64,000 bases of DNA from Amycolatopsis bartoniae. GTDB lineage: Bacteria > Actinomycetota > Actinomycetes > Mycobacteriales > Pseudonocardiaceae. Shown here in pieces: positions 1-64,000 of this stretch. The notes under the pieces are model-generated. The model was not told where the DNA came from and made no database searches. It was given only the letters and a program-made list of their open reading frames with translations. The stretch is taken from contig NZ_JACHWH010000001.1 of NCBI RefSeq assembly GCF_014191255.1, forward strand, positions 1,612,001 to 1,676,000, written 5' to 3'. The translations under genes were made by a program, and so were the position numbers. Position 1 is the stretch's first letter, and each line of letters starts with the position of its first letter.

Positions 1-472
<472 letters not shown>

Positions 473-544
473 CTATGCGGTTCGCCGGGGTTTTGTAAAC
501 GCCGTTAACTACGCTTTGCTCCTTATGCCGCAAGGAAAATCGGT

Positions 545-1009
545 TCAGCCCTTCCTGGTGACCCAGATGGTGATCGTGGCGGTCACGACGGGCCGCCCGG
601 CGGTGTCGGTGATCGTCACGGGCACCGGGAGGTCGAAGCCCTCGTCGCCGAACTCCGGCAGCTCCGGCAGCTCGGCGACCGCCCGCAGCCGCGTCTTCGC
701 CTTGGCGACGTAGGAGACCGTCATCCCCTTCGGCAGCCACCGGTGCGTGGCGGGCACGGTCGCCTCCGCGAGCATGCCCATCGCGATCTCGGCGAGGTTG
801 CATGCCGCGATCGCGTGAAAAGTGCCGATGTGGTTGTGGACACCCCACCACTTCGGCGCGGTCACCTCGCAGCGACCCGCCCGCAGCTCCCGCACGGTGG
901 GCAGCACCGTGCCGAAATAGGGCGCACGCAGGCACACCGCGGCCGAGAAGAGCCGCTTCCCGCCCGGCAGCCCGGCGAGCTTCGACCACATCGCGTAGGT
1001 CTGGGTCAC
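545..1009 (-). CDS. DUF4442 hotdog-fold protein (thioesterase-like)
   Basis: This 154-residue protein fits the DUF4442 family, which has the hotdog fold of acyl-CoA thioesterases. The visible core is the W-GVHNHIGTFHAIAACNLAEIAMG stretch (residues about 52-77, quoted only in part), where PaaI-like thioesterases bind acyl-CoA. No individual catalytic residue can be assigned with confidence. The GTG at 1009 has a strong Shine-Dalgarno (AAGGAGG) a few bases upstream, so it is preferred over the ATG 21 bases further in. It is divergent from the phosphatase gene at 1055, and the short shared promoter holds a 12-bp palindrome. Substrate is unknown; a role in acyl-CoA turnover is inferred from family only. 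Confidence 0.75.
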   Translation of the reverse strand: MTQTYAMWSKLAGLPGGKRLFSAAVCLRAPYFGTVLPTVRELRAGRCEVTAPKWWGVHNHIGTFHAIAACNLAEIAMGMLAEATVPATHRWLPKGMTVSYVAKAKTRLRAVAELPELPEFGDEGFDLPVPVTITDTAGRPVVTATITIWVTRKG

Positions 1010-1023
1010 CGCACCTCCTTGGT

Positions 1024-1035
1024 TACTCGCGAGTA
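1024..1035. promoter_or_regulatory. 12-bp palindromic operator candidate
   Basis: TACTCGCGAGTA is a perfect 12-bp palindrome in the 45-bp gap between the divergent DUF4442 and phosphatase genes. It lies just upstream of the DUF4442 ribosome binding site, where a bound repressor would block transcription. The look is that of a TetR-family operator; no cognate regulator is adjacent. Confidence 0.45.
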
Positions 1036-1054
1036 GCAAAGCAGACCGCTTGCT

Positions 1055-1648
1055 ATGTTCGCAACCGTGGACCACGAGCTCTTCCTCCTCCGGCACGGCC
1101 AGACCGAGTGGTCGGTGAACGGCAGGCACACCGGGCGCACCGACATCCCGCTGACTCCGGCGGGCGAGAACCAGGCGCGCGCCGCCGGGCTGACGCTCGG
1201 CGGGCTGCGCAAGGGCCCCGCGCTCGTGCTGAGCAGCCCGCGGCAGCGCGCGGTGCGCACGGCCGAACTGGCGGGCCTCGTCGTGAACGAGCGGACCGAG
1301 GACCTCGCCGAATGGGACTACGGCGACTACGAGGGCGTCACCACCCCGCAGATCCGGGAGACCGTGCCCGACTGGACGGTGTGGCACGGGCCGATCCCCG
1401 GCGGGGAAACCGCCGACCAGGTGGGCGCGCGTGCCGATAGGCTGCTGGCGCGGGTGCGCGCCGCGCTCGCCGACACCGAGGTCGTCCTCGTCGGGCACGG
1501 GCACTTCAGCCGGGTGCTGGTGGCCCGCTGGCTGGGCCTGCCCGCGACCGCCGGAGTCCACTTCGGACTCGATCCGGCCGGGGTCTCGGTGCTCGGCGAC
1601 GAGCGGGGCGAGCCCAAGATCGAGCACCTCAACATCCCGCCGTCCTGA
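1055..1648 (+). CDS. Histidine phosphatase family protein (acid phosphatase/phosphoglycerate mutase-like)
   Basis: A 197-residue member of the histidine phosphatase (branch 1) superfamily. The phospho-acceptor motif LLRHGQTEWS is near residues 11-20, where the His forms the phosphoenzyme. The second catalytic His is in VVLVGHGHFSRVL near residue 147. The position next to a GNAT gene and upstream of a DagK-like gene and whiB1 matches my recollection of M. tuberculosis gpm2 (Rv3214), which despite its name is an acid phosphatase. Start is uncertain: ATG 1055 and GTG 1067 are both in frame with no clear ribosome binding site. The substrate cannot be read from sequence. Confidence 0.85.
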   Translation: MFATVDHELFLLRHGQTEWSVNGRHTGRTDIPLTPAGENQARAAGLTLGGLRKGPALVLSSPRQRAVRTAELAGLVVNERTEDLAEWDYGDYEGVTTPQIRETVPDWTVWHGPIPGGETADQVGARADRLLARVRAALADTEVVLVGHGHFSRVLVARWLGLPATAGVHFGLDPAGVSVLGDERGEPKIEHLNIPPS

Positions 1649-1659
1649 CGGAGACCACC

Positions 1660-2145
1660 TTGGCCGACAGCCGAATCCGCCGCGTACAGGAGTCCGATGT
1701 GGACACCCTCGTGCAGCTGGTGCGAGACCTCGCCACCTACGAGAAGGCGCCGGCGGAGTGCCGGCTGACGTCCGAGAAGCTGCACGCGGCGTTGTTCGGC
1801 GAGGCGCCGGCCGTGTTCGGCCACGTCGCCGAGCAGGACGGCGACATCGTCGGCTTCGCGCTGTGGTTCCTGAACTTCTCCACGTGGCGCGGCGTGCACG
1901 GCATCTACCTCGAAGACCTGTACGTGCGCCCCGAACTGCGCGGCTCCGGCCTCGGCAAGGCGCTGCTGGCCACGCTGGCGAAGGAGTGCGTGGACCACGG
2001 CTACGCGCGGCTGGAGTGGTCGGTGCTGGACTGGAACCCGGCCACCGGCTTCTACAAGGCCCTCGGCGCCACCGCGATGGACGAGTGGACCGTGTACCGG
2101 CTCACCGACACGGCATTGGACAGGCTGGCCCGCACGATCGGCTGA
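1660..2145 (+). CDS. GNAT family N-acetyltransferase
   Basis: A 161-residue single-domain GNAT acetyltransferase. The acetyl-CoA binding motif A is visible as LYVRPELRGSGLGKALLATLAKE (residues about 87-109; R-G-S-G-L-G-K is the pyrophosphate-binding loop), followed by motif B around NPATGFYKALGA. The overall pattern resembles diamine/spermidine N-acetyltransferases, for example FALWFLNFSTW before motif A. The TTG start at 1660 follows GGAG by a suitable distance and lies 12 bp after the phosphatase stop, so the two are probably co-transcribed. The acetyl acceptor is unknown. Confidence 0.85.
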   Translation: MADSRIRRVQESDVDTLVQLVRDLATYEKAPAECRLTSEKLHAALFGEAPAVFGHVAEQDGDIVGFALWFLNFSTWRGVHGIYLEDLYVRPELRGSGLGKALLATLAKECVDHGYARLEWSVLDWNPATGFYKALGATAMDEWTVYRLTDTALDRLARTIG

Positions 2146-2161
2146 GCTCCGCCGCTTGCCG

Positions 2162-2207
2162 AGCGGAACGTCGCTCCGTATCTTTGCTAGCGGAGCGGCG
2201 TTCCGCT
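2162..2207 (+). terminator. Hairpin after the phosphatase-GNAT pair
   Basis: Two 17-base arms (2162-2178 and 2191-2207) pair with a single mismatch around a 12-base loop. There is no T-run after it, so it is either a weak terminator or an mRNA-stabilising stem between the GNAT gene and the downstream oxidoreductase. Confidence 0.55.
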
Positions 2208-2234
2208 TGCTCCTCCATAGCGGACGGAGGAACC

Positions 2235-3101
2235 ATGTCCCAGGTCAGCTTCGGCATCGCGACCGCGCCCATGCAGGTCGGCTACCCCGACCTCCAGCGA
2301 GTCTGGCGCGAGGCGGACGCGATCCCCGAAATCGAGCACGCCTGGCTGTTCGACCACCTCATGCCGATCGGCGGCGACCCGGACGGGCCGATCTTCGAGG
2401 GCTGGACGCTGCTCTCGGCGCTGGCCGCGCAGACCGAGCGGCTGCGCCTCGGGCTGTTGGTGACCAGCAACCGCTTCCGGCCGCCCGCGATGCTGGCCAA
2501 GATCGCCACGACGGTCGACGTCGTCTCGGGCGGCCGGCTCGACTTCGGGATCGGCGTGGGCTCGCGCCCCGGTCACCCGCTGGCCCGGCGCGAGTACGAG
2601 GCACACGGCCTGCCCTTCCACGACACGAAGACGGCCGTCGAGAGCCTCGCCGAAGCCTGCACGGTCATCCGGCGGCTGTGGACCGAGGACGAGCCGTTCG
2701 ACCACGAGGGCGCCCACGTCCGGCTCAGCGGCGCGTTCGGCAACCCGAAGCCCGTCCAGCGCCCCCACCCGCCGATCGTGATCGGCGGCCGCTCGTCGGC
2801 GACGCTGCGCGTGGTCGCCGAGCACGCCGACGTGTGGAACATCCCGGGCGGCGACATCGAGGACGTCGTCAGCCGCAGCGCGCTGCTGGACCGCTACTGC
2901 ACGGAGATCGGCCGTGACCCCGCGACGATCACGCGCTCGATCCACCTTGGCGTCTCCTACGACCGCCCGGCCGCCACGCGGGAGGCGATAGCGGAAGCGA
3001 CCGACGCCGGTTTCCGGCACGTCGTCCTCGGCCTGCCGTCGCCGTACCCCGTCGGCGTGGCGAAGTGGGTCGCGGAGGAGCTCGTCAGCCCGTCGGCCTA
3101 G
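2235..3101 (+). CDS. LLM-class flavin-dependent oxidoreductase, F420-type
   Basis: A 288-residue bacterial luciferase-like monooxygenase of the TIM-barrel kind that usually binds coenzyme F420 or FMN. Features seen: N-terminal beta-strand FGIATAPM, the active-site region WLFDHLMP, LGLLVTSNRFRPPAMLAKIATTVDVVSGGRL (quoted in parts; residues about 74-104), and the C-terminal binding strand PPIVIGGRSSATLRVVAEHADVWN. The ATG has GGAGG five bases upstream. The last codon overlaps the convergent membrane-protein gene: the bases CTAG at 3098-3101 serve as both stop codons. The substrate is not inferable. Confidence 0.85.
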   Translation: MSQVSFGIATAPMQVGYPDLQRVWREADAIPEIEHAWLFDHLMPIGGDPDGPIFEGWTLLSALAAQTERLRLGLLVTSNRFRPPAMLAKIATTVDVVSGGRLDFGIGVGSRPGHPLARREYEAHGLPFHDTKTAVESLAEACTVIRRLWTEDEPFDHEGAHVRLSGAFGNPKPVQRPHPPIVIGGRSSATLRVVAEHADVWNIPGGDIEDVVSRSALLDRYCTEIGRDPATITRSIHLGVSYDRPAATREAIAEATDAGFRHVVLGLPSPYPVGVAKWVAEELVSPSA

Positions 3102-3574
3102 GAGTCCCCACGCTCACGACGGGCCGCACGGCCTTCGAGGCCACCGCGCTCGGCGGCCTCCTCCTCGGTCTCGTCCGGCCGCTGGCCCAGCGCCCACGCC
3201 CGCGAAGGCTGCCGGAACAGCAGCACGAGGATCGCCACGCCGACGAGGATGACCGGCACCCCCGGCCCGGGGAGCCCGGACGGCCCGGTCAGGTACCAGC
3301 CGACACCGACGGTGATGAGCCCCACCACCAAGCCCGGCGTGCGGGCCCACGTCTGACCCATCGCGAGCCCCGCGGCGCAGCCGAGCACGGCGAGCGCGAA
3401 CACGACGTAGAACGCGGCCTCGGCGAGGACGTTGTTGCGGGGCACGTCGGAGGTGCCCGAAGCCACGAGCACCAGCACGCCGAACACCAGCAGGCCCAGG
3501 CCCGGCAGCGCGGTGGCGAGCCCGGCGAGCCGGACCTCGCGCGGCGCCGGAGCGATCTTGTCCTTGATCGACAC
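3098..3574 (-). CDS. Small integral membrane protein, function unknown
   Basis: A 158-residue protein with four predicted hydrophobic helices: LAGLATALPGLGLLVFGVLV, AAFYVVFALAVLGCAAGLAM, TPGLVVGLITVGVGWYLTG and GVPVILVGVAILVLLF. A short charged cytoplasmic tail rich in Glu/Arg follows. The GTG at 3574 is chosen because it precedes the first basic residues; GGAAGG lies about nine bases upstream. Its place between a GNAT gene and a DagK-like gene/whiB1 matches my recollection of the conserved membrane protein Rv3217c. No catalytic motif is seen. Confidence 0.7.
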   Translation of the reverse strand: MSIKDKIAPAPREVRLAGLATALPGLGLLVFGVLVLVASGTSDVPRNNVLAEAAFYVVFALAVLGCAAGLAMGQTWARTPGLVVGLITVGVGWYLTGPSGLPGPGVPVILVGVAILVLLFRQPSRAWALGQRPDETEEEAAERGGLEGRAARRERGDS

Positions 3575-3834
3575 GGGAAAACGCCTTCCACCTGCGGTTG
3601 GTGACCTTGTGTGAGCACCATCGATGCTATGCCACCCGGTCGGCCGTTTTCGAACCGCGGCCGTCCGGGTCAAGATCTGTATGTCGTCGGCGAGCGGGCG
3701 GTCGGCCCGGGTGCACTTGTCACGACGAACGGCCCTGCGGAAGCGATGGGAGGTCTACCGGCACTCGGATCGGTTCCCCGTGACTTGCAACTCCGCGGCC
3801 CGCCGGTGCCCCGCGGTTGACCTACCCTGCGGGA

Positions 3835-4749
3835 GTGCGCGCGATTCTCGTCGTCAACCCCCGGGCCACGTCCACCACGGCGGGCGGCCGCGATGTGCTG
3901 GCACACGCCTTGGCGAGCCAGGTCAAGCTCGAGGTGGTCGAGACCGACTACCCCGGGCACGCGCTCGCGGTGGCGCGCGACGCCGCCCGTGAGGGCATCG
4001 ACCTGGTCGTGGCCCACGGCGGTGACGGCACGGTCAACGAGGTCGTCAACGGCCTGCTCTCCGACGGGCCCGGCGACGCGCCCGCGCTCGGCGTCGTGCC
4101 GGGCGGCTCGGCCAACGTGTTCGCGCGCGCCCTCGGCGTCTCGCGCGACCCGGTGGAGGCCACGCACCAGCTGCTGCGGGCCATCGAGGGCGGGCAGAGC
4201 CGGTCGGTGGGGCTCGGCCGCGCCGACGGACGCTGGTTCACCTTCAACGCGGGGCTCGGCTGGGACGCCGACGTCGTGACCACGGTCGCGGACCGCCGGG
4301 GCAAGCAGACCAACGCCCTGCTCTACCTGCGTTCGGCCGTGGCCTGCTACTTCCGCCCGCCGCTGGGCCGCGAGCCGCTCACGGTGCACGTGCCGGGCGA
4401 GGAGCCCGTCGAGGTGCGCACGGCGTTCGTCTCCAACACCGATCCGTGGAGCTACCTGGGCCCGCGGCCGGTCCACCTGAACACCGGCACGTCGTTCGAC
4501 ACCGGACTGGGCCTGTTCGCGCTGACCGCGCTGAGCCTGCCGACCGTCTACCGCCACGTGCGGCAGGCGCTGCGGGCCGAGGCGAAGCACCGGGGACGCC
4601 GGCTCCTGCGGTACGACGACCTCGCGGAGCTGCGCGTGGAAGCTGAACAGCCGGTAAACTTCCAGGTGGACGGCGATCCGCTGGGCAAGCGGACCCGCGT
4701 CGAGTTCACCAGCGTCTCACACGCGCTGACGGTCCTCGTCGCCGGGTGA
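3835..4749 (+). CDS. Diacylglycerol/lipid kinase family protein
   Basis: A 304-residue DagK/LCB5-type lipid kinase that would transfer the ATP gamma-phosphate to diacylglycerol or a related lipid at the membrane. The nucleotide-binding signature GGDGTVNEVVNGL is near residues 62-74, with LGVVPGGSANVFARALG just after. VNPRA near the N-terminus is also conserved in the family. GTG 3835 puts the first beta-strand (RAILVVNP) at residue 2 as in homologues; a TTG 18 bases upstream is also in frame. It sits upstream of whiB1, as does Rv3218 in M. tuberculosis as I recall. Confidence 0.85.
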   Translation: MRAILVVNPRATSTTAGGRDVLAHALASQVKLEVVETDYPGHALAVARDAAREGIDLVVAHGGDGTVNEVVNGLLSDGPGDAPALGVVPGGSANVFARALGVSRDPVEATHQLLRAIEGGQSRSVGLGRADGRWFTFNAGLGWDADVVTTVADRRGKQTNALLYLRSAVACYFRPPLGREPLTVHVPGEEPVEVRTAFVSNTDPWSYLGPRPVHLNTGTSFDTGLGLFALTALSLPTVYRHVRQALRAEAKHRGRRLLRYDDLAELRVEAEQPVNFQVDGDPLGKRTRVEFTSVSHALTVLVAG

Positions 4750-4894
4750 GCGCGCGGAGGGGCTTCCGGGGTGATCGTTCGCGGCAAAGTGCAACTTGCC
4801 GCTCGTCGACACCAAGGCCCCGCTCACCGCACAGCGCTTCCCCCCGGAACACTGTTTCGGAGAGAAACCGCAGGTCAGCCCGGTCGCCCGACCA

Positions 4895-4910
4895 GGTGAG
4901 CTGACTCACC
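4895..4910. promoter_or_regulatory. CRP/GlxR-type site 1 upstream of whiB1
   Basis: GGTGAGCTGACTCACC is a perfect 16-bp inverted repeat containing GTGA-N6-TCAC, the core actinobacterial cAMP-receptor-protein motif. It lies 123 bp upstream of the whiB1 start. Confidence 0.65.
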
Positions 4911-4944
4911 GATCACGAAAAAATCCTTGTCGAAAGCGGTGTCT

Positions 4945-4960
4945 CGTGAAAGCATTCACA
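4945..4960. promoter_or_regulatory. CRP/GlxR-type site 2 upstream of whiB1
   Basis: CGTGAAAGCATTCACA contains a second GTGA-N6-TCAC motif, centred 50 bp downstream of the first and about 80 bp before the whiB1 start. M. tuberculosis whiB1 is known to be controlled by CRP (Rv3676) through two sites, so a paired arrangement here suggests the same cAMP input. Confidence 0.65.
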
Positions 4961-5032
4961 AGCACCCAGAAACACGACCGCCATGACGACTGTGGCGCAT
5001 CACACTGCGCCCATTAGAAGGAGCTCACAGAA

Positions 5033-5287
5033 ATGGACTGGCGCCACGACGCTGCCTGCCGAGACGAGGACCCGGAGCTGTTCTTCCCCGTGGGCAACAG
5101 CGGTCCCGCTCTGCTGCAGGTCGCCGAGGCGAAGGCCGTGTGCCACCGCTGCACCGTCGCCTCCGACTGCCTGGCCTGGGCTTTGGCCAGTGGTCAGGAC
5201 GCCGGCGTGTGGGGCGGCATGAGTGAGGACGAGCGTCGCGCCCTCAAGCGCCGCCGCGCTCACATCGGCACGCGCAGCAACGCCTGA
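5033..5287 (+). CDS. whiB1: WhiB1, iron-sulfur transcriptional regulator
   Basis: An 84-residue WhiB-family protein. The four cluster-ligating cysteines are at residues 9, 37, 40 and 46 (C-X27-C-X2-C-X5-C), matching M. tuberculosis WhiB1. They bind a [4Fe-4S] cluster that reacts with nitric oxide. The G-V-W-G-G turn near residues 60-64 and the basic tail ALKRRRAHIGTR (DNA contact) are present. WhiB1 binds sigma factor region 4 and is essential in mycobacteria. GGAG lies about ten bases before the ATG. The two CRP-type sites upstream suggest cAMP control. Confidence 0.95.
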   Translation: MDWRHDAACRDEDPELFFPVGNSGPALLQVAEAKAVCHRCTVASDCLAWALASGQDAGVWGGMSEDERRALKRRRAHIGTRSNA

Positions 5288-5378
5288 TTGCCACGATACG
5301 GCGCGGCTTCGCGGACCCCGGCACCGGGTCCGGCGAAACACCCGCCGAGGACTTCCGAGTCCGCCTGTAGAACGCTGC

Positions 5379-5415
5379 AGAGGGCCGGTACCCCCTATCC
5401 GGGTACCGGCCCTCT
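5379..5415. terminator. Bidirectional terminator between whiB1 and pdtaS
   Basis: A perfect 15-bp stem (5379-5393 with 5401-5415) and a 7-base loop separate the convergent whiB1 and pdtaS genes. It has no strong T-run on either side, but position and stability suit termination for both. Confidence 0.8.
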
Positions 5416-5451
5416 GGCGTGTCCGGGGTCCGTTTCGACGACGCTTTCAGC

Positions 5452-6957
5452 TCACAACCGGCGGCTCAGCGGGATCCGCAGCGCGGCTTCCGTGCCACGG
5501 GCCTCGCCCTCGCGCAGGCCCTTCAACGACAGCGAGCCCCGCAGCTCCGACTCGATCAGGGTCCGCACGATCTGCAGCCCCAGCCCGTCGGCGCGCTCCA
5601 GCGAGAACCCCGCCGGCAGCCCGCGCCCGTTGTCGCGGATCAGCACGTCCAGCCACCGCGCCGAGCGGGACACGGCGATCTCCACGCGGCCCGGCCGCCC
5701 GTCGGGGAAGGCGTGCTCCACCGCGTTCTGCACCAGCTCCGCCAGCACCATCACCAGTGGCGTCGCGATCTCGGCCACCACCACGCCGAACGACCCCGTC
5801 CGCCGGAAGCTCACCCGCGACTCGGCCGTGGCGACCTCGCCGACCATCGGCAGCACCTTGTCCAGCAGCTGGTCGAGGTCGACCCGCTCGTCCACGGACA
5901 CCGACAGCGCCTCGTGCACCATCGCGATCGACGACACCCGGCGCACCGACTCCGTCAGCGCCAGGCGCGCCTCCTCGCTGTTCGTCCGGCGGGACTGCAG
6001 GCGCAGCAGCGCCGCCACCGTCTGGAGGTTGTTCTTCACCCGGTGGTGGATCTCGCGGATGGTCGCGTCCTTCGACAGGAGCGCCCTGTCCCGCCGCTTG
6101 ACCTCCGTCACGTCCCGCACCAGCACCAGCGCGCCCGCGGGCTGGCCGTGCGGGCGCAGCGGCAGGGCGCGGAACAACACCACGGCTCCCCGCCGCGAAT
6201 CGGCCTCCGTGCGGCTGCCCGGCTTGCCGTCGAGTGCGTCGAGGATGCGGTGCGCGACCTCGGTGGCGTCGAACGGGTCACGGATCAGCGAGCGAGTCAA
6301 CGGCGCGAGCCGCGTGCCCACCAGGTCGGACTCGTGCCCCATCCGGTGGTACGCCGACAGCCCGTTGGGGCTCACGTACACCACGTTGCCCGCCGAGTCG
6401 AGGCGGATCAGCCCGTCCCCGACCCGCGGGCTGGTGTGCACGTCGCTCTGCGAGTCCGGGCTGGGGAACGTGCCGTCCGCGATCATCTGGCACAGGTCAC
6501 CAGCGCTGCCGAGGTACGCGACCTCCAGCGGGCTCGGCACCCGCGGCGCGGCCAGGTTCGTCTCCCGGCTCAGCACCGCGATGACGTTGCCCCCGAACGA
6601 CACCGGCACCGCTTCACGGCGCATCGGCAGGTCGCGGTACCAGTGCGGGTCCTCCTCGCGGCAGATCCGCACCTCCCGCATCGCGCGCGCCAGCTGCGGG
6701 TGCTCGTCGACCGTGAACCGCGTGCCGACGACGTCCTCCGGGTGCGCCGTCGGGGCCGTGGTGGGCCGCGCCTGCGCGACGCACACGAAGTCGCCGCCCT
6801 GGGCGGTCAGTTCCTTGGAGACCGGCACCCACAGCAGGAAGTCGGCGAACGACAGGTCCGCGAGCAGCTGCCACTCGGCCACCACGGCCTGCAGGTGGTC
6901 GGCGGCTTCACCCGACAGGCCGGTGTTCTCGGCGAGCAGGTCGGAAAGTGTGGACAT
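5452..6957 (-). CDS. pdtaS: PdtaS, cytosolic sensor histidine kinase
   Basis: A 501-residue soluble kinase, the same length as I recall for M. tuberculosis PdtaS (Rv3220c), and also beside whiB1. Domains: an N-terminal GAF-like sensor (about 1-150), a PAS domain (about 180-290, containing VGDGLIRLDSAGNVVYVSPN), and an HWE/HisKA_2 kinase core. The phospho-acceptor His is in REIHHRVKNNLQTVAALLRL (about 315-335). The ATPase N-box is LVQNAVEHAFPDG and the G-box is DNGRGLPAGF. There is no membrane segment. It normally phosphorylates PdtaR, an RNA-binding (ANTAR) antiterminator, which is not in this window. ATG 6957 matches the mycobacterial N-terminus (MSTL-DLLAE); another ATG lies 9 bases upstream. 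Confidence 0.93.
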   Translation of the reverse strand: MSTLSDLLAENTGLSGEAADHLQAVVAEWQLLADLSFADFLLWVPVSKELTAQGGDFVCVAQARPTTAPTAHPEDVVGTRFTVDEHPQLARAMREVRICREEDPHWYRDLPMRREAVPVSFGGNVIAVLSRETNLAAPRVPSPLEVAYLGSAGDLCQMIADGTFPSPDSQSDVHTSPRVGDGLIRLDSAGNVVYVSPNGLSAYHRMGHESDLVGTRLAPLTRSLIRDPFDATEVAHRILDALDGKPGSRTEADSRRGAVVLFRALPLRPHGQPAGALVLVRDVTEVKRRDRALLSKDATIREIHHRVKNNLQTVAALLRLQSRRTNSEEARLALTESVRRVSSIAMVHEALSVSVDERVDLDQLLDKVLPMVGEVATAESRVSFRRTGSFGVVVAEIATPLVMVLAELVQNAVEHAFPDGRPGRVEIAVSRSARWLDVLIRDNGRGLPAGFSLERADGLGLQIVRTLIESELRGSLSLKGLREGEARGTEAALRIPLSRRL

Positions 6958-7049
6958 CGCTTCCATACAACCAGAGCGGACCGGGTCGGCACAGCCCGGG
7001 CGCGGCCTGCCACACTGGGGGGAGCAAGCTACACTCGAGGAGCAGACAC

Positions 7050-7124
7050 ATGTCGAAGCGTGCCCGTAAGCGTCGCGACCGGAAGAAGAACGGCGCGAAC
7101 CACGGCAAGAAGCCCAACGCCTGA
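7050..7124 (+). CDS. Ribosomal protein bL37 (24 residues)
   Basis: A 24-codon gene starting MSKRARKRRDRKK and ending NHGKKPNA. It is extremely basic and matches the actinobacterial small 50S protein bL37, first seen in mycobacterial ribosome structures, whose ending NHGKRPNA is nearly identical. GAGG lies ten bases before the ATG, and a terminator hairpin starts 17 bases after the stop, so it looks like an independent transcription unit. It lies between pdtaS and the anti-sigma gene, an interval where such a gene is easily missed because of its size. Confidence 0.85.
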   Translation: MSKRARKRRDRKKNGANHGKKPNA

Positions 7125-7140
7125 GTTCCCAGGCGAGCGA

Positions 7141-7170
7141 AAGGCCCCGGCGGAATCCCGCCGGGGCCTT
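7141..7170. terminator. Bidirectional terminator, bL37/rsrA
   Basis: A perfect 13-bp stem (7141-7153 with 7158-7170) with the loop AATC, followed by TTTCCG on the plus side. It separates the convergent bL37 and anti-sigma genes and can serve both. Confidence 0.85.
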
Positions 7171-7184
7171 TCCGCGTCCTCAGC

Positions 7185-7505
7185 TCAGTCGCGCTGCTCG
7201 ATGCTGACCTCGGTGCGCTCGACGGTCACCCCGCCGCTCACCTCCACCGTCCGGCGGAACGACGCGCGCAGCTTCTGCTTCAGCTCCGCCGGGGCGGCGT
7301 CACCACCGCACTTGCGGGCGAGCAGCTGCTTGAGCGCCTCGTCGATGCCGTACTCCTCGAGGCACGGCGGGCAGTCCTCGATGTGCCGCCGCAGCTCGGC
7401 GTCCCGCTCCGGACTGCACTCGCGGTCCAGTAGCAGGTAGATCTCGGCGAGCGCCTCCTCGCACTTGACCTTGTCCTTGCCGGACTCGGACTCACACGGG
7501 TTCAC
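7185..7505 (-). CDS. rsrA: Zinc-containing anti-sigma factor RsrA/RshA
   Basis: A 106-residue ZAS-family anti-sigma factor for the redox sigma factor encoded just upstream. Its zinc/disulfide switch is visible: Cys15, then His41, Cys45 and Cys48 in HIEDCPPC (H-X3-C-X2-C). In the reduced state it holds SigR inactive; oxidation forms a disulfide, releases zinc and frees the sigma factor. The GTG start overlaps the sigma-factor stop by four bases (GTGA), so translation is coupled and the two are made together. The ~40-residue C-terminal tail is acidic/basic mixed with no motif. Confidence 0.92.
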
Positions 7506-8140
7506 TGCGCCACCTCCTGCTGAGCGCCCCGGATGAAGCCCCGCTCGCGCGCGACGCCGGCCAGCAGGTTCCGCAGCTGCGCCCGGCCCCGGTGCAACCG
7601 GGACATGACGGTGCCGATGGGAGTGTCCATGATCTCGGCGATTTCCTTGTACGCGAAACCCTCGACGTCGGCGAGGTAGACCGCCAGGCGGAACTCCTCG
7701 GGCAGCTGCTGCAACGCCTGCTTGACATCGCTGTCGGGCAGCCGGTCCATGGCCTCGACCTCGGCCGAACGCAAGCCGCTGGAGGTGTGGCTCTCCGCCT
7801 GGGCGATCTGCCAGTCGGTGATCTCCTCGGTCGGCTGCTGCACCGGCTGACGCTGGCGCTTGCGGTAGCCGTTGATGTAGGTGTTGGTCAGGATGCGGTA
7901 CATCCAGGCCTTGAGGTTCGTGCCCTCCTTGAAGGAGTTGAACGCCCCGTACGCCTTCAGGTAGGTCTCCTGCACCAGGTCCTCGGCGTCCGCCGGGTTG
8001 CGGGTCATCCGCATGGCGGCCGAGTACAGCTGGTCCAGCAGCGGCATCGCGTCCCGCTCGAAGCGCTCGGCGCGTTCTTCGACCTGCTCCTGGTCGTCAG
8101 CAGCAGGCTCCGGTGTCGCGTCGTTCGGCGTGCTCGGCAA
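7502..8140 (-). CDS. sigR: Redox-responsive ECF sigma factor SigR/SigH
   Basis: A group IV sigma factor with region 2 ([20 protein letters not shown] and [20 protein letters not shown]) and region 4 ([20 protein letters not shown] and [20 protein letters not shown]). These are near-identical to SigR of Streptomyces and SigH of M. tuberculosis, regulators of the thiol-oxidative stress response. The TTG at 8140 (212 residues) has a GAAGGG-type binding site and gives the same N-terminal length as SigH. The reading frame stays open upstream through ATGs at 8272 and 8284, giving possible forms with 44 or 48 extra residues. A SigR-type promoter lies inside that extension. Confidence 0.93.
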
Positions 8141-8284
8141 ACCTTTCCCTTCCCCGTAAGCGTAGGACAGCTTCGAGGATACGCGGGGGCCCTTGGGCTG
8201 GCCTGGCACGGCGGGCCGACCAGGACGGGTGACGTCCTGGACCCTGCCGCCCGGATGAGCAAGCTTCGTCATCACACCCCGCAT

Positions 8285-8310
8285 AACGGCACGGCACCGG
8301 CCTGCATTCC
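8285..8310 (-). promoter_or_regulatory. SigR-dependent autoregulatory promoter
   Basis: On the minus strand GGAAT (8310-8306) and GTT (8287-8285) are separated by exactly 18 bases, the textbook -35/-10 of SigR/SigH promoters. It points into sigR. Transcription from it should start near 8278-8280, just past the ATG at 8284, so the ATG at 8272 would be the first available start on this transcript. Confidence 0.85.
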
Positions 8311-8346
8311 CCCGTCCGGCGCAAGAACGAATAAGCTGCGGCAACG

Positions 8347-8826
8347 ATGGCAGGCAAGGGAACCCCGGCGACCGCGGTGCTGGTGAAGCAGAAGGTCGCG
8401 CACCGGTTGCACACGTACGAACACGACCCGAAGCACGAGTCGTACGGCCTGGAGGCCGCCGAGGCGCTCGGCGTCGAGCCGGCGCGCGTGTTCAAGACGC
8501 TGGTCGCGGACGTGGACGGCAAGCTCACGGTCGGCGTGGTGCCGGTGACGGGCCAGCTGGACCTGAAGGCGCTGGCAGCCGCGGCGGGCGGCAAGCGGGC
8601 GAAGATGGCGGAGGCGGCCGCCGCGCAGCGGGCCACGGGCTACGTCCTGGGCGGCATCTCCCCGCTCGGGCAACGCAGCCGCCTGGCGGTGGTGATCGAC
8701 GCGTCGGCGGAGGGCTTCGAGACGATCTTCTGCTCGGGCGGCCGACGAGGGCTGGAACTGGAACTGGCCCCGGCCGACCTGGTCCGCCTGACGGGCGCGA
8801 AGATCGCGAACATCGCGGCGGACTAG
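8347..8826 (+). CDS. ybaK: Cys-tRNA(Pro)/Cys-tRNA(Cys) deacylase YbaK
   Basis: A 159-residue YbaK/EbsC-type editing protein that hydrolyses Cys mischarged on tRNA(Pro). Family hallmarks are visible: [21 protein letters not shown] (about 19-39; quoted in one run of 20 at most), [28 protein letters not shown] with the active-site Lys region, and [12 protein letters not shown], the conserved substrate loop. The C-terminal [14 protein letters not shown] is typical. The gene is divergent from sigR across about 60 bp, so their promoters are neighbours. Length is normal. Confidence 0.9.
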
Positions 8827-8857
8827 CCGCCGCGTCCAGCAAGGACGAGGGGGCTCC

Positions 8858-9310
8858 ATGGGAGCGTCAGGTTGGGACTATCGCGCACCGTATGCGGGCA
8901 GCGTCGACGCGACACTCATCGCGGTGCGGGAACGGGCTCTGGCCAGCGGTGATTACCTCTGGCCGTGGGAGGAGTTCGACGCAGGCGAAACGGTTCCCCG
9001 GCCCACGACCTTGGCCGAACTCGACGAGGCGATGGAGGCCGAGGAGTTCTGGGACGTGGGCACGCACAGCATCCTCGACGTGCGTGGCGTAGCCACCGAG
9101 GACAGCTTCAGCGCGATCCGCCCGCTGAGCGCCAGGGAGCTCGACCAGGTGTTCGGCACCCGGCAGCCGTCCGCCGCCGACTTCGAGCGCGTTCAGCAGG
9201 CAGGCGCGCTCGCCGCCCTGGAGGGTGAGAGCTGGAGCGGCCGGAGCGTGGTGATCCACCGGAACGGCAGCCCTGAAGAGGTCTACTTCTGGGGCCACTC
9301 CGGGGACTAG
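8858..9310 (+). CDS. Conserved hypothetical protein
   Basis: A 150-residue acidic soluble protein that I do not recognise as a named family. Aromatic-rich N-terminus (GWDYRAPYAGSVDATLIAVR), then a Glu-rich helix (LDEAMEAEEFWDVGTHSILD) and a C-terminal strand GSPEEVYFWGHSGD. The composition suggests a small actinobacterial protein rather than an enzyme with a clear active site. GGACGAGGGGG precedes the ATG. It follows ybaK by 31 bp and converges on the TetR gene, sharing the stop bases CTAG at 9307-9310. Confidence 0.65.
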   Translation: MGASGWDYRAPYAGSVDATLIAVRERALASGDYLWPWEEFDAGETVPRPTTLAELDEAMEAEEFWDVGTHSILDVRGVATEDSFSAIRPLSARELDQVFGTRQPSAADFERVQQAGALAALEGESWSGRSVVIHRNGSPEEVYFWGHSGD

Positions 9311-9918
9311 CGGGCTGCCTGCTGCTCGATCCGCTCGATCATCGTGTCGAGCGCGGCTTCCAGCGCGGCCGGGTCGCGTTGCGCCTGCGCCAGCAGCAAG
9401 CCGCCCTGCAGCGCGGCGAGCATCGCCAGCGAGAGCTTGTCCGGGTCGGCCTCCGGCCGCAGCACGCGGGCGTCGACCATGTGCCGGAGGCCGTCGCGGA
9501 TGGCACCCGCCCAGCGGGAGAAGCTGTCCGCGAGCGCCGCGCGGGCGCCGGGGTCCTGGTCGGCCAGCTCGCTGGCCAGCGACCCCAGCGGGCAGCCGCC
9601 GACGCAGTCCAGGTCCCGCACCGCGTTCACCACGACGTCCCGCCACGCCCGCAGCGCCGCGACGCTGTCGAGCCTGCTCAGCAGCGCCGACTGGGCGCCC
9701 ACGATCGCCTCCGTCTGGTACTCGATGACCGCCCTGGTCAGGGCGTCCTTGTCGGCGAAGTAGTGGTAGATCTGCGACGAGCTGACCCCCGCCGCGTCCC
9801 GGATCGCCGGCGTGCTGGTGCCCGCGACGCCGTGCCGGAACATCAGGTCCGCCGCGGCGCGCACGATCCGGTCCCGGGTGGCCTGGCCCTTCGTGGTCAG
9901 CGGCGGTGACGTGCTCAT
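9307..9918 (-). CDS. TetR/AcrR family transcriptional repressor
   Basis: A 203-residue TetR-type regulator. The N-terminal helix-turn-helix is clear: TRDRIVRAAADLMFRHGVAG then TSTPAIRDAAGVSSSQIYHY and FADKDAL (residues about 13-60). The C-terminal ligand/dimer domain carries DCVGGCPLGSLASEL, a Cys-containing loop shared with a subgroup of TetR proteins that control oxidoreductases. ATG 9918 is preferred because GGTGG lies six bases upstream; an in-frame GTG at 9927 is possible. It is divergent from a peroxiredoxin-like gene, and the operator-like repeat between them makes that gene its likely target. Confidence 0.88.
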   Translation of the reverse strand: MSTSPPLTTKGQATRDRIVRAAADLMFRHGVAGTSTPAIRDAAGVSSSQIYHYFADKDALTRAVIEYQTEAIVGAQSALLSRLDSVAALRAWRDVVVNAVRDLDCVGGCPLGSLASELADQDPGARAALADSFSRWAGAIRDGLRHMVDARVLRPEADPDKLSLAMLAALQGGLLLAQAQRDPAALEAALDTMIERIEQQAAR

Positions 9919-9948
9919 ATCCGCCACCCTACCGAATTCTGGACTTGA

Positions 9949-9979
9949 CTATCCATTCCATGACGCGCAGAGTGGATAG
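9949..9979. promoter_or_regulatory. Operator candidate for the TetR/peroxiredoxin pair
   Basis: CTATCCA (9949-9955) and TGGATAG (9973-9979) form an inverted repeat with a 17-base centre in the divergent intergenic region, extended by one further match. This is a plausible binding site for the adjacent TetR protein controlling both directions. Confidence 0.6.
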
Positions 9980-10003
9980 CATAATCCAATCTTGGGAGCA
10001 GGC

Positions 10004-10660
10004 ATGAGCAACGACAGGACGATCGCGGACCGGACAGCCGCGGTGCGCAAGCAGGCGGACGCAAACCTCCCCGCCGAGGTCACGACGGCGTTCGACGCTG
10101 AGCTGGCGCGCATCGTCGGCCGGGGCGTGCCGGCCGGAGTGGCCACGCCGGGCACCGCGATGCCCGACGGCGACCTGCTCGACGTCCACGGCAAACCGAC
10201 CACGCTGAGCGAGACCACGGCTGGACGCCGGGCGGTGGTCGTCTTCTACCGCGGCGCGTGGTGCCCGTACTGCAACGTCACGCTGCGCGCCTACCAGGAA
10301 GAACTCGTCGGCGAGCTCGAGACCCTCGGCGTCGCGCTCGTCGCGATCAGCCCGCAGAAACCGGACGAGTCACTGTCGCTGGCGGAGAAGCACGACCTCT
10401 CGTACGCGGTGCTGTCGGATCCGGGCAACCAGATCGCGCGGCAGCTGGGCATCGTGTTCACCCTCGGCGACGGCGCCCGCGCGGGCCAGGCCAAGCTCGG
10501 CGTGGACATCACCGAGGGCAACGCCGACGGCACCGCGGACCTCCCGCTGACCACGACGGTGCTCGTCGACGCCGACGGCACGATCCGCTGGATCGACGTC
10601 CACCCCGACTACACCACCCGCTCGGAGCCCGCGGACATCCTCGCGGCGCTGGACTCCTAA
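10004..10660 (+). CDS. Peroxiredoxin-like protein (AhpC/TSA family)
   Basis: A 218-residue thioredoxin-fold protein. The active-site segment is VVVFYRGAWCPYCNVTLRAY (about 77-96), with a WCPYC motif: the peroxidatic Cys and a second Cys three positions on, as in the peroxiredoxin-like family PrxU/AhpE relatives. It would reduce peroxides or organic hydroperoxides with thiol recycling in the cytosol. An N-terminal helical extension of ~45 residues precedes the fold. ATG 10004 has GGGAG six bases upstream. The divergent TetR gene and the palindrome between them suggest inducible expression. Its stop overlaps the convergent hydrolase gene. Confidence 0.85.
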   Translation: MSNDRTIADRTAAVRKQADANLPAEVTTAFDAELARIVGRGVPAGVATPGTAMPDGDLLDVHGKPTTLSETTAGRRAVVVFYRGAWCPYCNVTLRAYQEELVGELETLGVALVAISPQKPDESLSLAEKHDLSYAVLSDPGNQIARQLGIVFTLGDGARAGQAKLGVDITEGNADGTADLPLTTTVLVDADGTIRWIDVHPDYTTRSEPADILAALDS

Positions 10661-11265
10661 AGCAGCGGCCGCAGCACCCTGGTCAGCCACTCCGATGTGA
10701 TCCGGGCCAGTGCGTCCAGGTCCTTGTCCAGCGCGTGCGTGCCGGGGATGACGACGACCTCGTGGTGCGGGCCCGCCTGCGGCCTGCCGAACGGGTCGGT
10801 CTCCCCCTGCACGACCAGCACCGGCACCTCGACCGCGTCCAGCTCGGCCTGCCGCGACTTCTCCGGCTTGCCCGGCGGGTGCTCCGGAAACGCCAGGCAC
10901 AGCACGGCCGCCGCCTGCCCCGCGGCCGCCGTCCGGCACGCCACGCGGGCGCCCGACGACCGGCCGCCGAACACCTGCGGCATGCCGTCGAACCGCTCGG
11001 CCAGCTCCTCGGCGACGGCGAGCCACGCCGCGTCGAGCTGCTTCGCCGGGGCGGGCGCGCGGCGGCCCGCGACGCGGTAGGGCTGCTCCACCAGCGCCAC
11101 GTCGACGCCCACGGCCTGCGCCGCACGGGTGACCGCGACCAGGTCCTTCGCGTCGGTACCGCCGCCCGCGCCGTGCCCGAGCAGGAGCACGGCCTGCCCC
11201 TCCTCGGCGCAGTGCAGCTCCGCCCGGGCCGGGCCGTGCGGGGTGTCGATCTCTATCCGGGTCAT
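10657..11265 (-). CDS. Alpha/beta-hydrolase family protein (KANL3/Tex30-like)
   Basis: A 202-residue small alpha/beta hydrolase. Elements visible: the oxyanion strand AVLLLGHGAGGGTDAKDL (about 29-46), the nucleophile elbow GGRSSGARVACR with Ser in G-R-S-S-G, the acid in VVQGETDPFG and the His in VIPGTHAL. This is the compact family often annotated as dienelactone-hydrolase-like. Substrate is unknown. The ATG begins one base after the stop of the upstream SRAP gene, so the two are translationally coupled. It converges on the peroxiredoxin gene with overlapping stops (10657-10660). Confidence 0.8.
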   Translation of the reverse strand: MTRIEIDTPHGPARAELHCAEEGQAVLLLGHGAGGGTDAKDLVAVTRAAQAVGVDVALVEQPYRVAGRRAPAPAKQLDAAWLAVAEELAERFDGMPQVFGGRSSGARVACRTAAAGQAAAVLCLAFPEHPPGKPEKSRQAELDAVEVPVLVVQGETDPFGRPQAGPHHEVVVIPGTHALDKDLDALARITSEWLTRVLRPLL

Positions 11266-11266
11266 G

Positions 11267-12022
11267 TCATTTCGGCAGGTCGAACAGCGCCGTGTCGAGG
11301 TCGGCCTGTCCTTCCTCGACGCGGTCCAGCAGCTCGGGCCCGTTGTTGCGGACGTTGTTGACCCGGTCGGAGATCGGCCGTAGCTCCAACGTGTCCACCA
11401 GTTCACCCGGCGGTGTGAGCAGCTCGCCGACCTCGTCGCGGTCCGGGTCGAGCCAGCTCGCCCAGGAGTCCTTCGGCATGAGCAGCGGCATCCGGTCGTG
11501 GATGTCGGTGAGCCTGCCGATCGCGTCCGTGGTCATGATGGAGAACGTGATCAGCGGGTCGGCCTCGTCGTTCTTCGGGTCGCGCCAGCTCTCCCAGATC
11601 CCGGCGAAGGCGAGGTCGGGGCCGGTCATGTAGAACGGCTCCTTCTTCTTGCCGGTCTTGCGCCACTCGTACCAGCCGTCGGCGGGCACGAGGCAGCGGC
11701 GCCGGGCCAGCGCCTTCTTGAACGCCGGCTTCTCGGTGGCCGTCTCCGCCCGGGTGTTGATCATGCGGTTGCCCACCGACGGGTCCTTCGCCCAGAACGG
11801 CACCAGGCCCCAGCGCATCACTCGCAGGCTGCGCACGGGGGGCTCGTCGGCCAGGACCTGGCCGTCGGCGTCACGCGGGTGGCGCTGCACCACCGTGACC
11901 ACGTTCTTGGTGGGCGCGACGTTGTAGTCCGCGTCCCGGGCCTGCCCGCCCGTCTCGTCCACCGCGTCGAACTCCCGGACCAGGTCCGCGGGGTTCTTGG
12001 TGGCGGCATAGCGGCCGCACAT
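11267..12022 (-). CDS. SOS response-associated peptidase (SRAP, YedK/HMCES-like)
   Basis: A 251-residue SRAP protein that covalently caps abasic sites in single-stranded DNA. The catalytic Cys2 is exposed after Met removal (MCGRY). The conserved NTRAET motif (Asn and Glu of the active site) is near residue 93, GWYEW near residue 117 and IHDRMP with the catalytic His near 176. ATG 12022 has GAAGGAG nine bases upstream. It forms a two-gene unit with the downstream hydrolase. In M. tuberculosis, as I recall, aroA separates this gene (Rv3226c) from rsgA; here the gap to rsgA is only ~93 bp. Confidence 0.92.
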   Translation of the reverse strand: MCGRYAATKNPADLVREFDAVDETGGQARDADYNVAPTKNVVTVVQRHPRDADGQVLADEPPVRSLRVMRWGLVPFWAKDPSVGNRMINTRAETATEKPAFKKALARRRCLVPADGWYEWRKTGKKKEPFYMTGPDLAFAGIWESWRDPKNDEADPLITFSIMTTDAIGRLTDIHDRMPLLMPKDSWASWLDPDRDEVGELLTPPGELVDTLELRPISDRVNNVRNNGPELLDRVEEGQADLDTALFDLPK

Positions 12023-12115
12023 CTCGCCAACTCCTTCACACCGGTGCTGGAGGGTCCATCGTTCCACACATCAGGGATCATCGTGCTTGACACACTCGCC
12101 GGAGGGAGACCCGGT

Positions 12116-13105
12116 TTGGCAGGCAGCGACTGGCGCAGGCTCGACGAAAGCGACGTGCACGTGCGGCCCGGGCGTGGCTCGCGACCCCGTAGCAAGCTTC
12201 GTCCGGAGCACGCCGACGCGACCGCGGCGATGGTGGTCGCGGTCGATCGGGGGCGCTGGACCTGCGCCGTGGACGCCGATCCGGACCGGCTCGTGACCGC
12301 GATGCGCGCCCGCGAGCTCGGCCGCACCCCCATCGTCGTGGGTGACCGCGTCGGGGTGGTCGGGGACGTGAGCGGCAAGCCGGACACGCTGGCGCGGATC
12401 GTCCGGGTCGAGGACAGGTCGAGCCTGCTGCGCCGGACCGCCGACGACACCGACCCGTACGAGCGGATCGTGGTCGCGAACGCGGAGCAGCTGCTCATCG
12501 TCACCGCGCTCGCGGATCCGCCGCCGCGCACCGGGTTCATCGACCGCTGTCTCGTCGCCTGCTACGCCGGGGGCCTGCAACCCGTGCTGTGCCTGACGAA
12601 GGCCGACCTGGCGAGCCCGGACGAGCTGCTGGCGCGCTACGCCGAGCTGGCCGTGCCGACGCTGGTGACCAGGCACGACGAAGAGGTGCGCGAGGTCGTC
12701 GAGACGGTCCGGGGCCGGGTGTCGGCACTCGTCGGCCACTCCGGAGTCGGCAAGTCGACTTTGGTCAACCGCCTGGTGCCGGACGCCTTCCTCGCGACGG
12801 GCGCGGTGAGCGCCGTCGGCAAGGGGCGCCACACGTCGGTGGCGGCCGTCGCGCTGCCCCTGCCCGGCGGCGGCTGGGTGATCGACACCCCGGGCGTGCG
12901 GTCGTTCGGCCTGGCGCACATCACGGCGGACGACATCGTTTCGGCGTTCCCGGAGTTCACGGAAGCGGCCGAGGAGTGCCCGCCCGGCTGCGGCCACCTC
13001 GGCCCGCCCGAGGACCCCGACTGCATGCTCGACGAGGTCCCGGAACAGCGGCGGCTGCCCTCACTGCGCCGGCTGCTGGCCTCGCGCGCCGGTCTGGAAA
13101 CCTGA
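12116..13105 (+). CDS. rsgA: Ribosome small subunit-dependent GTPase A, RsgA
   Basis: A 329-residue circularly permuted GTPase that checks late 30S maturation. It has an N-terminal OB-fold region, then the permuted G motifs: G4 TKAD (LCLTKADLA), G1 GHSGVGKSTLVNRL (P-loop), G2 region GRHTS, and G3 DTPGVRSF. A C-terminal zinc finger follows: CPPGCGHLGPPEDPDC (C-X4-C-X-H-X8-C). The TTG start is supported by GGAGGGAG eight bases upstream; no ATG is near. It is divergent from the SRAP gene and seems to be transcribed alone or with the lipoprotein gene downstream. Confidence 0.92.
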   Translation: MAGSDWRRLDESDVHVRPGRGSRPRSKLRPEHADATAAMVVAVDRGRWTCAVDADPDRLVTAMRARELGRTPIVVGDRVGVVGDVSGKPDTLARIVRVEDRSSLLRRTADDTDPYERIVVANAEQLLIVTALADPPPRTGFIDRCLVACYAGGLQPVLCLTKADLASPDELLARYAELAVPTLVTRHDEEVREVVETVRGRVSALVGHSGVGKSTLVNRLVPDAFLATGAVSAVGKGRHTSVAAVALPLPGGGWVIDTPGVRSFGLAHITADDIVSAFPEFTEAAEECPPGCGHLGPPEDPDCMLDEVPEQRRLPSLRRLLASRAGLET

Positions 13106-13191
13106 ACAACGGGATCCTGATCACACCGGCGCACTTCCAATCTGAAAATATGAGCCCCACTTCACGTTCTTTTCACGAGATGGGGCTGCAC

Positions 13192-14013
13192 ATGAGAAAA
13201 AGACCCGGCCTGGCCGTGGCCACGCTGGCGCTCGTCCTGACGCTGACCGGCTGCGGCGCCCGCGCGGTCTCCGGTACCCCGAGCGGCGACGGGCACCTCT
13301 TCGACAACGCGCAGGAGCTGGTCCGCGCCGCCACGGGTGAGACCGACCAGGTGAAGTCGGCGAAGTTCTCGATGACCATGACGGTCGCCGGCCAGCCGGT
13401 CACCGGTCAGGGCGAAGGCCGCTTCGACGGCGACAACACCGCGATGCGCATGTCGATGACCGCCAGCGGGATCGACGAGGAGATGCTCTACGTCGGCAAG
13501 AAGATCTACCTCCAGGTGCCGGAGCAGTACCGCGACCAGCTCACGTCGGGCAAGCCGTGGGGCCAGTTCCCCGAGAACAGCAACTTCAGCAAGGTGATGG
13601 GCGCCGCGCAGGCGCAGCAGAACGACCCGAAGCAGATGCTCCAGCAGATCCAGGAAGCCGGGACGATCACCCGGAGCGCGCAGGAGACCCTCGACGGCAA
13701 GCCCGCCACGCACTACTGGATCGACGTCGACGTCGCCAAGTCGGTCGACAAGCTCGCTCAGTCCGGGCTCTCGCAGGCTCAGCTGCAGGGGATGGCGAGC
13801 AAGGTCAAGACGGTCCCGATGCAGCTCTGGCTGAACGAGGACCTGCTGCCGGTGCAGATCACCGAGGACATGACCGAGCTGATGCGCGCCGCAGGTGCTC
13901 CGGCCTCGACCCAGAACATGACGCTCACCATGAAGTACACCGACTGGGGCATCCCGGTCGACGTGCAGGCGCCGCCCGCCGACGAGGTCGGCGACATCGA
14001 GCTGCCCAACTGA
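13192..14013 (+). CDS. LppX/LprAFG-like lipoprotein
   Basis: A 273-residue exported lipoprotein. The signal peptide MRKRPGLAVATLALVLTLTG ends in a lipobox (LTG-Cys21). The mature part begins with a flexible segment and then a beta-rich domain (VKSAKFSMTMTVAGQPVTGQ, MLYVGKKIYLQVPEQYRDQL) that resembles the LprG/LppX fold, which binds lipids in a hydrophobic cavity in the cell envelope. The Gln-rich stretch near residues 138-152 (AAQAQQNDPKQMLQQIQEAG) is a probable helix. Starts at 13180 and 13150 are in frame; 13192 is chosen because it gives the usual short basic n-region. It converges on pruA. Confidence 0.75.
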   Translation: MRKRPGLAVATLALVLTLTGCGARAVSGTPSGDGHLFDNAQELVRAATGETDQVKSAKFSMTMTVAGQPVTGQGEGRFDGDNTAMRMSMTASGIDEEMLYVGKKIYLQVPEQYRDQLTSGKPWGQFPENSNFSKVMGAAQAQQNDPKQMLQQIQEAGTITRSAQETLDGKPATHYWIDVDVAKSVDKLAQSGLSQAQLQGMASKVKTVPMQLWLNEDLLPVQITEDMTELMRAAGAPASTQNMTLTMKYTDWGIPVDVQAPPADEVGDIELPN

Positions 14014-14029
14014 CTTCCCCGGGCGCCGG

Positions 14030-15658
14030 CTACCCCATGTGCGGGTAGCCGACGCCCGTCGGGGCGTCGAACGTCTCCTTGATCGAACGCGGGCTCGTCC
14101 AGCGCAGCAGGTTGAACATCGAACCCGCCTTGTCGTTGGTGCCCGAGCCGCGCGAACCGCCGAACGGCTGCTGCCCCACGACCGAACCCGTTGGCTTGTC
14201 GTTGACGTAGAAGTTGCCAGCGGTGAACCGCAGCGCCTCGTGCGCCTGCTGCACCGCGGCCCGGTCGTCGGCGAACACCGCACCGGTCAGCGCGTACTGC
14301 GACACCGTGTCGGCGTGCTCCAGGATCCGCGCGTAGTCGCCGTCGTCGTACACGTGGACGGCGAGGATCGGGCCGAAGTACTCGGTGGAGAACACCTCGT
14401 GCGCGGGGTCGTCGGCCACCAGCACCGTGGGCTCGACGAAGTACCCCACCGAGTCGTCGCAGTGCCCGCCGACGAGCAGGTGCATGGCCGGATCACCATC
14501 CACTTCGGACAGTAGCTTGCGGTGCTTCGCGAACGCCCGCGCGTCGATCACCGCGCCGCCGAACAACGAGAGATCCGTGACGTCGCCGTATTCCACCGTG
14601 CGCGTCAGGTCGGCCAGCTCGTCGCGGAAACCGTTGTCCCACAAGGAACGCGGCACGTACGCGCGAGAGGCGGCCGAGCACTTCTGGCCCTGGTACTCGA
14701 AAGCGCCCCGCACCAGCGCGGCCAGCAGCTTCTCCCGGTTCGCGGACGCGTGCGCGACGACGAAGTCCTTGCCGCCCGTCTCGCCGACGATCCGCGGGTA
14801 GCTGCGGTAGGTGTCGAGGTTCTCCGCGATCCGCCGCCACAGCAGCTTGAACGTCGCGGTCGAACCGGTGAAGTGCAGCCCGGCGAACCCGGGGTCGGCG
14901 AGCGCGACCTCGCTGACCGCACGACCGTCGCCCGTCACCAGGTTGATCACCCCCGGAGGCAGGCCGGCCTCCTCGAACACCTGCATCGTGTAGTGCGCGG
15001 CGAGCTGCTGCGTCGGCGTCGGCTTCCACACCACCGTGTTGCCCATGAGCGCCGGGGCCGTCGGCAGGTTGCCCGCGATGGCCGTGAAGTTGAACGGGGT
15101 GATCGCGACGACGAACCCGTCGAGCGGCCGGTAGTCCATCCGGTTCCAGCTGCCGGGCACGGAGTTCGGCTGCTCGGCCAGGATGCGGCGCGCGTAGTGG
15201 ACGTTGAACCGCAGGAAGTCGATCAGCTCGCAGGCGGCGTCGATCTCGGCCTGCTGCACGGACTTCGACTGCCCGAGCATGGTCGCGGCGTTGAGCGTGT
15301 CCCGGTAGCGGCCCGCGATCAGCTCCGCGGCCCGCAGGAAGACCGCGGCGCGCTCGTCGAACGGCAGCGCACGCCAGCCGGGCGCGGCGACCTTCGCCGC
15401 CTCGACGGCGTCCGCCACGTCCTCGGGGGTGGCCTGCGCGGAGACTCCCAGCACGTGCCCGTGGTCGTGCGGCTGCACCACCTCGAACGCGTCTCCCCCG
15501 CCCATCCGGCGGCGGCCGCCGATGGTCTGGGGCAGCTCGTGCTTCTCGGCTTCGAGCTCCGCCAGCCGCCGCCGCAGCGACTCGCGCTCGGGCGTCCCGG
15601 GCGCGTAGGTCAGGACGGGTTCGTTCGACGGCTGGGGCACGTTCGTGACGGCGTCCAT
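14030..15658 (-). CDS. pruA: L-glutamate gamma-semialdehyde dehydrogenase (P5C dehydrogenase)
   Basis: A 542-residue NAD-dependent aldehyde dehydrogenase, class of 1-pyrroline-5-carboxylate dehydrogenase, second step of proline catabolism (to glutamate). The catalytic Cys is in YQGQKCSAASRAY (near residue 315), the general-base Glu is in IVGETGGKDF, and the NAD site includes LHFTGSTATFK. The C-terminal GGSRGSGTNDKAGS motif is typical of the family. ATG 15658 is preferred; the GTG three bases upstream is also possible, and the GAGG just upstream is close to both. No proline dehydrogenase gene is adjacent, unlike in many genomes. Confidence 0.94.
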   Translation of the reverse strand: MDAVTNVPQPSNEPVLTYAPGTPERESLRRRLAELEAEKHELPQTIGGRRRMGGGDAFEVVQPHDHGHVLGVSAQATPEDVADAVEAAKVAAPGWRALPFDERAAVFLRAAELIAGRYRDTLNAATMLGQSKSVQQAEIDAACELIDFLRFNVHYARRILAEQPNSVPGSWNRMDYRPLDGFVVAITPFNFTAIAGNLPTAPALMGNTVVWKPTPTQQLAAHYTMQVFEEAGLPPGVINLVTGDGRAVSEVALADPGFAGLHFTGSTATFKLLWRRIAENLDTYRSYPRIVGETGGKDFVVAHASANREKLLAALVRGAFEYQGQKCSAASRAYVPRSLWDNGFRDELADLTRTVEYGDVTDLSLFGGAVIDARAFAKHRKLLSEVDGDPAMHLLVGGHCDDSVGYFVEPTVLVADDPAHEVFSTEYFGPILAVHVYDDGDYARILEHADTVSQYALTGAVFADDRAAVQQAHEALRFTAGNFYVNDKPTGSVVGQQPFGGSRGSGTNDKAGSMFNLLRWTSPRSIKETFDAPTGVGYPHMG

Positions 15659-15667
15659 CACCTCACG

Positions 15668-16159
15668 CTAAAGCAATTCGAGCAGGAACGGCAGCTCCTG
15701 AGGCGCGTACCAGGCCAGTTCGTGGTCCTCGGCTTCGCCCAGCGCGAACTCCGCGTCGAGGTCCCCGAGGTCCGCGGCGTCGATCACCGCCGCCGCCGAG
15801 CGGACCGCCTCCTCGGCCTCCTCGGTGTCCACGTGCACCGCGGCGACGTCCTCCAGCCCGATGGGCCCGGAGATCTTCACCACGGCGGCGTCCAGGTCCG
15901 GCCGCGGCGTCGCGTCCGCCACGTCCACCGACAGCACGACGCGGCGCGGCGGCTCCTTCTCCTCGTCGCCGAGCAGCCGCAGGGACGCGCGGGCCGCGTC
16001 GAGCAGCGCGGCGTACTCCAGCTCCTCCGTGTCACCGCTGACGTAGGACTCGCGCAGCGCCGGGGTGAGCGCGAACCCGGTGCCGCCGAGCGGCTGCAGC
16101 TCGCCGTCGGAGACGAGCCTGCGCAGCATCCCGATCGTGGCCGGCAGATAGACCCTCAC
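15668..16159 (-). CDS. DUF6912-type conserved protein
   Basis: A 163-residue acidic protein beginning MRVYLPATIGMLRRLVSDGE and carrying LALR-like ESYVSGDTEELEYAALLDAA and a beta strand VVLSVDVADA. It matches a conserved actinobacterial family of unknown function (DUF6912 as I recall). In M. tuberculosis a protein of this sort lies near tgs3. The GTG start overlaps the acyltransferase stop by four bases (GTGA), so expression is coupled to the gene upstream. No catalytic motif is evident. Confidence 0.7.
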   Translation of the reverse strand: MRVYLPATIGMLRRLVSDGELQPLGGTGFALTPALRESYVSGDTEELEYAALLDAARASLRLLGDEEKEPPRRVVLSVDVADATPRPDLDAAVVKISGPIGLEDVAAVHVDTEEAEEAVRSAAAVIDAADLGDLDAEFALGEAEDHELAWYAPQELPFLLELL

Positions 16160-17562
16160 CAGTTCGTCCCCTTCAGTTCGTCCAGCGAATCCTCGACCAT
16201 CCCGGCCAGGTGGCCCACGTCGGACACGGCCTTCCGGTCGCCGTTCAGTCCGAAGTAGACCTTCCCGGCGTAGGACGTGACCCCGATGGCCAGCGCCTGG
16301 TTGCGCGCCAGCGGGATCACCGGGTACATCTCCGTCATCCTCGCCTGCCCCGCGTACAGCGGCTGCTGCGGGCCCGGTGAATTGGTGACCACCAGGTTGA
16401 AGATGCGGCCGGAGAACGACCCGGCGGCCCGCGCCGCCAGCGAATGCATCGTCGCCGGCGCGAAGCCGCCCACCTTCAGCATGGCACGCGCCGCGACCGA
16501 GCGGCCGGAGTCGGTGTAGCGGCGCATGGCGTGGCTGATGTGCTGCAGCCGCAGCACCGGGTTCGGCTCGCCCACCGGCAGGTCCACCAGGTGGGCCTCC
16601 ACCTCGTTGTTCACCAGCCCGGCCGGGGAGAACTCGACCGTGCCGGGTTCGAGCACCGCCATCGGCACGAGCGCCCGCAGGGTGCTGCTGACCTGCACGC
16701 TTTCTCCGCGCGAGAGCAGCCACTCACGCAGGGCACCGGTGACGACGGCGAGTACGACGTCGTTGACCGTTCCCCCGTGTTGGGCGCGGATCTTGCGGTA
16801 GTCCTCCAGGCGGGTGCGGACCACCGCGAACACCCGGCCACCGCTGACATGGGTGTTCAGCGGCCCGGCCGGAGCGGGCCGCACGAGCGGCCCCAGCACC
16901 GAGGCCAGCCCACCCACGGCGTCGGCGAGCTTGCCCGCCGTGGCGGCCGCGTCCCCGACGAACGCCCGCACGTTCTCGACCAGCGCGCCCGGCTGCTGCA
17001 CCGTCTCGCTGACCGCGTCGAGCACCAGCTGGGCGTTCGACGGCGGGCGGCGCGGCCGCCAGGTGTCCTCGTACGGCTCGCACAGCTGGGGTGTGGTGTC
17101 GAGGATGAGCTGGCCCAGCTCGACGGTGCCGATGCCGTCGACCACGGCCTGGTGGGTCTTGGTGACCAGCGCGACGCGATCGCCGGACAGCCCTTCGACG
17201 AAGTACGCCTCCCACAGCGGGCGCTCGGAGTCCATCGGCCGCGCCATCAACCGCGCGACCAGGTCGAACAGCTGCTCGTCGCTGCCCGGAGCCGGCAGCG
17301 CGGAGCGGCGGACGTGGTATTGGAGGTCGAAGTCCACGTCGTCGACCCACACCGGCCGGGCCAGGTGCCCCGGGACGTTCAGCACCCGCTGCCGGTAGCG
17401 CGGCAGGTAGGCCAGGCGCTGCGCGACCAGGCACAGCAGCTGCTCGTGGTCGAACCCGTCACGCGGGCGCTCGAACACCGCCACTGCGCCGACGTGCATC
17501 GGGGTGGCCGCGTCCTCCAGGTACAGGAAGGAGGCGTCGAGCGCGGATAGGCGGTCGGGCAT
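16156..17562 (-). CDS. WS/DGAT family acyltransferase with altered HHxxxDG motif
   Basis: A 468-residue protein of the wax ester synthase/diacylglycerol acyltransferase family, which uses acyl-CoA to make triacylglycerol or wax esters at the membrane. The N-terminal MPDRLSALDASFLYLED and the C-terminal PSVxLSGxxx-like NSPGPQQPLYAGQARMTEMY are typical. The catalytic HHxxxDG motif reads HQAVVDG (residues 137-143): the second His, which is the catalytic base in characterised enzymes, is Gln. The place next to an Rv3235-family gene matches tgs3 (Rv3234c) in M. tuberculosis as I recall. Activity should be doubted until tested. Confidence 0.85.
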   Translation of the reverse strand: MPDRLSALDASFLYLEDAATPMHVGAVAVFERPRDGFDHEQLLCLVAQRLAYLPRYRQRVLNVPGHLARPVWVDDVDFDLQYHVRRSALPAPGSDEQLFDLVARLMARPMDSERPLWEAYFVEGLSGDRVALVTKTHQAVVDGIGTVELGQLILDTTPQLCEPYEDTWRPRRPPSNAQLVLDAVSETVQQPGALVENVRAFVGDAAATAGKLADAVGGLASVLGPLVRPAPAGPLNTHVSGGRVFAVVRTRLEDYRKIRAQHGGTVNDVVLAVVTGALREWLLSRGESVQVSSTLRALVPMAVLEPGTVEFSPAGLVNNEVEAHLVDLPVGEPNPVLRLQHISHAMRRYTDSGRSVAARAMLKVGGFAPATMHSLAARAAGSFSGRIFNLVVTNSPGPQQPLYAGQARMTEMYPVIPLARNQALAIGVTSYAGKVYFGLNGDRKAVSDVGHLAGMVEDSLDELKGTNW

Positions 17563-17592
17563 GAGGCGATCGTTTCACAGCCTGGTCTACTG

Positions 17593-18360
17593 GTGCCTGT
17601 GCAAGAGACTGTCTCCCCGAAGGACCGCTTCCTGACCGTGTACGGCCGCAAGCCGGTGCTGGAGGCGCTCGACGACCCGGACCTGCGGGTCGACAAGGTG
17701 ATACTGGCCGACACGGCCCGGGCGCCGGAAATCGAACGGGCCGCGCGCCAGGCCGGGGTGCCGGTGCAGCGGGCGAGCGCGCACCGCGTGAAGGTGCTGG
17801 CGGGTAATGGGAAGCAGGACCAGGGCGTGCTCGCGGACGTCGTCGCGCCCCGGATGCGGCCGCTGTCGGCGGCGCTGGCGAAGGCGCCCTTGCCGCCGCG
17901 GGTACTCGTGCTGGACGGCATCACCACCCCGGCGAACGTCGGGATGATCCTGCGCACGGCGACGGCCGCCGGGATCGACGGCGTCGTGGTGCCGCGGCGG
18001 GGTGTCGCGTCGCTGGACCCGCTGGTGGTGAAGGCGTCGGCGGGGGTGGCGTTCCGGGCGCCGGTCCTGCGCTGCGCGACGGCGGCCGAGGCGGCGACCA
18101 TGTTGTCGGACGCGGGGTACCGGCTGTACGGCCTGGGCGCGAGCGGGGGCGAGCCGCTGTTCGAGGCGGAGTTCCCGGCGCGGGCGGCGTTCGTGCTGGG
18201 CGGCGAGACGGCTGGGGTGTCCGAGGACGTGGCGGAGCTGCTGACGGGCTGGCTGTCGATCCCGATGCCCGGCGAGGTGGAGTCGCTGAACGTGTCGGCC
18301 GCGGCGGCGGTGCTGTGCTTCGACCTGGTCAGGCGGGGAACAACGCGCCCAGCTCGGTGA
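17593..18360 (+). CDS. TrmH-family (SPOUT) RNA methyltransferase
   Basis: A 255-residue SpoU/TrmH-type SAM-dependent 2'-O-ribose methyltransferase of rRNA or tRNA. An N-terminal substrate-binding domain (FLTVYGRKPVLEALDDPDLR) is followed by the SPOUT knot. Motif 1 is PANVGMILRTATAAGID with the catalytic Arg, motif 2 is AAFVLGGETAGVSEDV and motif 3 is IPMPGEVESLNVSAAAAVL. The start is GTG 17593; a second GTG six bases later is equally possible. The gene overlaps the convergent HAD gene by 32 bp at its 3' end. Confidence 0.88.
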   Translation: MPVQETVSPKDRFLTVYGRKPVLEALDDPDLRVDKVILADTARAPEIERAARQAGVPVQRASAHRVKVLAGNGKQDQGVLADVVAPRMRPLSAALAKAPLPPRVLVLDGITTPANVGMILRTATAAGIDGVVVPRRGVASLDPLVVKASAGVAFRAPVLRCATAAEAATMLSDAGYRLYGLGASGGEPLFEAEFPARAAFVLGGETAGVSEDVAELLTGWLSIPMPGEVESLNVSAAAAVLCFDLVRRGTTRPAR

Positions 18361-18712
18361 GCGTCGCGGCGACGGCGGTGTGGTGGACGCCGACCATGCC
18401 CGTCTTGACAGCACCGTCCACATTGGAACGTGAGTCGTCGACGAAGACGCAGGCCGTGGCGGGTAGTCCGAGCTGTTCGGCGGTGAGCAGGTAGATCTGC
18501 GGCATGGGTTTGACGTACCCGACCTCGCCGGAGAACACGAGCGCGTCGAACCAGCGGCCGAGGCGGTCCCTGGCGGTGCCGCCGCCCGCGGCGTTGGACA
18601 GCAGCGCGGTGCGCACGCCGCGGTCGCGCAGGTCCTCGATGGCGGTGAACAGCGCGGCGGCGTCGGGGTCGGTGAGGACCCCGGCGTAGTCGACGACCAG
18701 CCCGTTCAGCAT
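18329..18712 (-). CDS. HAD-family hydrolase (IA subfamily, compact)
   Basis: A 127-residue HAD-superfamily protein. Motif I is LVVDYAGVLTD (residues 5-15): the nucleophile Asp8 is present but the usual second Asp is Ala, as also happens in DxG-type members. Motif II is LLSNAAG, and motif III/IV is GYVKPMPQIYLL plus VFVDDSRSNVDGA, with the Mg-binding aspartates. The cap domain is unusually short. It may act as a small phosphatase, but the motif I change weakens that. It converges on the TrmH gene (32-bp overlap). Confidence 0.75.
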   Translation of the reverse strand: MLNGLVVDYAGVLTDPDAAALFTAIEDLRDRGVRTALLSNAAGGGTARDRLGRWFDALVFSGEVGYVKPMPQIYLLTAEQLGLPATACVFVDDSRSNVDGAVKTGMVGVHHTAVAATLTELGALFPA

Positions 18713-18811
18713 GGCCCGACGATAGTCGTCACTGGATCGGGGACAGCGGGACCGCGGGGTTGCGGGGTGGACCTCCTGACGGACGCACGTTTCGAGCGTT
18801 CTGGGGGAAAG

Positions 18812-19261
18812 ATGCAGGGGCTTCTGCCGCTGAGAGAGTACGAGCCGCTTCGTGACCTGCACAGGTTCGTGGAGGTCGGCGGGCAGCTGACGCTGGAGCT
18901 GGGCGCGGCGCGGGTGCCGCGCCCGAGGCGGGGCAGGCCGGGCGAGGGACTGCCGACGGGGCACGCGAGGTCGGTCGTGAACGCCATCCTGGAGGTCCGC
19001 ACGGGCCGGCGGCCAGTGAGCCAGGTGCAGGGCCTGGTGGGGGCGCAGCTGTACGCGCAACTGGGCCTGTGGAGGCCGCTCCGCAACGTTCGGTTCACGG
19101 TGAAGAGCCTGCGGAGCTGCGCCATCACGCCCACGTCGTACGAGGTCGGCGTCACGGCGACCACGGGCACGCGCACCCACGCCGTCATGGCGCGCTTCGA
19201 ACTGGCCGGGTCAGGGTGGCGCTGCGTGTTCTTCGAGATCATCCGCCTGGGGGCGCGGTGA
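18812..19261 (+). CDS. Rv3235 family protein
   Basis: A 149-residue protein of the actinobacterial Rv3235 family, function unknown. Visible: an N-terminal LPLREYEPL, a central basic helix GHARSVVNAILEVRTGRRPV and SQVQGLVGAQLYAQLG, and a C-terminal beta strand (AVMARFELAGSGWRCVFFEI). GGGGGAAAG is placed right before ATG 18812, which is preferred to an in-frame GTG 45 bases upstream. The gene is divergent from the HAD gene. As in M. tuberculosis it lies between the acyltransferase and secA, here followed by a long repeat-bearing spacer. Confidence 0.75.
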   Translation: MQGLLPLREYEPLRDLHRFVEVGGQLTLELGAARVPRPRRGRPGEGLPTGHARSVVNAILEVRTGRRPVSQVQGLVGAQLYAQLGLWRPLRNVRFTVKSLRSCAITPTSYEVGVTATTGTRTHAVMARFELAGSGWRCVFFEIIRLGAR

Positions 19262-19439
19262 TGGGGTTCTCGGTGGGGCGCGGGCCGCCGGGGGTTTGCA
19301 GGAGGTCGGCCAGCCGCGGTGCCCTTCGGGGCTGGCCTCGGCGGGCTGGAGCGGGCGCGGGCTTGCCGAGGCGGCAGTTCGCACGAGGCCGGGCAGCCGC
19401 AGCAGCCCCCTGGGCGACCGCGGCTGGACCACCGTGCCG

Positions 19440-19960
19440 TGCCGGGCTACCACGCTCGAGTGGGCGCCCGCACCGCCCTGCCACCCAACGGAGTGGCAGG
19501 GGCGCATCCGCGTGCCCACTGCGGGTTTCGGCCTCCGCTACCCGAGTGGCACGGACTCAGCTGTTCACCGCGCCATCGCCACCTGCCAGAGTGGCTCGGC
19601 CGCACTCGCACGCCCAACTCCCCGGCTCCGAGGCACCGCCGCTATCCGATGGAGTGGCACCGGCTCACGCGCTGGCGTCTCGGTCACGCCTGCCTCAGCC
19701 ATCCACCAAGCCCTCACCACCCGACGGAGTGGCACAAGCGTCCCCGCACGCCCATGCCATCGCCCCGGAGCGCCATGGCCGCGAAGGCCTGCAACCGTCC
19801 AGGACGCCACCACCCGCCCGAGTGGCGCGAGTTCACCCGGCTACTGCCCTCGGTCACCCAACTCCGGCCCCCGCCGTCACCGCCCACGTCCGAAGCGAGC
19901 CCCGAGCACGCACGTCCCAAGGCCGCTATCCGTCCGAAGGACTCAGCTGTTCACCACCCC
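19440..19960. repeat. Degenerate GAGTGGC repeat array in the Rv3235-secA spacer
   Basis: The 754-bp gap between 19261 and 20016 carries no credible gene. GAGTGGC occurs at 19491, 19544, 19589, 19652, 19727 and 19820 with flanks of type (C/G)CTAYCCGAyGGAGTGGCAC. Spacings after the second copy are 45, 63, 75 and 93 bp, all multiples of three. A 17-bp sequence GGACTCAGCTGTTCACC recurs at 19553-19569 and 19939-19955, next to GCTAYCCG each time. In the frame starting at 19319 the repeats read P-x-E-W-(H/L). Nothing else is seen in 19262-19440. Confidence 0.7.
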
Positions 19961-19996
19961 AAAACCGAAAGGGCCCTTCCCACCAGGGAAGAGCCC
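19959..19996 (-). terminator. Terminator of secA
   Basis: On the minus strand an 11-bp stem (19996-19986 with 19981-19971, one G-U pair) has a 4-base loop and is followed by TTTCGGTTTTGG. It lies 20 bases after the secA stop and is a good intrinsic terminator. Confidence 0.85.
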
Positions 19997-20015
19997 TCCG
20001 GCCTCGAAAGGAACC

Positions 20016-22865
<2,850 letters not shown>

Positions 22866-22990
22866 CCGGTCGACCTCACTAGCTGTTGTGGAAATGCGCC
22901 CAGGCGTGTTCCCGGGCGGACCGTGCGCCTCCTCCATCGTAGGGAAGAGGCACAGGTGAGTGCACGCACGCCGCGACTTCGGTCGCAGAA

Positions 22991-23024
22991 AACAGCCCGC
23001 ACGCGGCGGGGCGTGCGGGCTGTT
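22991..23024 (-). terminator. Terminator of hpf
   Basis: A perfect 14-bp stem (23024-23011 with 23004-22991) with a 6-base loop, followed on the minus strand by TTCTGC (TGTTTTCT over the stem edge). It lies 20 bases after the hpf stop, so secA should have its own promoter. Confidence 0.85.
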
Positions 23025-23043
23025 CGCGGCTGGGAGGTGGGAG

Positions 23044-23715
23044 TCAGCGCAGTCTGATGACGCCGTAGTCGAAGCCCTTCCGCCGGTACACGACGCTGGG
23101 GGCGTCGGCGTCGGCGTCGTGGAAGAGGTAGAAGTCGTGTCCGACCAGCTCCATCTGGTAGAGGGCCTGGTCGACGGTCATGGGCTTGGCGGAGTGCTCC
23201 TTCTCGCGCACGATCCGGCCTGGGCGGTGCTCTTCCTCCCAGCGCTGCATGGGCAGGTCGAACGTCTCTTCGTCGAGCTCGGCGGCCGCCACCGGAGCGG
23301 GGGCGGGGGCTTCGAGCACGGCGGTGCTGGACGCCGGCATGCGCACGTCGGCGGCAGCGGCGGAGACGGGGGCGGTCGCTTCGGCGACCGATTCCGGGCA
23401 ACGTCGCCCGTAGTGCACGCGGCGGCGGTCGGCCATGCGGCGCAGGCGGTTCTCCAGCTTGTTCACGGCGGCGTCGAGCGCGGCGTAGAAGTCGCCGGCG
23501 CACGCCTCGGCGCGGACCGCGGGGCCCTTGCCCTTACCGGTGATCTCGACGCGCTGGCAGCTCTTGGCCTGCCGTCGGTTGGGCTCGTGGAAGAGCTCCA
23601 CGTCGTAGCGGAAGACCTTCTTGTCGTACCGTTCCAGACGCGCGAGCTTGGCGCTCACGTGCGTGCGGTAGTGGTCGGGAACCTCCACGTTGCGACCTTT
23701 GACGACGATATCCAT
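23044..23715 (-). CDS. hpf: Ribosome hibernation-promoting factor, long form (HPF/RaiA)
   Basis: A 223-residue long-type HPF that causes 100S ribosome dimers or silent 70S in stationary phase or stress. The N-terminal S30AE domain (1-~105: [40 protein letters not shown]) sits in the mRNA channel. An Ala/Pro-rich linker (about 115-155) follows, then the dimerising C-terminal domain ([40 protein letters not shown]). AGGGAGGT lies five bases before the ATG. The leader carries a short upstream frame and a hairpin (see separate entries). Order hpf-secA is as in mycobacteria. Confidence 0.94.
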
Positions 23716-23796
23716 ACACGACCTCCCTGACTCCAGCTGAGTTCGAGCTCTTGGGGTTTGACGAGGGTGCCGACGCGATGGCCCTGCACGGGGATT

Positions 23797-23823
23797 TCAC
23801 TCTTCCGTCGGCACCAGGGTCAT
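23797..23823 (-). CDS. Candidate upstream frame in the hpf leader (8 residues)
   Basis: ATG at 23823 opens MTLVPTEE and stops at 23797. AGGGAGGTG lies nine bases upstream, stronger than most binding sites in the window. It is 80 bases upstream of the hpf start on the same strand. It may be a translated leader peptide that tunes hpf, or a chance frame; nothing else supports translation. Confidence 0.35.
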   Translation of the reverse strand: MTLVPTEE

Positions 23824-23888
23824 CGGCTGTTCACCTCCCTGCCGTGCGGAGTGGCTATAGCGGTGCACGTTAGCCCCGTAACGCGCAT

Positions 23889-23911
23889 CACAAAACCCCC
23901 CGAGCCGGGGG
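23889..23911 (-). terminator. Terminator-like hairpin upstream of hpf
   Basis: On the minus strand CCCCC-GGCTCG-GGGGG is a 5-bp G-C stem followed by TTTTGTG. It would stop transcripts reaching hpf from further upstream, or act as an attenuator if the hpf promoter lies beyond it. Confidence 0.45.
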
Positions 23912-24229
23912 ATGCCAGTGGCTGGGAAACCGTCACCCTGCGCGTCCGGCCCCGCGGTGCGGCGGACCTGGGACGACTCGATCGGAGCACTTCGAGGGGG
24001 CGCTTTTCACCTTGACACGCAAGGGTTTCCGCGCGTGAGAGGCCGAGCGTGACCGTCGGGGCAGGCGGTCGTGCCACCCCGGTGGGCGCTTGCGCCGAAG
24101 ACGGATCTTCGTTGAGCGGCCTCATACCGGGACAACGGGCGGGTCTTCACCGACGTTCCCGAACATTGCACCCGTGTGGGTGAACCGCCTGTTCCGGATG
24201 GCCCGAAACTGTCGGTGGGTGCGGGCAGA

Positions 24230-24904
24230 GTGCGGGGCGTGGGACTGGGGGAACAGGTACTCGAACTCGTGCTGCCGGCGACGTGCGCGGGCTGCGGTGC
24301 GCCGGGTGCGCCGTGCTGCCCGGGTTGTCTGGCGGACTTCTGCGGGCCGCGGCAGGTGGCGCGGGGCCCGACGGCCGGTGCGGGGGTCTACGCGCTGGCC
24401 CGCTACGAGGACACCGCGCGGCGGCTGGTGTTGTCGTACAAGGAGCGGGGGCGGCGCGACCTCGCTCCGCAGCTGGGCGGCGTGCTCGCGGCGGCGCTGC
24501 CGTACCTGCCTGAGGCGCGCCCGGACGACGACGGGGTGTGGTGGCTGGTGCCGGTCCCGTCGCGGCGGGTCGCGTCGCGAGTGCGGGGAGGTCCGCACAT
24601 GCGCCGGCTGGCCAGGTCCTGCGCGGCGGCGCTGGCGGAACAGGGCCGGTCAGCGGCGGTGGCCCCGGCGCTGCGGCTGACGTCGGGAGTGCGCGACGCG
24701 GTGGGCCTTACGCGAGCCCAGCGAGCGGCAAACCTGGCGGGCCGCCTGCGCCTCGACCCGCGCGGCCTGCCGCCACCCCGCACCCCGCTGATCCTGCTGG
24801 ACGACGTGATCACGACGGGAACCACGGTCGCCGCCTGTGCGCGGACGCTGGAGGAAGGGGGTTATCCAGTAGCTGCGGTGCTGTCCCTCACCGCAGCCGG
24901 GTGA
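24230..24904 (+). CDS. comF: ComF family phosphoribosyltransferase-like protein
   Basis: A 224-residue ComF homologue. Near the N-terminus are zinc-finger cysteines (PATCAGCGAPGAPCCPGCL). A type I phosphoribosyltransferase domain ends in the PRPP-binding motif LILLDDVITTGTTVAACART. ComF supports DNA uptake in competent bacteria; in actinobacteria its role is not established. GTG 24230 is one of several in-frame GTGs (24176, 24239) and none has a strong ribosome binding site. The neighbours hpf and lpqB match Rv3242c in M. tuberculosis as I recall. Confidence 0.85.
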   Translation: MRGVGLGEQVLELVLPATCAGCGAPGAPCCPGCLADFCGPRQVARGPTAGAGVYALARYEDTARRLVLSYKERGRRDLAPQLGGVLAAALPYLPEARPDDDGVWWLVPVPSRRVASRVRGGPHMRRLARSCAAALAEQGRSAAVAPALRLTSGVRDAVGLTRAQRAANLAGRLRLDPRGLPPPRTPLILLDDVITTGTTVAACARTLEEGGYPVAAVLSLTAAG

Positions 24905-25037
24905 TGGGTTGGAGGTGGCAGAGCTGGGCGTTCAGTGCGGCGCCGACCGACCCAGCCCAAGCAGAAAGGAGCCAGCCAAGAACCGGGCGCCCCAGCTCAG
25001 GCGGCTTGCCGCCGAGAGCCCCACGGCAGCAGCAATC

Positions 25038-26783
25038 TCACCCTGGGTAGAACGGCGCCGCCCGGGAGCCGAGGGAGCTTTGGTGCGGGCGCCAGACCTC
25101 GCCGACGTCCGAGGCGGTCCACAGGCCGCCCGCGTCGGCCACCACGATCGGGCGGCCGGGGGCCGCCGTGATCGCGTACACCGGCGGGGTCAGGTTCGAG
25201 CTGTTGAACGTGTCCAGGCGCAACCCGTCGATGGGCACCTTCACCACCGGCTGCGACGGCATCGTCGTGGCCGCCACCAGGCTGTCCTGACTGAGCCAGT
25301 CGACGTCCACCACGTCCGACAGCGTGCCCGTCTGCAGGATCCTCGGGCTCCGCAACGTCACGGCGTCCTGCGTCCGCACCACCGACGCCACCAGCAGCTG
25401 CCCGTTCACGACGATCGCCGCCCGGGCGCCGTCCCGCGACAGCCGCAGCGCGCTGATCGGGCCCACCGCCAGCACTTCCTCGGCGTTCACGGCCTGCCCG
25501 GACCAGCCGCCGTCCGGCGTGCGCAGCACCCGCACCACCGCCGCGCCGTCGACCACCGTCCACACCTCGCCCGAGGTCCCGTCCGCCGTCGCCGTCGGGC
25601 GCCACGTCGGGCGCGTCAGCGTGCCGCCGAACAGGTTCACCAGCTGCGCCGAACCCCCGTACGACCCGATTCGCAACTGCTGGCGCCCGTTCGCGTTGTC
25701 GACGATCGCCAGCTGCCTGCCGTCGATCGACTGCGCCGCGCTCACCACCTGGTACCCGCCCGACCCCGCAGGACCCTGAATCGCAGCACCATCGGCCAGT
25801 GAACGGATACGCCCGTTGACCGTCATCAACCCCGGCAGGTCCGGGCCCGGCGACGCCAGCGACGTGTACGACGGCACGTCGCTCGGCAGCCAGTCCTCGT
25901 GCCCGTCCACCAGCGCGTTCCCGTCCGACAGCAACCGCACCCGGTTGGTGGTCACCGCCTGCAGCGACAACACGATCTGCGCCGCGATCAGCTTCCTGAC
26001 CTCCGGCGCCTGGTCACTGACCCCGGTCAGCGGCACCATCAGCGCCCCGTCCGGCGTCACCGTCACGTTGCCCTCGATGTTCGCGTCCTCGGGCAGCGGG
26101 CTGCGCACCGCGCCGACCAGCTGGTTCGACGGCCCGGACAGCAGCAGCGACACCACCCGCGCGGGCAGCCCCAGCTGCGGCTTCCCCGCCACGTAACGCA
26201 GGTCCGGCACCACCGTGTTCGAGTCCTGCGCGAAGAAGTACACCGGCACACGTACGTAGTTCGCGGTGAAGTCGCTGTAGGGCATGACGATGCTCGCCGG
26301 CGGGTTGGTCACCCGCCACTGCCCGTCGGACTGCTTGCGCACCAGCAACCGCAGCTCGTACGGGCTCTTCGACGGGATGAAGGAGCTGTCCGCGTCGAGC
26401 ATCCCGAGGTTGGTGCCGCGCACCACGACCACCCGCTCGTTCGGGTTGTTCGGCACGTCCCCGCCGGTGGCGTAGACGGTGTTGAACTGGTCGTCGATGA
26501 CGTTCATGCTCTTGCCCGGCTGCCACGCCTTCGCCGCCCCGTCGTCGAGGTACGTGCGGGCGGCGGCGTTGTTGCTCACCGGCTGCGCGCTGGCGCGCAC
26601 GAAGTCACGGGCGACGGTCAGCGGGTCGAGGTCGCGGGCTGGCTGCGGCACGTCGGGGTTGGCGATCTGGCCGAGCTCCTGCTGCTGCACCGCGACCGGC
26701 TGCGACTCCTCCGGCACCGTCGCGCAGCCGGCGACCAGCAGCGCCCCGGCCAGCGCCGCGAGCAGGCGGTGGCCCCTTCTCAT
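25038..26783 (-). CDS. lpqB: LpqB lipoprotein, MtrAB accessory factor
   Basis: A 581-residue lipoprotein. The signal MRRGHRLLAALAGALLVAG leads to a lipobox with Cys20. A GerMN domain follows (about 100-310, including RELRLLVRKQSDGQWRVTNP-like sequence), then a beta-propeller-like C-terminal half. LpqB binds the extracellular part of the MtrB sensor and modulates MtrA signalling, affecting cell division and envelope integrity. The ATG overlaps the mtrB stop by four bases (ATGA), so it is the third gene of mtrA-mtrB-lpqB. The order is the one conserved across actinobacteria. Confidence 0.94.
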   Translation of the reverse strand: MRRGHRLLAALAGALLVAGCATVPEESQPVAVQQQELGQIANPDVPQPARDLDPLTVARDFVRASAQPVSNNAAARTYLDDGAAKAWQPGKSMNVIDDQFNTVYATGGDVPNNPNERVVVVRGTNLGMLDADSSFIPSKSPYELRLLVRKQSDGQWRVTNPPASIVMPYSDFTANYVRVPVYFFAQDSNTVVPDLRYVAGKPQLGLPARVVSLLLSGPSNQLVGAVRSPLPEDANIEGNVTVTPDGALMVPLTGVSDQAPEVRKLIAAQIVLSLQAVTTNRVRLLSDGNALVDGHEDWLPSDVPSYTSLASPGPDLPGLMTVNGRIRSLADGAAIQGPAGSGGYQVVSAAQSIDGRQLAIVDNANGRQQLRIGSYGGSAQLVNLFGGTLTRPTWRPTATADGTSGEVWTVVDGAAVVRVLRTPDGGWSGQAVNAEEVLAVGPISALRLSRDGARAAIVVNGQLLVASVVRTQDAVTLRSPRILQTGTLSDVVDVDWLSQDSLVAATTMPSQPVVKVPIDGLRLDTFNSSNLTPPVYAITAAPGRPIVVADAGGLWTASDVGEVWRPHQSSLGSRAAPFYPG

Positions 26784-28474
26784 CCCACGTCCTCCTTGCG
26801 CAGCTCCGGCACGACGATGCTGTAGTCCGCGCCGGAACCGATGCTGGCCTGCCCGTTCACCGCTTGGCCGTCCGGGGGCACGAGTGGCAGCGGCGGCTCG
26901 CCGAACGGTTCGCCCTGCCGCCGCGGCAACGTGAGCCGGAAGCTCGCGCCGTGCCCCGGCGCGCCCCACGCCTCCAGCAGCCCGCCGTGCAGCCGCGCGT
27001 CCTCGTGGCTGATCGCCAGCCCGAGGCCCGTGCCGCCGGTGCGCCTGTTCCGTGACGGGTCCGCGCGCCAGAACCGGTTGAACACCAGGTCCGCCTCGCC
27101 GGGCCGCAGGCCGACCCCGTAGTCCCGCACCGTGATCGCGACGGCGTGCTCGTTCGCACCGAGGGTGAGCCGCACCGGACGGCCCTCACTGTGGTCGACG
27201 GCGTTCGCGAGCAGGTTTCGCAGGATCCGCTCCACACGCCGGGCGTCGATCTCGGCGAGCGTCTCGCTTTCCGGCAGCTCCAGCTCCACGTCGGTGCCCG
27301 CGTTGCGCGCGATCGCCCGCACCTGCTCCACCGCCCGGCGGGCGATGGGCGCGATGTCGATCAGCTCGGCCGCCAGCTCCTCCACCCCCGCGTCGAGTCG
27401 GCTGATCTCCAGCAGGTCGCCCAGCAGCGCCTCGAACCGGTCGAGCTCGTCGACCAGCAGCTCGGTGGAGCGGGCGAGCCCGGCGGGGAACTGCTCGCGG
27501 GACGCGTGCAGCACGTCGGCCGCCATCCGGACCGTGGTCAGCGGGGTGCGCAGCTCGTGTGAGACGTCCGAGGTGAACCGCCGTTGCAGGGTGCCGAAGT
27601 CCTCCAGCTGGCGGATCTGGTGCTGGATGCTCGCGGCCATCTCGTTGTACGACAACGCGAGCCGCGACAGGTCGTCCTCGCCCGTCACGGGCAGCCGTTC
27701 GTCCAGCTCACCCCCGGCGAACCGGGCGGCGGCGGCCGCGGCCGACCGGACCGGCCGCACGACCTGCCGCGTCACGATGTTGCTGATGCCCGCCAGCAGC
27801 ACGAGCAGCACCAGACCGCCGACGAGCAGCGTGTTCTGCACCGTCTGCACCGTGTTCTGCTCCGCCGTCATGGGGAACAGCAGGTACAGCTGAATGGGTC
27901 TGCCGGTGCTGGTGACGGGCGCGGCGACGATCAGGTAGGTGGTGCGCACGCCCGCGTCGTCGACCGTGTGCGTCTGGTAGGCGACCTGGTTGGCCTCGGC
28001 GAACCGCTCCAGCCCCTCGGGCACCTTCCAGATCGGCCCCGCCGAGTCCGTCGAGCTGGACCCGCCCGCGGTGAGCACCGGCTCGAAGGCGCCCGCGGCC
28101 GACGCACCCGCGCCTTGGTCGTCCGAGGACGAGCTGGTGATCTTCTTCAGCACGTTCTGCAGCCGGTCGGGCAGCGCGTCCTGGTCGCTGAGGCCGACCA
28201 GCTCGTTCTCGGCGGTGGCCACCACCTGCAGGGTCTGCGCGATCGCGGCCTGGCGCTTGGTGTCGGTCAGGCGCGTGATGATCTGGTTCTGCAGCACCAT
28301 GCCCAGCACGAACACCACCGCCGAGGACAGCGCGAGCGTCGACGCCGTCACCCGGAACTGCAGGGACCGCCGCCACAGCAGGCCGAACGCGACGAGCCTG
28401 CCGCGGCCGTGCGCGCCCAGGCGGCGGGCCAGCCGCAACACCCGGACCGCGAAGGCGATGATCTGCTGCTTCAT
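26780..28474 (-). CDS. mtrB: Sensor histidine kinase MtrB
   Basis: A 564-residue membrane kinase. TM1 is at about residues 45-65 (ASTLALSSAVVFVLGMVLQN), an extracellular sensor loop of ~155 residues follows, and TM2 is near 220-240 (LLVGGLVLLVLLAGISNIVT). Then come HAMP, the HisKA dimer with the phospho-acceptor in FTSDVSHELRTPLTTVR (about 300-316), and the ATPase N-box (LLANAVDHSEG), G1 (VRDYGVGLRPGE) and G2 (GTGLGLAIS). The partner is MtrA, encoded 7 bp upstream. MtrAB controls division, DNA replication and peptidoglycan genes. The extracellular loop is Ser/Ala rich (SSSSDDQGAGASAAG) and possibly disordered. Confidence 0.95.
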   Translation of the reverse strand: MKQQIIAFAVRVLRLARRLGAHGRGRLVAFGLLWRRSLQFRVTASTLALSSAVVFVLGMVLQNQIITRLTDTKRQAAIAQTLQVVATAENELVGLSDQDALPDRLQNVLKKITSSSSDDQGAGASAAGAFEPVLTAGGSSSTDSAGPIWKVPEGLERFAEANQVAYQTHTVDDAGVRTTYLIVAAPVTSTGRPIQLYLLFPMTAEQNTVQTVQNTLLVGGLVLLVLLAGISNIVTRQVVRPVRSAAAAAARFAGGELDERLPVTGEDDLSRLALSYNEMAASIQHQIRQLEDFGTLQRRFTSDVSHELRTPLTTVRMAADVLHASREQFPAGLARSTELLVDELDRFEALLGDLLEISRLDAGVEELAAELIDIAPIARRAVEQVRAIARNAGTDVELELPESETLAEIDARRVERILRNLLANAVDHSEGRPVRLTLGANEHAVAITVRDYGVGLRPGEADLVFNRFWRADPSRNRRTGGTGLGLAISHEDARLHGGLLEAWGAPGHGASFRLTLPRRQGEPFGEPPLPLVPPDGQAVNGQASIGSGADYSIVVPELRKEDVG

Positions 28475-28481
28475 CGGCGGC

Positions 28482-29159
28482 TTACGGAGGACCGGCCTTG
28501 TAGCCGACGCCGCGCACCGTCAGCACGACCTCGGGGTGCTCCGGGTCCTTCTCGACCTTCGAGCGCAGGCGCTGGACGTGCACGTTGACCAGCCGGGTGT
28601 CGGCGGCGTGCCGGTAACCCCACACCTGTTCGAGCAGGACCTCGCGGGTGAACACCTGGCGCGGCTTGCGGGCCAGCGCCACCAGCAGGTCGAACTCCAG
28701 CGGCGTGAGCGGGATGGCCTTGCCCTCGCGGGTGACCTCGTGCCCGGGCACGTCGATGGTGAGGTCGCCGATCGAGAGCGACTCGGCGGGCTCGGCCTCG
28801 GTGCGGCGCAGGCGCGCGCGGACCCTGGCGACGAGCTCCTTCGGCTTGAACGGCTTGACCACGTAGTCGTCGGCCCCGGACTCGAGCCCGAGGACGATGT
28901 CGACGGTGTCGCTCTTCGCGGTCAGCATGACGATCGGCACGCCGGACTCGGCGCGGATCGCCTTGCACACGTCGATGCCGTTCATGCCGGGCAGCATCAG
29001 GTCCAGCAGGACCAGGTCCGGTTTGAGCTCTCTGAGCGCGGGCAGCGCGCGGGAGCCGTCGGCGACGACGGCGGTGTCGAAGCCCTCGCCACGGAGCACG
29101 ATGGTGAGCATCTCGGCGAGGGCGGGGTCGTCGTCGACAACCAGGACACGTGCCTTCAT
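28482..29159 (-). CDS. mtrA: Response regulator MtrA
   Basis: A 225-residue OmpR/PhoB regulator. The receiver domain has the acidic pocket (VVDDDPALAE), the phospho-acceptor Asp in LVLLDLMLPGMNGIDV (about residue 53), TAKSD (Thr) and VVKPFKPKEL (Lys). The winged-helix effector ends in LRSKVEKDPEHPEVVLTVRG. It is essential in M. tuberculosis and binds promoters of cell-wall and division genes. Starts at 29159 (ATG) and 29165 (GTG) are possible; neither has an obvious ribosome binding site, so the mRNA may be leaderless. mtrB follows 7 bp later. Confidence 0.96.
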   Translation of the reverse strand: MKARVLVVDDDPALAEMLTIVLRGEGFDTAVVADGSRALPALRELKPDLVLLDLMLPGMNGIDVCKAIRAESGVPIVMLTAKSDTVDIVLGLESGADDYVVKPFKPKELVARVRARLRRTEAEPAESLSIGDLTIDVPGHEVTREGKAIPLTPLEFDLLVALARKPRQVFTREVLLEQVWGYRHAADTRLVNVHVQRLRSKVEKDPEHPEVVLTVRGVGYKAGPP

Positions 29160-29231
29160 GAGCACATATTCGCACTACGGACCCCGGTTGGAACTGCCGA
29201 CCCGGCAACCGGCGCACAAGATCGCCGCTGC

Positions 29232-29879
29232 TTAGCCCGGATGGACCAGTGACCGGGCCAGTGCGGGCGCGTCGGAGCCGGTCGTCCCGTCGACCACGTG
29301 CCAGGGCGAGAGCCAGGACCGGGCCGCGAGCTGGTCGTACACGCGGGCGCAGCGGACCTGGAGGTCGTCGTCGGACTCGAACGCGTCCTTCGCACGGCCG
29401 GTCTCGGTGCCGGCGCGCCGTTCGGCCCGCTCGGCGGCGACCTCGGGGCTGACGCGGAGCAGGATCTGCGTGTCGGGCACGGGCAGCCCGAAGCGGGCGA
29501 TTTCGACCTCCCGCACCCAGCGCACGAACTCGCCGTCCGCGTCCTGGTGCAGCCGGGCCGCGCCGTACGCGGCGTTGGAGGCGACGTACCGGTCGAGGAG
29601 GACGACGTCGTGCTGCTTCACGGCGTCCGCGATGGTCTCGGCGGCGCCGCGGCGGTCGAGCGCGTAGAGCAGGCCCATGCCGTAGACGGAGTCGGCGAGG
29701 TCGCCGTGCCCGCGGTGCAGGGCTTCCCGCACGAGGTCGGCGTGCACGCTTTCGCCGTAGCGGGGGAAGGCCAGCGTCGTGACGGTCTCGCCGGAATCGT
29801 GCAGCGCCTTCATCAGCGCTTCGGTCAGCGTGCGCTTCCCCGCGCCGTCCAGCCCCTCGATGACTACCAATCGGCCCAC
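29232..29879 (-). CDS. tmk: Thymidylate kinase
   Basis: A 215-residue dTMP kinase (dTMP + ATP to dTDP + ADP). The P-loop is EGLDGAGKRTLTEAL (residues 8-22), the DRY/F motif is LLDRYVASNAAYGAARL, and the lid carries the RAERRAGTETGRAKD region. The GKRT form of the P-loop, instead of GKST, is also found in the mycobacterial enzyme. GTG 29879 is used. It lies 25 bp after vapC and 72 bp before mtrA; in M. tuberculosis tmk directly follows sahH, so vapBC is inserted between them here. Confidence 0.93.
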   Translation of the reverse strand: MGRLVVIEGLDGAGKRTLTEALMKALHDSGETVTTLAFPRYGESVHADLVREALHRGHGDLADSVYGMGLLYALDRRGAAETIADAVKQHDVVLLDRYVASNAAYGAARLHQDADGEFVRWVREVEIARFGLPVPDTQILLRVSPEVAAERAERRAGTETGRAKDAFESDDDLQVRCARVYDQLAARSWLSPWHVVDGTTGSDAPALARSLVHPG

Positions 29880-29903
29880 GTGAGGCAGGTTATCGGGGCC
29901 CGC

Positions 29904-30350
29904 TCAGCGAACCTCGAGCCCGTGCGCCTTGGCGGCGTCGGCCTGCCGCTGGTCGCGGGTGACCATCGCGACGGGCTCACCACCGGTGAGCTCGGCGGTG
30001 CCGTGCAACGCGACGGCCAGGTGGATGGCGTCGAGGGTGCGGAGGGTGTGGTGGTCCGACACCAGCCGGTAGGCCGCGGGCATGATCACCCGTGGGACCA
30101 GCGGGATCAGACTCAGCGCCCCCGCGCCGCGGGTCTCCTCGTCGAAGCGCGCCAGCGCGGGTGCGGCATGGCGGATCCGGCCGTTGTTCCTCGCCGTCGC
30201 CATCGCACTGGCGAACTCCACCCTCGTCAGCTCGCTCGTCACCACCAGCTCGTCGTTGTCGAGCAGCAGCTCGACCAGCTGCGCGTGGTCGGGCTCGTCG
30301 GGCATGAAGGCACGCACGACCGCGCTCGTGTCCGCGTAGAAGACGGTCAC
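29904..30350 (-). CDS. vapC: PIN-domain ribonuclease toxin VapC
   Basis: A 148-residue PIN toxin. Acidic active-site residues are visible: Asp7 in FYADTSAVVRA, Glu in LTRVEFASAM, Asp in LRTLDAIHLA and a further Asp in VTRDQRQADAA. It would cleave RNA and be neutralised by VapB. The GTG start overlaps the vapB stop by four bases (GTGA). The pair lies between sahH and tmk, which are adjacent in M. tuberculosis. Targets (tRNA, rRNA or mRNA) cannot be deduced. Confidence 0.9.
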   Translation of the reverse strand: MTVFYADTSAVVRAFMPDEPDHAQLVELLLDNDELVVTSELTRVEFASAMATARNNGRIRHAAPALARFDEETRGAGALSLIPLVPRVIMPAAYRLVSDHHTLRTLDAIHLAVALHGTAELTGGEPVAMVTRDQRQADAAKAHGLEVR

Positions 30351-30634
30351 CACTCGCCTCGCGTCCAGTCGAGCGCTTCGCTGACGGCGGTGCCGGTGCC
30401 GCGCATCAGCTCGTCGAGCTCGGCCCGGGTGGGCACGGGACCTTCGGGCTCGAAGGCCACCAGCTTGCCCTCGGCCAGCAGCCGCCGCTTCCACTCCTGC
30501 GGCGTCTCGGCCTTGTCGACCGCGGCCTTCAGCACCTCGGTGACGAACTCGTTGACGCTGCGTCCCTCCGACTCGGCCTTCAGCTTCAGCCGGGCGTGGA
30601 GATCGTCGTCGAGACGCGTGATCATCTGTCGCAT
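30347..30634 (-). CDS. vapB: Ribbon-helix-helix antitoxin VapB
   Basis: A 95-residue antitoxin. The N-terminal ribbon-helix-helix (MITRLDDDLHARLKLKAESE and GRSVNEFVTEVLKAAVD) binds DNA as a dimer and resembles Arc/FitA. The C-terminal half (about 58-95, ending LDWTRGEW) would wrap the toxin active site. ATG 30634 and ATG 30625 are both plausible; no ribosome binding site is obvious and a leaderless transcript is possible. A palindrome is placed eight bases upstream for autoregulation. Confidence 0.88.
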   Translation of the reverse strand: MRQMITRLDDDLHARLKLKAESEGRSVNEFVTEVLKAAVDKAETPQEWKRRLLAEGKLVAFEPEGPVPTRAELDELMRGTGTAVSEALDWTRGEW

Positions 30635-30641
30635 ACTGCGA

Positions 30642-30670
30642 TGCTATCACAAGCACCGCTCATGATAGCA
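30642..30670. promoter_or_regulatory. VapBC operator candidate
   Basis: TGCTATCA (30642-30649) and TGATAGCA (30663-30670) are perfect 8-bp inverted half sites around a 13-base centre, immediately upstream of vapB. It is the expected place for autorepression by the toxin-antitoxin complex. Confidence 0.75.
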
Positions 30671-30691
30671 CCGCAGCGCGACAGACCGCGA

Positions 30692-32164
<1,473 letters not shown>

Positions 32165-32260
32165 AAGGCATTTCCTCCATGAATCGGCGACACCTGAACA
32201 GTACCGTTGTCCGTTCATCACGGAACACCCTCGAGGCACCCTCGAAGAAGGAGGCGACAC

Positions 32261-34555
32261 GTGCCGATCCCCGGCCCGGAAACCCGGATCGTCGAGCTGC
32301 GTGTCCCCGGCCTCTCCGGCACCTCCGGCGAAGCGCTGCTGGACGTGGTGAGCACGGTCGAGGTCGCCGGTGACGGGCTGGGCCGCGTGATCCGCCCGTC
32401 CGACCGCCTGCGCCGCCCGGCGCCCGGTCCGGTGCTGCAGGCGCTGGGCCGGTCGGTGCCGCGGACGCTGGAGGGTTACCTGTGGGGCGGCATGACGTCG
32501 GGCGGCGCGGCGAAGGCGGCGTGGGCGCTGTTGTTCCCTTTCTCACTCGCGAACGTGGCCCACTGGATGCTCCCGCCGGTACCGGAGGGCAGCCGGGCGG
32601 CGGCCGCGCTCGGCGCGGTCTGCCGCAGCCTGCTGCGGGTCGCCGGGCTGTTGCTGACGATGCTGCTCGTGGGACAGCTGGCGGTGCTGTCGCTGGACCT
32701 GTTCGCCACGCAGTGCCTGGCGCCCGGGGCGGCCTGCCTGTCCGTGGTACCGGAGCGGTTGCGCGAGCTGACGGCGCTGCGCACGGTCGCGGGTCTGGTG
32801 CCACCCGCGGTCGTGATCTTCGTGCTGTACCGGATTTCCGCCACGCGGTGGCACGTGACGTGCGAGGACCTGCCGCCGCGGCGCGGCCCGTTGCCGGGCG
32901 ACGCGTTGCGGGCCGAAGCAGATTGGCCGTCGCTGCGCTACCTGCACACGGCGAGCGCGCTGGCCACCGTCGCGCTCCTGGTGCTGGGTGGCCCGTTCAC
33001 CGTGCCGCGGGCGACGGGTGAGCTGGTCCTGTGGTGCTGCGCGCTGGCCGTCGTGGCCGCGTCGCTGGTCGCGACGGCGGTCGGGGTCCGTGTGCCGCGG
33101 CGGACGTTGCTGGGGTTCGCGGCGCTGGTGTTCTGCGCGGTCGCCGCGTTCCGGCCCGCGCTGCCCGCGGGGTCGGACGAGACCGTGCAGGGGCTCGGTG
33201 CGGTGCTGCTCGCGGTGTCCGTGTTGTTCGCCGTCCTGCTCGTGCCCGCCGCGCTGGTCGGCAGGCGGACGTGGCGCGAGCAGCCGAAGCGCCTGCGGCC
33301 GTGGCTCGGCGGCTGGGCCGCGGCGCCGGTGCTCGCGCTCGCGGTGCTCCTGGGCGGCGGTTTCGGCGCGGGCCTCGCGATCGGGCTGCGGAAACTGGCC
33401 GGGGCGTCGTGGCTCCGGCTGCCCGACAGCTACACCCCGGTGACAGTGCTGTGGGGCGGCGGGCTGGTGCTGGCGGCCGTGCTCGCGGTGTTCGGCTTCG
33501 CGGTCGGCGTGCCGCTGCGACGGCGGCGCCGCGGGGTGCCGGAGATCGTGCGGCTGTTGCAGGACGAGGGCGACCACAAGCGTGCGGCGGCCGCCTGGGC
33601 GCGGTCGGCGTGGGAGCGGCGGCACCTGCACCACCTCGCGTTCGGCGTGGTGTTCGGCATGTCGGCCGGGGCGGCGGCGCTACTGGTGGTGCGGTTCGTG
33701 CTCCGCGCCCGCCCCGGCTGGTTCGCCCCGCTGTCCGCGCTCGGCGTGTTCGCGCTCGGCGCGCTGGCCGTCGGGCTGCTGCGGGTGGTCTACACCGCCG
33801 CGCGCAAGCCCGAGCGGGACAGGCACCTCGGCGCGCTGGCCGACCTGGTGTGCTTCTGGCCGCGGGCGGCGCATCCGGTGATCCCGCCGTGCTACGCGCT
33901 GAAGGTGGTGCCGGAGCTGGCCGACCGTGCGAAGGAGCACCTCGCCGAGCCGCACACGCGGGTCGTCCTCGGCGGGCACGGGGTGGGCAGTCTGCTGGCG
34001 GTGATCGCGACGGCCCGGCTCGTGCACGCGCTGCCCGAGGGCGAGCGGAGCCGCCTCGGCCTGCTCACCGCCGGGTCGCCGTTGCAGTGGGGGTACCAGC
34101 GCGCGTTCCCGGCGCTGCTGTCGCGGGAGGCGCTGGCCCGGTTGTTCGGCGAGCTGGACGGGCGCTGGCGCGGCCTCGCCCGTGGCACGGACGTCTTCGG
34201 CGGCGGCGTCACCACGTGGCGGCAGGACGCGGCGGACGGGAAGCTGCGCGGCGACGGCTACCTGCCGGACGGCGGCGTCGGCGAGGTCGGCCCGGCGCTG
34301 CCCGGTCCGACGGGCGCCCTCGTCCTCGGCGGTGACCACTGGCTGCCCGACCCCGTCCGCACCACACCCGGCACGCGTCGCTGGGCCGCGGGCGTGCTGG
34401 GGCACGCCGATTACGAGGTCGACCCGGAGTGGGACAGGGCGGTCGCGATGGCCGCGGGCCTGGAGTTCCCGGACCGGCCGACGACGCGGCCGTTCGGCGA
34501 GCAGGTGCCGCTGTTCCCCGACCTGCCCCGGTTCAACCTGAACCTCGCGCCGTGA
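32261..34555 (+). CDS. Large polytopic membrane protein with degenerate hydrolase-like domain
   Basis: A 764-residue protein of unknown function. An N-terminal cytoplasmic segment ([20 protein letters not shown]), then about 10-12 hydrophobic helices between residues 100 and 530. A C-terminal soluble domain (about 540-764) has an alpha/beta-hydrolase layout. Where a Ser nucleophile elbow would be, the sequence reads [20 protein letters not shown] (about residues 567-586), so Ser is replaced by Gly. [17 protein letters not shown] and GDHWLPDP follow. GTG 32261 has AAGGAGG seven bases upstream. It is divergent from sahH. It is not M. tuberculosis-like and I do not know the partner. Confidence 0.75.
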
Positions 34556-34568
34556 GCACAGTGGGGGG

Positions 34569-35438
34569 ATGCGCATCGGCATCGGCATCCCCAACACCGT
34601 CCCCGGCGTCTCCGGCCCGCTGATCCTCGACTGGGCGCGGCGGGCGGAGGAACGTGGCTTCGCGTTCGTCTCCACGATCGGTCGCGTCGGCTACCCGTCG
34701 TACGACTCGCTGACGGCGCTCGCCGCCGTCGCGGGCGCCACCAGCCGCCTCGGCCTGACCACCAACGCCGTGCTGGGGCCGACGTATCCGGACGCGGTGC
34801 TCGCGAAGATCACCGCGACCGTCGCGCAGCTGTCGGCTGGACGGCTGACGCTCGGTCTGGGCGTCGGTGCCCGCGAGTCCGACTACCTGCCCGCCGAACG
34901 CGACTTCGCGGACCGCGGCGCGGCCTTCGACCGCCAGCTGGAATTCCTGCACCGCGCCTGGGGCGGCGAACCGGTCGCGGCGGGTGACTTCGCGGACGAG
35001 CGGCGAGCGGTGGCGCCTCCCGGCGAGGCGGTGCCCGTCCTGATCGGCGGCCACGGCAAGCGAGCCGTCCGCCGCACCGCCCGGTGGGGCGCGGGCTGGA
35101 CCGGAGCCGGCGGTGGGCCACGCCGCGCGGAGCCGACGATCAAGGAGATCCGCCAGGCCTGGCAGGAGGCCGGCCGGGAGGGCGAGCCGCGCCTGCTCGG
35201 GCTGGCGTACTTCTCGACCGACGACCGCCGCGCCGAGGACTCCGACCGCTACCTGCGCTCGTACTACGCCTACGCCGGTGACCACGCGAACACGATCGCC
35301 GAGGGCGCGGTGCGCACGCCCTCGGCGATCCGCGGGATCCTGCGGGACTTCGAGGCGATCGGGATGACCGAGCTGACGTTCACCCCGACACTGGCCGATC
35401 TGTCCGAAGTGGACCGACTAGCCGACCTGGTCCTCTGA
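34569..35438 (+). CDS. LLM-class flavin-dependent oxidoreductase
   Basis: A 289-residue F420/FMN-type TIM-barrel protein, the second in the window. MRIGIGIPNT is the first strand; AAVAGATSRLGLTTNAVLGPTYPDAVLAKITATVAQLSAGRLTLGLGVGARESDY (residues about 55-110, shown in parts) is the family core. PVLIGGHGKRAVRRTARWGAGW is the C-terminal binding strand. It follows the membrane protein by 13 bp on the same strand, so the two may be co-transcribed. The 3' end overlaps the convergent permease gene by 21 bp. Confidence 0.85.
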   Translation: MRIGIGIPNTVPGVSGPLILDWARRAEERGFAFVSTIGRVGYPSYDSLTALAAVAGATSRLGLTTNAVLGPTYPDAVLAKITATVAQLSAGRLTLGLGVGARESDYLPAERDFADRGAAFDRQLEFLHRAWGGEPVAAGDFADERRAVAPPGEAVPVLIGGHGKRAVRRTARWGAGWTGAGGGPRRAEPTIKEIRQAWQEAGREGEPRLLGLAYFSTDDRRAEDSDRYLRSYYAYAGDHANTIAEGAVRTPSAIRGILRDFEAIGMTELTFTPTLADLSEVDRLADLVL

Positions 35439-36923
35439 GATCCGCTTGCCCAGCAAGGAATGCCGGCGGCTGTAGGCGAAGTAGATCACCACGCCGACCA
35501 CCATCCACACGACGAACCGCAGCCACGTGAGCACGGTCAGGTTCAGCATCAGCCACACGCAGGCCAGGATCGCGAGCACCGGGAGCACCGGCACCCACGG
35601 CACGCGGAACGCGCGCGGCAGGTCGGGGTGCGTCCGGCGCAGCACCAGCACGCCCGCCGAGACGAGCACGAACGCGAACAGCGTGCCGACGTTGACCATC
35701 TCCTCCAGCTTGTCCGCGGGGAAGAAGGTCGCGGCGGCGGCCACCAGCACGCCGACGAGGATCGTGGCGCGGGCGGGCGTGCCGTTGCGGCCGGTGCGCG
35801 CGAGCTTGCGCGGCAGCAGGCCGTCGCGGGACATCGCGAACAGCACCCGGACCTGGCCGAGCATCAGCACCATCACCACGGTGGTGAGGCCGGCGAGCGC
35901 GCCGACGGAGATCACGTTGGCGGCCCAGTCGACGCCGTTCGCGGAGAACGCGGTGGCCAGCGTCTTGTGGCTGCCGTCGCCTGCCTTCGTCGCGAGCTCG
36001 GTGTACGGCACCATGCCGACGACCACGAGCGAGACGGCGACGTAGAGCACGGTCACGATGGCCAGCGAGCCGAAGATGCCGCGCGGCACCGAGCGCTGCG
36101 GGTTCTTCGTCTCCTCGGCGGTGGTGGCGACGATGTCGAAGCCGATGAAGGCGAAGAACACCAGCGAGGCGCCGGCGAGCAGCCCGAACGCGCCGAAGGA
36201 GCTGCTGGCGCCGCCCGCGATGAGCGAGAACAGCGACTGGTTGACGCCGCTTTCGCCGGAGCCGCTGCCGGCGGTGGGCGGGATGAACGGCGAGTAGTTC
36301 GCGCCCTTGACGTAGAAGATGCCGAGCACGATCACGAACAGCACGATGAGCACCTTGACCGCGGTGATCACCATCGATACCCGCGACGACAGCTTGGTGC
36401 CGACCGCGAGCACGGTCGCCAGCACGACGACGAGGAGTAACGCGCCCCAGTCGACATCCACCCCGCCGAGTGAGAACGTCGTCTTCGTGCCGGTGCCGAA
36501 GAGGTAGCCGAGCACCGTTTCGAGGTAGACCGACCACCCCTTGGCGACCGCGGCCGCGCCGACGGCCAGTTCGAGCACGAGGTCCCAGCCGATGACCCAG
36601 GCCATGAACTCGCCGAAGGTGGCGTAGGAGAACGTGTACGCGCTGCCCGCGACGGGCACGGTGGAGGCGAACTCGGCGTAGCACAGCGCCGCGAGCCCGC
36701 AGGCGATCGCGGCGAACACGAAGGCCAGCGAGACGGAAGGGCCGGCGTAGTCACCGGCGGTGCGCGCGGTGAGCGTGAAGATGCCGGCACCGATCACCAC
36801 GGCGACGCCGAAGACGGTCAGGTCCCACGCGGAGAGGTTGCGACGCAGTCTGGTTTCCGGCTCATCGGTGTCCTTTATGGACTGCTCGATGGACTTCGTC
36901 CGCCACAACCCGTTCCCTGGCAA
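35418..36923 (-). CDS. APC-family amino acid permease
   Basis: A 501-residue transporter of the APC superfamily (cationic amino acid transporter type) with 12 predicted membrane helices. TM1 contains FGVAVVIGAGIFTLTART with the unwound GAGIF motif that binds substrate; TM6 contains FFAFIGFDIVATTAEETKNP. The N-terminus (30 residues) and C-terminus are cytoplasmic. TTG 36923 is inferred with GGAGG about ten bases upstream. It matches the position of Rv3253c in M. tuberculosis as I recall, which lies near manA. Substrate unknown; basic amino acids are the family trend. Confidence 0.85.
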   Translation of the reverse strand: MPGNGLWRTKSIEQSIKDTDEPETRLRRNLSAWDLTVFGVAVVIGAGIFTLTARTAGDYAGPSVSLAFVFAAIACGLAALCYAEFASTVPVAGSAYTFSYATFGEFMAWVIGWDLVLELAVGAAAVAKGWSVYLETVLGYLFGTGTKTTFSLGGVDVDWGALLLVVVLATVLAVGTKLSSRVSMVITAVKVLIVLFVIVLGIFYVKGANYSPFIPPTAGSGSGESGVNQSLFSLIAGGASSSFGAFGLLAGASLVFFAFIGFDIVATTAEETKNPQRSVPRGIFGSLAIVTVLYVAVSLVVVGMVPYTELATKAGDGSHKTLATAFSANGVDWAANVISVGALAGLTTVVMVLMLGQVRVLFAMSRDGLLPRKLARTGRNGTPARATILVGVLVAAAATFFPADKLEEMVNVGTLFAFVLVSAGVLVLRRTHPDLPRAFRVPWVPVLPVLAILACVWLMLNLTVLTWLRFVVWMVVGVVIYFAYSRRHSLLGKRISEDQVG

Positions 36924-36984
36924 GGTGCCACTCCTCCCTGGTCTCCTGCATCTCAGGTCCGGTTCGTCACCTTAACCCGGCAGA

Positions 36985-37272
36985 GTGAAAGCGGCGAATC
37001 AGGCGTTCGGGATCGGGGCGGCGCAGCGGCTGACCCGCGGGCAAACCCGGCTACCGGCGGTCCGCCCGGCCGAGGAGGCACGAGCCACCGCCCGGCCACC
37101 GGCACCACGGCGAATCAGCCATCCCGGCGCGGAGCCGCTCCCGGCCGGAGTCAGGGCACCACCCAGCGACCGGCACCACAGCGAACGACCCGGCGCGGAG
37201 CCGCTCCCGGCCACGGCCCTGCGGAGTCGGCCACCACCCAGCCACCGGCACGGCGGCGAATCAGGCGTCCGG
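36985..37272. repeat. Degenerate ~70-bp tandem repeats between permease and CDF genes
   Basis: The gap 36924-37260 contains a repeat. A 24-bp stretch is identical at 37123-37146 and 37189-37212 (66-bp period; contains GGCGCGGAGCCGCTCCCGG). Neighbouring pieces (CCACCGGCAC, CACCACCCAG) follow in phase. GCGGCGAATCAGGCGT occurs at 36991 and 37253, the second copy covering the end of the CDF gene. Apart from this the gap has no gene; a 94-residue minus-strand frame over the repeat is judged a shadow. Confidence 0.65.
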
Positions 37273-38190
37273 TGTCTGGACACGCTCCCGGTCCAGGTCG
37301 GGCTCCAGGTAGATCAGCCGGGCGATCGGGACCTTCGCCCGGACGCGCGCTTCGGCGTCGTCGATGGCGCGCGCCACCTCCGCGACCGTGAGGTTCGGCG
37401 CGAGTGCCAGCTTGGCCGCGACCAGCAGCTCCTCCGGGCCGAGGTACTGCGTCCGGATGTGGATCACCCGCTCGACCTTCCCCGCGGCCAGCTCGGTGCA
37501 GATCGTCTCCAGCTGCTCGTCCGTCGCGCCCTCGCCGATCAGCAGGCTCTTCATCTCGACGATGAGGATGATCGCGATGACCCCGAGCAGCGTGCCGATC
37601 GCGATCGTGCCGATGCCGTCCCACACCGGGTCGCCGGTCAGCTCCGCCAGCCCGACCCCGGCCAGGGCGAAGACGAGACCGAGCAGCGCGCCGGTGTCCT
37701 CCAGCAGCACCACGGGCAGTTCGGGCGTGCGCGACTGCCGGATGAAGCCCCACCACGAGACGTCACCCTTGATCTTGCGGGACTCACCCATCGCGGTGAT
37801 GAAGCTGTATCCCTCCAGGCAGATCGCGACCACCAGGATGACCACCGCGACCAGCGGCGAGGTCAGCGGCTCGGGGTGCTCGACCTTGTGGATGCCCTCG
37901 TACAGCGCGAACGCCGAGCCGAGGGTGAACAGCATCAGCGCCACGACGAACGAGTAGAAGTACCGGTCCCGCCCGAACCCGAACGGGTGCTCGCGTGTCG
38001 CCCGGCGGCGTGACGTGCGGTGACCGAGCAGCAGCAGTCCCTGGTTGGAGGTGTCGGCGAGCGAGTGCACCGACTCGGCGAGCATGGACGAGGACCCGGT
38101 GAACAGGAACCCGACGAACTTGGCCACCGCGATCCCGGCGTTGGCGCTCAGCGCCGCGAGAATCGCCTTGGTTCCCCCGCCTGCCGACAC
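37261..38190 (-). CDS. Cation diffusion facilitator (CDF) metal transporter
   Basis: A 309-residue CDF exporter of divalent cations (Zn, Fe or Mn). Six helices are predicted; TM2 has MLAESVHSLADTSNQGLLLL with the HxxxD metal site, and TM5 has LEDTGALLGLVFALAGVGLA with a second Asp. The C-terminal cytoplasmic domain (VERVIHIRTQYLGPEELLVAAKL) forms the dimerising ferredoxin-like fold. GTG 38190 has GGGGAG six bases upstream. The tail (DRERVQTPDA) is encoded in sequence that is part of the repeat array, so the last residues may have been altered. Confidence 0.88.
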   Translation of the reverse strand: MSAGGGTKAILAALSANAGIAVAKFVGFLFTGSSSMLAESVHSLADTSNQGLLLLGHRTSRRRATREHPFGFGRDRYFYSFVVALMLFTLGSAFALYEGIHKVEHPEPLTSPLVAVVILVVAICLEGYSFITAMGESRKIKGDVSWWGFIRQSRTPELPVVLLEDTGALLGLVFALAGVGLAELTGDPVWDGIGTIAIGTLLGVIAIILIVEMKSLLIGEGATDEQLETICTELAAGKVERVIHIRTQYLGPEELLVAAKLALAPNLTVAEVARAIDDAEARVRAKVPIARLIYLEPDLDRERVQTPDA

Positions 38191-38247
38191 GCTGACTCCC
38201 CTGAAAGTCGTCCCGATTTGTCGGGATGCAGCCTACGGGGCGGGAGA

Positions 38248-38727
38248 TCACCGCAGCAGCGGGAGCCCTCCGACCAGCTTGTCGACCTTGTTCCGCGGTC
38301 CGACAATACTCACGGCGTAGTAGCTCAACTCGCTCTCGTCGGTGCTCCCGAGGCCGGCCCGGTACTCCTCGTACGAGCGGCTCGCCTGCGCGTGCTTCGA
38401 CATGTCGGCGACGAACAACCCCTCCTTGCTCATCGCCTTCGTCCGGATCTCCCGCACCTTCGCCGCGTCCCCGCCCAGGATCGACACCCCGCTCCACGGC
38501 AGGCCCGCGTGCGTCTGGCCGTCGGCGTCCACGACCTCGCCGCCCACCACGCCCGGCAGCACGGCCGCGACGGCGGCGCCGAGGCAGGCCGTCGCGTTGG
38601 CGACGAGTCCGGCACCGAGCGACTGGTCGGCCACGATGACCCACTTCAGCTTCGCGCTGCGGGTGCCCGCACCCTCCCGAACATCCGCTTCGAGAAGTGC
38701 CTGGAGTTCCTGATGTCCTGTGCTCAT
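38248..38727 (-). CDS. DUF2000 family protein
   Basis: A 159-residue protein of the DUF2000 family (PF09391-like), whose structure is of the peptidyl-tRNA-hydrolase-like type but whose function is unknown. Features: KWVIVADQSLGAGLVANATA near residue 28, GLPWSGVSILGGDAAKVREI in the middle and LSYYAVSIVGPRNKVDKLVG at the end. ATG 38727 is used. It is divergent from an Lrp/AsnC regulator across 71 bp, which makes it a probable target. Confidence 0.75.
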   Translation of the reverse strand: MSTGHQELQALLEADVREGAGTRSAKLKWVIVADQSLGAGLVANATACLGAAVAAVLPGVVGGEVVDADGQTHAGLPWSGVSILGGDAAKVREIRTKAMSKEGLFVADMSKHAQASRSYEEYRAGLGSTDESELSYYAVSIVGPRNKVDKLVGGLPLLR

Positions 38728-38771
38728 GCCCGCAGAAGCTAGGCAAAGATGGAGACCAGATCCACCAGCGC

Positions 38772-38784
38772 CGAACTTAATTCG
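38772..38784. promoter_or_regulatory. Lrp-type operator candidate
   Basis: CGAACTTAATTCG is a near-palindrome of 13 bp (11 of 13 positions) in the divergent DUF2000/Lrp gap, AT-rich in a GC-rich region. AsnC-type proteins bind such imperfect repeats. Confidence 0.4.
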
Positions 38785-38798
38785 ACAAAGGAGCGGAT

Positions 38799-39269
38799 AT
38801 GGCCGAGCTGGACGAACTAGATCAGGCACTGCTGCGGGAACTGCAGCGCGACGCACGGCGAACCAACCGGGAACTGGCCGCCGCCACGGGTGTCTCGCCG
38901 TCGACCTCCCTCGAACGCGTGCGGTCGATGCGGGAACGCGGCATCATCCGCGGGTTCCTGCTCGACGTCGACCTCGCGGAGATCGGCCGCCCGGTCCAGG
39001 CGCTGATCGCGCTGCGCGTCCGCCCGCCATCCCGACGGGTGATCGAAGCGTTCCGCGAATGGGTGACGCTGCTGCCGGAGACGGTGGGCGTGTTCGTCGT
39101 CTCCGGCGGCGAGGACTTCCTGGTGCACGTGGCCGTCCCGGACAACGACGCGCTCTACGCCTTCGTCATCGACCGGCTCACCCAACGCCCCGAGGTGGCC
39201 GACGTCCGCACCAGCGTGGTGTACGAACACCTGCGCCCGCGCGTGATCGCCCCCGCGAAGGGGAAGTGA
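38799..39269 (+). CDS. Lrp/AsnC family transcriptional regulator
   Basis: A 156-residue Lrp-type regulator. The N-terminal helix-turn-helix is ELDQALLRELQRDARRTNRE and LAAATGVSPSTSLERVRSMR (residues about 5-45). The RAM ligand-binding domain follows (residues about 60-150, including VFVVSGGEDFLVHVAVPDND). It probably responds to an amino acid. AAAGGAG lies eight bases before the ATG. It is divergent from DUF2000; its stop is one base from the convergent manA stop, so there is no room for a terminator between them. Confidence 0.88.
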   Translation: MAELDELDQALLRELQRDARRTNRELAAATGVSPSTSLERVRSMRERGIIRGFLLDVDLAEIGRPVQALIALRVRPPSRRVIEAFREWVTLLPETVGVFVVSGGEDFLVHVAVPDNDALYAFVIDRLTQRPEVADVRTSVVYEHLRPRVIAPAKGK

Positions 39270-39270
39270 G

Positions 39271-40491
39271 CTACCGCCCCGAGGTGGCGCGGAACAGCTG
39301 CGTCCGCCCCTCGCCGATCGGCCGGACGTGCACCGCCGGGTCGGCCGCCGGCAGCCACAGCGACTGCCCCCGGCCCAGCTCCAGCTCCTTGCCGTCGTCG
39401 GCGCGCACCAGCACTCGGCCGGCCGTGCACAGCAGGATCTGCGGCACGCCGGTGTGCACCCGCAGGTCCGCCTGCTCACCCGCCGCCCAGTCACAGCGGG
39501 ACAGCTCGAACTCCGGCGCGTCCGTCCGGTACACCGCGCCGCAGTCGCTCGGCTCGCCGGGCAGGATCGGCATGTCGCAGCAGGTGAAGTCCACCACGCG
39601 CAGCAGCTCGGGCACGTCGACGTGCTTCGGCGTGAGCCCGCACCGCAGGATGTTGTCCGAGTTGGCCAGGATCTCCACGGCCGTGCCGTGCAGGTACAGG
39701 TGCAGGTTCCCGGCGGGCAGGTAGATCGCCTCGCCCGCACTCAGGATCAGGCGGTTGAGCAGCAGCGCCGCCAGCACCCCCGCGTCCCGCGGATGCGCCT
39801 CGCCCAGTTCGAGGATCGTCCGGCACTCGGTGTCGAACTCGCCGTGGTCCTTCACGTGCAGCACGCACGCGTCGAGCACCTCGGGCAGCAGCTCGTCCAG
39901 GATCGCCTGCGGCAGCGTGATCCACGTGGTGAACAGCGCACGCATGCCGGCGGGGTCGGGCTGGGCGGCCAGCAGCTCGGTGTACTTCGCCAGCCCGGGC
40001 GTCTCGATCGCGCGCAGCAGCTTGATCGTGCGCTCCGGCTCGCGGAACCCGGCGAGCGCGTGGAACTCCGTCAGCGCGCACACCAGCTCGGGCTTCGCCG
40101 TCGGGTCCGGGTAGTTGCGGTTCGGCGCGTCCCGCGGGATGCCGGCCGCCTCCTCGCGGGCGTGCCCCTCCGCGGACTGCGCCGCCGACGGGTGCGCCTG
40201 CATCGACAGCGGCTCTTCGACGGCGAGGATCTTCAGCAGGAACGGCAGCCGGTTGTTCCAGCGCTGCGAGCACTCCGGACCGAGGTGCGTCTGCGGGTCG
40301 CCCTCGATCAGCTCCAGCAGGCTGCGCTCCTCGCCGTCCGCGCCGACGACGCGCGACGGGTCGCCGGGGTGGGCACCCATCCACAGCTCGGCCTCCGGAT
40401 GCGGCGCCGGTACCTCGCGTCCCAGCAGCTCCGGGATCGTGGTCCGCGAACCCCAAGCGTAGGGCCGCACGGCATTGCGGAGCAGCTCCAC
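39271..40491 (-). CDS. manA: Mannose-6-phosphate isomerase, class I
   Basis: A 406-residue zinc enzyme converting fructose-6-P and mannose-6-P, first step of GDP-mannose supply for glycolipids and glycoproteins. Zinc ligands are visible: Gln and His in LSMQAHPSAAQ, Glu in TAKPELVCAL, and His in LPAGNLHLYLHG. The early WGSRTTIPELLGR is also typical. GTG 40491 is used, with AAGGAG 11 bases upstream. It heads toward the Lrp gene and follows SIS-trm112-manB upstream on the same strand. The cluster matches manA-Rv3256c-manB of M. tuberculosis. Confidence 0.94.
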   Translation of the reverse strand: MELLRNAVRPYAWGSRTTIPELLGREVPAPHPEAELWMGAHPGDPSRVVGADGEERSLLELIEGDPQTHLGPECSQRWNNRLPFLLKILAVEEPLSMQAHPSAAQSAEGHAREEAAGIPRDAPNRNYPDPTAKPELVCALTEFHALAGFREPERTIKLLRAIETPGLAKYTELLAAQPDPAGMRALFTTWITLPQAILDELLPEVLDACVLHVKDHGEFDTECRTILELGEAHPRDAGVLAALLLNRLILSAGEAIYLPAGNLHLYLHGTAVEILANSDNILRCGLTPKHVDVPELLRVVDFTCCDMPILPGEPSDCGAVYRTDAPEFELSRCDWAAGEQADLRVHTGVPQILLCTAGRVLVRADDGKELELGRGQSLWLPAADPAVHVRPIGEGRTQLFRATSGR

Positions 40492-40549
40492 CGTGTTCTC
40501 AACTCCTTGGCATCCGCCCCGGGGCGGTTCTCGTTCGGAGACAGCGAGT

Positions 40550-41644
40550 TCACGCCGTGGCCGGCGCGTACTGGCCGGCACCACCCAAGCTTCCCGCCGC
40601 GAGCCCGAGATAGACCGCGGCCAGCTCGAACCGTAGCGCGAGCACACCCGCGCGCACAGGCTCGTCCCCGGCGATCTCGTCCCCGGGGGCGATGGTTCCG
40701 GCCCCGGGAAGGGTATGTGAGGCCTCGTAGCGGGCCGCGTCCGCGGTCGGTCCGCCGTGCACGGCGAGCAGCAGCACCCTTGGCTTCAGCCCGGCGTCGT
40801 CGAAGTCCGGATCGGCGAAGATGTCCTGCTCACCGGAGTTCGCCAGCACCGAACGGTGCAGCGCGGGCCGGGCCAGCGCCTGCCGGTAGCCACCCGCGTC
40901 GCACACCACCCCCGCGTACGCGCCCAGCACGTACGCAGCGTGGTCGGCGACCGCCGTCGCCACCGGGTCGAGCCCCCACAGCATCGGCACCCGGTCGGCC
41001 AGCCGCAGCGCCAGCGCCTTCGCCGGGTTCGCGAACGAGTCCCGGCCGAGGTGCCCGCGCTCGGCCTCGGCGTCCAGCTGGTCGGCCAGCGTCTCGACGT
41101 CGGCGACCAGCAGGCCCAGCGCGTTGGCGGTGAGCAGCCCGGCGGCGAGGCCGCGGGCGAAGGTCAGCTCCGGCGGCACCGGGATCCGCGGCGCGAGCAG
41201 CAGGCCCTTGCCCGCGATCGACGCCGCCACCGGCCCCTCCTGCGGCCCCGACAGCACGACGCTCGCGCCGAACCGGCTGGCCCGCTCGATCCCGGCCGCC
41301 AGCTCGCGGTCGGCCGGGTCGTCGGTGTGCGCGAACACGACGTCCAGCGCTCCGATCCAGCTGGGCACCGCGTCGGTGAGCACCACGGGCACCGGGCAGG
41401 ACGGCGCGAGCAGCGCGGCCAGCAGTTTCGTCAGCCCCCGGCCGACCCCGGGCCGGACCACGAGCACGAGCGACCGCGGCCTGCCGACATCGAGGCGGTC
41501 GGCGAGCTCGACGTCCGCCGCCACCTCGGTGGTGGCCCGCACCTGGGCACCCGCCATCGCCGCGGCCCGAAGCAGCCCCGCCGAGTCGGCCTCCGCCAGC
41601 CGGGCGGGGTCGTCCAGGAGCGTGTCGTCAAGCACCGTCGGCAC
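40550..41644 (-). CDS. SIS domain protein (TobH-like, Rv3256c family)
   Basis: A 364-residue protein of the sugar isomerase (SIS) fold, conserved between manA and manB in actinobacteria. SIS signature-like stretches are LVLVVRPGVGRGLTKLLAALL and VVLSGPQEGPVAASIAGKGL. The C-terminal half carries FANPAKALALRLADRVPMLW and VLLLAVHGGPTADAARYEAS. A role in sugar-phosphate isomerisation is inferred from the neighbours (manA, manB); activity is not established. GTG 41644 is 17 bases inside the upstream Trm112 gene, so they overlap. Confidence 0.8.
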   Translation of the reverse strand: MPTVLDDTLLDDPARLAEADSAGLLRAAAMAGAQVRATTEVAADVELADRLDVGRPRSLVLVVRPGVGRGLTKLLAALLAPSCPVPVVLTDAVPSWIGALDVVFAHTDDPADRELAAGIERASRFGASVVLSGPQEGPVAASIAGKGLLLAPRIPVPPELTFARGLAAGLLTANALGLLVADVETLADQLDAEAERGHLGRDSFANPAKALALRLADRVPMLWGLDPVATAVADHAAYVLGAYAGVVCDAGGYRQALARPALHRSVLANSGEQDIFADPDFDDAGLKPRVLLLAVHGGPTADAARYEASHTLPGAGTIAPGDEIAGDEPVRAGVLALRFELAAVYLGLAAGSLGGAGQYAPATA

Positions 41645-41846
41645 TGGGATCAGCGGAGCCGGGCTCGACCGCTTCGTCGAGCAGGAGGACGGGGATGCCG
41701 TCGCGCACCGGGTAGATCCGTCCGCAGGACGTGCAGGTCAGCGCGTCCGCGTCCGCGTCGTCCGGGGTACCGGGGCGCAGCGGGGCGTGGTCCGGGGACG
41801 GGCACGCCAGGATCTCCAGCAGCTGAGGGTCGAGCGCGAGAGCCAT
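41628..41846 (-). CDS. Trm112 family zinc-ribbon protein
   Basis: A 72-residue small protein with two Cys pairs: ILACPSPDHAPLR, then ALTCTSCGRIYPVRDGIPVL. It is the Trm112-like fold, which in eukaryotes activates methyltransferases and in bacteria often accompanies lipid or sugar enzymes. The first ligand pair is reduced to one Cys here, followed by Asp/His, so zinc ligation may be partly through other residues. It overlaps the SIS gene by 17 bp and follows manB by 28 bp; it belongs to the manB-manA unit. Confidence 0.88.
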   Translation of the reverse strand: MALALDPQLLEILACPSPDHAPLRPGTPDDADADALTCTSCGRIYPVRDGIPVLLLDEAVEPGSADPSADGA

Positions 41847-41874
41847 ATCTTCTCCTTACCACGCGATCGGGTGG

Positions 41875-43230
41875 TCAACCACGGACGATCGCGAGCACTT
41901 CGTCGGTCAGCGCGCGCACGGCTTCCTGGGTCGGTGCCTCGACGTTGAGCCGCAGCAGCGGCTCGGTGTTGGACGGGCGCAGGTTGAACCACGAGCCGTC
42001 GGGCAGCTGCACGGTGAGCCCGTCCACCTCGTCGGTGGTCACGCCGGAACGGCTCGCGAAGGCGTCCTTGACCGCCTGCTGCCGGGCCGCCTGGTCGTCG
42101 ACGGTGGAGTTGATCTCACCGGACGCCTCGTAGCGCTTGTACTCGCTCGTCAGCTCCGACAGCGGGCGGTCCTGCTCGCCGAGGGCGGCCAGCACGTGCA
42201 TCGCGGCGAGCATGCCGGTGTCGGCGCGCCAGAAGTCGCGGAAGTAGTAGTGGGCGGAGTGCTCCCCGCCGAAGATGGCGCCGGTGCGGGCCATCTCCCC
42301 CTTGATGAACGAGTGCCCGACGCGCGTGCGGACCGGCTTGCCGCCGTGCTCGGTGACGATCTCCGGCACCGCGTGCGACGTGATCAGGTTGTGGATGATC
42401 GTCGCGCCCGGCTCCTTGGCCAGCTCGCGGGTGGCGACCAGCGCGGTGATGGCGCTGGGCGACACCGGGTCGCCGTTCTCGTCGACCACGAAGCAGCGGT
42501 CGGCGTCGCCGTCGAACGCCAGGCCCGCGTCGGCGCCGACCTCGCGCACCTTGGCCTGCAGGTCGACCAGGTTCTTCGGGTCCAGCGGGTTGGCCTCGTG
42601 GTTGGGGAAGCTGCCGTCGAGCTCGAAGTACATCGGCACGACGTCGATCGGCAAGCCCTCGAAGACCGTCGGGACGGTGTGCCCGCCCATGCCGTTGCCC
42701 GCGTCGACGACGACCTTCAGCGGCCGGATGCCGGACAGGTCGACGAGCTTGCGCAGGTACGCGGCGTAGTCGGCGAGCACGTCCCGCTCGGTGACGATGC
42801 CGGGCTGGCCCTCGAACGCCGGGACGCCCTGCTCGACGGTGTCGCGGATCTCGGCGAGGCCGGAGTCCTGGCCGACCGGAGCGGCACCCGCGCGGCACAT
42901 CTTGATGCCGTTGTACTTGGCGGGGTTGTGGCTGGCGGTGAACTGGGCGCCCGCCAGGTTGAGCGAGCCGGAGGCGAAGTACAGCTCGTCGGTGCTGGCG
43001 AGGCCGATGAGCACCACGTCGAGGCCCTGCGAGGTGACGCCGTCGGCGAACGCCTTGGCCAGGCCGGGCGAGGACTCCCGCATGTCGTGGCCGATCACGA
43101 CCGCCGGGGACTCGGGCTTGATCAGCAGGGCGAACGCGGCCCCGAAGTCCCGCACCAGGTCGGCGTTCAACTGCTCGCCGACCACCCCACGGATGTCGTA
43201 CGCCTTGACGATGGCGGACAGGTCTGACAC
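41875..43230 (-). CDS. manB: Phosphomannomutase/phosphoglucomutase
   Basis: A 451-residue alpha-D-phosphohexomutase that makes mannose-1-P from mannose-6-P. The phosphoserine loop is FTASHNPAKYNGIK (near residue 98), the metal loop is AFDGDADRCFVV (near residue 245), the sugar-binding loop is FGGEHSAHYYFRD and the phosphate-binding loop is LRPSNTEPLLRL (near residue 420). GTG 43230 has GGGGAGAA seven bases upstream. It feeds GDP-mannose for PIM/LAM-type lipids with manA; lpqW, in the same window, acts later in that pathway in mycobacteria. Confidence 0.95.
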   Translation of the reverse strand: MSDLSAIVKAYDIRGVVGEQLNADLVRDFGAAFALLIKPESPAVVIGHDMRESSPGLAKAFADGVTSQGLDVVLIGLASTDELYFASGSLNLAGAQFTASHNPAKYNGIKMCRAGAAPVGQDSGLAEIRDTVEQGVPAFEGQPGIVTERDVLADYAAYLRKLVDLSGIRPLKVVVDAGNGMGGHTVPTVFEGLPIDVVPMYFELDGSFPNHEANPLDPKNLVDLQAKVREVGADAGLAFDGDADRCFVVDENGDPVSPSAITALVATRELAKEPGATIIHNLITSHAVPEIVTEHGGKPVRTRVGHSFIKGEMARTGAIFGGEHSAHYYFRDFWRADTGMLAAMHVLAALGEQDRPLSELTSEYKRYEASGEINSTVDDQAARQQAVKDAFASRSGVTTDEVDGLTVQLPDGSWFNLRPSNTEPLLRLNVEAPTQEAVRALTDEVLAIVRG

Positions 43231-43310
43231 GCGCTTCTCCCCGACGGTTCGACAGGTTCGGATGCCGGAAAGAGTACCGGGGAAAACTCGGCGTCGTCGG
43301 GGGCCCGACT

Positions 43311-43667
43311 TCAGGAGATCGGGTCCGGGAGGACGCGGAGGTGGCCACGGCGCCCGGAGCCGCCTTCCGGCTCCGGCGGGGGCGCCGGACGGTCGGGCCT
43401 GCCGGCCTCGCGGACGGCCTCGGCGAGCGCGGTCAGCTCGTCGTCCGACCGGTCGGGCTCGGCGAAGGAGCCCTCGTGCCGCACGACTTCCCACCCCTTG
43501 GGCGCGGTCAGCCGGAGCGCGTGCTCTTCGCACAGGTCGTAGGAATGCGGCTCCGACGCCGTCGCGAGGGGACCGACCACCGCGGTCGAATCGCTGTAGG
43601 CGTAGGTCAGCGTGGCGACTGCGGGTTGGAGGCACCCGGTCCGCGAACACTTTCGTACGCTCGACAC
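43311..43667 (-). CDS. DUF3499 family protein
   Basis: A 118-residue actinobacterial protein of the DUF3499 family. It starts MSSVRKCSRTGCLQPAVATL and continues with YDLCEEHALRLTAPKGWEVV. The Cys pair CSRTGC and the later C-E-E-H suggest a small zinc finger. GTG 43667 fits the family start. The C-terminal 35 residues are Pro/Arg rich. As in M. tuberculosis (Rv3258c as I recall) it precedes manB in transcription order. It is divergent from the zincin-like gene with only 73 bp between them. Confidence 0.85.
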   Translation of the reverse strand: MSSVRKCSRTGCLQPAVATLTYAYSDSTAVVGPLATASEPHSYDLCEEHALRLTAPKGWEVVRHEGSFAEPDRSDDELTALAEAVREAGRPDRPAPPPEPEGGSGRRGHLRVLPDPIS

Positions 43668-43740
43668 GAACACGGACGATACTGCCTCGCACCGACAAGT
43701 GTGCGCAGGCACACCGGATGAGGGCGGTAACCTTCCCTCT

Positions 43741-44208
43741 GTGTCCACCGCTCGCAGTTCCCGCCAACGGCGGCGCGTCCGCCGTGACCGCCACGGTCGC
43801 GGCCTGCGCGGCCCGCTGTACCCCGCGTCGCTGCCCGCGGCCGCCAGCCGGGCGGAGAAGTTCGACCAGCTGGTGCTGGACGCGCTGGAGCCGATCGAGG
43901 CCCGCTGGCGCGACCAGCTGACGAAGCTGGACGTCGCGGTGGACGACGTGCCCGAGGTGCGCGGGACGAGCCACGCGGTGCAGGCCGAGGGCGTGCTGCA
44001 CGACGGTTCGGTGCCGCTGTCGCGCCTCGTGCCCGCGGGGGTCGACCGGGCGGGCCTGCCGACGCGCGCGCGGATCGTGCTGTACCGGCGGCCGCTGGAG
44101 GCACGGGCGAAGGACCCGAACGAGCTGGCCGAACTGGTGCACGACGTGCTGGTCGAGCAGGTGGCCGGCTACCTGGGCGTGGAACCGGACGTCATCGACG
44201 GCGAGTAG
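43741..44208 (+). CDS. Metallopeptidase family protein (zincin-like)
   Basis: A 155-residue protein of the minimal zincin-like family, the M. tuberculosis Rv3259 type by position and sequence. The basic N-terminus (about 1-30, RRRVRRDRHGRGLRGP) is followed by an alpha-beta domain (VPEVRGTSHAVQAEGVLHDG, ARIVLYRRPLEARAKDPNEL). Where homologues carry HExxH, the sequence is LVHDVLVEQVAGYLG: the spacing H-x4-E is kept but the second His is lost, so peptidase activity is doubtful. GTG 43741 is used. Confidence 0.75.
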   Translation: MSTARSSRQRRRVRRDRHGRGLRGPLYPASLPAAASRAEKFDQLVLDALEPIEARWRDQLTKLDVAVDDVPEVRGTSHAVQAEGVLHDGSVPLSRLVPAGVDRAGLPTRARIVLYRRPLEARAKDPNELAELVHDVLVEQVAGYLGVEPDVIDGE

Positions 44209-44278
44209 CCCGCCGGTCAGCCGCGTCGAGGGAAACCCGCTGGAAAGACAGCCGGACAGCCGATCCGGGCGGTCGGCG

Positions 44279-46204
44279 TCATCGCCGCCGGGTGGGGGCC
44301 GGGATGGCGGTGAGCAGGGCGAACAGCACCGCGGCCACCTGGACCAGCAGCAGCACGTCCCGCAGGGTCGACGGGTGCTCGATGCTCACCTCGGAGGAAC
44401 CCGGCGGCACCGAGACCGCCACCTGGTGGCCCCACGCCGGCACGATCGGCTGCGCCTTGCCGTCGACCGTCGCCTCCCAGCCCGCCTCCTGCTCCGCCGA
44501 GAGCACCAGCAGCCGCCCCGCCGTGCCCTCGGACACGCGCACGTGCACGTCGGGCAGGTCGGCGTCCACCGGGGTGACACCCGTCGTGTTCGCCGGGGCC
44601 GACGACGTGACCGCCTGCTTCGCCACGCTCGCCGGTACCAGCACCACCTGACCGGACGGGGCGAGCAGCCGCAGCACCGCCCGGCCGTCCTTGGTCGGCT
44701 GCGCGGCCACCGCGAGGTCCGGGGCCAGCGCGACGATCGGCGCCGCGTCCGCGCCCGGCGGCAGGACGACGAACAGCGCGCCCGCCGCCGTGGCGCCCGA
44801 AAGCGCTGCCCTCGTCGCGCCCGACGACGGCTGCGCCAGCGCGCTCTGCCACGCCGTCATGCGGTCCGGGGTGCTCGCGGTGAGCGCCAGCTGGTCGTCA
44901 CCGAACAGCGGCATCCTGCCGCCCTCCTGCCGCGTCGGCTCGTCACCCGAACCGACGACGAGCACCGAACGCCCGGAGCGGTCCAGCTCGTCCGCCTGCG
45001 CGGCCACCAGCTGGTCCCCGCCCCCGGAGTGCAGCGGGCCACCACGGCCGCCGAACACGGCACCAGCGCCGAGCACGAGGACCACCATCACCGCGGCGAC
45101 GGCGGCGATCCTCGGCAACACCGCGGTCCCGGTGCCCGAAGCACACGCGTTCAGGATGATCCACAGCAGTCCCGCGCTGAGCAGGAGCAGCGGCACCCCG
45201 GTATAGCCGACAGCCGCACCGCCGCCCTGCAACGGTTTGACCGCCACCAGCAGCACCACGGCCAGCCCGCACGCGCCGAGAGCGGCCAGCGCGAGCCCGG
45301 CGCTCAGCAACGCCCGCGGCCGCACCGCGACGGCGAAGATCGTGGCGACCAGCAGCACCACGCCGATCGGCCAAGCCCCGGCGCCCCCGGGATACAGCCC
45401 CACGAGGTCGGCCGCCGGTGGCGCGGGCGCCGGTCCGCTGAGGCCGTGCAGGAACAACGCGGGCTGGTTCACCAGCACGGTCGGCCACGGCAGCAGCAAC
45501 GCGAGCGGCAGCAACACCACGATGCCGACCGACGCGATGCGCCGCAGCAAGCTCTTTCCCGGCGGCAGCACGACGAACCCGGCGACCAGTCCGAGCAACG
45601 CGAGTCCGTGCGCCAGTGGCGAAAACGCCCCGAGCACCGCGACTCCCACCGCGCAGGCCGACGACCGGTACAGCCAGCGATCCCCTGTGCTGGCAAGCAG
45701 ATCGCCGATACCGGACACGACGAGCGGCAGCACGACGTGCACCACCACGACATCGAGCCGGCCCTGCGCCACCGAGGCCGTTGCGGCGGGCACCATCGCG
45801 TACGCGGCGGAGACGGCGGCGCGTGTCCAGCGCGAGACCGGAAGCCTGCGAGTGGCCGCGTACGCGGACAACCCGGCGAGCGGCGCGTCACCGATCAACA
45901 GGATCGCGACGAGCGCGGGCGGACCACCCAGTGGGACGAAGATCGCCCCCAGGGCGCCGAGAATCGCGAGCGAGGTCGGCGCGGCACTCGCCGTGCCACC
46001 GCCGGTCTGGTGCCACCCCGCGAGGTAGGTGGACCACAGCTCGCTCAGTGAACCGACGGGCAGCAACCGCCCGCCGGCGAGGTCGAGTCCGAGCCGGGCA
46101 CCGTTGACGCCCAGCCCGAGCGCCGTCAGAACGACGAAAAGACTTGCCGGTGGCGCGATCCGCCAGGCGATCGACTGCCCGGACCGCTCCCCTGCCAACG
46201 ACAC
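44279..46204 (-). CDS. Polytopic membrane protein resembling the C-terminal part of a GT2-type protein
   Basis: A 641-residue protein with about ten hydrophobic helices in residues 15-385, then an extracytoplasmic domain (about 390-620) and a last helix (VLLLVQVAAVLFALLTAIPA). The sequence around LLPVGSLSELWSTYLAGWHQ and ALVAILLIGDAPLAGLSAYA resembles the membrane part of large (about 1,100-residue) actinobacterial family 2 glycosyltransferases found next to whiB2. The N-terminal glycosyltransferase domain is absent. GTG 46204 is only 72 bp after the whiB2 stop, which leaves no room for it. The neighbours (manA/manB, whiB2) suit an envelope role. Confidence 0.7.
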   Translation of the reverse strand: MSLAGERSGQSIAWRIAPPASLFVVLTALGLGVNGARLGLDLAGGRLLPVGSLSELWSTYLAGWHQTGGGTASAAPTSLAILGALGAIFVPLGGPPALVAILLIGDAPLAGLSAYAATRRLPVSRWTRAAVSAAYAMVPAATASVAQGRLDVVVVHVVLPLVVSGIGDLLASTGDRWLYRSSACAVGVAVLGAFSPLAHGLALLGLVAGFVVLPPGKSLLRRIASVGIVVLLPLALLLPWPTVLVNQPALFLHGLSGPAPAPPAADLVGLYPGGAGAWPIGVVLLVATIFAVAVRPRALLSAGLALAALGACGLAVVLLVAVKPLQGGGAAVGYTGVPLLLLSAGLLWIILNACASGTGTAVLPRIAAVAAVMVVLVLGAGAVFGGRGGPLHSGGGDQLVAAQADELDRSGRSVLVVGSGDEPTRQEGGRMPLFGDDQLALTASTPDRMTAWQSALAQPSSGATRAALSGATAAGALFVVLPPGADAAPIVALAPDLAVAAQPTKDGRAVLRLLAPSGQVVLVPASVAKQAVTSSAPANTTGVTPVDADLPDVHVRVSEGTAGRLLVLSAEQEAGWEATVDGKAQPIVPAWGHQVAVSVPPGSSEVSIEHPSTLRDVLLLVQVAAVLFALLTAIPAPTRRR

Positions 46205-46276
46205 TCCAGTCCGTCTCGTACTTCCCCGCGGGATGCGACCACCTTAACGGTCGGCACGTCCACGCGGGAAACTACG

Positions 46277-46600
46277 TCAGACAGCGCGTTTCTTGAGCTT
46301 GCGACGCTCCCTTTCGGACAGTCCGCCCCAGATGCCGAAGCGTTCGTCGTGGGCCAGCGCGTACTCGAGGCACTCGCTCTTCACTTCACAGCCCTGACAG
46401 ATCCGCTTGGCTTCCCTGGTGGAGCCACCCTTTTCCGGGAAGAACGCCTCCGGGTCGGTCTGCGCGCACAGCGCGCGGTCCTGCCACTCCGGCGGCTCGG
46501 CCGGGTCGAAGATGTCGGCGAGCTCACCCAGATCCGCGTCCGGGCCCGCTCCCCACTCCACGACCTGCCCCCATTCCCTTCCGTCTGCTTCCAACCGCAC
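46277..46600 (-). CDS. whiB2: WhiB2/WhmD, iron-sulfur septation regulator
   Basis: A 107-residue WhiB-family protein. The Cys ligands are in ALCAQTDPEAFFPEKGGSTR and AKRICQGCEVKSECLEYALA, then GIWGGLSERERRKLKKRAV (the G-[V/I]-W-G-G turn and the basic tail). It is nearly identical to mycobacterial WhiB2/WhmD and Streptomyces WhiB in the core, which control septation with WhiA. GTG 46600 is selected because AGAGGAGG lies six bases upstream. The acidic N-terminal extension (about 35 residues) is longer than in mycobacteria. It is divergent from the M50 gene with a palindrome between. Confidence 0.93.
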   Translation of the reverse strand: MRLEADGREWGQVVEWGAGPDADLGELADIFDPAEPPEWQDRALCAQTDPEAFFPEKGGSTREAKRICQGCEVKSECLEYALAHDERFGIWGGLSERERRKLKKRAV

Positions 46601-46691
46601 TTCCGCCTCCTCTGCTTCCACGCACTCCCCAGGCTGGCGGTGTTGAAGCCGCACCCGACGTCCCCTTGCCGCGTCGAATGACAGCAATGTG

Positions 46692-46707
46692 ATTACACCC
46701 GTGTAAT
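46692..46707. promoter_or_regulatory. 16-bp palindrome in the whiB2/M50 divergent promoter
   Basis: ATTACACCCGTGTAAT is a perfect inverted repeat (7+7 bp with CC at the centre). It resembles a BldD box (TnACnC-W-GnGTnA) with one extra central base. BldD represses whiB in Streptomyces. Confidence 0.5.
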
Positions 46708-46747
46708 GCGGCCAGGTCAAGCCGAGTAGCGAGTTCGGGGGACCCTG

Positions 46748-47578
46748 ATGCCTGATCGCGCAAGGGGACACGCCGACGGCGACCCGGACGGATACGACAG
46801 ACTGGAAGGCGTGCAGCGATCAGCGGTCAGACCCAGTCCTGTCTTCTTCGCCATTCTCGCGCTCACCGTAGTGGGTGGCTTACTCGCCGCGTTCAGCAAC
46901 GCGGAGACCACGAGCGATCCCATGCTCGTCGCCGGTGTCTTCATCCTCGTCGTGGCGGGCTGGGCGCTTTCGCTCACACTGCACGAGTTCGGTCACGCCT
47001 TCGTGGCCTTCAAGGGCGGCGATCATTCGGTGGCGGGGAAGGGCTACCTGAACCTCGACGTCCGCCACTACACCGACCCGGTGCTCTCGCTCGTGCTTCC
47101 GTTGATCCTGCTGGCGATCGGCGGTATCCCGCTGCCCGGTGGCGCGGTGTGGATCAACCGCTGGGCGCTGCGTTCGCGCGCGGTGTCCACGTGGGTCTCG
47201 CTCGCGGGGCCGCTGAGCAACCTGGTGTTCGGCGCGTTGCTGACCCTCGCGGTCACCTACATCCCGATGCCGATCGGACTCTCGATCGGGCTGTCATACC
47301 TGGCGCTGCTGCAGGTCTTCGCGTTCGTCCTGAACATCCTGCCGGTGCCGGGGCTGGATGGCTTCGGCGCGATCGAGCCGTACCTGTCACCGCAGACGCG
47401 GGAGTTCGCCGCCAAGGTCCGTCCCTGGGCGCCGCTGGCCCTGTTCGCGCTGCTGTTCGCCGTTCCCACCGTCAGCGCCGCGTTCCAGGACCTGTCTTCG
47501 TTCATCTACGAGGCCATCGGCGGCAGCCGTTACGCCGCCGTGCTCGGGCAGGACACGTTCATGTTCTGGCGCCACTGA
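46748..47578 (+). CDS. M50 family (site-2) metalloprotease
   Basis: A 276-residue intramembrane metalloprotease of the SpoIVFB/Rv-type site-2 class. Six hydrophobic helices are predicted. The zinc motif HEFGHAF is in ALSLTLHEFGHAFVAF (near residue 80) and the third ligand is in NILPVPGLDGFGAIEP (N-x2-P-x-P-x-L-D-G). It would cleave a membrane-bound regulator; the substrate is unknown. ATG 46748 follows GGGGGA; a GTG 63 bases later is possible. It converges on the hypothetical gene at 47559 with a 20-bp overlap. Confidence 0.87.
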   Translation: MPDRARGHADGDPDGYDRLEGVQRSAVRPSPVFFAILALTVVGGLLAAFSNAETTSDPMLVAGVFILVVAGWALSLTLHEFGHAFVAFKGGDHSVAGKGYLNLDVRHYTDPVLSLVLPLILLAIGGIPLPGGAVWINRWALRSRAVSTWVSLAGPLSNLVFGALLTLAVTYIPMPIGLSIGLSYLALLQVFAFVLNILPVPGLDGFGAIEPYLSPQTREFAAKVRPWAPLALFALLFAVPTVSAAFQDLSSFIYEAIGGSRYAAVLGQDTFMFWRH

Positions 47579-48251
47579 GCCAGACGTTCGCCCGCTTCGC
47601 GACCTTCTTCAGACCCGAACGTTCGGCGAGGTAGTCGCCCGCCATGCCGACCACCGGCAGCATTCCCAGTGCCCGCTGGTAGAACCGGCCGCGCGGACGC
47701 TTCTCCAGTTCGCCGGACACGGCGAGCAGCGAGCGGCCCATGCGCCACAACGTGGTCGCGACACCCTTCGGCGTGATCTTGCGCTCGTGCTGCTCGCCGA
47801 ACTCCCCGGCGAGCTCCGCGGTCTGCGCGTCCTCGGCGCCGTCCTTGCCCGCCGCCAGCGCGGGGTCGATGTCGCGCTGGAACAACACCCACGCGACGAG
47901 CCGCACGCGCTCGCCCACGTCGTCGACTCCGTGCTCACCCGCGATCGCACACAGCAACAGGCCCTGCGCGCTGGCGCCGAGCGCGTCCTGCACCGGCAGC
48001 CGGTCGGCGAGCACGCCACCGAGCCCCGGAATCGCCGTCACCAGCGACGTGAGCCTGCCGACGCGGTTGATCCACCAGTCGATGTGCTCGTCGCGGGTCA
48101 TCCCGTCCCACGCCGGCGTGCCCGGCAGCTTCACGTTGGCCAGGCCCTCGATGCGGCCGGGACGGCACATCGCGTGGAGCACGGGCCGGGCGGCGCGGAC
48201 GAACGGGCGCAGCACCCTGACGATCTGCTTGTCGGAAATGGCTTCGGCCAC
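47559..48251 (-). CDS. Conserved hypothetical protein
   Basis: A 230-residue protein that I do not recognise. It lacks signal or clear membrane helices. Sequence landmarks are the N-terminal ISDKQIVRVLRPFVRAARPV, a central TPAWDGMTRDEHIDWWINRV with many aromatic and charged residues, and RLTSLVTAIPGLGGVLADRL and a C-terminal YQRALGMLPVVGMAGDYLAE. The Gly/Leu-rich segments look like amphipathic or shallow membrane-associated helices, as in EcsC-type proteins. It is downstream of mshB and a small membrane protein on the same strand, one base after the membrane-protein stop. Confidence 0.6.
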   Translation of the reverse strand: MAEAISDKQIVRVLRPFVRAARPVLHAMCRPGRIEGLANVKLPGTPAWDGMTRDEHIDWWINRVGRLTSLVTAIPGLGGVLADRLPVQDALGASAQGLLLCAIAGEHGVDDVGERVRLVAWVLFQRDIDPALAAGKDGAEDAQTAELAGEFGEQHERKITPKGVATTLWRMGRSLLAVSGELEKRPRGRFYQRALGMLPVVGMAGDYLAERSGLKKVAKRANVWLSGART

Positions 48252-48252
48252 G

Positions 48253-48633
48253 TCACTTCCTTCCCGGAGTGGCGAGCGAACCGCCGAGCGCGAGTGCCGC
48301 GGGCAATGCCCCGCCCGCGATCAGCAGCAGGCCGCGCCAGTCCTGGATCAGCACGAGGTCACCGCCCGGACCCGTCAGGCCGAGCACCACGATCGTCAGT
48401 ACCCACAAAGCCAGTGGCGCAAACGCCGCTCTCGGGTGGACCAGGCGCCCGGTCAGCACGACCAGCAGCGGCGTCGTGAGGATCGCGACGAGCACCGACA
48501 CCGGCAGCGGCACGGTGCCGGTGCTGCCCACGCGCAGCGGCAGGAAGAACAGCTCCAGCGTCGCCAGCAGCAGGGTGTCGAGGAGCAGCACTCCCAGCAG
48601 GGCACGCCGCACCAGCGGGCTCGCCTCGGTCAT
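48253..48633 (-). CDS. Small membrane protein downstream of mshB
   Basis: A 126-residue protein with four predicted helices (LLGVLLLDTLLLATLELFFL, SVLVAILTTPLLVVLTGRLV, PLALWVLTIVVLGLTGPGGD, GLLLIAGGALPAALALGGSL). Its place directly after mshB matches Rv1171 of M. tuberculosis as I recall. Function is unknown. The ATG overlaps the mshB stop by four bases (ATGA), so translation is coupled. Confidence 0.75.
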   Translation of the reverse strand: MTEASPLVRRALLGVLLLDTLLLATLELFFLPLRVGSTGTVPLPVSVLVAILTTPLLVVLTGRLVHPRAAFAPLALWVLTIVVLGLTGPGGDLVLIQDWRGLLLIAGGALPAALALGGSLATPGRK

Positions 48634-49379
48634 TCCAGTCCTCCGAACAGGTCCGTCTCCGCCCCTTCGCGGGGGCCGCGCACCAGCGTGAAGTACTCGG
48701 CCTCGCCGATCTGCTGCGGGACCCCGTTCGACAGCGCGAACTCCGGCGGGTCCACGGTGACCTGGGTGGCGTGCGCCCGCAGCGCGGCGATCTTCGCGTC
48801 CAGGTACGGGCGGATGTCGATGGCGGTGGTGATCTCGTTGACCGGCGCCTCGGGCGGCAGGACGGCCCCGCCACCGGCGGCGATGTGGAACACGCGCCGC
48901 GCGGAGTCCGCGATGGCCATGGTGATCTCGTGAGCGCGGATGTGGTCGGGGTGGCCGTAGCCGCCGAACGAGTTGTACGTCACGAGCACGTCCGGGCGGA
49001 CCTCGTCGACGATCACCCGCAACTGCAGGACCTGGTCGTCGAACGACCCACCGGCGAACGCGCGCGGATGCTCGGCCGCGGGCGTGCCCGCCATGCCGGA
49101 GTCACGCCAGCCGCCGATCCCGCCCAGGAAGCGGTGTTCGGTCACGCCGAGCGCTCGCAGCGCCGCGGAGAGCTCACCCGAGCGGTAGCCGCCGAGCTGG
49201 TCGGCGGCCCAGGACCCGAGGCCGGCGAGCTCCGGCGGGATGATCTCCCCCTCCTCGCCGAGGGTGCAGGTCACCAGGACCACTTCGGCACCCTCGGCCG
49301 CGTAGCGGGCCATGGTGCCACCCGTGGTGATGGTTTCGTCGTCCGGATGGGCGTGGACCAGCAGTAATCGCTTTGGCAC
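48630..49379 (-). CDS. mshB: MshB, GlcNAc-inositol deacetylase of mycothiol synthesis
   Basis: A 249-residue PIG-L-type zinc deacetylase. Zinc ligands are in LLVHAHPDDETITTGGT (His, Asp, near residues 10-14) and NSFGGYGHPDHIRAHEIT (His). It removes acetyl from GlcNAc-inositol in the mycothiol pathway. It is shorter than the ~300-residue M. tuberculosis enzyme, chiefly in internal loops; the mca paralogue is the main alternative, but the neighbouring Rv1171-like gene favours mshB. Mycothiol supports the redox buffering sensed by the SigR-RsrA pair earlier in the window. GTG 49379 is used; no strong ribosome binding site. Confidence 0.85.
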   Translation of the reverse strand: MPKRLLLVHAHPDDETITTGGTMARYAAEGAEVVLVTCTLGEEGEIIPPELAGLGSWAADQLGGYRSGELSAALRALGVTEHRFLGGIGGWRDSGMAGTPAAEHPRAFAGGSFDDQVLQLRVIVDEVRPDVLVTYNSFGGYGHPDHIRAHEITMAIADSARRVFHIAAGGGAVLPPEAPVNEITTAIDIRPYLDAKIAALRAHATQVTVDPPEFALSNGVPQQIGEAEYFTLVRGPREGAETDLFGGLE

Positions 49380-49489
49380 AGTTCCACAATATTTACGGTC
49401 TGCCAACCATCGTCGCGGGATCCTCGGATATCCTCGCGCGAAGTTGCGCTGAACAGCGGTGAACGTTTTCCCCCACGAAGGGCCACTTG

Positions 49490-51244
49490 GTGAGCACTGA
49501 AGCGACGACGGCGAGGCTGGCCGCCTCGGGTTCCGTCCTGTCCATCGCGGACCTGAAGATCTCCTTCGCGACCGACGACGGCGTGGTCGAGGCGGTCAAG
49601 GGCATCGGCTTCGACGTCAAGCCCGGCGAGATCGTCGCCGTCGTCGGCGAGTCCGGTTCCGGCAAGTCCGTGACCTCCATGTCGGTGCTCGGCCTGCTGC
49701 CCAGGACCAGCAAGATCTCCGGTGACCTGCGCCTCGACGACCGCGAGCTGGTCGGCCTCAAGGACAAGGACATGCGCCGGGTCCGCGGCAACGACATCGC
49801 GATGATCTTCCAGGAGCCGATGAGCGCCCTGAACCCCGTGTACACGGTGGGCTGGCAGATCCGCGAGGCGCTGCGCGCGCACCAGGACATCTCACGCGAG
49901 GCCGCCGACAAGCGGGCCCTCGAACTGCTCGACATGGTGGGCATCCCCAACCCGGTCGAGCGGTTCAAGCAGTACCCGCACCAGCTCTCCGGTGGTCTGC
50001 GGCAGCGCGTGGTGATCGCCATGGCCATCGCGTGCGACCCGAAGGTGATCATCGCCGACGAGCCCACCACGGCGCTCGACGTCACCGTGCAGGCGGAGAT
50101 CCTCGGCCTGCTGCGCAAGCTGCGGGACACCCTGAACACCGCGATCGTGCTGATCACCCACGACATGGGCGTGGTCGCCGACCTCGCCGACCGGGTCGTG
50201 GTGATGTACCAGGGCGAGATCGTCGAGCAGGCGCCCGTGCACGAGCTGTTCGCCTCGCCGCGGGAGGACTACACCAAGCGCCTGCTGGCGGCCGTCCCGG
50301 TGCTCGGCCAGCGTCCCGAGGGCCGTCGACTGCTGGACGAGGTGCAGGACGTCCCGGCGGAGGACATCCGGCTCAGCGACGCCGAGCTGGAGTCCCACAT
50401 CCGGACGGACGCGCCCGCGCTGGAGATCAAGGACCTGGTGCTGGAGTACCCTGGCAAGCGCCGCCAGGCCAAGAACCGCGCCGTGGACGGGGTTTCGCTG
50501 CACATCGACAAGGGCGAGATCCTGGGCCTGGTGGGCGAGTCCGGTTCGGGCAAGTCCACTGTGGGCCGTTGCGCGATCCGCCTGCTGAAGCCCACGGAGG
50601 GCACCGTCTCCGTGGCGGGGCGTGACATCACCAACCTGTCCACGAAGGAGCTGCGGCCGCTGCGCCGGTACTTCTCCATCGTGTTCCAGGACCCGGCGTC
50701 CACACTGGACCCGAAGATGACCATCGGCGAGTCGATCGCCGAGCCGATGGTGCTGCACAAGATGTTCCAGGGCAAGGAACTCAACGACCGCGTGGTGTCC
50801 CTGTTGGACAGCGTCGAGCTGTCGGGGCAGTATCGCAACCGGTACCCGCACGAGCTGTCGGGCGGGCAGCGCCAGCGCGTGTCCATCGCCCGCGCCCTGG
50901 CACTGGACCCGCATCTGCTGATCGCGGACGAGCCCACCTCGGCGCTCGACGTCTCGGTGCAGGCTCGCGTGCTGGACCTGTTCCTGAACCTGCAGCAGTC
51001 CCTCGGGTTCGCCTGCCTGTTCATCAGCCACGACCTCGCCGTGGTCGACCTGCTGGCCGACCGGGTGGCCGTGATGCAGCGCGGAAAGCTCGTCGAGGTC
51101 GGCGAGCGTGACCAGGTGCTGCACAACCCGCAGCAGGAGTACACGAGGCGCCTGCTGTCGGCGGCGCCGGTGGCGGACCCGGTGCTCCAGGCCGAGCGCC
51201 GGGCAGCGTGGGAGGCCGGGAAGCTCGCTCCAGTGGCGGACTGA
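49490..51244 (+). CDS. Dipeptide/oligopeptide ABC transporter, fused DppD-DppF ATPase
   Basis: A 584-residue protein with two ABC ATPase domains in one chain. Domain 1: Walker A GESGSGKS (near residue 53), signature LSGGLRQRVVIAMAIA, Walker B IIADEPTTALDVT, H-loop LITHDMGVVADLAD. Domain 2: Walker A GESGSGKST (near residue 350), signature LSGGQRQRVSIARALA, Walker B LIADEPTSALDVS, H-loop ISHDLAVVDLLADR. The C-terminal parts of each domain are oligopeptide-type. It should energise the DppBC permease whose genes lie on the other strand at 51845-53792. GTG 49490 follows GAAGG; a TTG three bases earlier is possible. Confidence 0.93.
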   Translation: MSTEATTARLAASGSVLSIADLKISFATDDGVVEAVKGIGFDVKPGEIVAVVGESGSGKSVTSMSVLGLLPRTSKISGDLRLDDRELVGLKDKDMRRVRGNDIAMIFQEPMSALNPVYTVGWQIREALRAHQDISREAADKRALELLDMVGIPNPVERFKQYPHQLSGGLRQRVVIAMAIACDPKVIIADEPTTALDVTVQAEILGLLRKLRDTLNTAIVLITHDMGVVADLADRVVVMYQGEIVEQAPVHELFASPREDYTKRLLAAVPVLGQRPEGRRLLDEVQDVPAEDIRLSDAELESHIRTDAPALEIKDLVLEYPGKRRQAKNRAVDGVSLHIDKGEILGLVGESGSGKSTVGRCAIRLLKPTEGTVSVAGRDITNLSTKELRPLRRYFSIVFQDPASTLDPKMTIGESIAEPMVLHKMFQGKELNDRVVSLLDSVELSGQYRNRYPHELSGGQRQRVSIARALALDPHLLIADEPTSALDVSVQARVLDLFLNLQQSLGFACLFISHDLAVVDLLADRVAVMQRGKLVEVGERDQVLHNPQQEYTRRLLSAAPVADPVLQAERRAAWEAGKLAPVAD

Positions 51245-51255
51245 AGGTTGTCGGT

Positions 51256-51289
51256 GAAAGCCCCTTCCGCGTCAGCGGGAGGGGCTTTC
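51256..51289 (+). terminator. Terminator after the fused ATPase gene
   Basis: A 15-bp stem (51256-51270 with 51275-51289, one wobble) with a 4-base loop, ending in CTTTCG. It is 12 bases after the stop. Confidence 0.85.
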
Positions 51290-51303
51290 GCATGGGGAGC
51301 CCA

Positions 51304-51458
51304 GAGTTGGGTGGTCATCCCGTCGCCTGATTCAGGACCATCACTTTGGCTCAGGGCCGCAACATCCGCTGTCCACCGGCAGCCGAGCTACCCAACCTTG
51401 CGGCACTGAGCCAAAGTGATATGCACAAACCGCAGGCGACGGGATGACCACTCAACTC
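51304..51458. repeat. 155-bp imperfect palindrome (element 1)
   Basis: Outer arms 51304-51329 and 51433-51458 match at 25 of 26 positions, and inner arms 51340-51362 and 51398-51420 at 22 of 23, with 10-12 unmatched bases between and a 35-base loop. Examples of paired segments are ATCACTTTGGCTCAG with CTGAGCCAAAGTGAT and CATCCCGTCGCCTG with CAGGCGACGGGATG. No gene is present in 51290-51790. Confidence 0.85.
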
Positions 51459-51622
51459 GACCACCCACCCAAAGGTGAGATCCCTTTGGGTCCCATCATC
51501 CTGGAGCCTGCCCGCCGGCGAGGCATTCTTTTTCTCTCTGGACCCAGCGTGGTCGCCCGCTGTGGGCCGGGCGTGGCCGCCCTCCAATGCCCGGCCACCC
51601 CCGCCCCTTCCCCTTGATGGTT

Positions 51623-51707
51623 TAACGGTTGGCTCACCGCGTCAAGGGCGCCTTCGGCGTCGCTTCGCGATCGCTGCGCGACCCTTGACCCGGCGAGTCA
51701 ACCGTTA
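51623..51707. repeat. 85-bp imperfect palindrome (element 2)
   Basis: Arms 51623-51648 and 51682-51707 match at 23 of 26 positions and begin and end with TAACGGTTG and CAACCGTTA. The 33-base loop itself holds small stems (CGCCTTCGGCG, TCGCTTCGCGA). Between element 1 and this one (51459-51622) are further stems: TGGGTCC (51488) with GGACCCA (51540), and a CCGGGC/GCCCGG stem near 51564-51601. Confidence 0.8.
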
Positions 51708-51790
51708 ATGAGGCTGGGGATCGGGGACGGGGGAGGCCTGGGCGTGTGCCGGGCGGCTTTCGTCGGCGGGTTGCTGTTGTGTGTCTGGGC

Positions 51791-51837
51791 AAAAGGAAAA
51801 GGGCCCTGTCCCGTTCGGGAAGGGCCCTTTTCCTTTT
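51791..51837. terminator. Terminator at the end of the dpp minus-strand genes
   Basis: A 17-bp perfect stem (51791-51807 with 51821-51837) extended by an inner TCCCG/CGGGA pair and a 2-base loop, flanked by A/T runs on both sides. It follows dppC (minus strand) closely and can stop transcription in both directions. Confidence 0.9.
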
Positions 51838-51844
51838 TGCTTTC

Positions 51845-52774
51845 CTATGCCTTCATCCTTCGTTGCCTTGGGTCGAAGGCGTCTCGCAGACCGTCGCCGA
51901 TGAAGTTGATCGACAGCGAGATCAGCACCAGCACCACGAACGGGCCGAAGAACAGCCACGGGCGGGTCTGCACCTGCGCGTAGTTCTCCAGGATGATCCG
52001 GCCGAGTGAGGTGTCCGGCGGTTGCACGCCCAGGCCGATGAAGCTCAGTGCGGCCTCCACCAGCACCGCCTGTGCCACGGCCAGCGTCGCGTTCACCGTG
52101 ATGCTGCCGATCATGTTCGGGACCAGGTGACGGAAGATGATGCGGCCCGTGCCCGCGCCCGCTGCCCTTGCCGCTTCGACGAACTCCCGCTGCGAGAGTG
52201 CCATCGCCTCGGCGCGGGTGATGCGCGCGATCGGCATCCACGCGAACAGTGCCAGCACGATCGCGACCACGAACCAGCTGCCGTGCCCGAAGACCTTCGC
52301 CATGATGGCCGCCGCCGCGATCTGGGGGACGATCAGGAACAGGTCGGTCAGGCGGGACAGTGCCGAGTCCGTGAAACCTCGCAAATAGCCTGCTAGCGAG
52401 CCGAACACCACGCCGATCAGGGTGGCCAGCACCGACACCACCACGGCGATCAGCAGCGAGAACTGGGTACCGCGCAGGACCTGCGACACCATGTCCTTGC
52501 CGACCTGTGTGGTGCCCAGCGGGAAGTCCCCGCTCGGCTTCGCGAACGACGGGAAGCTCGCGTCCTCGTAGGCGTGCGGCCAGAAGATCGGCATGATCAC
52601 CGCGATCAGCACGATGATCAGCAGCACCACCGTGGAGATCATGGCGAGCTTGTGCCGCAGGAACTTCCGCAGCACCAGTTTGCCCTGGCTCGCGGGTTCC
52701 GGAAGTGCCTCGGGGGGCAGGGTGCCTTCGCGCTGGGCGGTCGAGGCCGCCTCGCCGGCAACCAGGGAGTTCAT
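51845..52774 (-). CDS. dppC: ABC transporter permease, DppC/OppC type
   Basis: A 309-residue inner-membrane permease. An N-terminal cytoplasmic segment (~35 residues) precedes TM1 (AMISTVVLLIIVLIAVIMPI). The binding-protein-dependent transport signature is VEAARAAGAGTGRIIFRHLV (EAA motif) and the periplasmic-side FPLGTTQVGKDMVSQVLRGT is OppC-like. Six helices are predicted. ATG 52774 starts one base after the dppB stop region; a TTG at 52783 is an alternative that would overlap it. It partners DppB and the fused ATPase. Confidence 0.9.
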   Translation of the reverse strand: MNSLVAGEAASTAQREGTLPPEALPEPASQGKLVLRKFLRHKLAMISTVVLLIIVLIAVIMPIFWPHAYEDASFPSFAKPSGDFPLGTTQVGKDMVSQVLRGTQFSLLIAVVVSVLATLIGVVFGSLAGYLRGFTDSALSRLTDLFLIVPQIAAAAIMAKVFGHGSWFVVAIVLALFAWMPIARITRAEAMALSQREFVEAARAAGAGTGRIIFRHLVPNMIGSITVNATLAVAQAVLVEAALSFIGLGVQPPDTSLGRIILENYAQVQTRPWLFFGPFVVLVLISLSINFIGDGLRDAFDPRQRRMKA

Positions 52775-52775
52775 G

Positions 52776-53792
52776 TCAGCCAACGCGAATCCTCGGGTCC
52801 ATGATGCCGTACAACAGGTCCGCGATGAGGTTGGCCAGCACCACCATGACGGCGACGACGACCAGCCAGCCCATCAGCACGGCGGGATCGTTGTGGTTGA
52901 CGGCATCGACGAGCAGGGTGCCCATCCCGTGCCAGTTGAACACGGTCTCGGTGATGATCGCACCAGTGAGAACCTGGCCGAAGTTCACCGAGAACAGGGT
53001 GGCGACCGGGATCAGCGCGTTGCGGAACGCGTGCCGGAACACGACGCGGGAACCCGAGAGGCCCTTCGCCCGCGCGGTGCGCACGTAGTCCATGTTCAGC
53101 GTCTCCAGCATCGAAGCGCGCTGGAACCGGCTGTACGCGGCGAAGCTGATCGCCATGATCGACAGGGTGGGCAGCAGGTACGCACCCGAGTACTTCGCGA
53201 GGAAGTCCCCGAACCCGGTCGAGTTCAGGTTCTCCGGGCTCGTCGTTCTCAGCCACGGGTTGCCCAGCCAGTCGCTCAGGCCGACGTCGTGGATCCAGAT
53301 GTTGAGCTGGATCGCGTAGGTCTTCAGGACCACCGCGACGCAGAAGATCGGCATGGAGAAGAGGAAGAAGGCCAGCGTGGTGGCGAAGTAGTCGACGATC
53401 GAGTACTGCTTGACCGCGGCCAGCACGCCGACCGCGACACCGACCACCAGCGCGAGGACCTCGGCACCGACCACGAGCTTGATCGTGACGTCGAAGGCGC
53501 CCATGACCTTCGGGAAGACCGGCGCCATGGCGTTGCCCTGCGCGACCGAGACGCCCCAGTCACCGGTCAGGAAGTGCCCGAGCCAGTGGAAGTAGCGGGC
53601 GACGATCGGCTGGTCCAGACCGAGCTGGCGCGCCGTCTCCGCGATGGCTTCCGGGTTGATGTTCGGGCGGCCGCGGAGCTCCGCGAGCGGGTCACCGACC
53701 GAGGCGACCATCACGAACACGAGAAAGGTCCCGACAAGCAGTACCGGGATCGAGATCGCCAGCCGGCGAAGGATGTAGATAACCAGGTTCAA
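52776..53792 (-). CDS. dppB: ABC transporter permease, DppB/OppB type
   Basis: A 338-residue permease with six predicted helices. TM1 is AISIPVLLVGTFLVFVMVAS, and GDWGVSV (around residue 77) and the EAA motif MDYVRTARAKGLSGSRVVFR (near residue 233) are characteristic of OppB. TTG 53792 has TGAGGAG nine bases upstream. It follows dppA on the minus strand with a 167-bp gap that contains a hairpin, so permease levels may be reduced relative to the binding protein. Confidence 0.9.
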   Translation of the reverse strand: MNLVIYILRRLAISIPVLLVGTFLVFVMVASVGDPLAELRGRPNINPEAIAETARQLGLDQPIVARYFHWLGHFLTGDWGVSVAQGNAMAPVFPKVMGAFDVTIKLVVGAEVLALVVGVAVGVLAAVKQYSIVDYFATTLAFFLFSMPIFCVAVVLKTYAIQLNIWIHDVGLSDWLGNPWLRTTSPENLNSTGFGDFLAKYSGAYLLPTLSIMAISFAAYSRFQRASMLETLNMDYVRTARAKGLSGSRVVFRHAFRNALIPVATLFSVNFGQVLTGAIITETVFNWHGMGTLLVDAVNHNDPAVLMGWLVVVAVMVVLANLIADLLYGIMDPRIRVG

Positions 53793-53899
53793 CGAGAACG
53801 CTCCTCATCAGGGCCTGGCCGGAAGTATGCAGCCGAACCCGGTATCCACCGTACGGGGGGTCGCCCACGGTCTGACACCTACTTCCGAAGGAAGCCCGA

Positions 53900-53922
53900 G
53901 GGCCCGGCTCATGACCGGGCCC
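53900..53922 (-). terminator. Hairpin between dppA and dppB
   Basis: GGGCCCGG (53900-53907) and CCGGGCCC (53915-53922) form an 8-bp stem with a 7-base loop and no T-run. It lies 37 bases after the dppA stop and may act as a partial terminator or mRNA stabiliser. Confidence 0.55.
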
Positions 53923-53959
53923 CCGAACTCCCTACCCAGGTGATCAAATGGTGCGAAGG

Positions 53960-55750
53960 TTACTTCTGCGCCCACTCACCGGCGTTCCACAGCGCACCGT
54001 AGTACGACTGCATGTACACCTTGTCGATGCCCTGGAACGCCCACATCGACGGCACCGCGAACAGCGGCAGCGACGCGTAGTCGTTCGCGATGGCGGCATC
54101 GGCCTGCTGGTACAGGTTCGTCGCGGTGGCCTCGTCGGTCGCCACGACCGCCTGGTTGAACAGGTTGTCGACCGTCGGGTCGCTGTACGCCTGGTGGTTC
54201 TGGTTACCGCCCGTGCTGTACAGCGGCTGCGACTGCGACTTGAACGGCGGCTGCGACCACGCGAACAACGCGATGTCCCACGCGCCGGTGCTCAGGCGAC
54301 CACCGCTGAGGAACGTCGGGTCGTTGTCGTTCTTGATCTCGATGCCCGCGGCCTTCGCCTGCGACTGGATGATCTCCACCGTCTGGTCGCGACGCGGGTT
54401 GTTGTTGTGCGAGATCGTCACCGAGAAGCGCTGGCCGTTCTTCTGGTAGATGCCGTCGGCACCCAGCGTCCAGCCGTCCGCCTCCAGCGTCTTCTTCGCG
54501 GCGTCGGCACCCTTGCCGGCCTTGTCGCTGTAGACGTCCTTGTAGGCGCTCTCCGCCGGCGTGTAGATCAGGCTGCCGTCCGGAGTGATGTCCGACTGGA
54601 CCTCCTTGAGCAGCTTGTCCGTGATGTCCGAACGCTGGATCACCTCGAACAGCGCCTGCCGCGCCGCCTTGTCCTTGAGGATGGCGTTGCGGTAGTTCAT
54701 GTCGATGTGCTCGTAGGACAGCTGCGGAGCCGAACCGTAGACCACGCCCTGAGCCGAGAGGCCCTTCATGGTGTCGGCCGCGGTGGCGTCCGGCTGGGTC
54801 GAGGCCACGACCTGGATCTCACCGTTCTGCAGCGCGGTGGCCATCGCCTTGGTGTCCGAGAACTTCTTGACGACGATCTTGGCCGGGCCGCCCTTGGCGC
54901 CGATCCACTGCGGGTTCTTCTCCAGGGTGACCGCACCCTGGTTCTGGTCGAACGCCGTGATCATGTACGGGCCGGAGGCCGGGTCGAGGTCCTTGTTGAA
55001 CCCCTTCCAGCCGTTGGTCCAGAAGTCACCGGCCTTCTTCAGCACCGCCGGGTCGCTGGTCGGGGTCAGCTGCGTGACGTCCGTGATCCCGATCTGCTTC
55101 TCGAGGATGTGCGCCGGGAGAATCGCGTTCGAGTCGAACAGGCCCTTGTAGTCGACGTAGGGCTGCTTGAACGTCGCGACGAAGGTCAGGTCGTCGGTGC
55201 ACTTGGCGCTGTTGATCAGGTCGTAGCCCGCGGTGGCCGCCGGGTTGAAGCCCGCGTTCGGCGCCACGCCGCTCTGCGACAGCCAGGCCAGGTAGTAGTC
55301 CTTGCAGTTCCACGGCGCGCCGTCGGACCACTTGACACCCGGCTTGATCTTGTAGGTGACCGTGTACGGGTTCGTGGAGGTCACGTCCCAGGAGTCCAGC
55401 ACGTCGTTGTTCAACAGCACCTTGTTGTTCCCGTCGATCACGCTGCTGCCGGACAGCGTGGCGATGAGGACGTAGGTGTTGTACGACGAGTTGGTGTCCG
55501 GCGTCTGGTTGTTGTACGCCGAGAAAGCGTCGTCGATACCGACTGTGACGGTGCCGTCCCAGGCGGGGGCATCACCCAGTTTGAAGGTTCCGGCCTGCGC
55601 GTTCTCCGCCTTGCCGACCGCCATGCTCTTGATGTCGGTGCTCGAACCGTTCTGGTCCGTGCCCCCGCCGCTGCCGCCACTGCAGGCGCTCAGCACGAGC
55701 GCGGCAGCCGCGGCCACTGTGACGGCCGAAGCTGCTTTCCATCTCCTCAT
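53960..55750 (-). CDS. dppA: Family 5 solute-binding lipoprotein, peptide-type
   Basis: A 596-residue extracellular binding protein. The signal MRRWKAASAVTVAAAAALVL ends with a lipobox and Cys23 (LSAC), then a Gly/Ser linker. The SBP_bac_5 fold is seen in VTYKIKPGVKWSDGAPWNCK, DLINSAKCTDDLTFVATFKQ and EHIDMNYRNAILKDKAARQA. It delivers peptides or similar solutes to DppBC. ATG 55750 is used. The next gene upstream (lpqW) is another SBP_bac_5 lipoprotein, so the dpp genes may derive from a duplication or from acquisition at this site. Confidence 0.92.
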   Translation of the reverse strand: MRRWKAASAVTVAAAAALVLSACSGGSGGGTDQNGSSTDIKSMAVGKAENAQAGTFKLGDAPAWDGTVTVGIDDAFSAYNNQTPDTNSSYNTYVLIATLSGSSVIDGNNKVLLNNDVLDSWDVTSTNPYTVTYKIKPGVKWSDGAPWNCKDYYLAWLSQSGVAPNAGFNPAATAGYDLINSAKCTDDLTFVATFKQPYVDYKGLFDSNAILPAHILEKQIGITDVTQLTPTSDPAVLKKAGDFWTNGWKGFNKDLDPASGPYMITAFDQNQGAVTLEKNPQWIGAKGGPAKIVVKKFSDTKAMATALQNGEIQVVASTQPDATAADTMKGLSAQGVVYGSAPQLSYEHIDMNYRNAILKDKAARQALFEVIQRSDITDKLLKEVQSDITPDGSLIYTPAESAYKDVYSDKAGKGADAAKKTLEADGWTLGADGIYQKNGQRFSVTISHNNNPRRDQTVEIIQSQAKAAGIEIKNDNDPTFLSGGRLSTGAWDIALFAWSQPPFKSQSQPLYSTGGNQNHQAYSDPTVDNLFNQAVVATDEATATNLYQQADAAIANDYASLPLFAVPSMWAFQGIDKVYMQSYYGALWNAGEWAQK

Positions 55751-55942
55751 TTATGTGTGCCCTCCTAGCACTGGGCCAACGCCCACACCGCTCCTGCGCG
55801 TTAGGCGGGAGCTTATGTCACACCGAATGCACGCACCGGCGCACTGCCGGAGAACGCTAGAAACCTCAACACAAGGAGTCACCACCCCGAGAGCGATTGT
55901 GACCAAAGGGTGACTTCCACCTAACATGCGGACATACGTTGG

Positions 55943-57667
55943 TTACTTGCCGCCACGTGTCCAGTTCACGGCTGACCCGAACGGCCCAACCATCGCGGGG
56001 CCCGGCGTCACGCCCGAAATGCCGTTTCCGATGGCCAGGGTGTCCGCGAGCTGGAACAGCGGGATCACGGTGTGTTGCGCCCAGAGCTTCGGTTCGAGCT
56101 CGGTGAGGGTCTCCGCGAGCGTCTTCTTCCCGCTCAGCGCGTCGTCGACCGCGGACTGCAGCTCGGAGTCGCAGACCGCGGCCGGGTTGGCGGGCACGAC
56201 CGTCGTGGTCGTGGTCGTGGTGCTGTTCTGCCCGGGACGGCAGCCGAAGGTGGACGCCAGCACGGTCGCCGGGTCACCGCCGACCGGCAGCGGCACGACG
56301 GCGAGGTCCACGCCCACGCTGCCCGAGCCGTCCGACGCGGGCTGGCCCGTGGTGCCGACGGGCATGGCCAGCAGGTTCGCGAACAGGTCCCGCGGCTCCG
56401 GGTTGATGGTGCTGACCTGCACTCCGGCGGCCGTGAGCTGGCGAGCGAGCTCCTTCGCGATGCTCGCGTACGGCTCCAGCTGCCCCGGCGACGCGACGAC
56501 GAGCGAGAGGGGCTTGCCGTCCTTGCGCCAGGTGCCCGCTTCCTTGCTGTAGCCCGCGCTCTGCAACAGCTGTTCGGCTGTCGCCGGATTGGGTGTTGAC
56601 ACGTTCGCGGGAATCGTGGCCGCGTAGCCGGACACGGATGGGGGAAGCACCTCGGCGTCCGCGCGCAGCCCGGCCGACGGGCCACCGGAGGTGCCCTCGT
56701 CGATCAGCGCGTTGCGGTCGATCAGCGCGGCGATCCCCGCGCGCACGTTCTCGTTCACCAGCGCGCCGTTCGCGGGCCGCAGCAGGACGTCCGCCACGCG
56801 CGGGCTCGCCACGGTGTGCAGCTGGACGGCCGGGCCGATGTCCTGCAGCAGCTTGAGCCCCGTGGCGTCCGTCCGCGACATCACGAACTGCTCGTTGCCG
56901 CTGCGCAGCGCCGCCGCGAGCCCGGCCTCGTCCGACCGGCGCAGCACGATCTGGTCCACCGCCGCGGGCTTGTCCCAGTACCGCTCGTTGCGCTCCAGGA
57001 TGATCTCCCCGCGCGCGGTGTCGAGCTGCTTGATGGAGAACGGGCCGCCGTAGGCCGGGAAACTGCCCTGCAAGGCCCCCTGCCAGCCTCCTGGAGCGTC
57101 TTTCAGCAGGTGCTGGGGCAGCAGGTCGTTGAACAGCGTCTGCCAGCCTGGGTAGGGCTGTGAGAACGTCACCTGGACGCCCTTGCCGCCCTCGCTCGGC
57201 TGGATGTTCGAAATGAGCCGGTAGCCCGCCGGTTCGACGACGCCTGGCTGGTCCCGCATCGCGTCGGCCAGGTACACGAAGTCCTCGACCGCGATCGGGG
57301 CACCATCGGACCAGGAGGCGTCCTGGCGGATCTCGTAGGTCACCGTGAACGGCTCCTGCGAGGTGACGGCCGCCGACCGCATGAGCGTGGTGTCGAGCTG
57401 GTACCGGCCGTCGTCGGACTGCCGGAACACCGACGGCAGCAGCAGCTGCGAGAGCGCGGTGGTGATCGTGGACTGGTCGGCGAGGTTGTGCGGGTTGTAG
57501 CCGCCGACGATGTCGTCCACGCCCACCACGATCTGCGAGGGACCGGGCACGGTGGGGGTGGTCGGCGCCGGCTGCGACGTGACGAGCGGAGGCGGCGGGG
57601 TCGAGGTGCACGCGGCGAGCACGCTCACGAGCAGCACGACCAGTGCCGCCGCTCCGCTCCTCCGCAC
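55943..57667 (-). CDS. lpqW: LpqW-like lipoprotein, family 5 binding-protein fold
   Basis: A 574-residue lipoprotein with lipobox LAAC (Cys20) and a Thr/Pro-rich linker. The fold is SBP_bac_5 (VGVDDIVGGYNPHNLADQST, TVTYEIRQDASWSDGAPIAV). Its location beside typA matches M. tuberculosis Rv1166 (lpqW) as I recall, a lipoprotein that channels intermediates in phosphatidylinositol mannoside/lipoarabinomannan synthesis. It carries a run of seven Thr followed by Val-Val near residue 477 encoded by GTGGTC-type repeats (56199-56222). GTG 57667 has GGGGAGG five bases upstream. Confidence 0.85.
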   Translation of the reverse strand: MRRSGAAALVVLLVSVLAACTSTPPPPLVTSQPAPTTPTVPGPSQIVVGVDDIVGGYNPHNLADQSTITTALSQLLLPSVFRQSDDGRYQLDTTLMRSAAVTSQEPFTVTYEIRQDASWSDGAPIAVEDFVYLADAMRDQPGVVEPAGYRLISNIQPSEGGKGVQVTFSQPYPGWQTLFNDLLPQHLLKDAPGGWQGALQGSFPAYGGPFSIKQLDTARGEIILERNERYWDKPAAVDQIVLRRSDEAGLAAALRSGNEQFVMSRTDATGLKLLQDIGPAVQLHTVASPRVADVLLRPANGALVNENVRAGIAALIDRNALIDEGTSGGPSAGLRADAEVLPPSVSGYAATIPANVSTPNPATAEQLLQSAGYSKEAGTWRKDGKPLSLVVASPGQLEPYASIAKELARQLTAAGVQVSTINPEPRDLFANLLAMPVGTTGQPASDGSGSVGVDLAVVPLPVGGDPATVLASTFGCRPGQNSTTTTTTTVVPANPAAVCDSELQSAVDDALSGKKTLAETLTELEPKLWAQHTVIPLFQLADTLAIGNGISGVTPGPAMVGPFGSAVNWTRGGK

Positions 57668-57808
57668 GCTGCCTCCCCAGGCGTCGAGCCCACGATGGTG
57701 CCACAAGGCCCAACGCCGCGACACGCAATTGCCCAAGCCGCTCGGCACCGTATCGGGTACCGCCGGAAGGTGGACGTCCGCCACCCCCGGCGCGTTCCCC
57801 TCCCGGAG

Positions 57809-59707
<1,899 letters not shown>

Positions 59708-59831
59708 GCGAAGGCTCCTGAGGTGCTCAGAGTTTCGGAAGGGAGGGCCACCCGGCCGGCTTTGGCCTTCGGGCAGTCCCTCTCAGGATACCCTCTACCC
59801 CTTTGTGACCTCCGACACGCTGCACCGGCAG

Positions 59832-59850
59832 TTAGCTTCGCCTAACCTAA
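59832..59850. promoter_or_regulatory. Iron-box-like site (IdeR/DmdR type)
   Basis: TTAGCTTCGCCTAACCTAA matches the 19-bp actinobacterial iron box (TTAGGTTAGGCTAACCTAA) at 16 positions and contains the full right half site CTAACCTAA. It ends four bases before the ATG of the Cys-rich gene. Confidence 0.6.
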
Positions 59851-59854
59851 TCCA

Positions 59855-59998
59855 ATGGGCAAGGACAGCGCGGAACCCCAGGCGGTGGTGCGCAAGCTCA
59901 TCAAGGCCGGCAAGGTGAAGAAGAAGTGCTGCCGGTCGAAGAGCCGCTGCAAGAAGTGCCCGGTGCTCGCGCTCAAGAAGGCGAAGGCCGCCGCCTAG
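59855..59998 (+). CDS. Small Lys/Cys-rich protein (47 residues)
   Basis: A 47-residue basic protein starting [20 protein letters not shown] and carrying [20 protein letters not shown] near residues 25-44. The cysteines (CC-X5-C-X2-C) could bind zinc or iron. I do not recognise a named family. The ATG directly follows the iron-box-like site with no ribosome binding site, which suggests a leaderless transcript with its -10 region inside the box. Its stop codon overlaps the convergent YciI gene by four bases (CTAG). It is too short for routine gene finding. Confidence 0.7.
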
Positions 59999-60300
59999 GC
60001 GAGCTGGGCCATCGCCTCGTTCAGGCGGTGCAGCTCCGGCGCGGTGCGCGTCGCCGCGAACTCGATGATCTCGAACGTCGCCAGGTGCCCGAGCACGAAG
60101 GGGTTCACGCAGAGGATCGCTTCGAGCTTCGCGCGTGACATCGACCGCGTGAGGATCACGCAGCCTTCGCGCGAGTCCCGGCGGCCCGCCGCGAGGAACT
60201 CCCCCGCCGCGAAGTGCTTTTCCAGCCACTTCGCGTAATCGGGTAATGCGTAGTCGACTTCTTCCAACGGGGCTGTGTAAGTCAGCAGAACCACGAACAT
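59995..60300 (-). CDS. YciI family protein
   Basis: A 101-residue YciI-like protein with the ferredoxin-like fold (MFVVLLTYTAPLEEVDYALP, GEFLAAGRRDSREGCVILT). The conserved catalytic-site His near the start of the family motif (usually RxxHLxW) is not obvious; the equivalent segment reads YAKWLEKHFAAGEF, with a His at residue 29. Function of YciI proteins is generally unknown. The stop overlaps the Cys-rich gene. Confidence 0.85.
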   Translation of the reverse strand: MFVVLLTYTAPLEEVDYALPDYAKWLEKHFAAGEFLAAGRRDSREGCVILTRSMSRAKLEAILCVNPFVLGHLATFEIIEFAATRTAPELHRLNEAMAQLA

Positions 60301-60407
60301 GAATCGACGGTAGCCCCGTCACGGCGTACCGGCGGTCGAGATTTGGACTCGTCGATCACATCGGTCATGCGGTGGTAAAGAATTGCCGCGGGAGTTAAAG
60401 TGACCGC

Positions 60408-60452
60408 ATGCGCAGCTTCACGGGTCTGTGGTGGCCGCCCTCGGGCGGCTGA
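60408..60452 (+). CDS. trpL: trpS leader peptide
   Basis: The 14-residue frame MRSFTGLWWPPSGG has tandem Trp codons (TGG TGG at 60429-60434) just before the first stem of the attenuator, and ends in TGA at 60450-60452. Ribosome stalling here when charged tRNA-Trp is scarce would set the fold of the downstream RNA. The start ATG follows AAAG/GGGAG sequences at loose spacing, so translation strength is uncertain. Confidence 0.9.
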   Translation: MRSFTGLWWPPSGG

Positions 60453-60500
60453 CCTCGCTGTGCGCTGACACATCCAGGCCGCCCGCACGGGCGGCCTTTT
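60434..60500 (+). promoter_or_regulatory. Ribosome-mediated transcription attenuator of trpS
   Basis: Four segments: 1 GCCGCCC (60434-60440), 2 GGGCGGC (60443-60449), 3 GCCGCCC (60478-60484), 4 GGGCGGC (60489-60495). 1:2, 2:3 and 3:4 can all pair. 3:4 is a terminator (8-bp stem including flanks, 4-base loop, TTTT at 60497-60500). Segment 1 starts right after the Trp codons, so a stalled ribosome frees segment 2 to pair with 3 and prevents termination. This is a full trp-type attenuator in front of an aminoacyl-tRNA synthetase gene. Confidence 0.92.
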
Positions 60501-60554
60501 CCGTGTCCGGGAGGCGGTCCGCGCGGGCGGCACCGAACCTCCGAGGAGGACACG

Positions 60555-61517
60555 ATGAGGATCTCCGGCATCACGCCGTCCGGTCACCCGCAGCTCGGCA
60601 ACTACCTGGGCGCGATCTCGCGCTGGGCCGCCGAGGGCGGGCCGTCGGACCTGTACTTCGTCTCCGACCTGCACGGCATGACCACGACACACAACCCGGC
60701 CGGGCTGCGCTCGCGCACGAGCGAAATGCTCGCCGTGCTGATCGCGTCCGGAATAGCCCCGGAACGCGTTTTCGTCCAGTCCGATCTGGCGCGGGAACTC
60801 GGCGCGCTGACGTGGATCCTGGAATGCACCTGCAGCTACGGCGAGGCCGCGCGAATGATCCAGTTCAAGGAAAAGGCGGGCGGGCGGAGCGGGGTGCGGT
60901 TGAGCCTGCTGACGTACCCGGTGCTGATGGCCGCGGACATCCTGCTGCAGGGCGCGGACGAGGTGCCCGTCGGCGAGGACCAGCAGCAGCACGTGGAGCT
61001 GACCCGTGCGCTGGCGCGGCGGTTCAACTCCACCTACGGCGAGGTGTTCGCGGTGCCGGAGGCGGTGCTGCCGCTCACCGGCGCGCGCGTGCGGGACCTG
61101 GCGGACCCTACGCGGAAGATGTCGAAGTCGGCGCGGGACGCGGCAGGCGTGGTGTTCGTGCTCGACGAGCCGGACCTGGTCCGCCGCAAGATCCGCCGGG
61201 CGGTGACGGACGCGGAGACGGTGCCCGCGTACGACCCGGAGCGGCGGCCGGGGGTGTCGAACCTGCTGGAGATCCTCGCCGCGTGTTCGGGCACGACGCC
61301 GCGGGAGGAGGCCGAGCGGCACGGTTCGTACGGGGCGCTCAAGGCGGCCGTGGCGGAGGCGGTGGTCGAGACGCTGCGCCCGATCCGCGAGCGGACACTG
61401 GAGCTGCTGGCGGACCCGGCGGAGCTGGAGCAGGTCCGCAAGGCGGGTGCGGCGCGTGCCGCGGACCGCGGCGAGCACCGGCTCAGCTCGGCGCTGCGCC
61501 TGATCGGGGCGGGTTGA
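60555..61517 (+). CDS. trpS: Tryptophanyl-tRNA synthetase (auxiliary, inducible type)
   Basis: A 320-residue class I synthetase charging tRNA-Trp. The HIGH-type motif is in SGHPQLGNYLGA (residues 9-20) and KMSKS is at residues 188-192 (RKMSKSARD). The dimer/tRNA helices and C-terminus are of normal length. GGAGGA lies nine bases before ATG. In Streptomyces coelicolor an auxiliary TrpRS is known to confer indolmycin resistance and to be controlled by ribosome-mediated attenuation; the leader here is of that type. A housekeeping trpS would then be elsewhere in the genome. No sequence trait here alone proves drug resistance. Confidence 0.93.
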   Translation: MRISGITPSGHPQLGNYLGAISRWAAEGGPSDLYFVSDLHGMTTTHNPAGLRSRTSEMLAVLIASGIAPERVFVQSDLARELGALTWILECTCSYGEAARMIQFKEKAGGRSGVRLSLLTYPVLMAADILLQGADEVPVGEDQQQHVELTRALARRFNSTYGEVFAVPEAVLPLTGARVRDLADPTRKMSKSARDAAGVVFVLDEPDLVRRKIRRAVTDAETVPAYDPERRPGVSNLLEILAACSGTTPREEAERHGSYGALKAAVAEAVVETLRPIRERTLELLADPAELEQVRKAGAARAADRGEHRLSSALRLIGAG

Positions 61518-61726
61518 GGGACGTCAGCGGGATGCCCGCGGCGGAGGCCGCTCGCCGCTGCTGCCGGTCGAACGACCCCAGCACGACCTCCGCCCCGGGC
61601 TCCCCGGCCAGCTGCACGGCCACGGCGAGGTAGCACGCGTCGGCGCCGGGTCGAGGGGAGGACGACCCGGCCTTCGTCGGCCAGGCGCCGGAGGATCGCC
61701 TCGTCCGCCACGGGTACCACCTTCAC
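61493..61726 (-). pseudogene. Broken PIN-domain toxin gene
   Basis: Two frames on the minus strand together read like the end of a PIN toxin. One frame gives MKVVPVADEAILRRLADEGR and VVLP; after a shift near 61645-61660 the other gives ADACYLAVAVQLAGEPGAEV and FDRQQRRAASAAGIPLTSLN, with stop at 61493-61495. The D-A-C-Y-L-A segment is typical of VapC-like proteins. The 5' part is missing or scrambled and no antitoxin remains. Its end overlaps trpS by 25 bp. Confidence 0.65.
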
Positions 61727-61784
61727 GTAGGGCTGCCGTCCTTGATGATGACGCCAGGTCGCCGGGGTGAACGACCTCAGGCCC

Positions 61785-62186
61785 CTAGTTCACACCTTCG
61801 AGCAGCTCGTGCAGTGCGGGAAGCAGCTCCAGGTCCGCGGGCAGCCAGCGGAGGCCGTCCAGCGCCGAGGCGGTGACCCACCGGAGTCCCTTGTGCTCCA
61901 AGGCTTTCGGGCGCGCCTTCGGGTCCACCAGCCGGGCGGCGTACACGCGCAGCACCAGGTTCGAGCGCAGCGGGACGTCGTTCCCGACCCGGTCGCCCAC
62001 GGTGATCTCGACGCCGAGCTCCTCGACGCACTCGCGGCGCAGCGCCTCCGGCTCGGTCTCCCCGGGTTCGACGCGACCGCCCGGCAGCTCCCACCGGCCC
62101 GCCACCTCCGGCGGATACGCCCGTTGCTGGGCGAGCAGGGCGCCGCCCCGCACGATGGCCGCCCCGACGATCACTCGCACCTTCAC
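61785..62186 (-). CDS. NUDIX hydrolase (MutT-like)
   Basis: A 133-residue NUDIX protein. The Nudix box G-x5-E-x7-RE-x2-EE-x-G reads [20 protein letters not shown] then ELGV (residues about 36-59). [15 protein letters not shown] before it is typical of (d)NTP pyrophosphatases such as MutT, which clear 8-oxo-dGTP. Its place near typA matches mutT2 (Rv1160) of M. tuberculosis as I recall. GTG 62186 overlaps the histidine kinase stop by four bases (GTGA), so it is the last gene of the two-component operon. Confidence 0.9.
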
Positions 62187-63499
62187 GAAGCGGAGACGTT
62201 ACCGGCCCGCCGCCACGTCACCTGGAAGCGGGCACCGCCCTCCGGCGACTCGCCGACGGTCACCCGGCCACCCCGTCGCCGCACCGCCTCCGCGACCATG
62301 GCGAGCCCGAGCCCGCTGCCACCCGAGGTGCGGGACCGGTCGTCCGCCACGCGGTAGAACCGGTCGAACACGCGGTCCCGGTGTTCCGGTGGCACGCCGG
62401 GACCGTCGTCGTCGACGACCACGCGCACGCTCGTGTGCCCGGGCACCACGGACACCACGACCTGCGAGCGCGCGTACCGGCAGGCGTTGCGCAGCAGGTT
62501 GTTCAGCACCAGTTCGACTTCCGGATGAGCCGCGTGCGCCCACGCCGACCCGACGACCCCGTTGACGCGGGCGGTGGGCGAGCCCGGCGGTAAGCGCTTC
62601 ACCGCCGCGCGCGCCTCCGTGACCAGTTCAACGGGCTCGGCGGGCGGCAGCTCCCCGGCGTCCGAGCGGGCCAGCGCCAGCAGCTGGTCCAGTAGCGCGG
62701 ACAGCCGCTCGGCCTCGGCGAGGACGTCGGCCAGCGTCTCCTGCGCGAGCTCCGGGTCCGGGTTCGCGACCGCGACCTCGGCTTGCACCCGGATCGACGC
62801 GACGGGCGAGCGCAGCTCGTGCGCCGCGTCCCCGGTGAACCGCCGCAGCCGCCTGCTCACCTCCTCCTGCCGGGCGAGCAGCGCGTTGAACTCCACCGCC
62901 AGCGCCCGCAGCTCGTCGTGCGCCTCCGGCACCGGCAGGCGCTCACCGGACGGCAGCGCCCGCACCGAACGGCGCATCCGAGCGACCGGGCGCAACGCCA
63001 TCCGCACGACGAACCACGTCGCGACGGCGGCGAGCACCGCACCGGCCAGCGCCACCCACAGCAACCACCTCGACCACTTGTGGGCCGCGGAGTCCAGCCC
63101 CACCAGCCCGGTGCCCGCGACCACCAGCCGCAGCGACCCGTCCGGCGCGGGTACCACGCTGCCCCGCCACAACATCGCTCCATTGTGGACGGACTGGCCC
63201 GCGTTCAGCGCCCGGACCTCGCCCTGCCCGAGACCCCGCACCGGACCACCGCCGTCCAGCGGAGCCCCGGCCGTGTCGAGCACGCGCAGCAGCACGCCGT
63301 CCACCGGCGCGGGCGCGTGCCCGGCCGAGACCGCGGCGCCCGCCGTGCCGAGCGCGACGCCCAGCTCGTCGTCCACCGAGGCCACCTGCAGCGGGCCGAG
63401 CCCGCGTCCCGCGAACAACGCCAGCCCGAGCAGCACCGCGAACGTGACGACCGCCGCGGGCACGGTGATGCGGAGCCACATCGGCCAGCGCGTGATCAC
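62183..63499 (-). CDS. Sensor histidine kinase, OmpR-type partner
   Basis: A 438-residue membrane kinase. TM1 is at about residues 8-28 ([20 protein letters not shown]); an extracellular domain of ~115 residues follows, then TM2 ([20 protein letters not shown]). HAMP is next, the phospho-acceptor in [20 protein letters not shown] (near residue 236), and N ([14 protein letters not shown]), G1 ([12 protein letters not shown]) and G2 ([13 protein letters not shown]) motifs. The GTG start overlaps the response-regulator stop by four bases (GTGA). The signal is unknown. Confidence 0.93.
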
Positions 63500-64000
63500 C
63501 CGGGCAGGACCTCGTCGAGCTGCGCGTCGGACGCGAGGTAGCCGTGCCCGCGCACGGTCCGCACGAGCGCCCCCGCGCCGACGGCGTCGAGCTTGCGCCG
63601 CACGTACCCGACGTACACCTCGACGACGTTGCGCGTGGCCGCCTGCTCGTCGCCCCACACCGCACGCAGCAGCTCGTCCTTGGTGACCACCGTGCCCGCG
63701 CGGCCGACGAGCACCTCCAGCAGGCCGAACTCACGCGGGCTCAGCGCCACCGGCTCGTCGTGCCAGCGCACCTCGCGGGTCGCGCGGTCGACGACGAGCC
63801 CGCCGATGCGCACCGGGCCGCGCACGGACTCGGTCTGCGCCCGGCGCAGCACCGCGCGGACCTGCGCCACCAGTACGACGAACGAGAACGGCTTGACCAG
63901 GTACCCGTCGGCGCCGAGGTCGAGCCCGTCGGCCTGGTCGACCTCGCCGTCCTTGGCCGAGATCAGCAGCACCGGCGTGCGGATCCCCTGCGCGCGCAGC
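63496..64000 (-). CDS. OmpR-family response regulator, C-terminal part (runs off window)
   Basis: The last ~167 codons of a response regulator are visible; the start lies right of the window. The rest of the receiver ([40 protein letters not shown] with the conserved Lys) is followed by the winged-helix domain ([40 protein letters not shown] and [10 protein letters not shown]). The missing N-terminal part would hold the phospho-acceptor Asp. It is the upstream member of the kinase operon. The stop overlaps the kinase start. Confidence 0.92.

Follow-up and report, generated by a model that had tools for sequence, protein, structure and literature searches.

A probable leaderless Trp-codon attenuator before an auxiliary tryptophanyl-tRNA synthetase gene in Amycolatopsis bartoniae and its family

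The second, auxiliary tryptophanyl-tRNA synthetase (TrpRS) of Amycolatopsis bartoniae is very probably controlled by a classical ribosome-mediated transcription attenuator that is carried on an apparently leaderless mRNA. The element occupies 60408-60500 of the window, which is the whole stretch of 64,000 nucleotides that was analysed. Ribosome-mediated attenuation of an auxiliary TrpRS is already known from Streptomyces; new here are the spread of the element through the family, its likely leaderless start, a further stem at the 5' end, called P0, and the presence of similar leaders before other TrpRS lineages. A sequence-only reading of this DNA was correct on what the element is and very probably on what it does. 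The features are listed below.

60396..60401, + strand: -10 box TAAAGT, ending 6 nt upstream of the leader ATG
60408..60452, + strand: leader ORF, MRSFTGLWWPPSGG and stop, 14 codons, with tandem Trp codons 8-9 at 60429-60434 and TGA at 60450-60452
60409..60416, + strand: putative P0 stem, 5' arm TGCGCAGC, at the 5' end of the presumed mRNA
60434..60440, + strand: segment A (1), GCCGCCC, pairing with B in a protector hairpin within the leader ORF
60443..60449, + strand: segment B (2), GGGCGGC, with A or C as partner
60457..60464, + strand: putative P0 stem, 3' arm GCTGTGCG, between segments B and C
60476..60484, + strand: terminator 5' arm AGGCCGCCC, including segment C (3), GCCGCCC, at 60478-60484
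60489..60497, + strand: terminator 3' arm GGGCGGCCT, including segment D (4), GGGCGGC, at 60489-60495
60497..60500, + strand: short U-tract TTTT, under the cut-off of the strict terminator scan
60543..60550, + strand: Shine-Dalgarno-like site GAGGAGGA of trpS, recognised from the sequence
60555..61517, + strand: trpS, auxiliary tryptophanyl-tRNA synthetase, 320 aa, assigned by TIGR00233 (252 bits against a cut-off of 176.75), PF00579 and the tree

The codons of the leader ORF are ATG CGC AGC TTC ACG GGT CTG TGG TGG CCG CCC TCG GGC GGC TGA, and both the 14-codon leader with tandem Trp codons and the identical GCCGCCC/GGGCGGC segments are present as the sequence-only reading had described them. 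The attenuator also stands in front of a TrpRS gene, as had been proposed, with the trpS start 54 nt past position 60500. The three stems had been called mutually exclusive, which holds for B:C, as this pairing would displace both A:B and C:D, but does not hold between A:B and C:D, which are compatible with each other and are present together in the predicted fold of 60400-60510 (z-score -2.6, with 3 of 200 shuffles equally stable). C:D is the core of a 9-bp, GC-rich terminator stem (60476-60484 / 60489-60497) followed by TTTT from 60497. The proposed terminator with TTTT is thus found as stem and tract, but it fails a strict scan of 60300-60600 that requires at least five T in eight and reports no terminator there, given that the U-tract has only four T. 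A strict sigma-70 scan (9 of 12) of the same interval reports no promoter, and the -35 region is weak. Judged by these scans, the U-tract and the -35 region are weak signals in textbook terms.

The exact A-B-C-D pattern occurs once in the 64-kb window, compared to no occurrence in 100 shuffles, and once in the whole 7.76-Mb genome, in which a reversed control pattern has no match. An Rfam search of 59500-61000 returned no T-box and no family above its gathering score among four matches up to E 1, the best of which scored 24.7 bits versus a gathering score of 50.

In the mechanism proposed, the leader would be transcribed from its own ATG. When Trp-tRNA is plentiful, the ribosome would reach the UGA at 60450 and cover B, such that C pairs with D and transcription stops at about 60500. 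When charged Trp-tRNA is short, the ribosome would stall at codons 8-9 and cover A, leaving B free to pair with C; with B:C formed, the terminator could not form in time and trpS would be made. If no ribosome loads, P0 and A:B would hold B, and the default state would be off.

The switching was followed in a model of the nascent RNA, in which 61 leaders were folded, each beginning at its start codon and ending in the loop ahead of D, and a 30-nt ribosome mask was moved codon by codon. The mean modelled probability of the antiterminator is 0.11 without a ribosome (above 0.5 in 4 of 61 leaders), 0.996 with the first Trp codon in the A site and 0.982 at the codon after it (above 0.5 in 61/61 at both), 0.36 two codons past the first Trp codon and 0.07 with the ribosome at the stop codon (above 0.5 in 3/61). 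For the window's own leader the series, starting with no ribosome, is 0.01, 1.00, 0.91 and 0.00. The modelled outcomes are therefore opposite, in that the antiterminator is exposed by a stall at the Trp codon but stays hidden with a ribosome at the stop codon. The model does not resolve single codons: the two codons that precede the first Trp codon also open the antiterminator, with means of 0.98 and 0.996, and the codons three to six before it give partial opening of 0.28-0.57. Two other mask sizes shift this plateau, and with a larger mask the codon after the first Trp codon drops to 0.75. The plateau would place the Trp codons at the downstream end of the range of stalls that opens the switch.

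The nascent RNA before D was adopted after equilibrium folding of the full transcript under ribosome masks had lost the terminator at a Trp codon in just 2 of the 61 leaders. At equilibrium, the terminator of the window leader gives way when the ribosome stands on the second or third codon ahead of the first Trp codon, and not at the Trp codon itself. Since the terminator fold has the greater stability, the decision would have to be kinetic, taken during RNA synthesis. A kinetic choice during transcription is usual for attenuators.

The trpS gene lies beside a divergent YciI-like gene, typA/bipA and a NUDIX gene. The stretch between trpS and the NUDIX gene (window 61518-61760) holds no clear intact gene, and minus-strand fragments within it look coding by eye. 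The closest named relatives of the window TrpRS include those of Amycolatopsis, at 83-85% identity. The genome has one further trpS match, 48% identical, at G000:C4:232253-233179, and no tandem-Trp leader was found in the 320 nt searched for it. The suggestion that the window gene encodes a second TrpRS therefore stands, given that it is not the only trpS of the genome and that the other copy is without such a leader. In the tree, the window TrpRS falls in a 50-row clade (support 98/97) of leader-bearing TrpRS from Pseudonocardiaceae, Streptomycetaceae, Nocardioidaceae and others, and five housekeeping TrpRS rows of its own family fall outside this clade. For the tree, the 184 distinct proteins were reduced to 66 by thinning inside groups at 78% identity, and the Streptomyces housekeeping enzymes were not included.

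The element is common in the family. In a sample of 120 genomes of the Pseudonocardiaceae, all 63 window-type trpS genes fetched (51-100% identity) have a leader ORF that contains a Trp codon; a further window-type trpS, truncated by the end of its contig (G081:C83), is outside the 63. The attenuator-fronted auxiliary TrpRS is thus not confined to Streptomyces, but is found in at least 63/120 family genomes, each with another TrpRS match, for a minimum of two per genome. Adding named genomes brought the set to 135 window-type loci, partly from the same organisms. A leader ORF with a Trp codon is present in 135/135, as WW in 121, WR in 10 and WQ in 4. The second Trp codon is therefore Arg or Gln, with one Trp codon left, in L012, L060, L086, L087, L089, L092, L093, L122, L129, L131, L132, L136, L138 and L139. 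These single-Trp-codon leaders come, where named, from Lentzea, Umezawaea and Kutzneria, and match S. lividans trpL2 in this respect. The C-terminal part of the leader peptide varies, with the stop 4 to 13 codons downstream of the first Trp codon. A tandem-Trp leader was found before 0/8 housekeeping trpS genes, in three of which the single-Trp form was searched for as well, and a leader before 0/8 distant TrpRS of other groups (L102-L107, L109, L111). One of the latter, L103, is on a contig labelled as a Bifidobacterium breve MAG and groups with an unclassified Actinomycetota MAG; the contig is perhaps mis-binned.

The leader table took in 130 of the 135 loci, leaving out L131, the leader of which equals that of L092, and L097, L110, L127 and L130. 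The 66 distinct leaders were reduced to 61 by removal of L034, L058 and L113, for which a simple detector gave no terminator, and of L038 and L096, for which it gave the wrong hairpin. Alignment A1 and covariance model R1 were made from 56 of the 61, with L013, L014, L021, L026 and L030 left out, all of which score low for P0. Across these 56 leaders, B:C has 88.9% of its cells paired and the terminator stem 97.2%. The antiterminator pairs are nearly invariant in the main alignment, with no covariation there.

The leader mRNA looks leaderless, as the position of the -10 box suggests. A box that ends 6 nt before the ATG implies a transcription start at or next to the ATG. A script found a TANNNT box 6-8 nt (9 in one case) upstream of the leader start in 130 of the 135 window-type loci; L131, its leader being identical to that of L092, brings the count to 131/135. 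The four other loci (L097, L110, L127, L130) have a WW leader and no -10 box at the position searched. Because the leader start codons had been chosen partly by the -10 box, other ATG and GTG codons in the same upstream regions of the 66 distinct leaders served as a control, and 1 of 566 has a box at 6-8 nt. A GGAG-like site precedes 3/66 leader starts, compared to 54/66 trpS genes, for which the test was more permissive in that several start positions were allowed. By analogy, a leaderless start here is backed by trpL2 before trpS of S. lividans, which is described as leaderless from RNA-seq in the accessible part of PMC8079986.

At the 5' end of this presumed mRNA, the P0 stem is likely, not proven. 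The best P0 stem within each of the 61 distinct leaders has a mean score of 17.2, versus 14.25 (sd 0.33) with partners swapped and 11.7 in shuffled regions, and 17.2 was reached in 0/5000 partner permutations. Single leaders are uneven, some scoring no higher than the swapped pairings. Pairing reaches 88.3% for the six outer pairs in the 56-leader alignment, with three pairs changed on both sides, and 85.6% in all 61 leaders; the two inner pairs are less than 50% paired. Over eight pairs in the 61 leaders, the covariation score is 0.276 versus 0.202 in shuffles, and double-changed cells number 41 versus 23.3 (0/500 shuffles in either case). Versions of P0 that are slid along the alignment score lower on covariation, the nearest at 0.191. 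Less striking are the counts of double-changed pairs and of pair types, which were matched by 31/500 and 76/500 shuffles, respectively. The grade given to P0 reflects that kinship inflates covariation counts and that RNAalifold alone does not predict the stem on the leader alignment. Together with A:B, P0 would sequester B when no ribosome is loaded.

Related leaders stand before other genes as well. Model R1 has matches in 129/394 genomes of the class at E 0.01. From these, 70 matches were classified, including that of the window, picked partly by score and partly for family spread out of a larger number found: 34 adjoin trpS, 33 a trpE-like gene and 3 a trpD-like gene. Five of the 34 trpS are slightly closer to the housekeeping query than to the auxiliary query, and for 10 of the 33 trpE-like genes the match is weak, at 110-133 bits. 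In the subset checked against Pfam, a chorismate-binding domain was seen in one TrpE-like gene and both glycosyltransferase-3 domains in two of the three TrpD-like genes. In the window's own genome, R1 gives five weaker matches (E 0.11 to 4) and no trpE attenuator. One of these overlaps the same hairpins on the opposite strand, and three of the other four, with L186 left out, show no tandem-Trp leader by eye.

Two further TrpRS lineages of the family also carry Trp leaders. A leader precedes type III trpS in 6/8 family loci (G033, G044, G067, G077, G095, G116) and was not found for those of G019 and G087 (L193, L194), though the enzyme there is 66% identical to a leader-bearing one. For type IV the count is 6/6 (L195-L200, in G030, G109, G057, G068, G096 and G034, respectively), with a leader like MLRTACLGWWRST and different hairpin letters. 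One genome may hold two leader-fronted trpS genes, as G030, G068 and G096 also have a window-type trpS with a leader. For both types, the best PDB matches include the Deinococcus TrpRS II group, and the tree places both types, with full support, outside the clade of the window TrpRS, in a region where the tree tool warns that long branches meet. All 12 type III and IV leaders switch as the window's does in the nascent-RNA model, six of them with different A-D letters. That type IV switches despite these different letters is independent backing for the pairing scheme. The spread through the family, and the leaders before distantly related TrpRS, suggest that a Trp leader before trpS may mark spare TrpRS copies in genomes.

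Some observations on single loci accompany these counts. Replacement of a window-type trpS in situ by a type III gene behind the same leader was considered for G033 and found no support, given that the flanking ORFs differ (metallo-hydrolase-like and ArsR-like by eye, versus the YciI and TypA neighbours of the window). The type IV trpS of L196 (G109:C1:2018467-2019456) has one in-frame TGA in its open frame. The type IV locus L195 (G030) has P450-like and ketopantoate-reductase-like ORFs alongside, by eye, and is possibly part of a biosynthetic cluster.

A tentative proposal, for which the odds seem rather against than in favour, is that P0 may act as a gate on translation that is peculiar to leaderless attenuators. 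The leader would be read only if a ribosome engages the 5' AUG as it emerges, while the transcript is still shorter than about 57 nt; later the start codon would be buried and the switch locked off. This gated module would have been acquired in separate events by two or more unrelated TrpRS lineages, namely the window type and the TrpRS II-like types III and IV, as one of them turned into the auxiliary copy. P0 offers a testable idea on how leaderless attenuators avoid late loading of ribosomes. A literature search, which covered few subscription papers, found none on such a leader in Amycolatopsis nor, by title, on a 5' stem; this is weak evidence of novelty.

Residue 9 (B. stearothermophilus numbering, from the alignment), which we take to contact the inhibitor, is Gln in 8/8 housekeeping TrpRS examined. 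It is Thr in the window TrpRS, in 105/114 Pseudonocardiaceae auxiliary enzymes and in 6/8 divergent enzymes, Lys in 24/31 class-scan TrpRS, and Arg in 8/8 type III (two without a leader) and 7/7 type IV; Gln occurs in 6/114 and 3/31 of the leader-bearing enzymes. In these alignments residue 9 tracks lineage more than leader. Its use as a marker of leader-controlled TrpRS was dropped, given that Lys or Arg is also found in enzymes without a leader. His43 is kept in window-type TrpRS and H43N is absent; in B. stearothermophilus TrpRS, the change of H43 to Asn is given as a resistance change in the accessible part of PMC4899734. The auxiliary TrpRS of Streptomyces is described as indolmycin-resistant in the portions of PMC6804068 and PMC9437257 that were available, and we infer that it is the leader-bearing Streptomyces enzyme of the tree. 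Resistance of the window TrpRS to the inhibitor is plausible from these relatives, and the gene would presumably be induced under a TrpRS inhibitor.

The strongest alternative accepts the attenuator and changes its purpose: it would serve tryptophan starvation, not drug defence, and the second TrpRS would simply have higher affinity or output at low Trp. Whatever causes a shortage of charged tRNA, the leader would respond to it; similar leaders front trpE-like and trpD-like genes, and H43 is kept in the window type. Residue 9 is also no clean sign of a leader, with Lys in 5/8 distant TrpRS without one and Arg in both leader-less type III enzymes. The predominance of Thr or Lys at this residue in auxiliary enzymes, versus Gln in the housekeeping ones, speaks for drug defence, as does the resistance described for Streptomyces. 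As resistance of the window TrpRS is plausible only from relatives, a role in starvation is given a substantial chance, somewhat short of even.

The remaining alternatives concern the leader itself. The terminated leader RNA or its peptide might also act in trans, in the manner of rnTrpL/peTrpL of Sinorhizobium, a role for a trp leader peptide that is reported in the accessible part of PMC7298713. The terminated leader would make a separate RNA of about 93 nt, and its weak Rfam alignment is to RcsR1, but this match is at chance level (18.7 bits versus a gathering score of 60, E 0.71), the peptide varies in length in its C-terminal part and the cis switch already explains the conserved letters, such that an added role in trans is improbable. 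An unregulated hairpin or terminator, accompanied by a small ORF that arose by chance, is the least credible reading by far, because, easily as GC-rich DNA forms hairpins and unremarkable as a z-score of just -2.6 with 3/200 shuffles as stable may be, the comparison speaks strongly against it through conservation over 66 distinct leaders, P0 covariation, an array unique in the genome and opposite modelled outcomes at the Trp and stop codons.

The attenuator that is preferred here resembles the E. coli trp leader in its 1:2, 2:3 and 3:4 segments and its stall-dependent choice. Unlike the window leader, that of E. coli has a Shine-Dalgarno site and no stem that holds the first codons of the mRNA. 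Among the Streptomyces systems, regulation of S. coelicolor trpS (TrpRS1) by an attenuator was reportedly described by Vecchione and Sello in 2010, and the resistance of the Streptomyces auxiliary TrpRS is said to have been treated by the same authors in 2009. An attenuator before trpS2 of S. avermitilis was predicted in 2005, according to the accessible part of PMC1262725. The leader of S. lividans trpS is given as MMTRTCTQLWRAA in PMC8079986, again as far as its accessible part goes. The window element shares with these trpS attenuators (S. coelicolor, S. lividans trpL2-trpS, S. avermitilis trpS2) a leader peptide with Trp codon, the hairpins and the TrpRS gene behind them; its TrpRS is in the same tree clade as the leader-bearing Streptomyces TrpRS. 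It would also resemble trpL2-trpS in a leaderless start, which is seen by RNA-seq there, in the part of the source available, and is probable here. It differs from trpL2 in having two tandem Trp codons in place of the one given in that source, from the Streptomyces trpS attenuators in that its stop codon is the seventh codon after the first Trp codon, and from many class-scan enzymes in the Thr at position 9 of its TrpRS, where Lys is common.

The four-segment logic is shared with the trp operon and trpE attenuators of Streptomyces and Corynebacterium, and R1 matches are found before both trpS and trpE-like genes, but the target of those attenuators is biosynthesis. Three Trp codons are found in S. 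lividans trpL1, as far as its source was accessible, and in several class-scan leaders, unlike the two of the window. A known parallel to a leaderless leader ORF that acts as an attenuator is found in the mycobacterial poly-Cys short ORFs (Canestrari 2020, as cited in the accessible part of PMC13236596), which rely on Cys codons and for which the citing paper uses the term translation attenuation, in contrast to the transcription attenuation proposed for the window leader.
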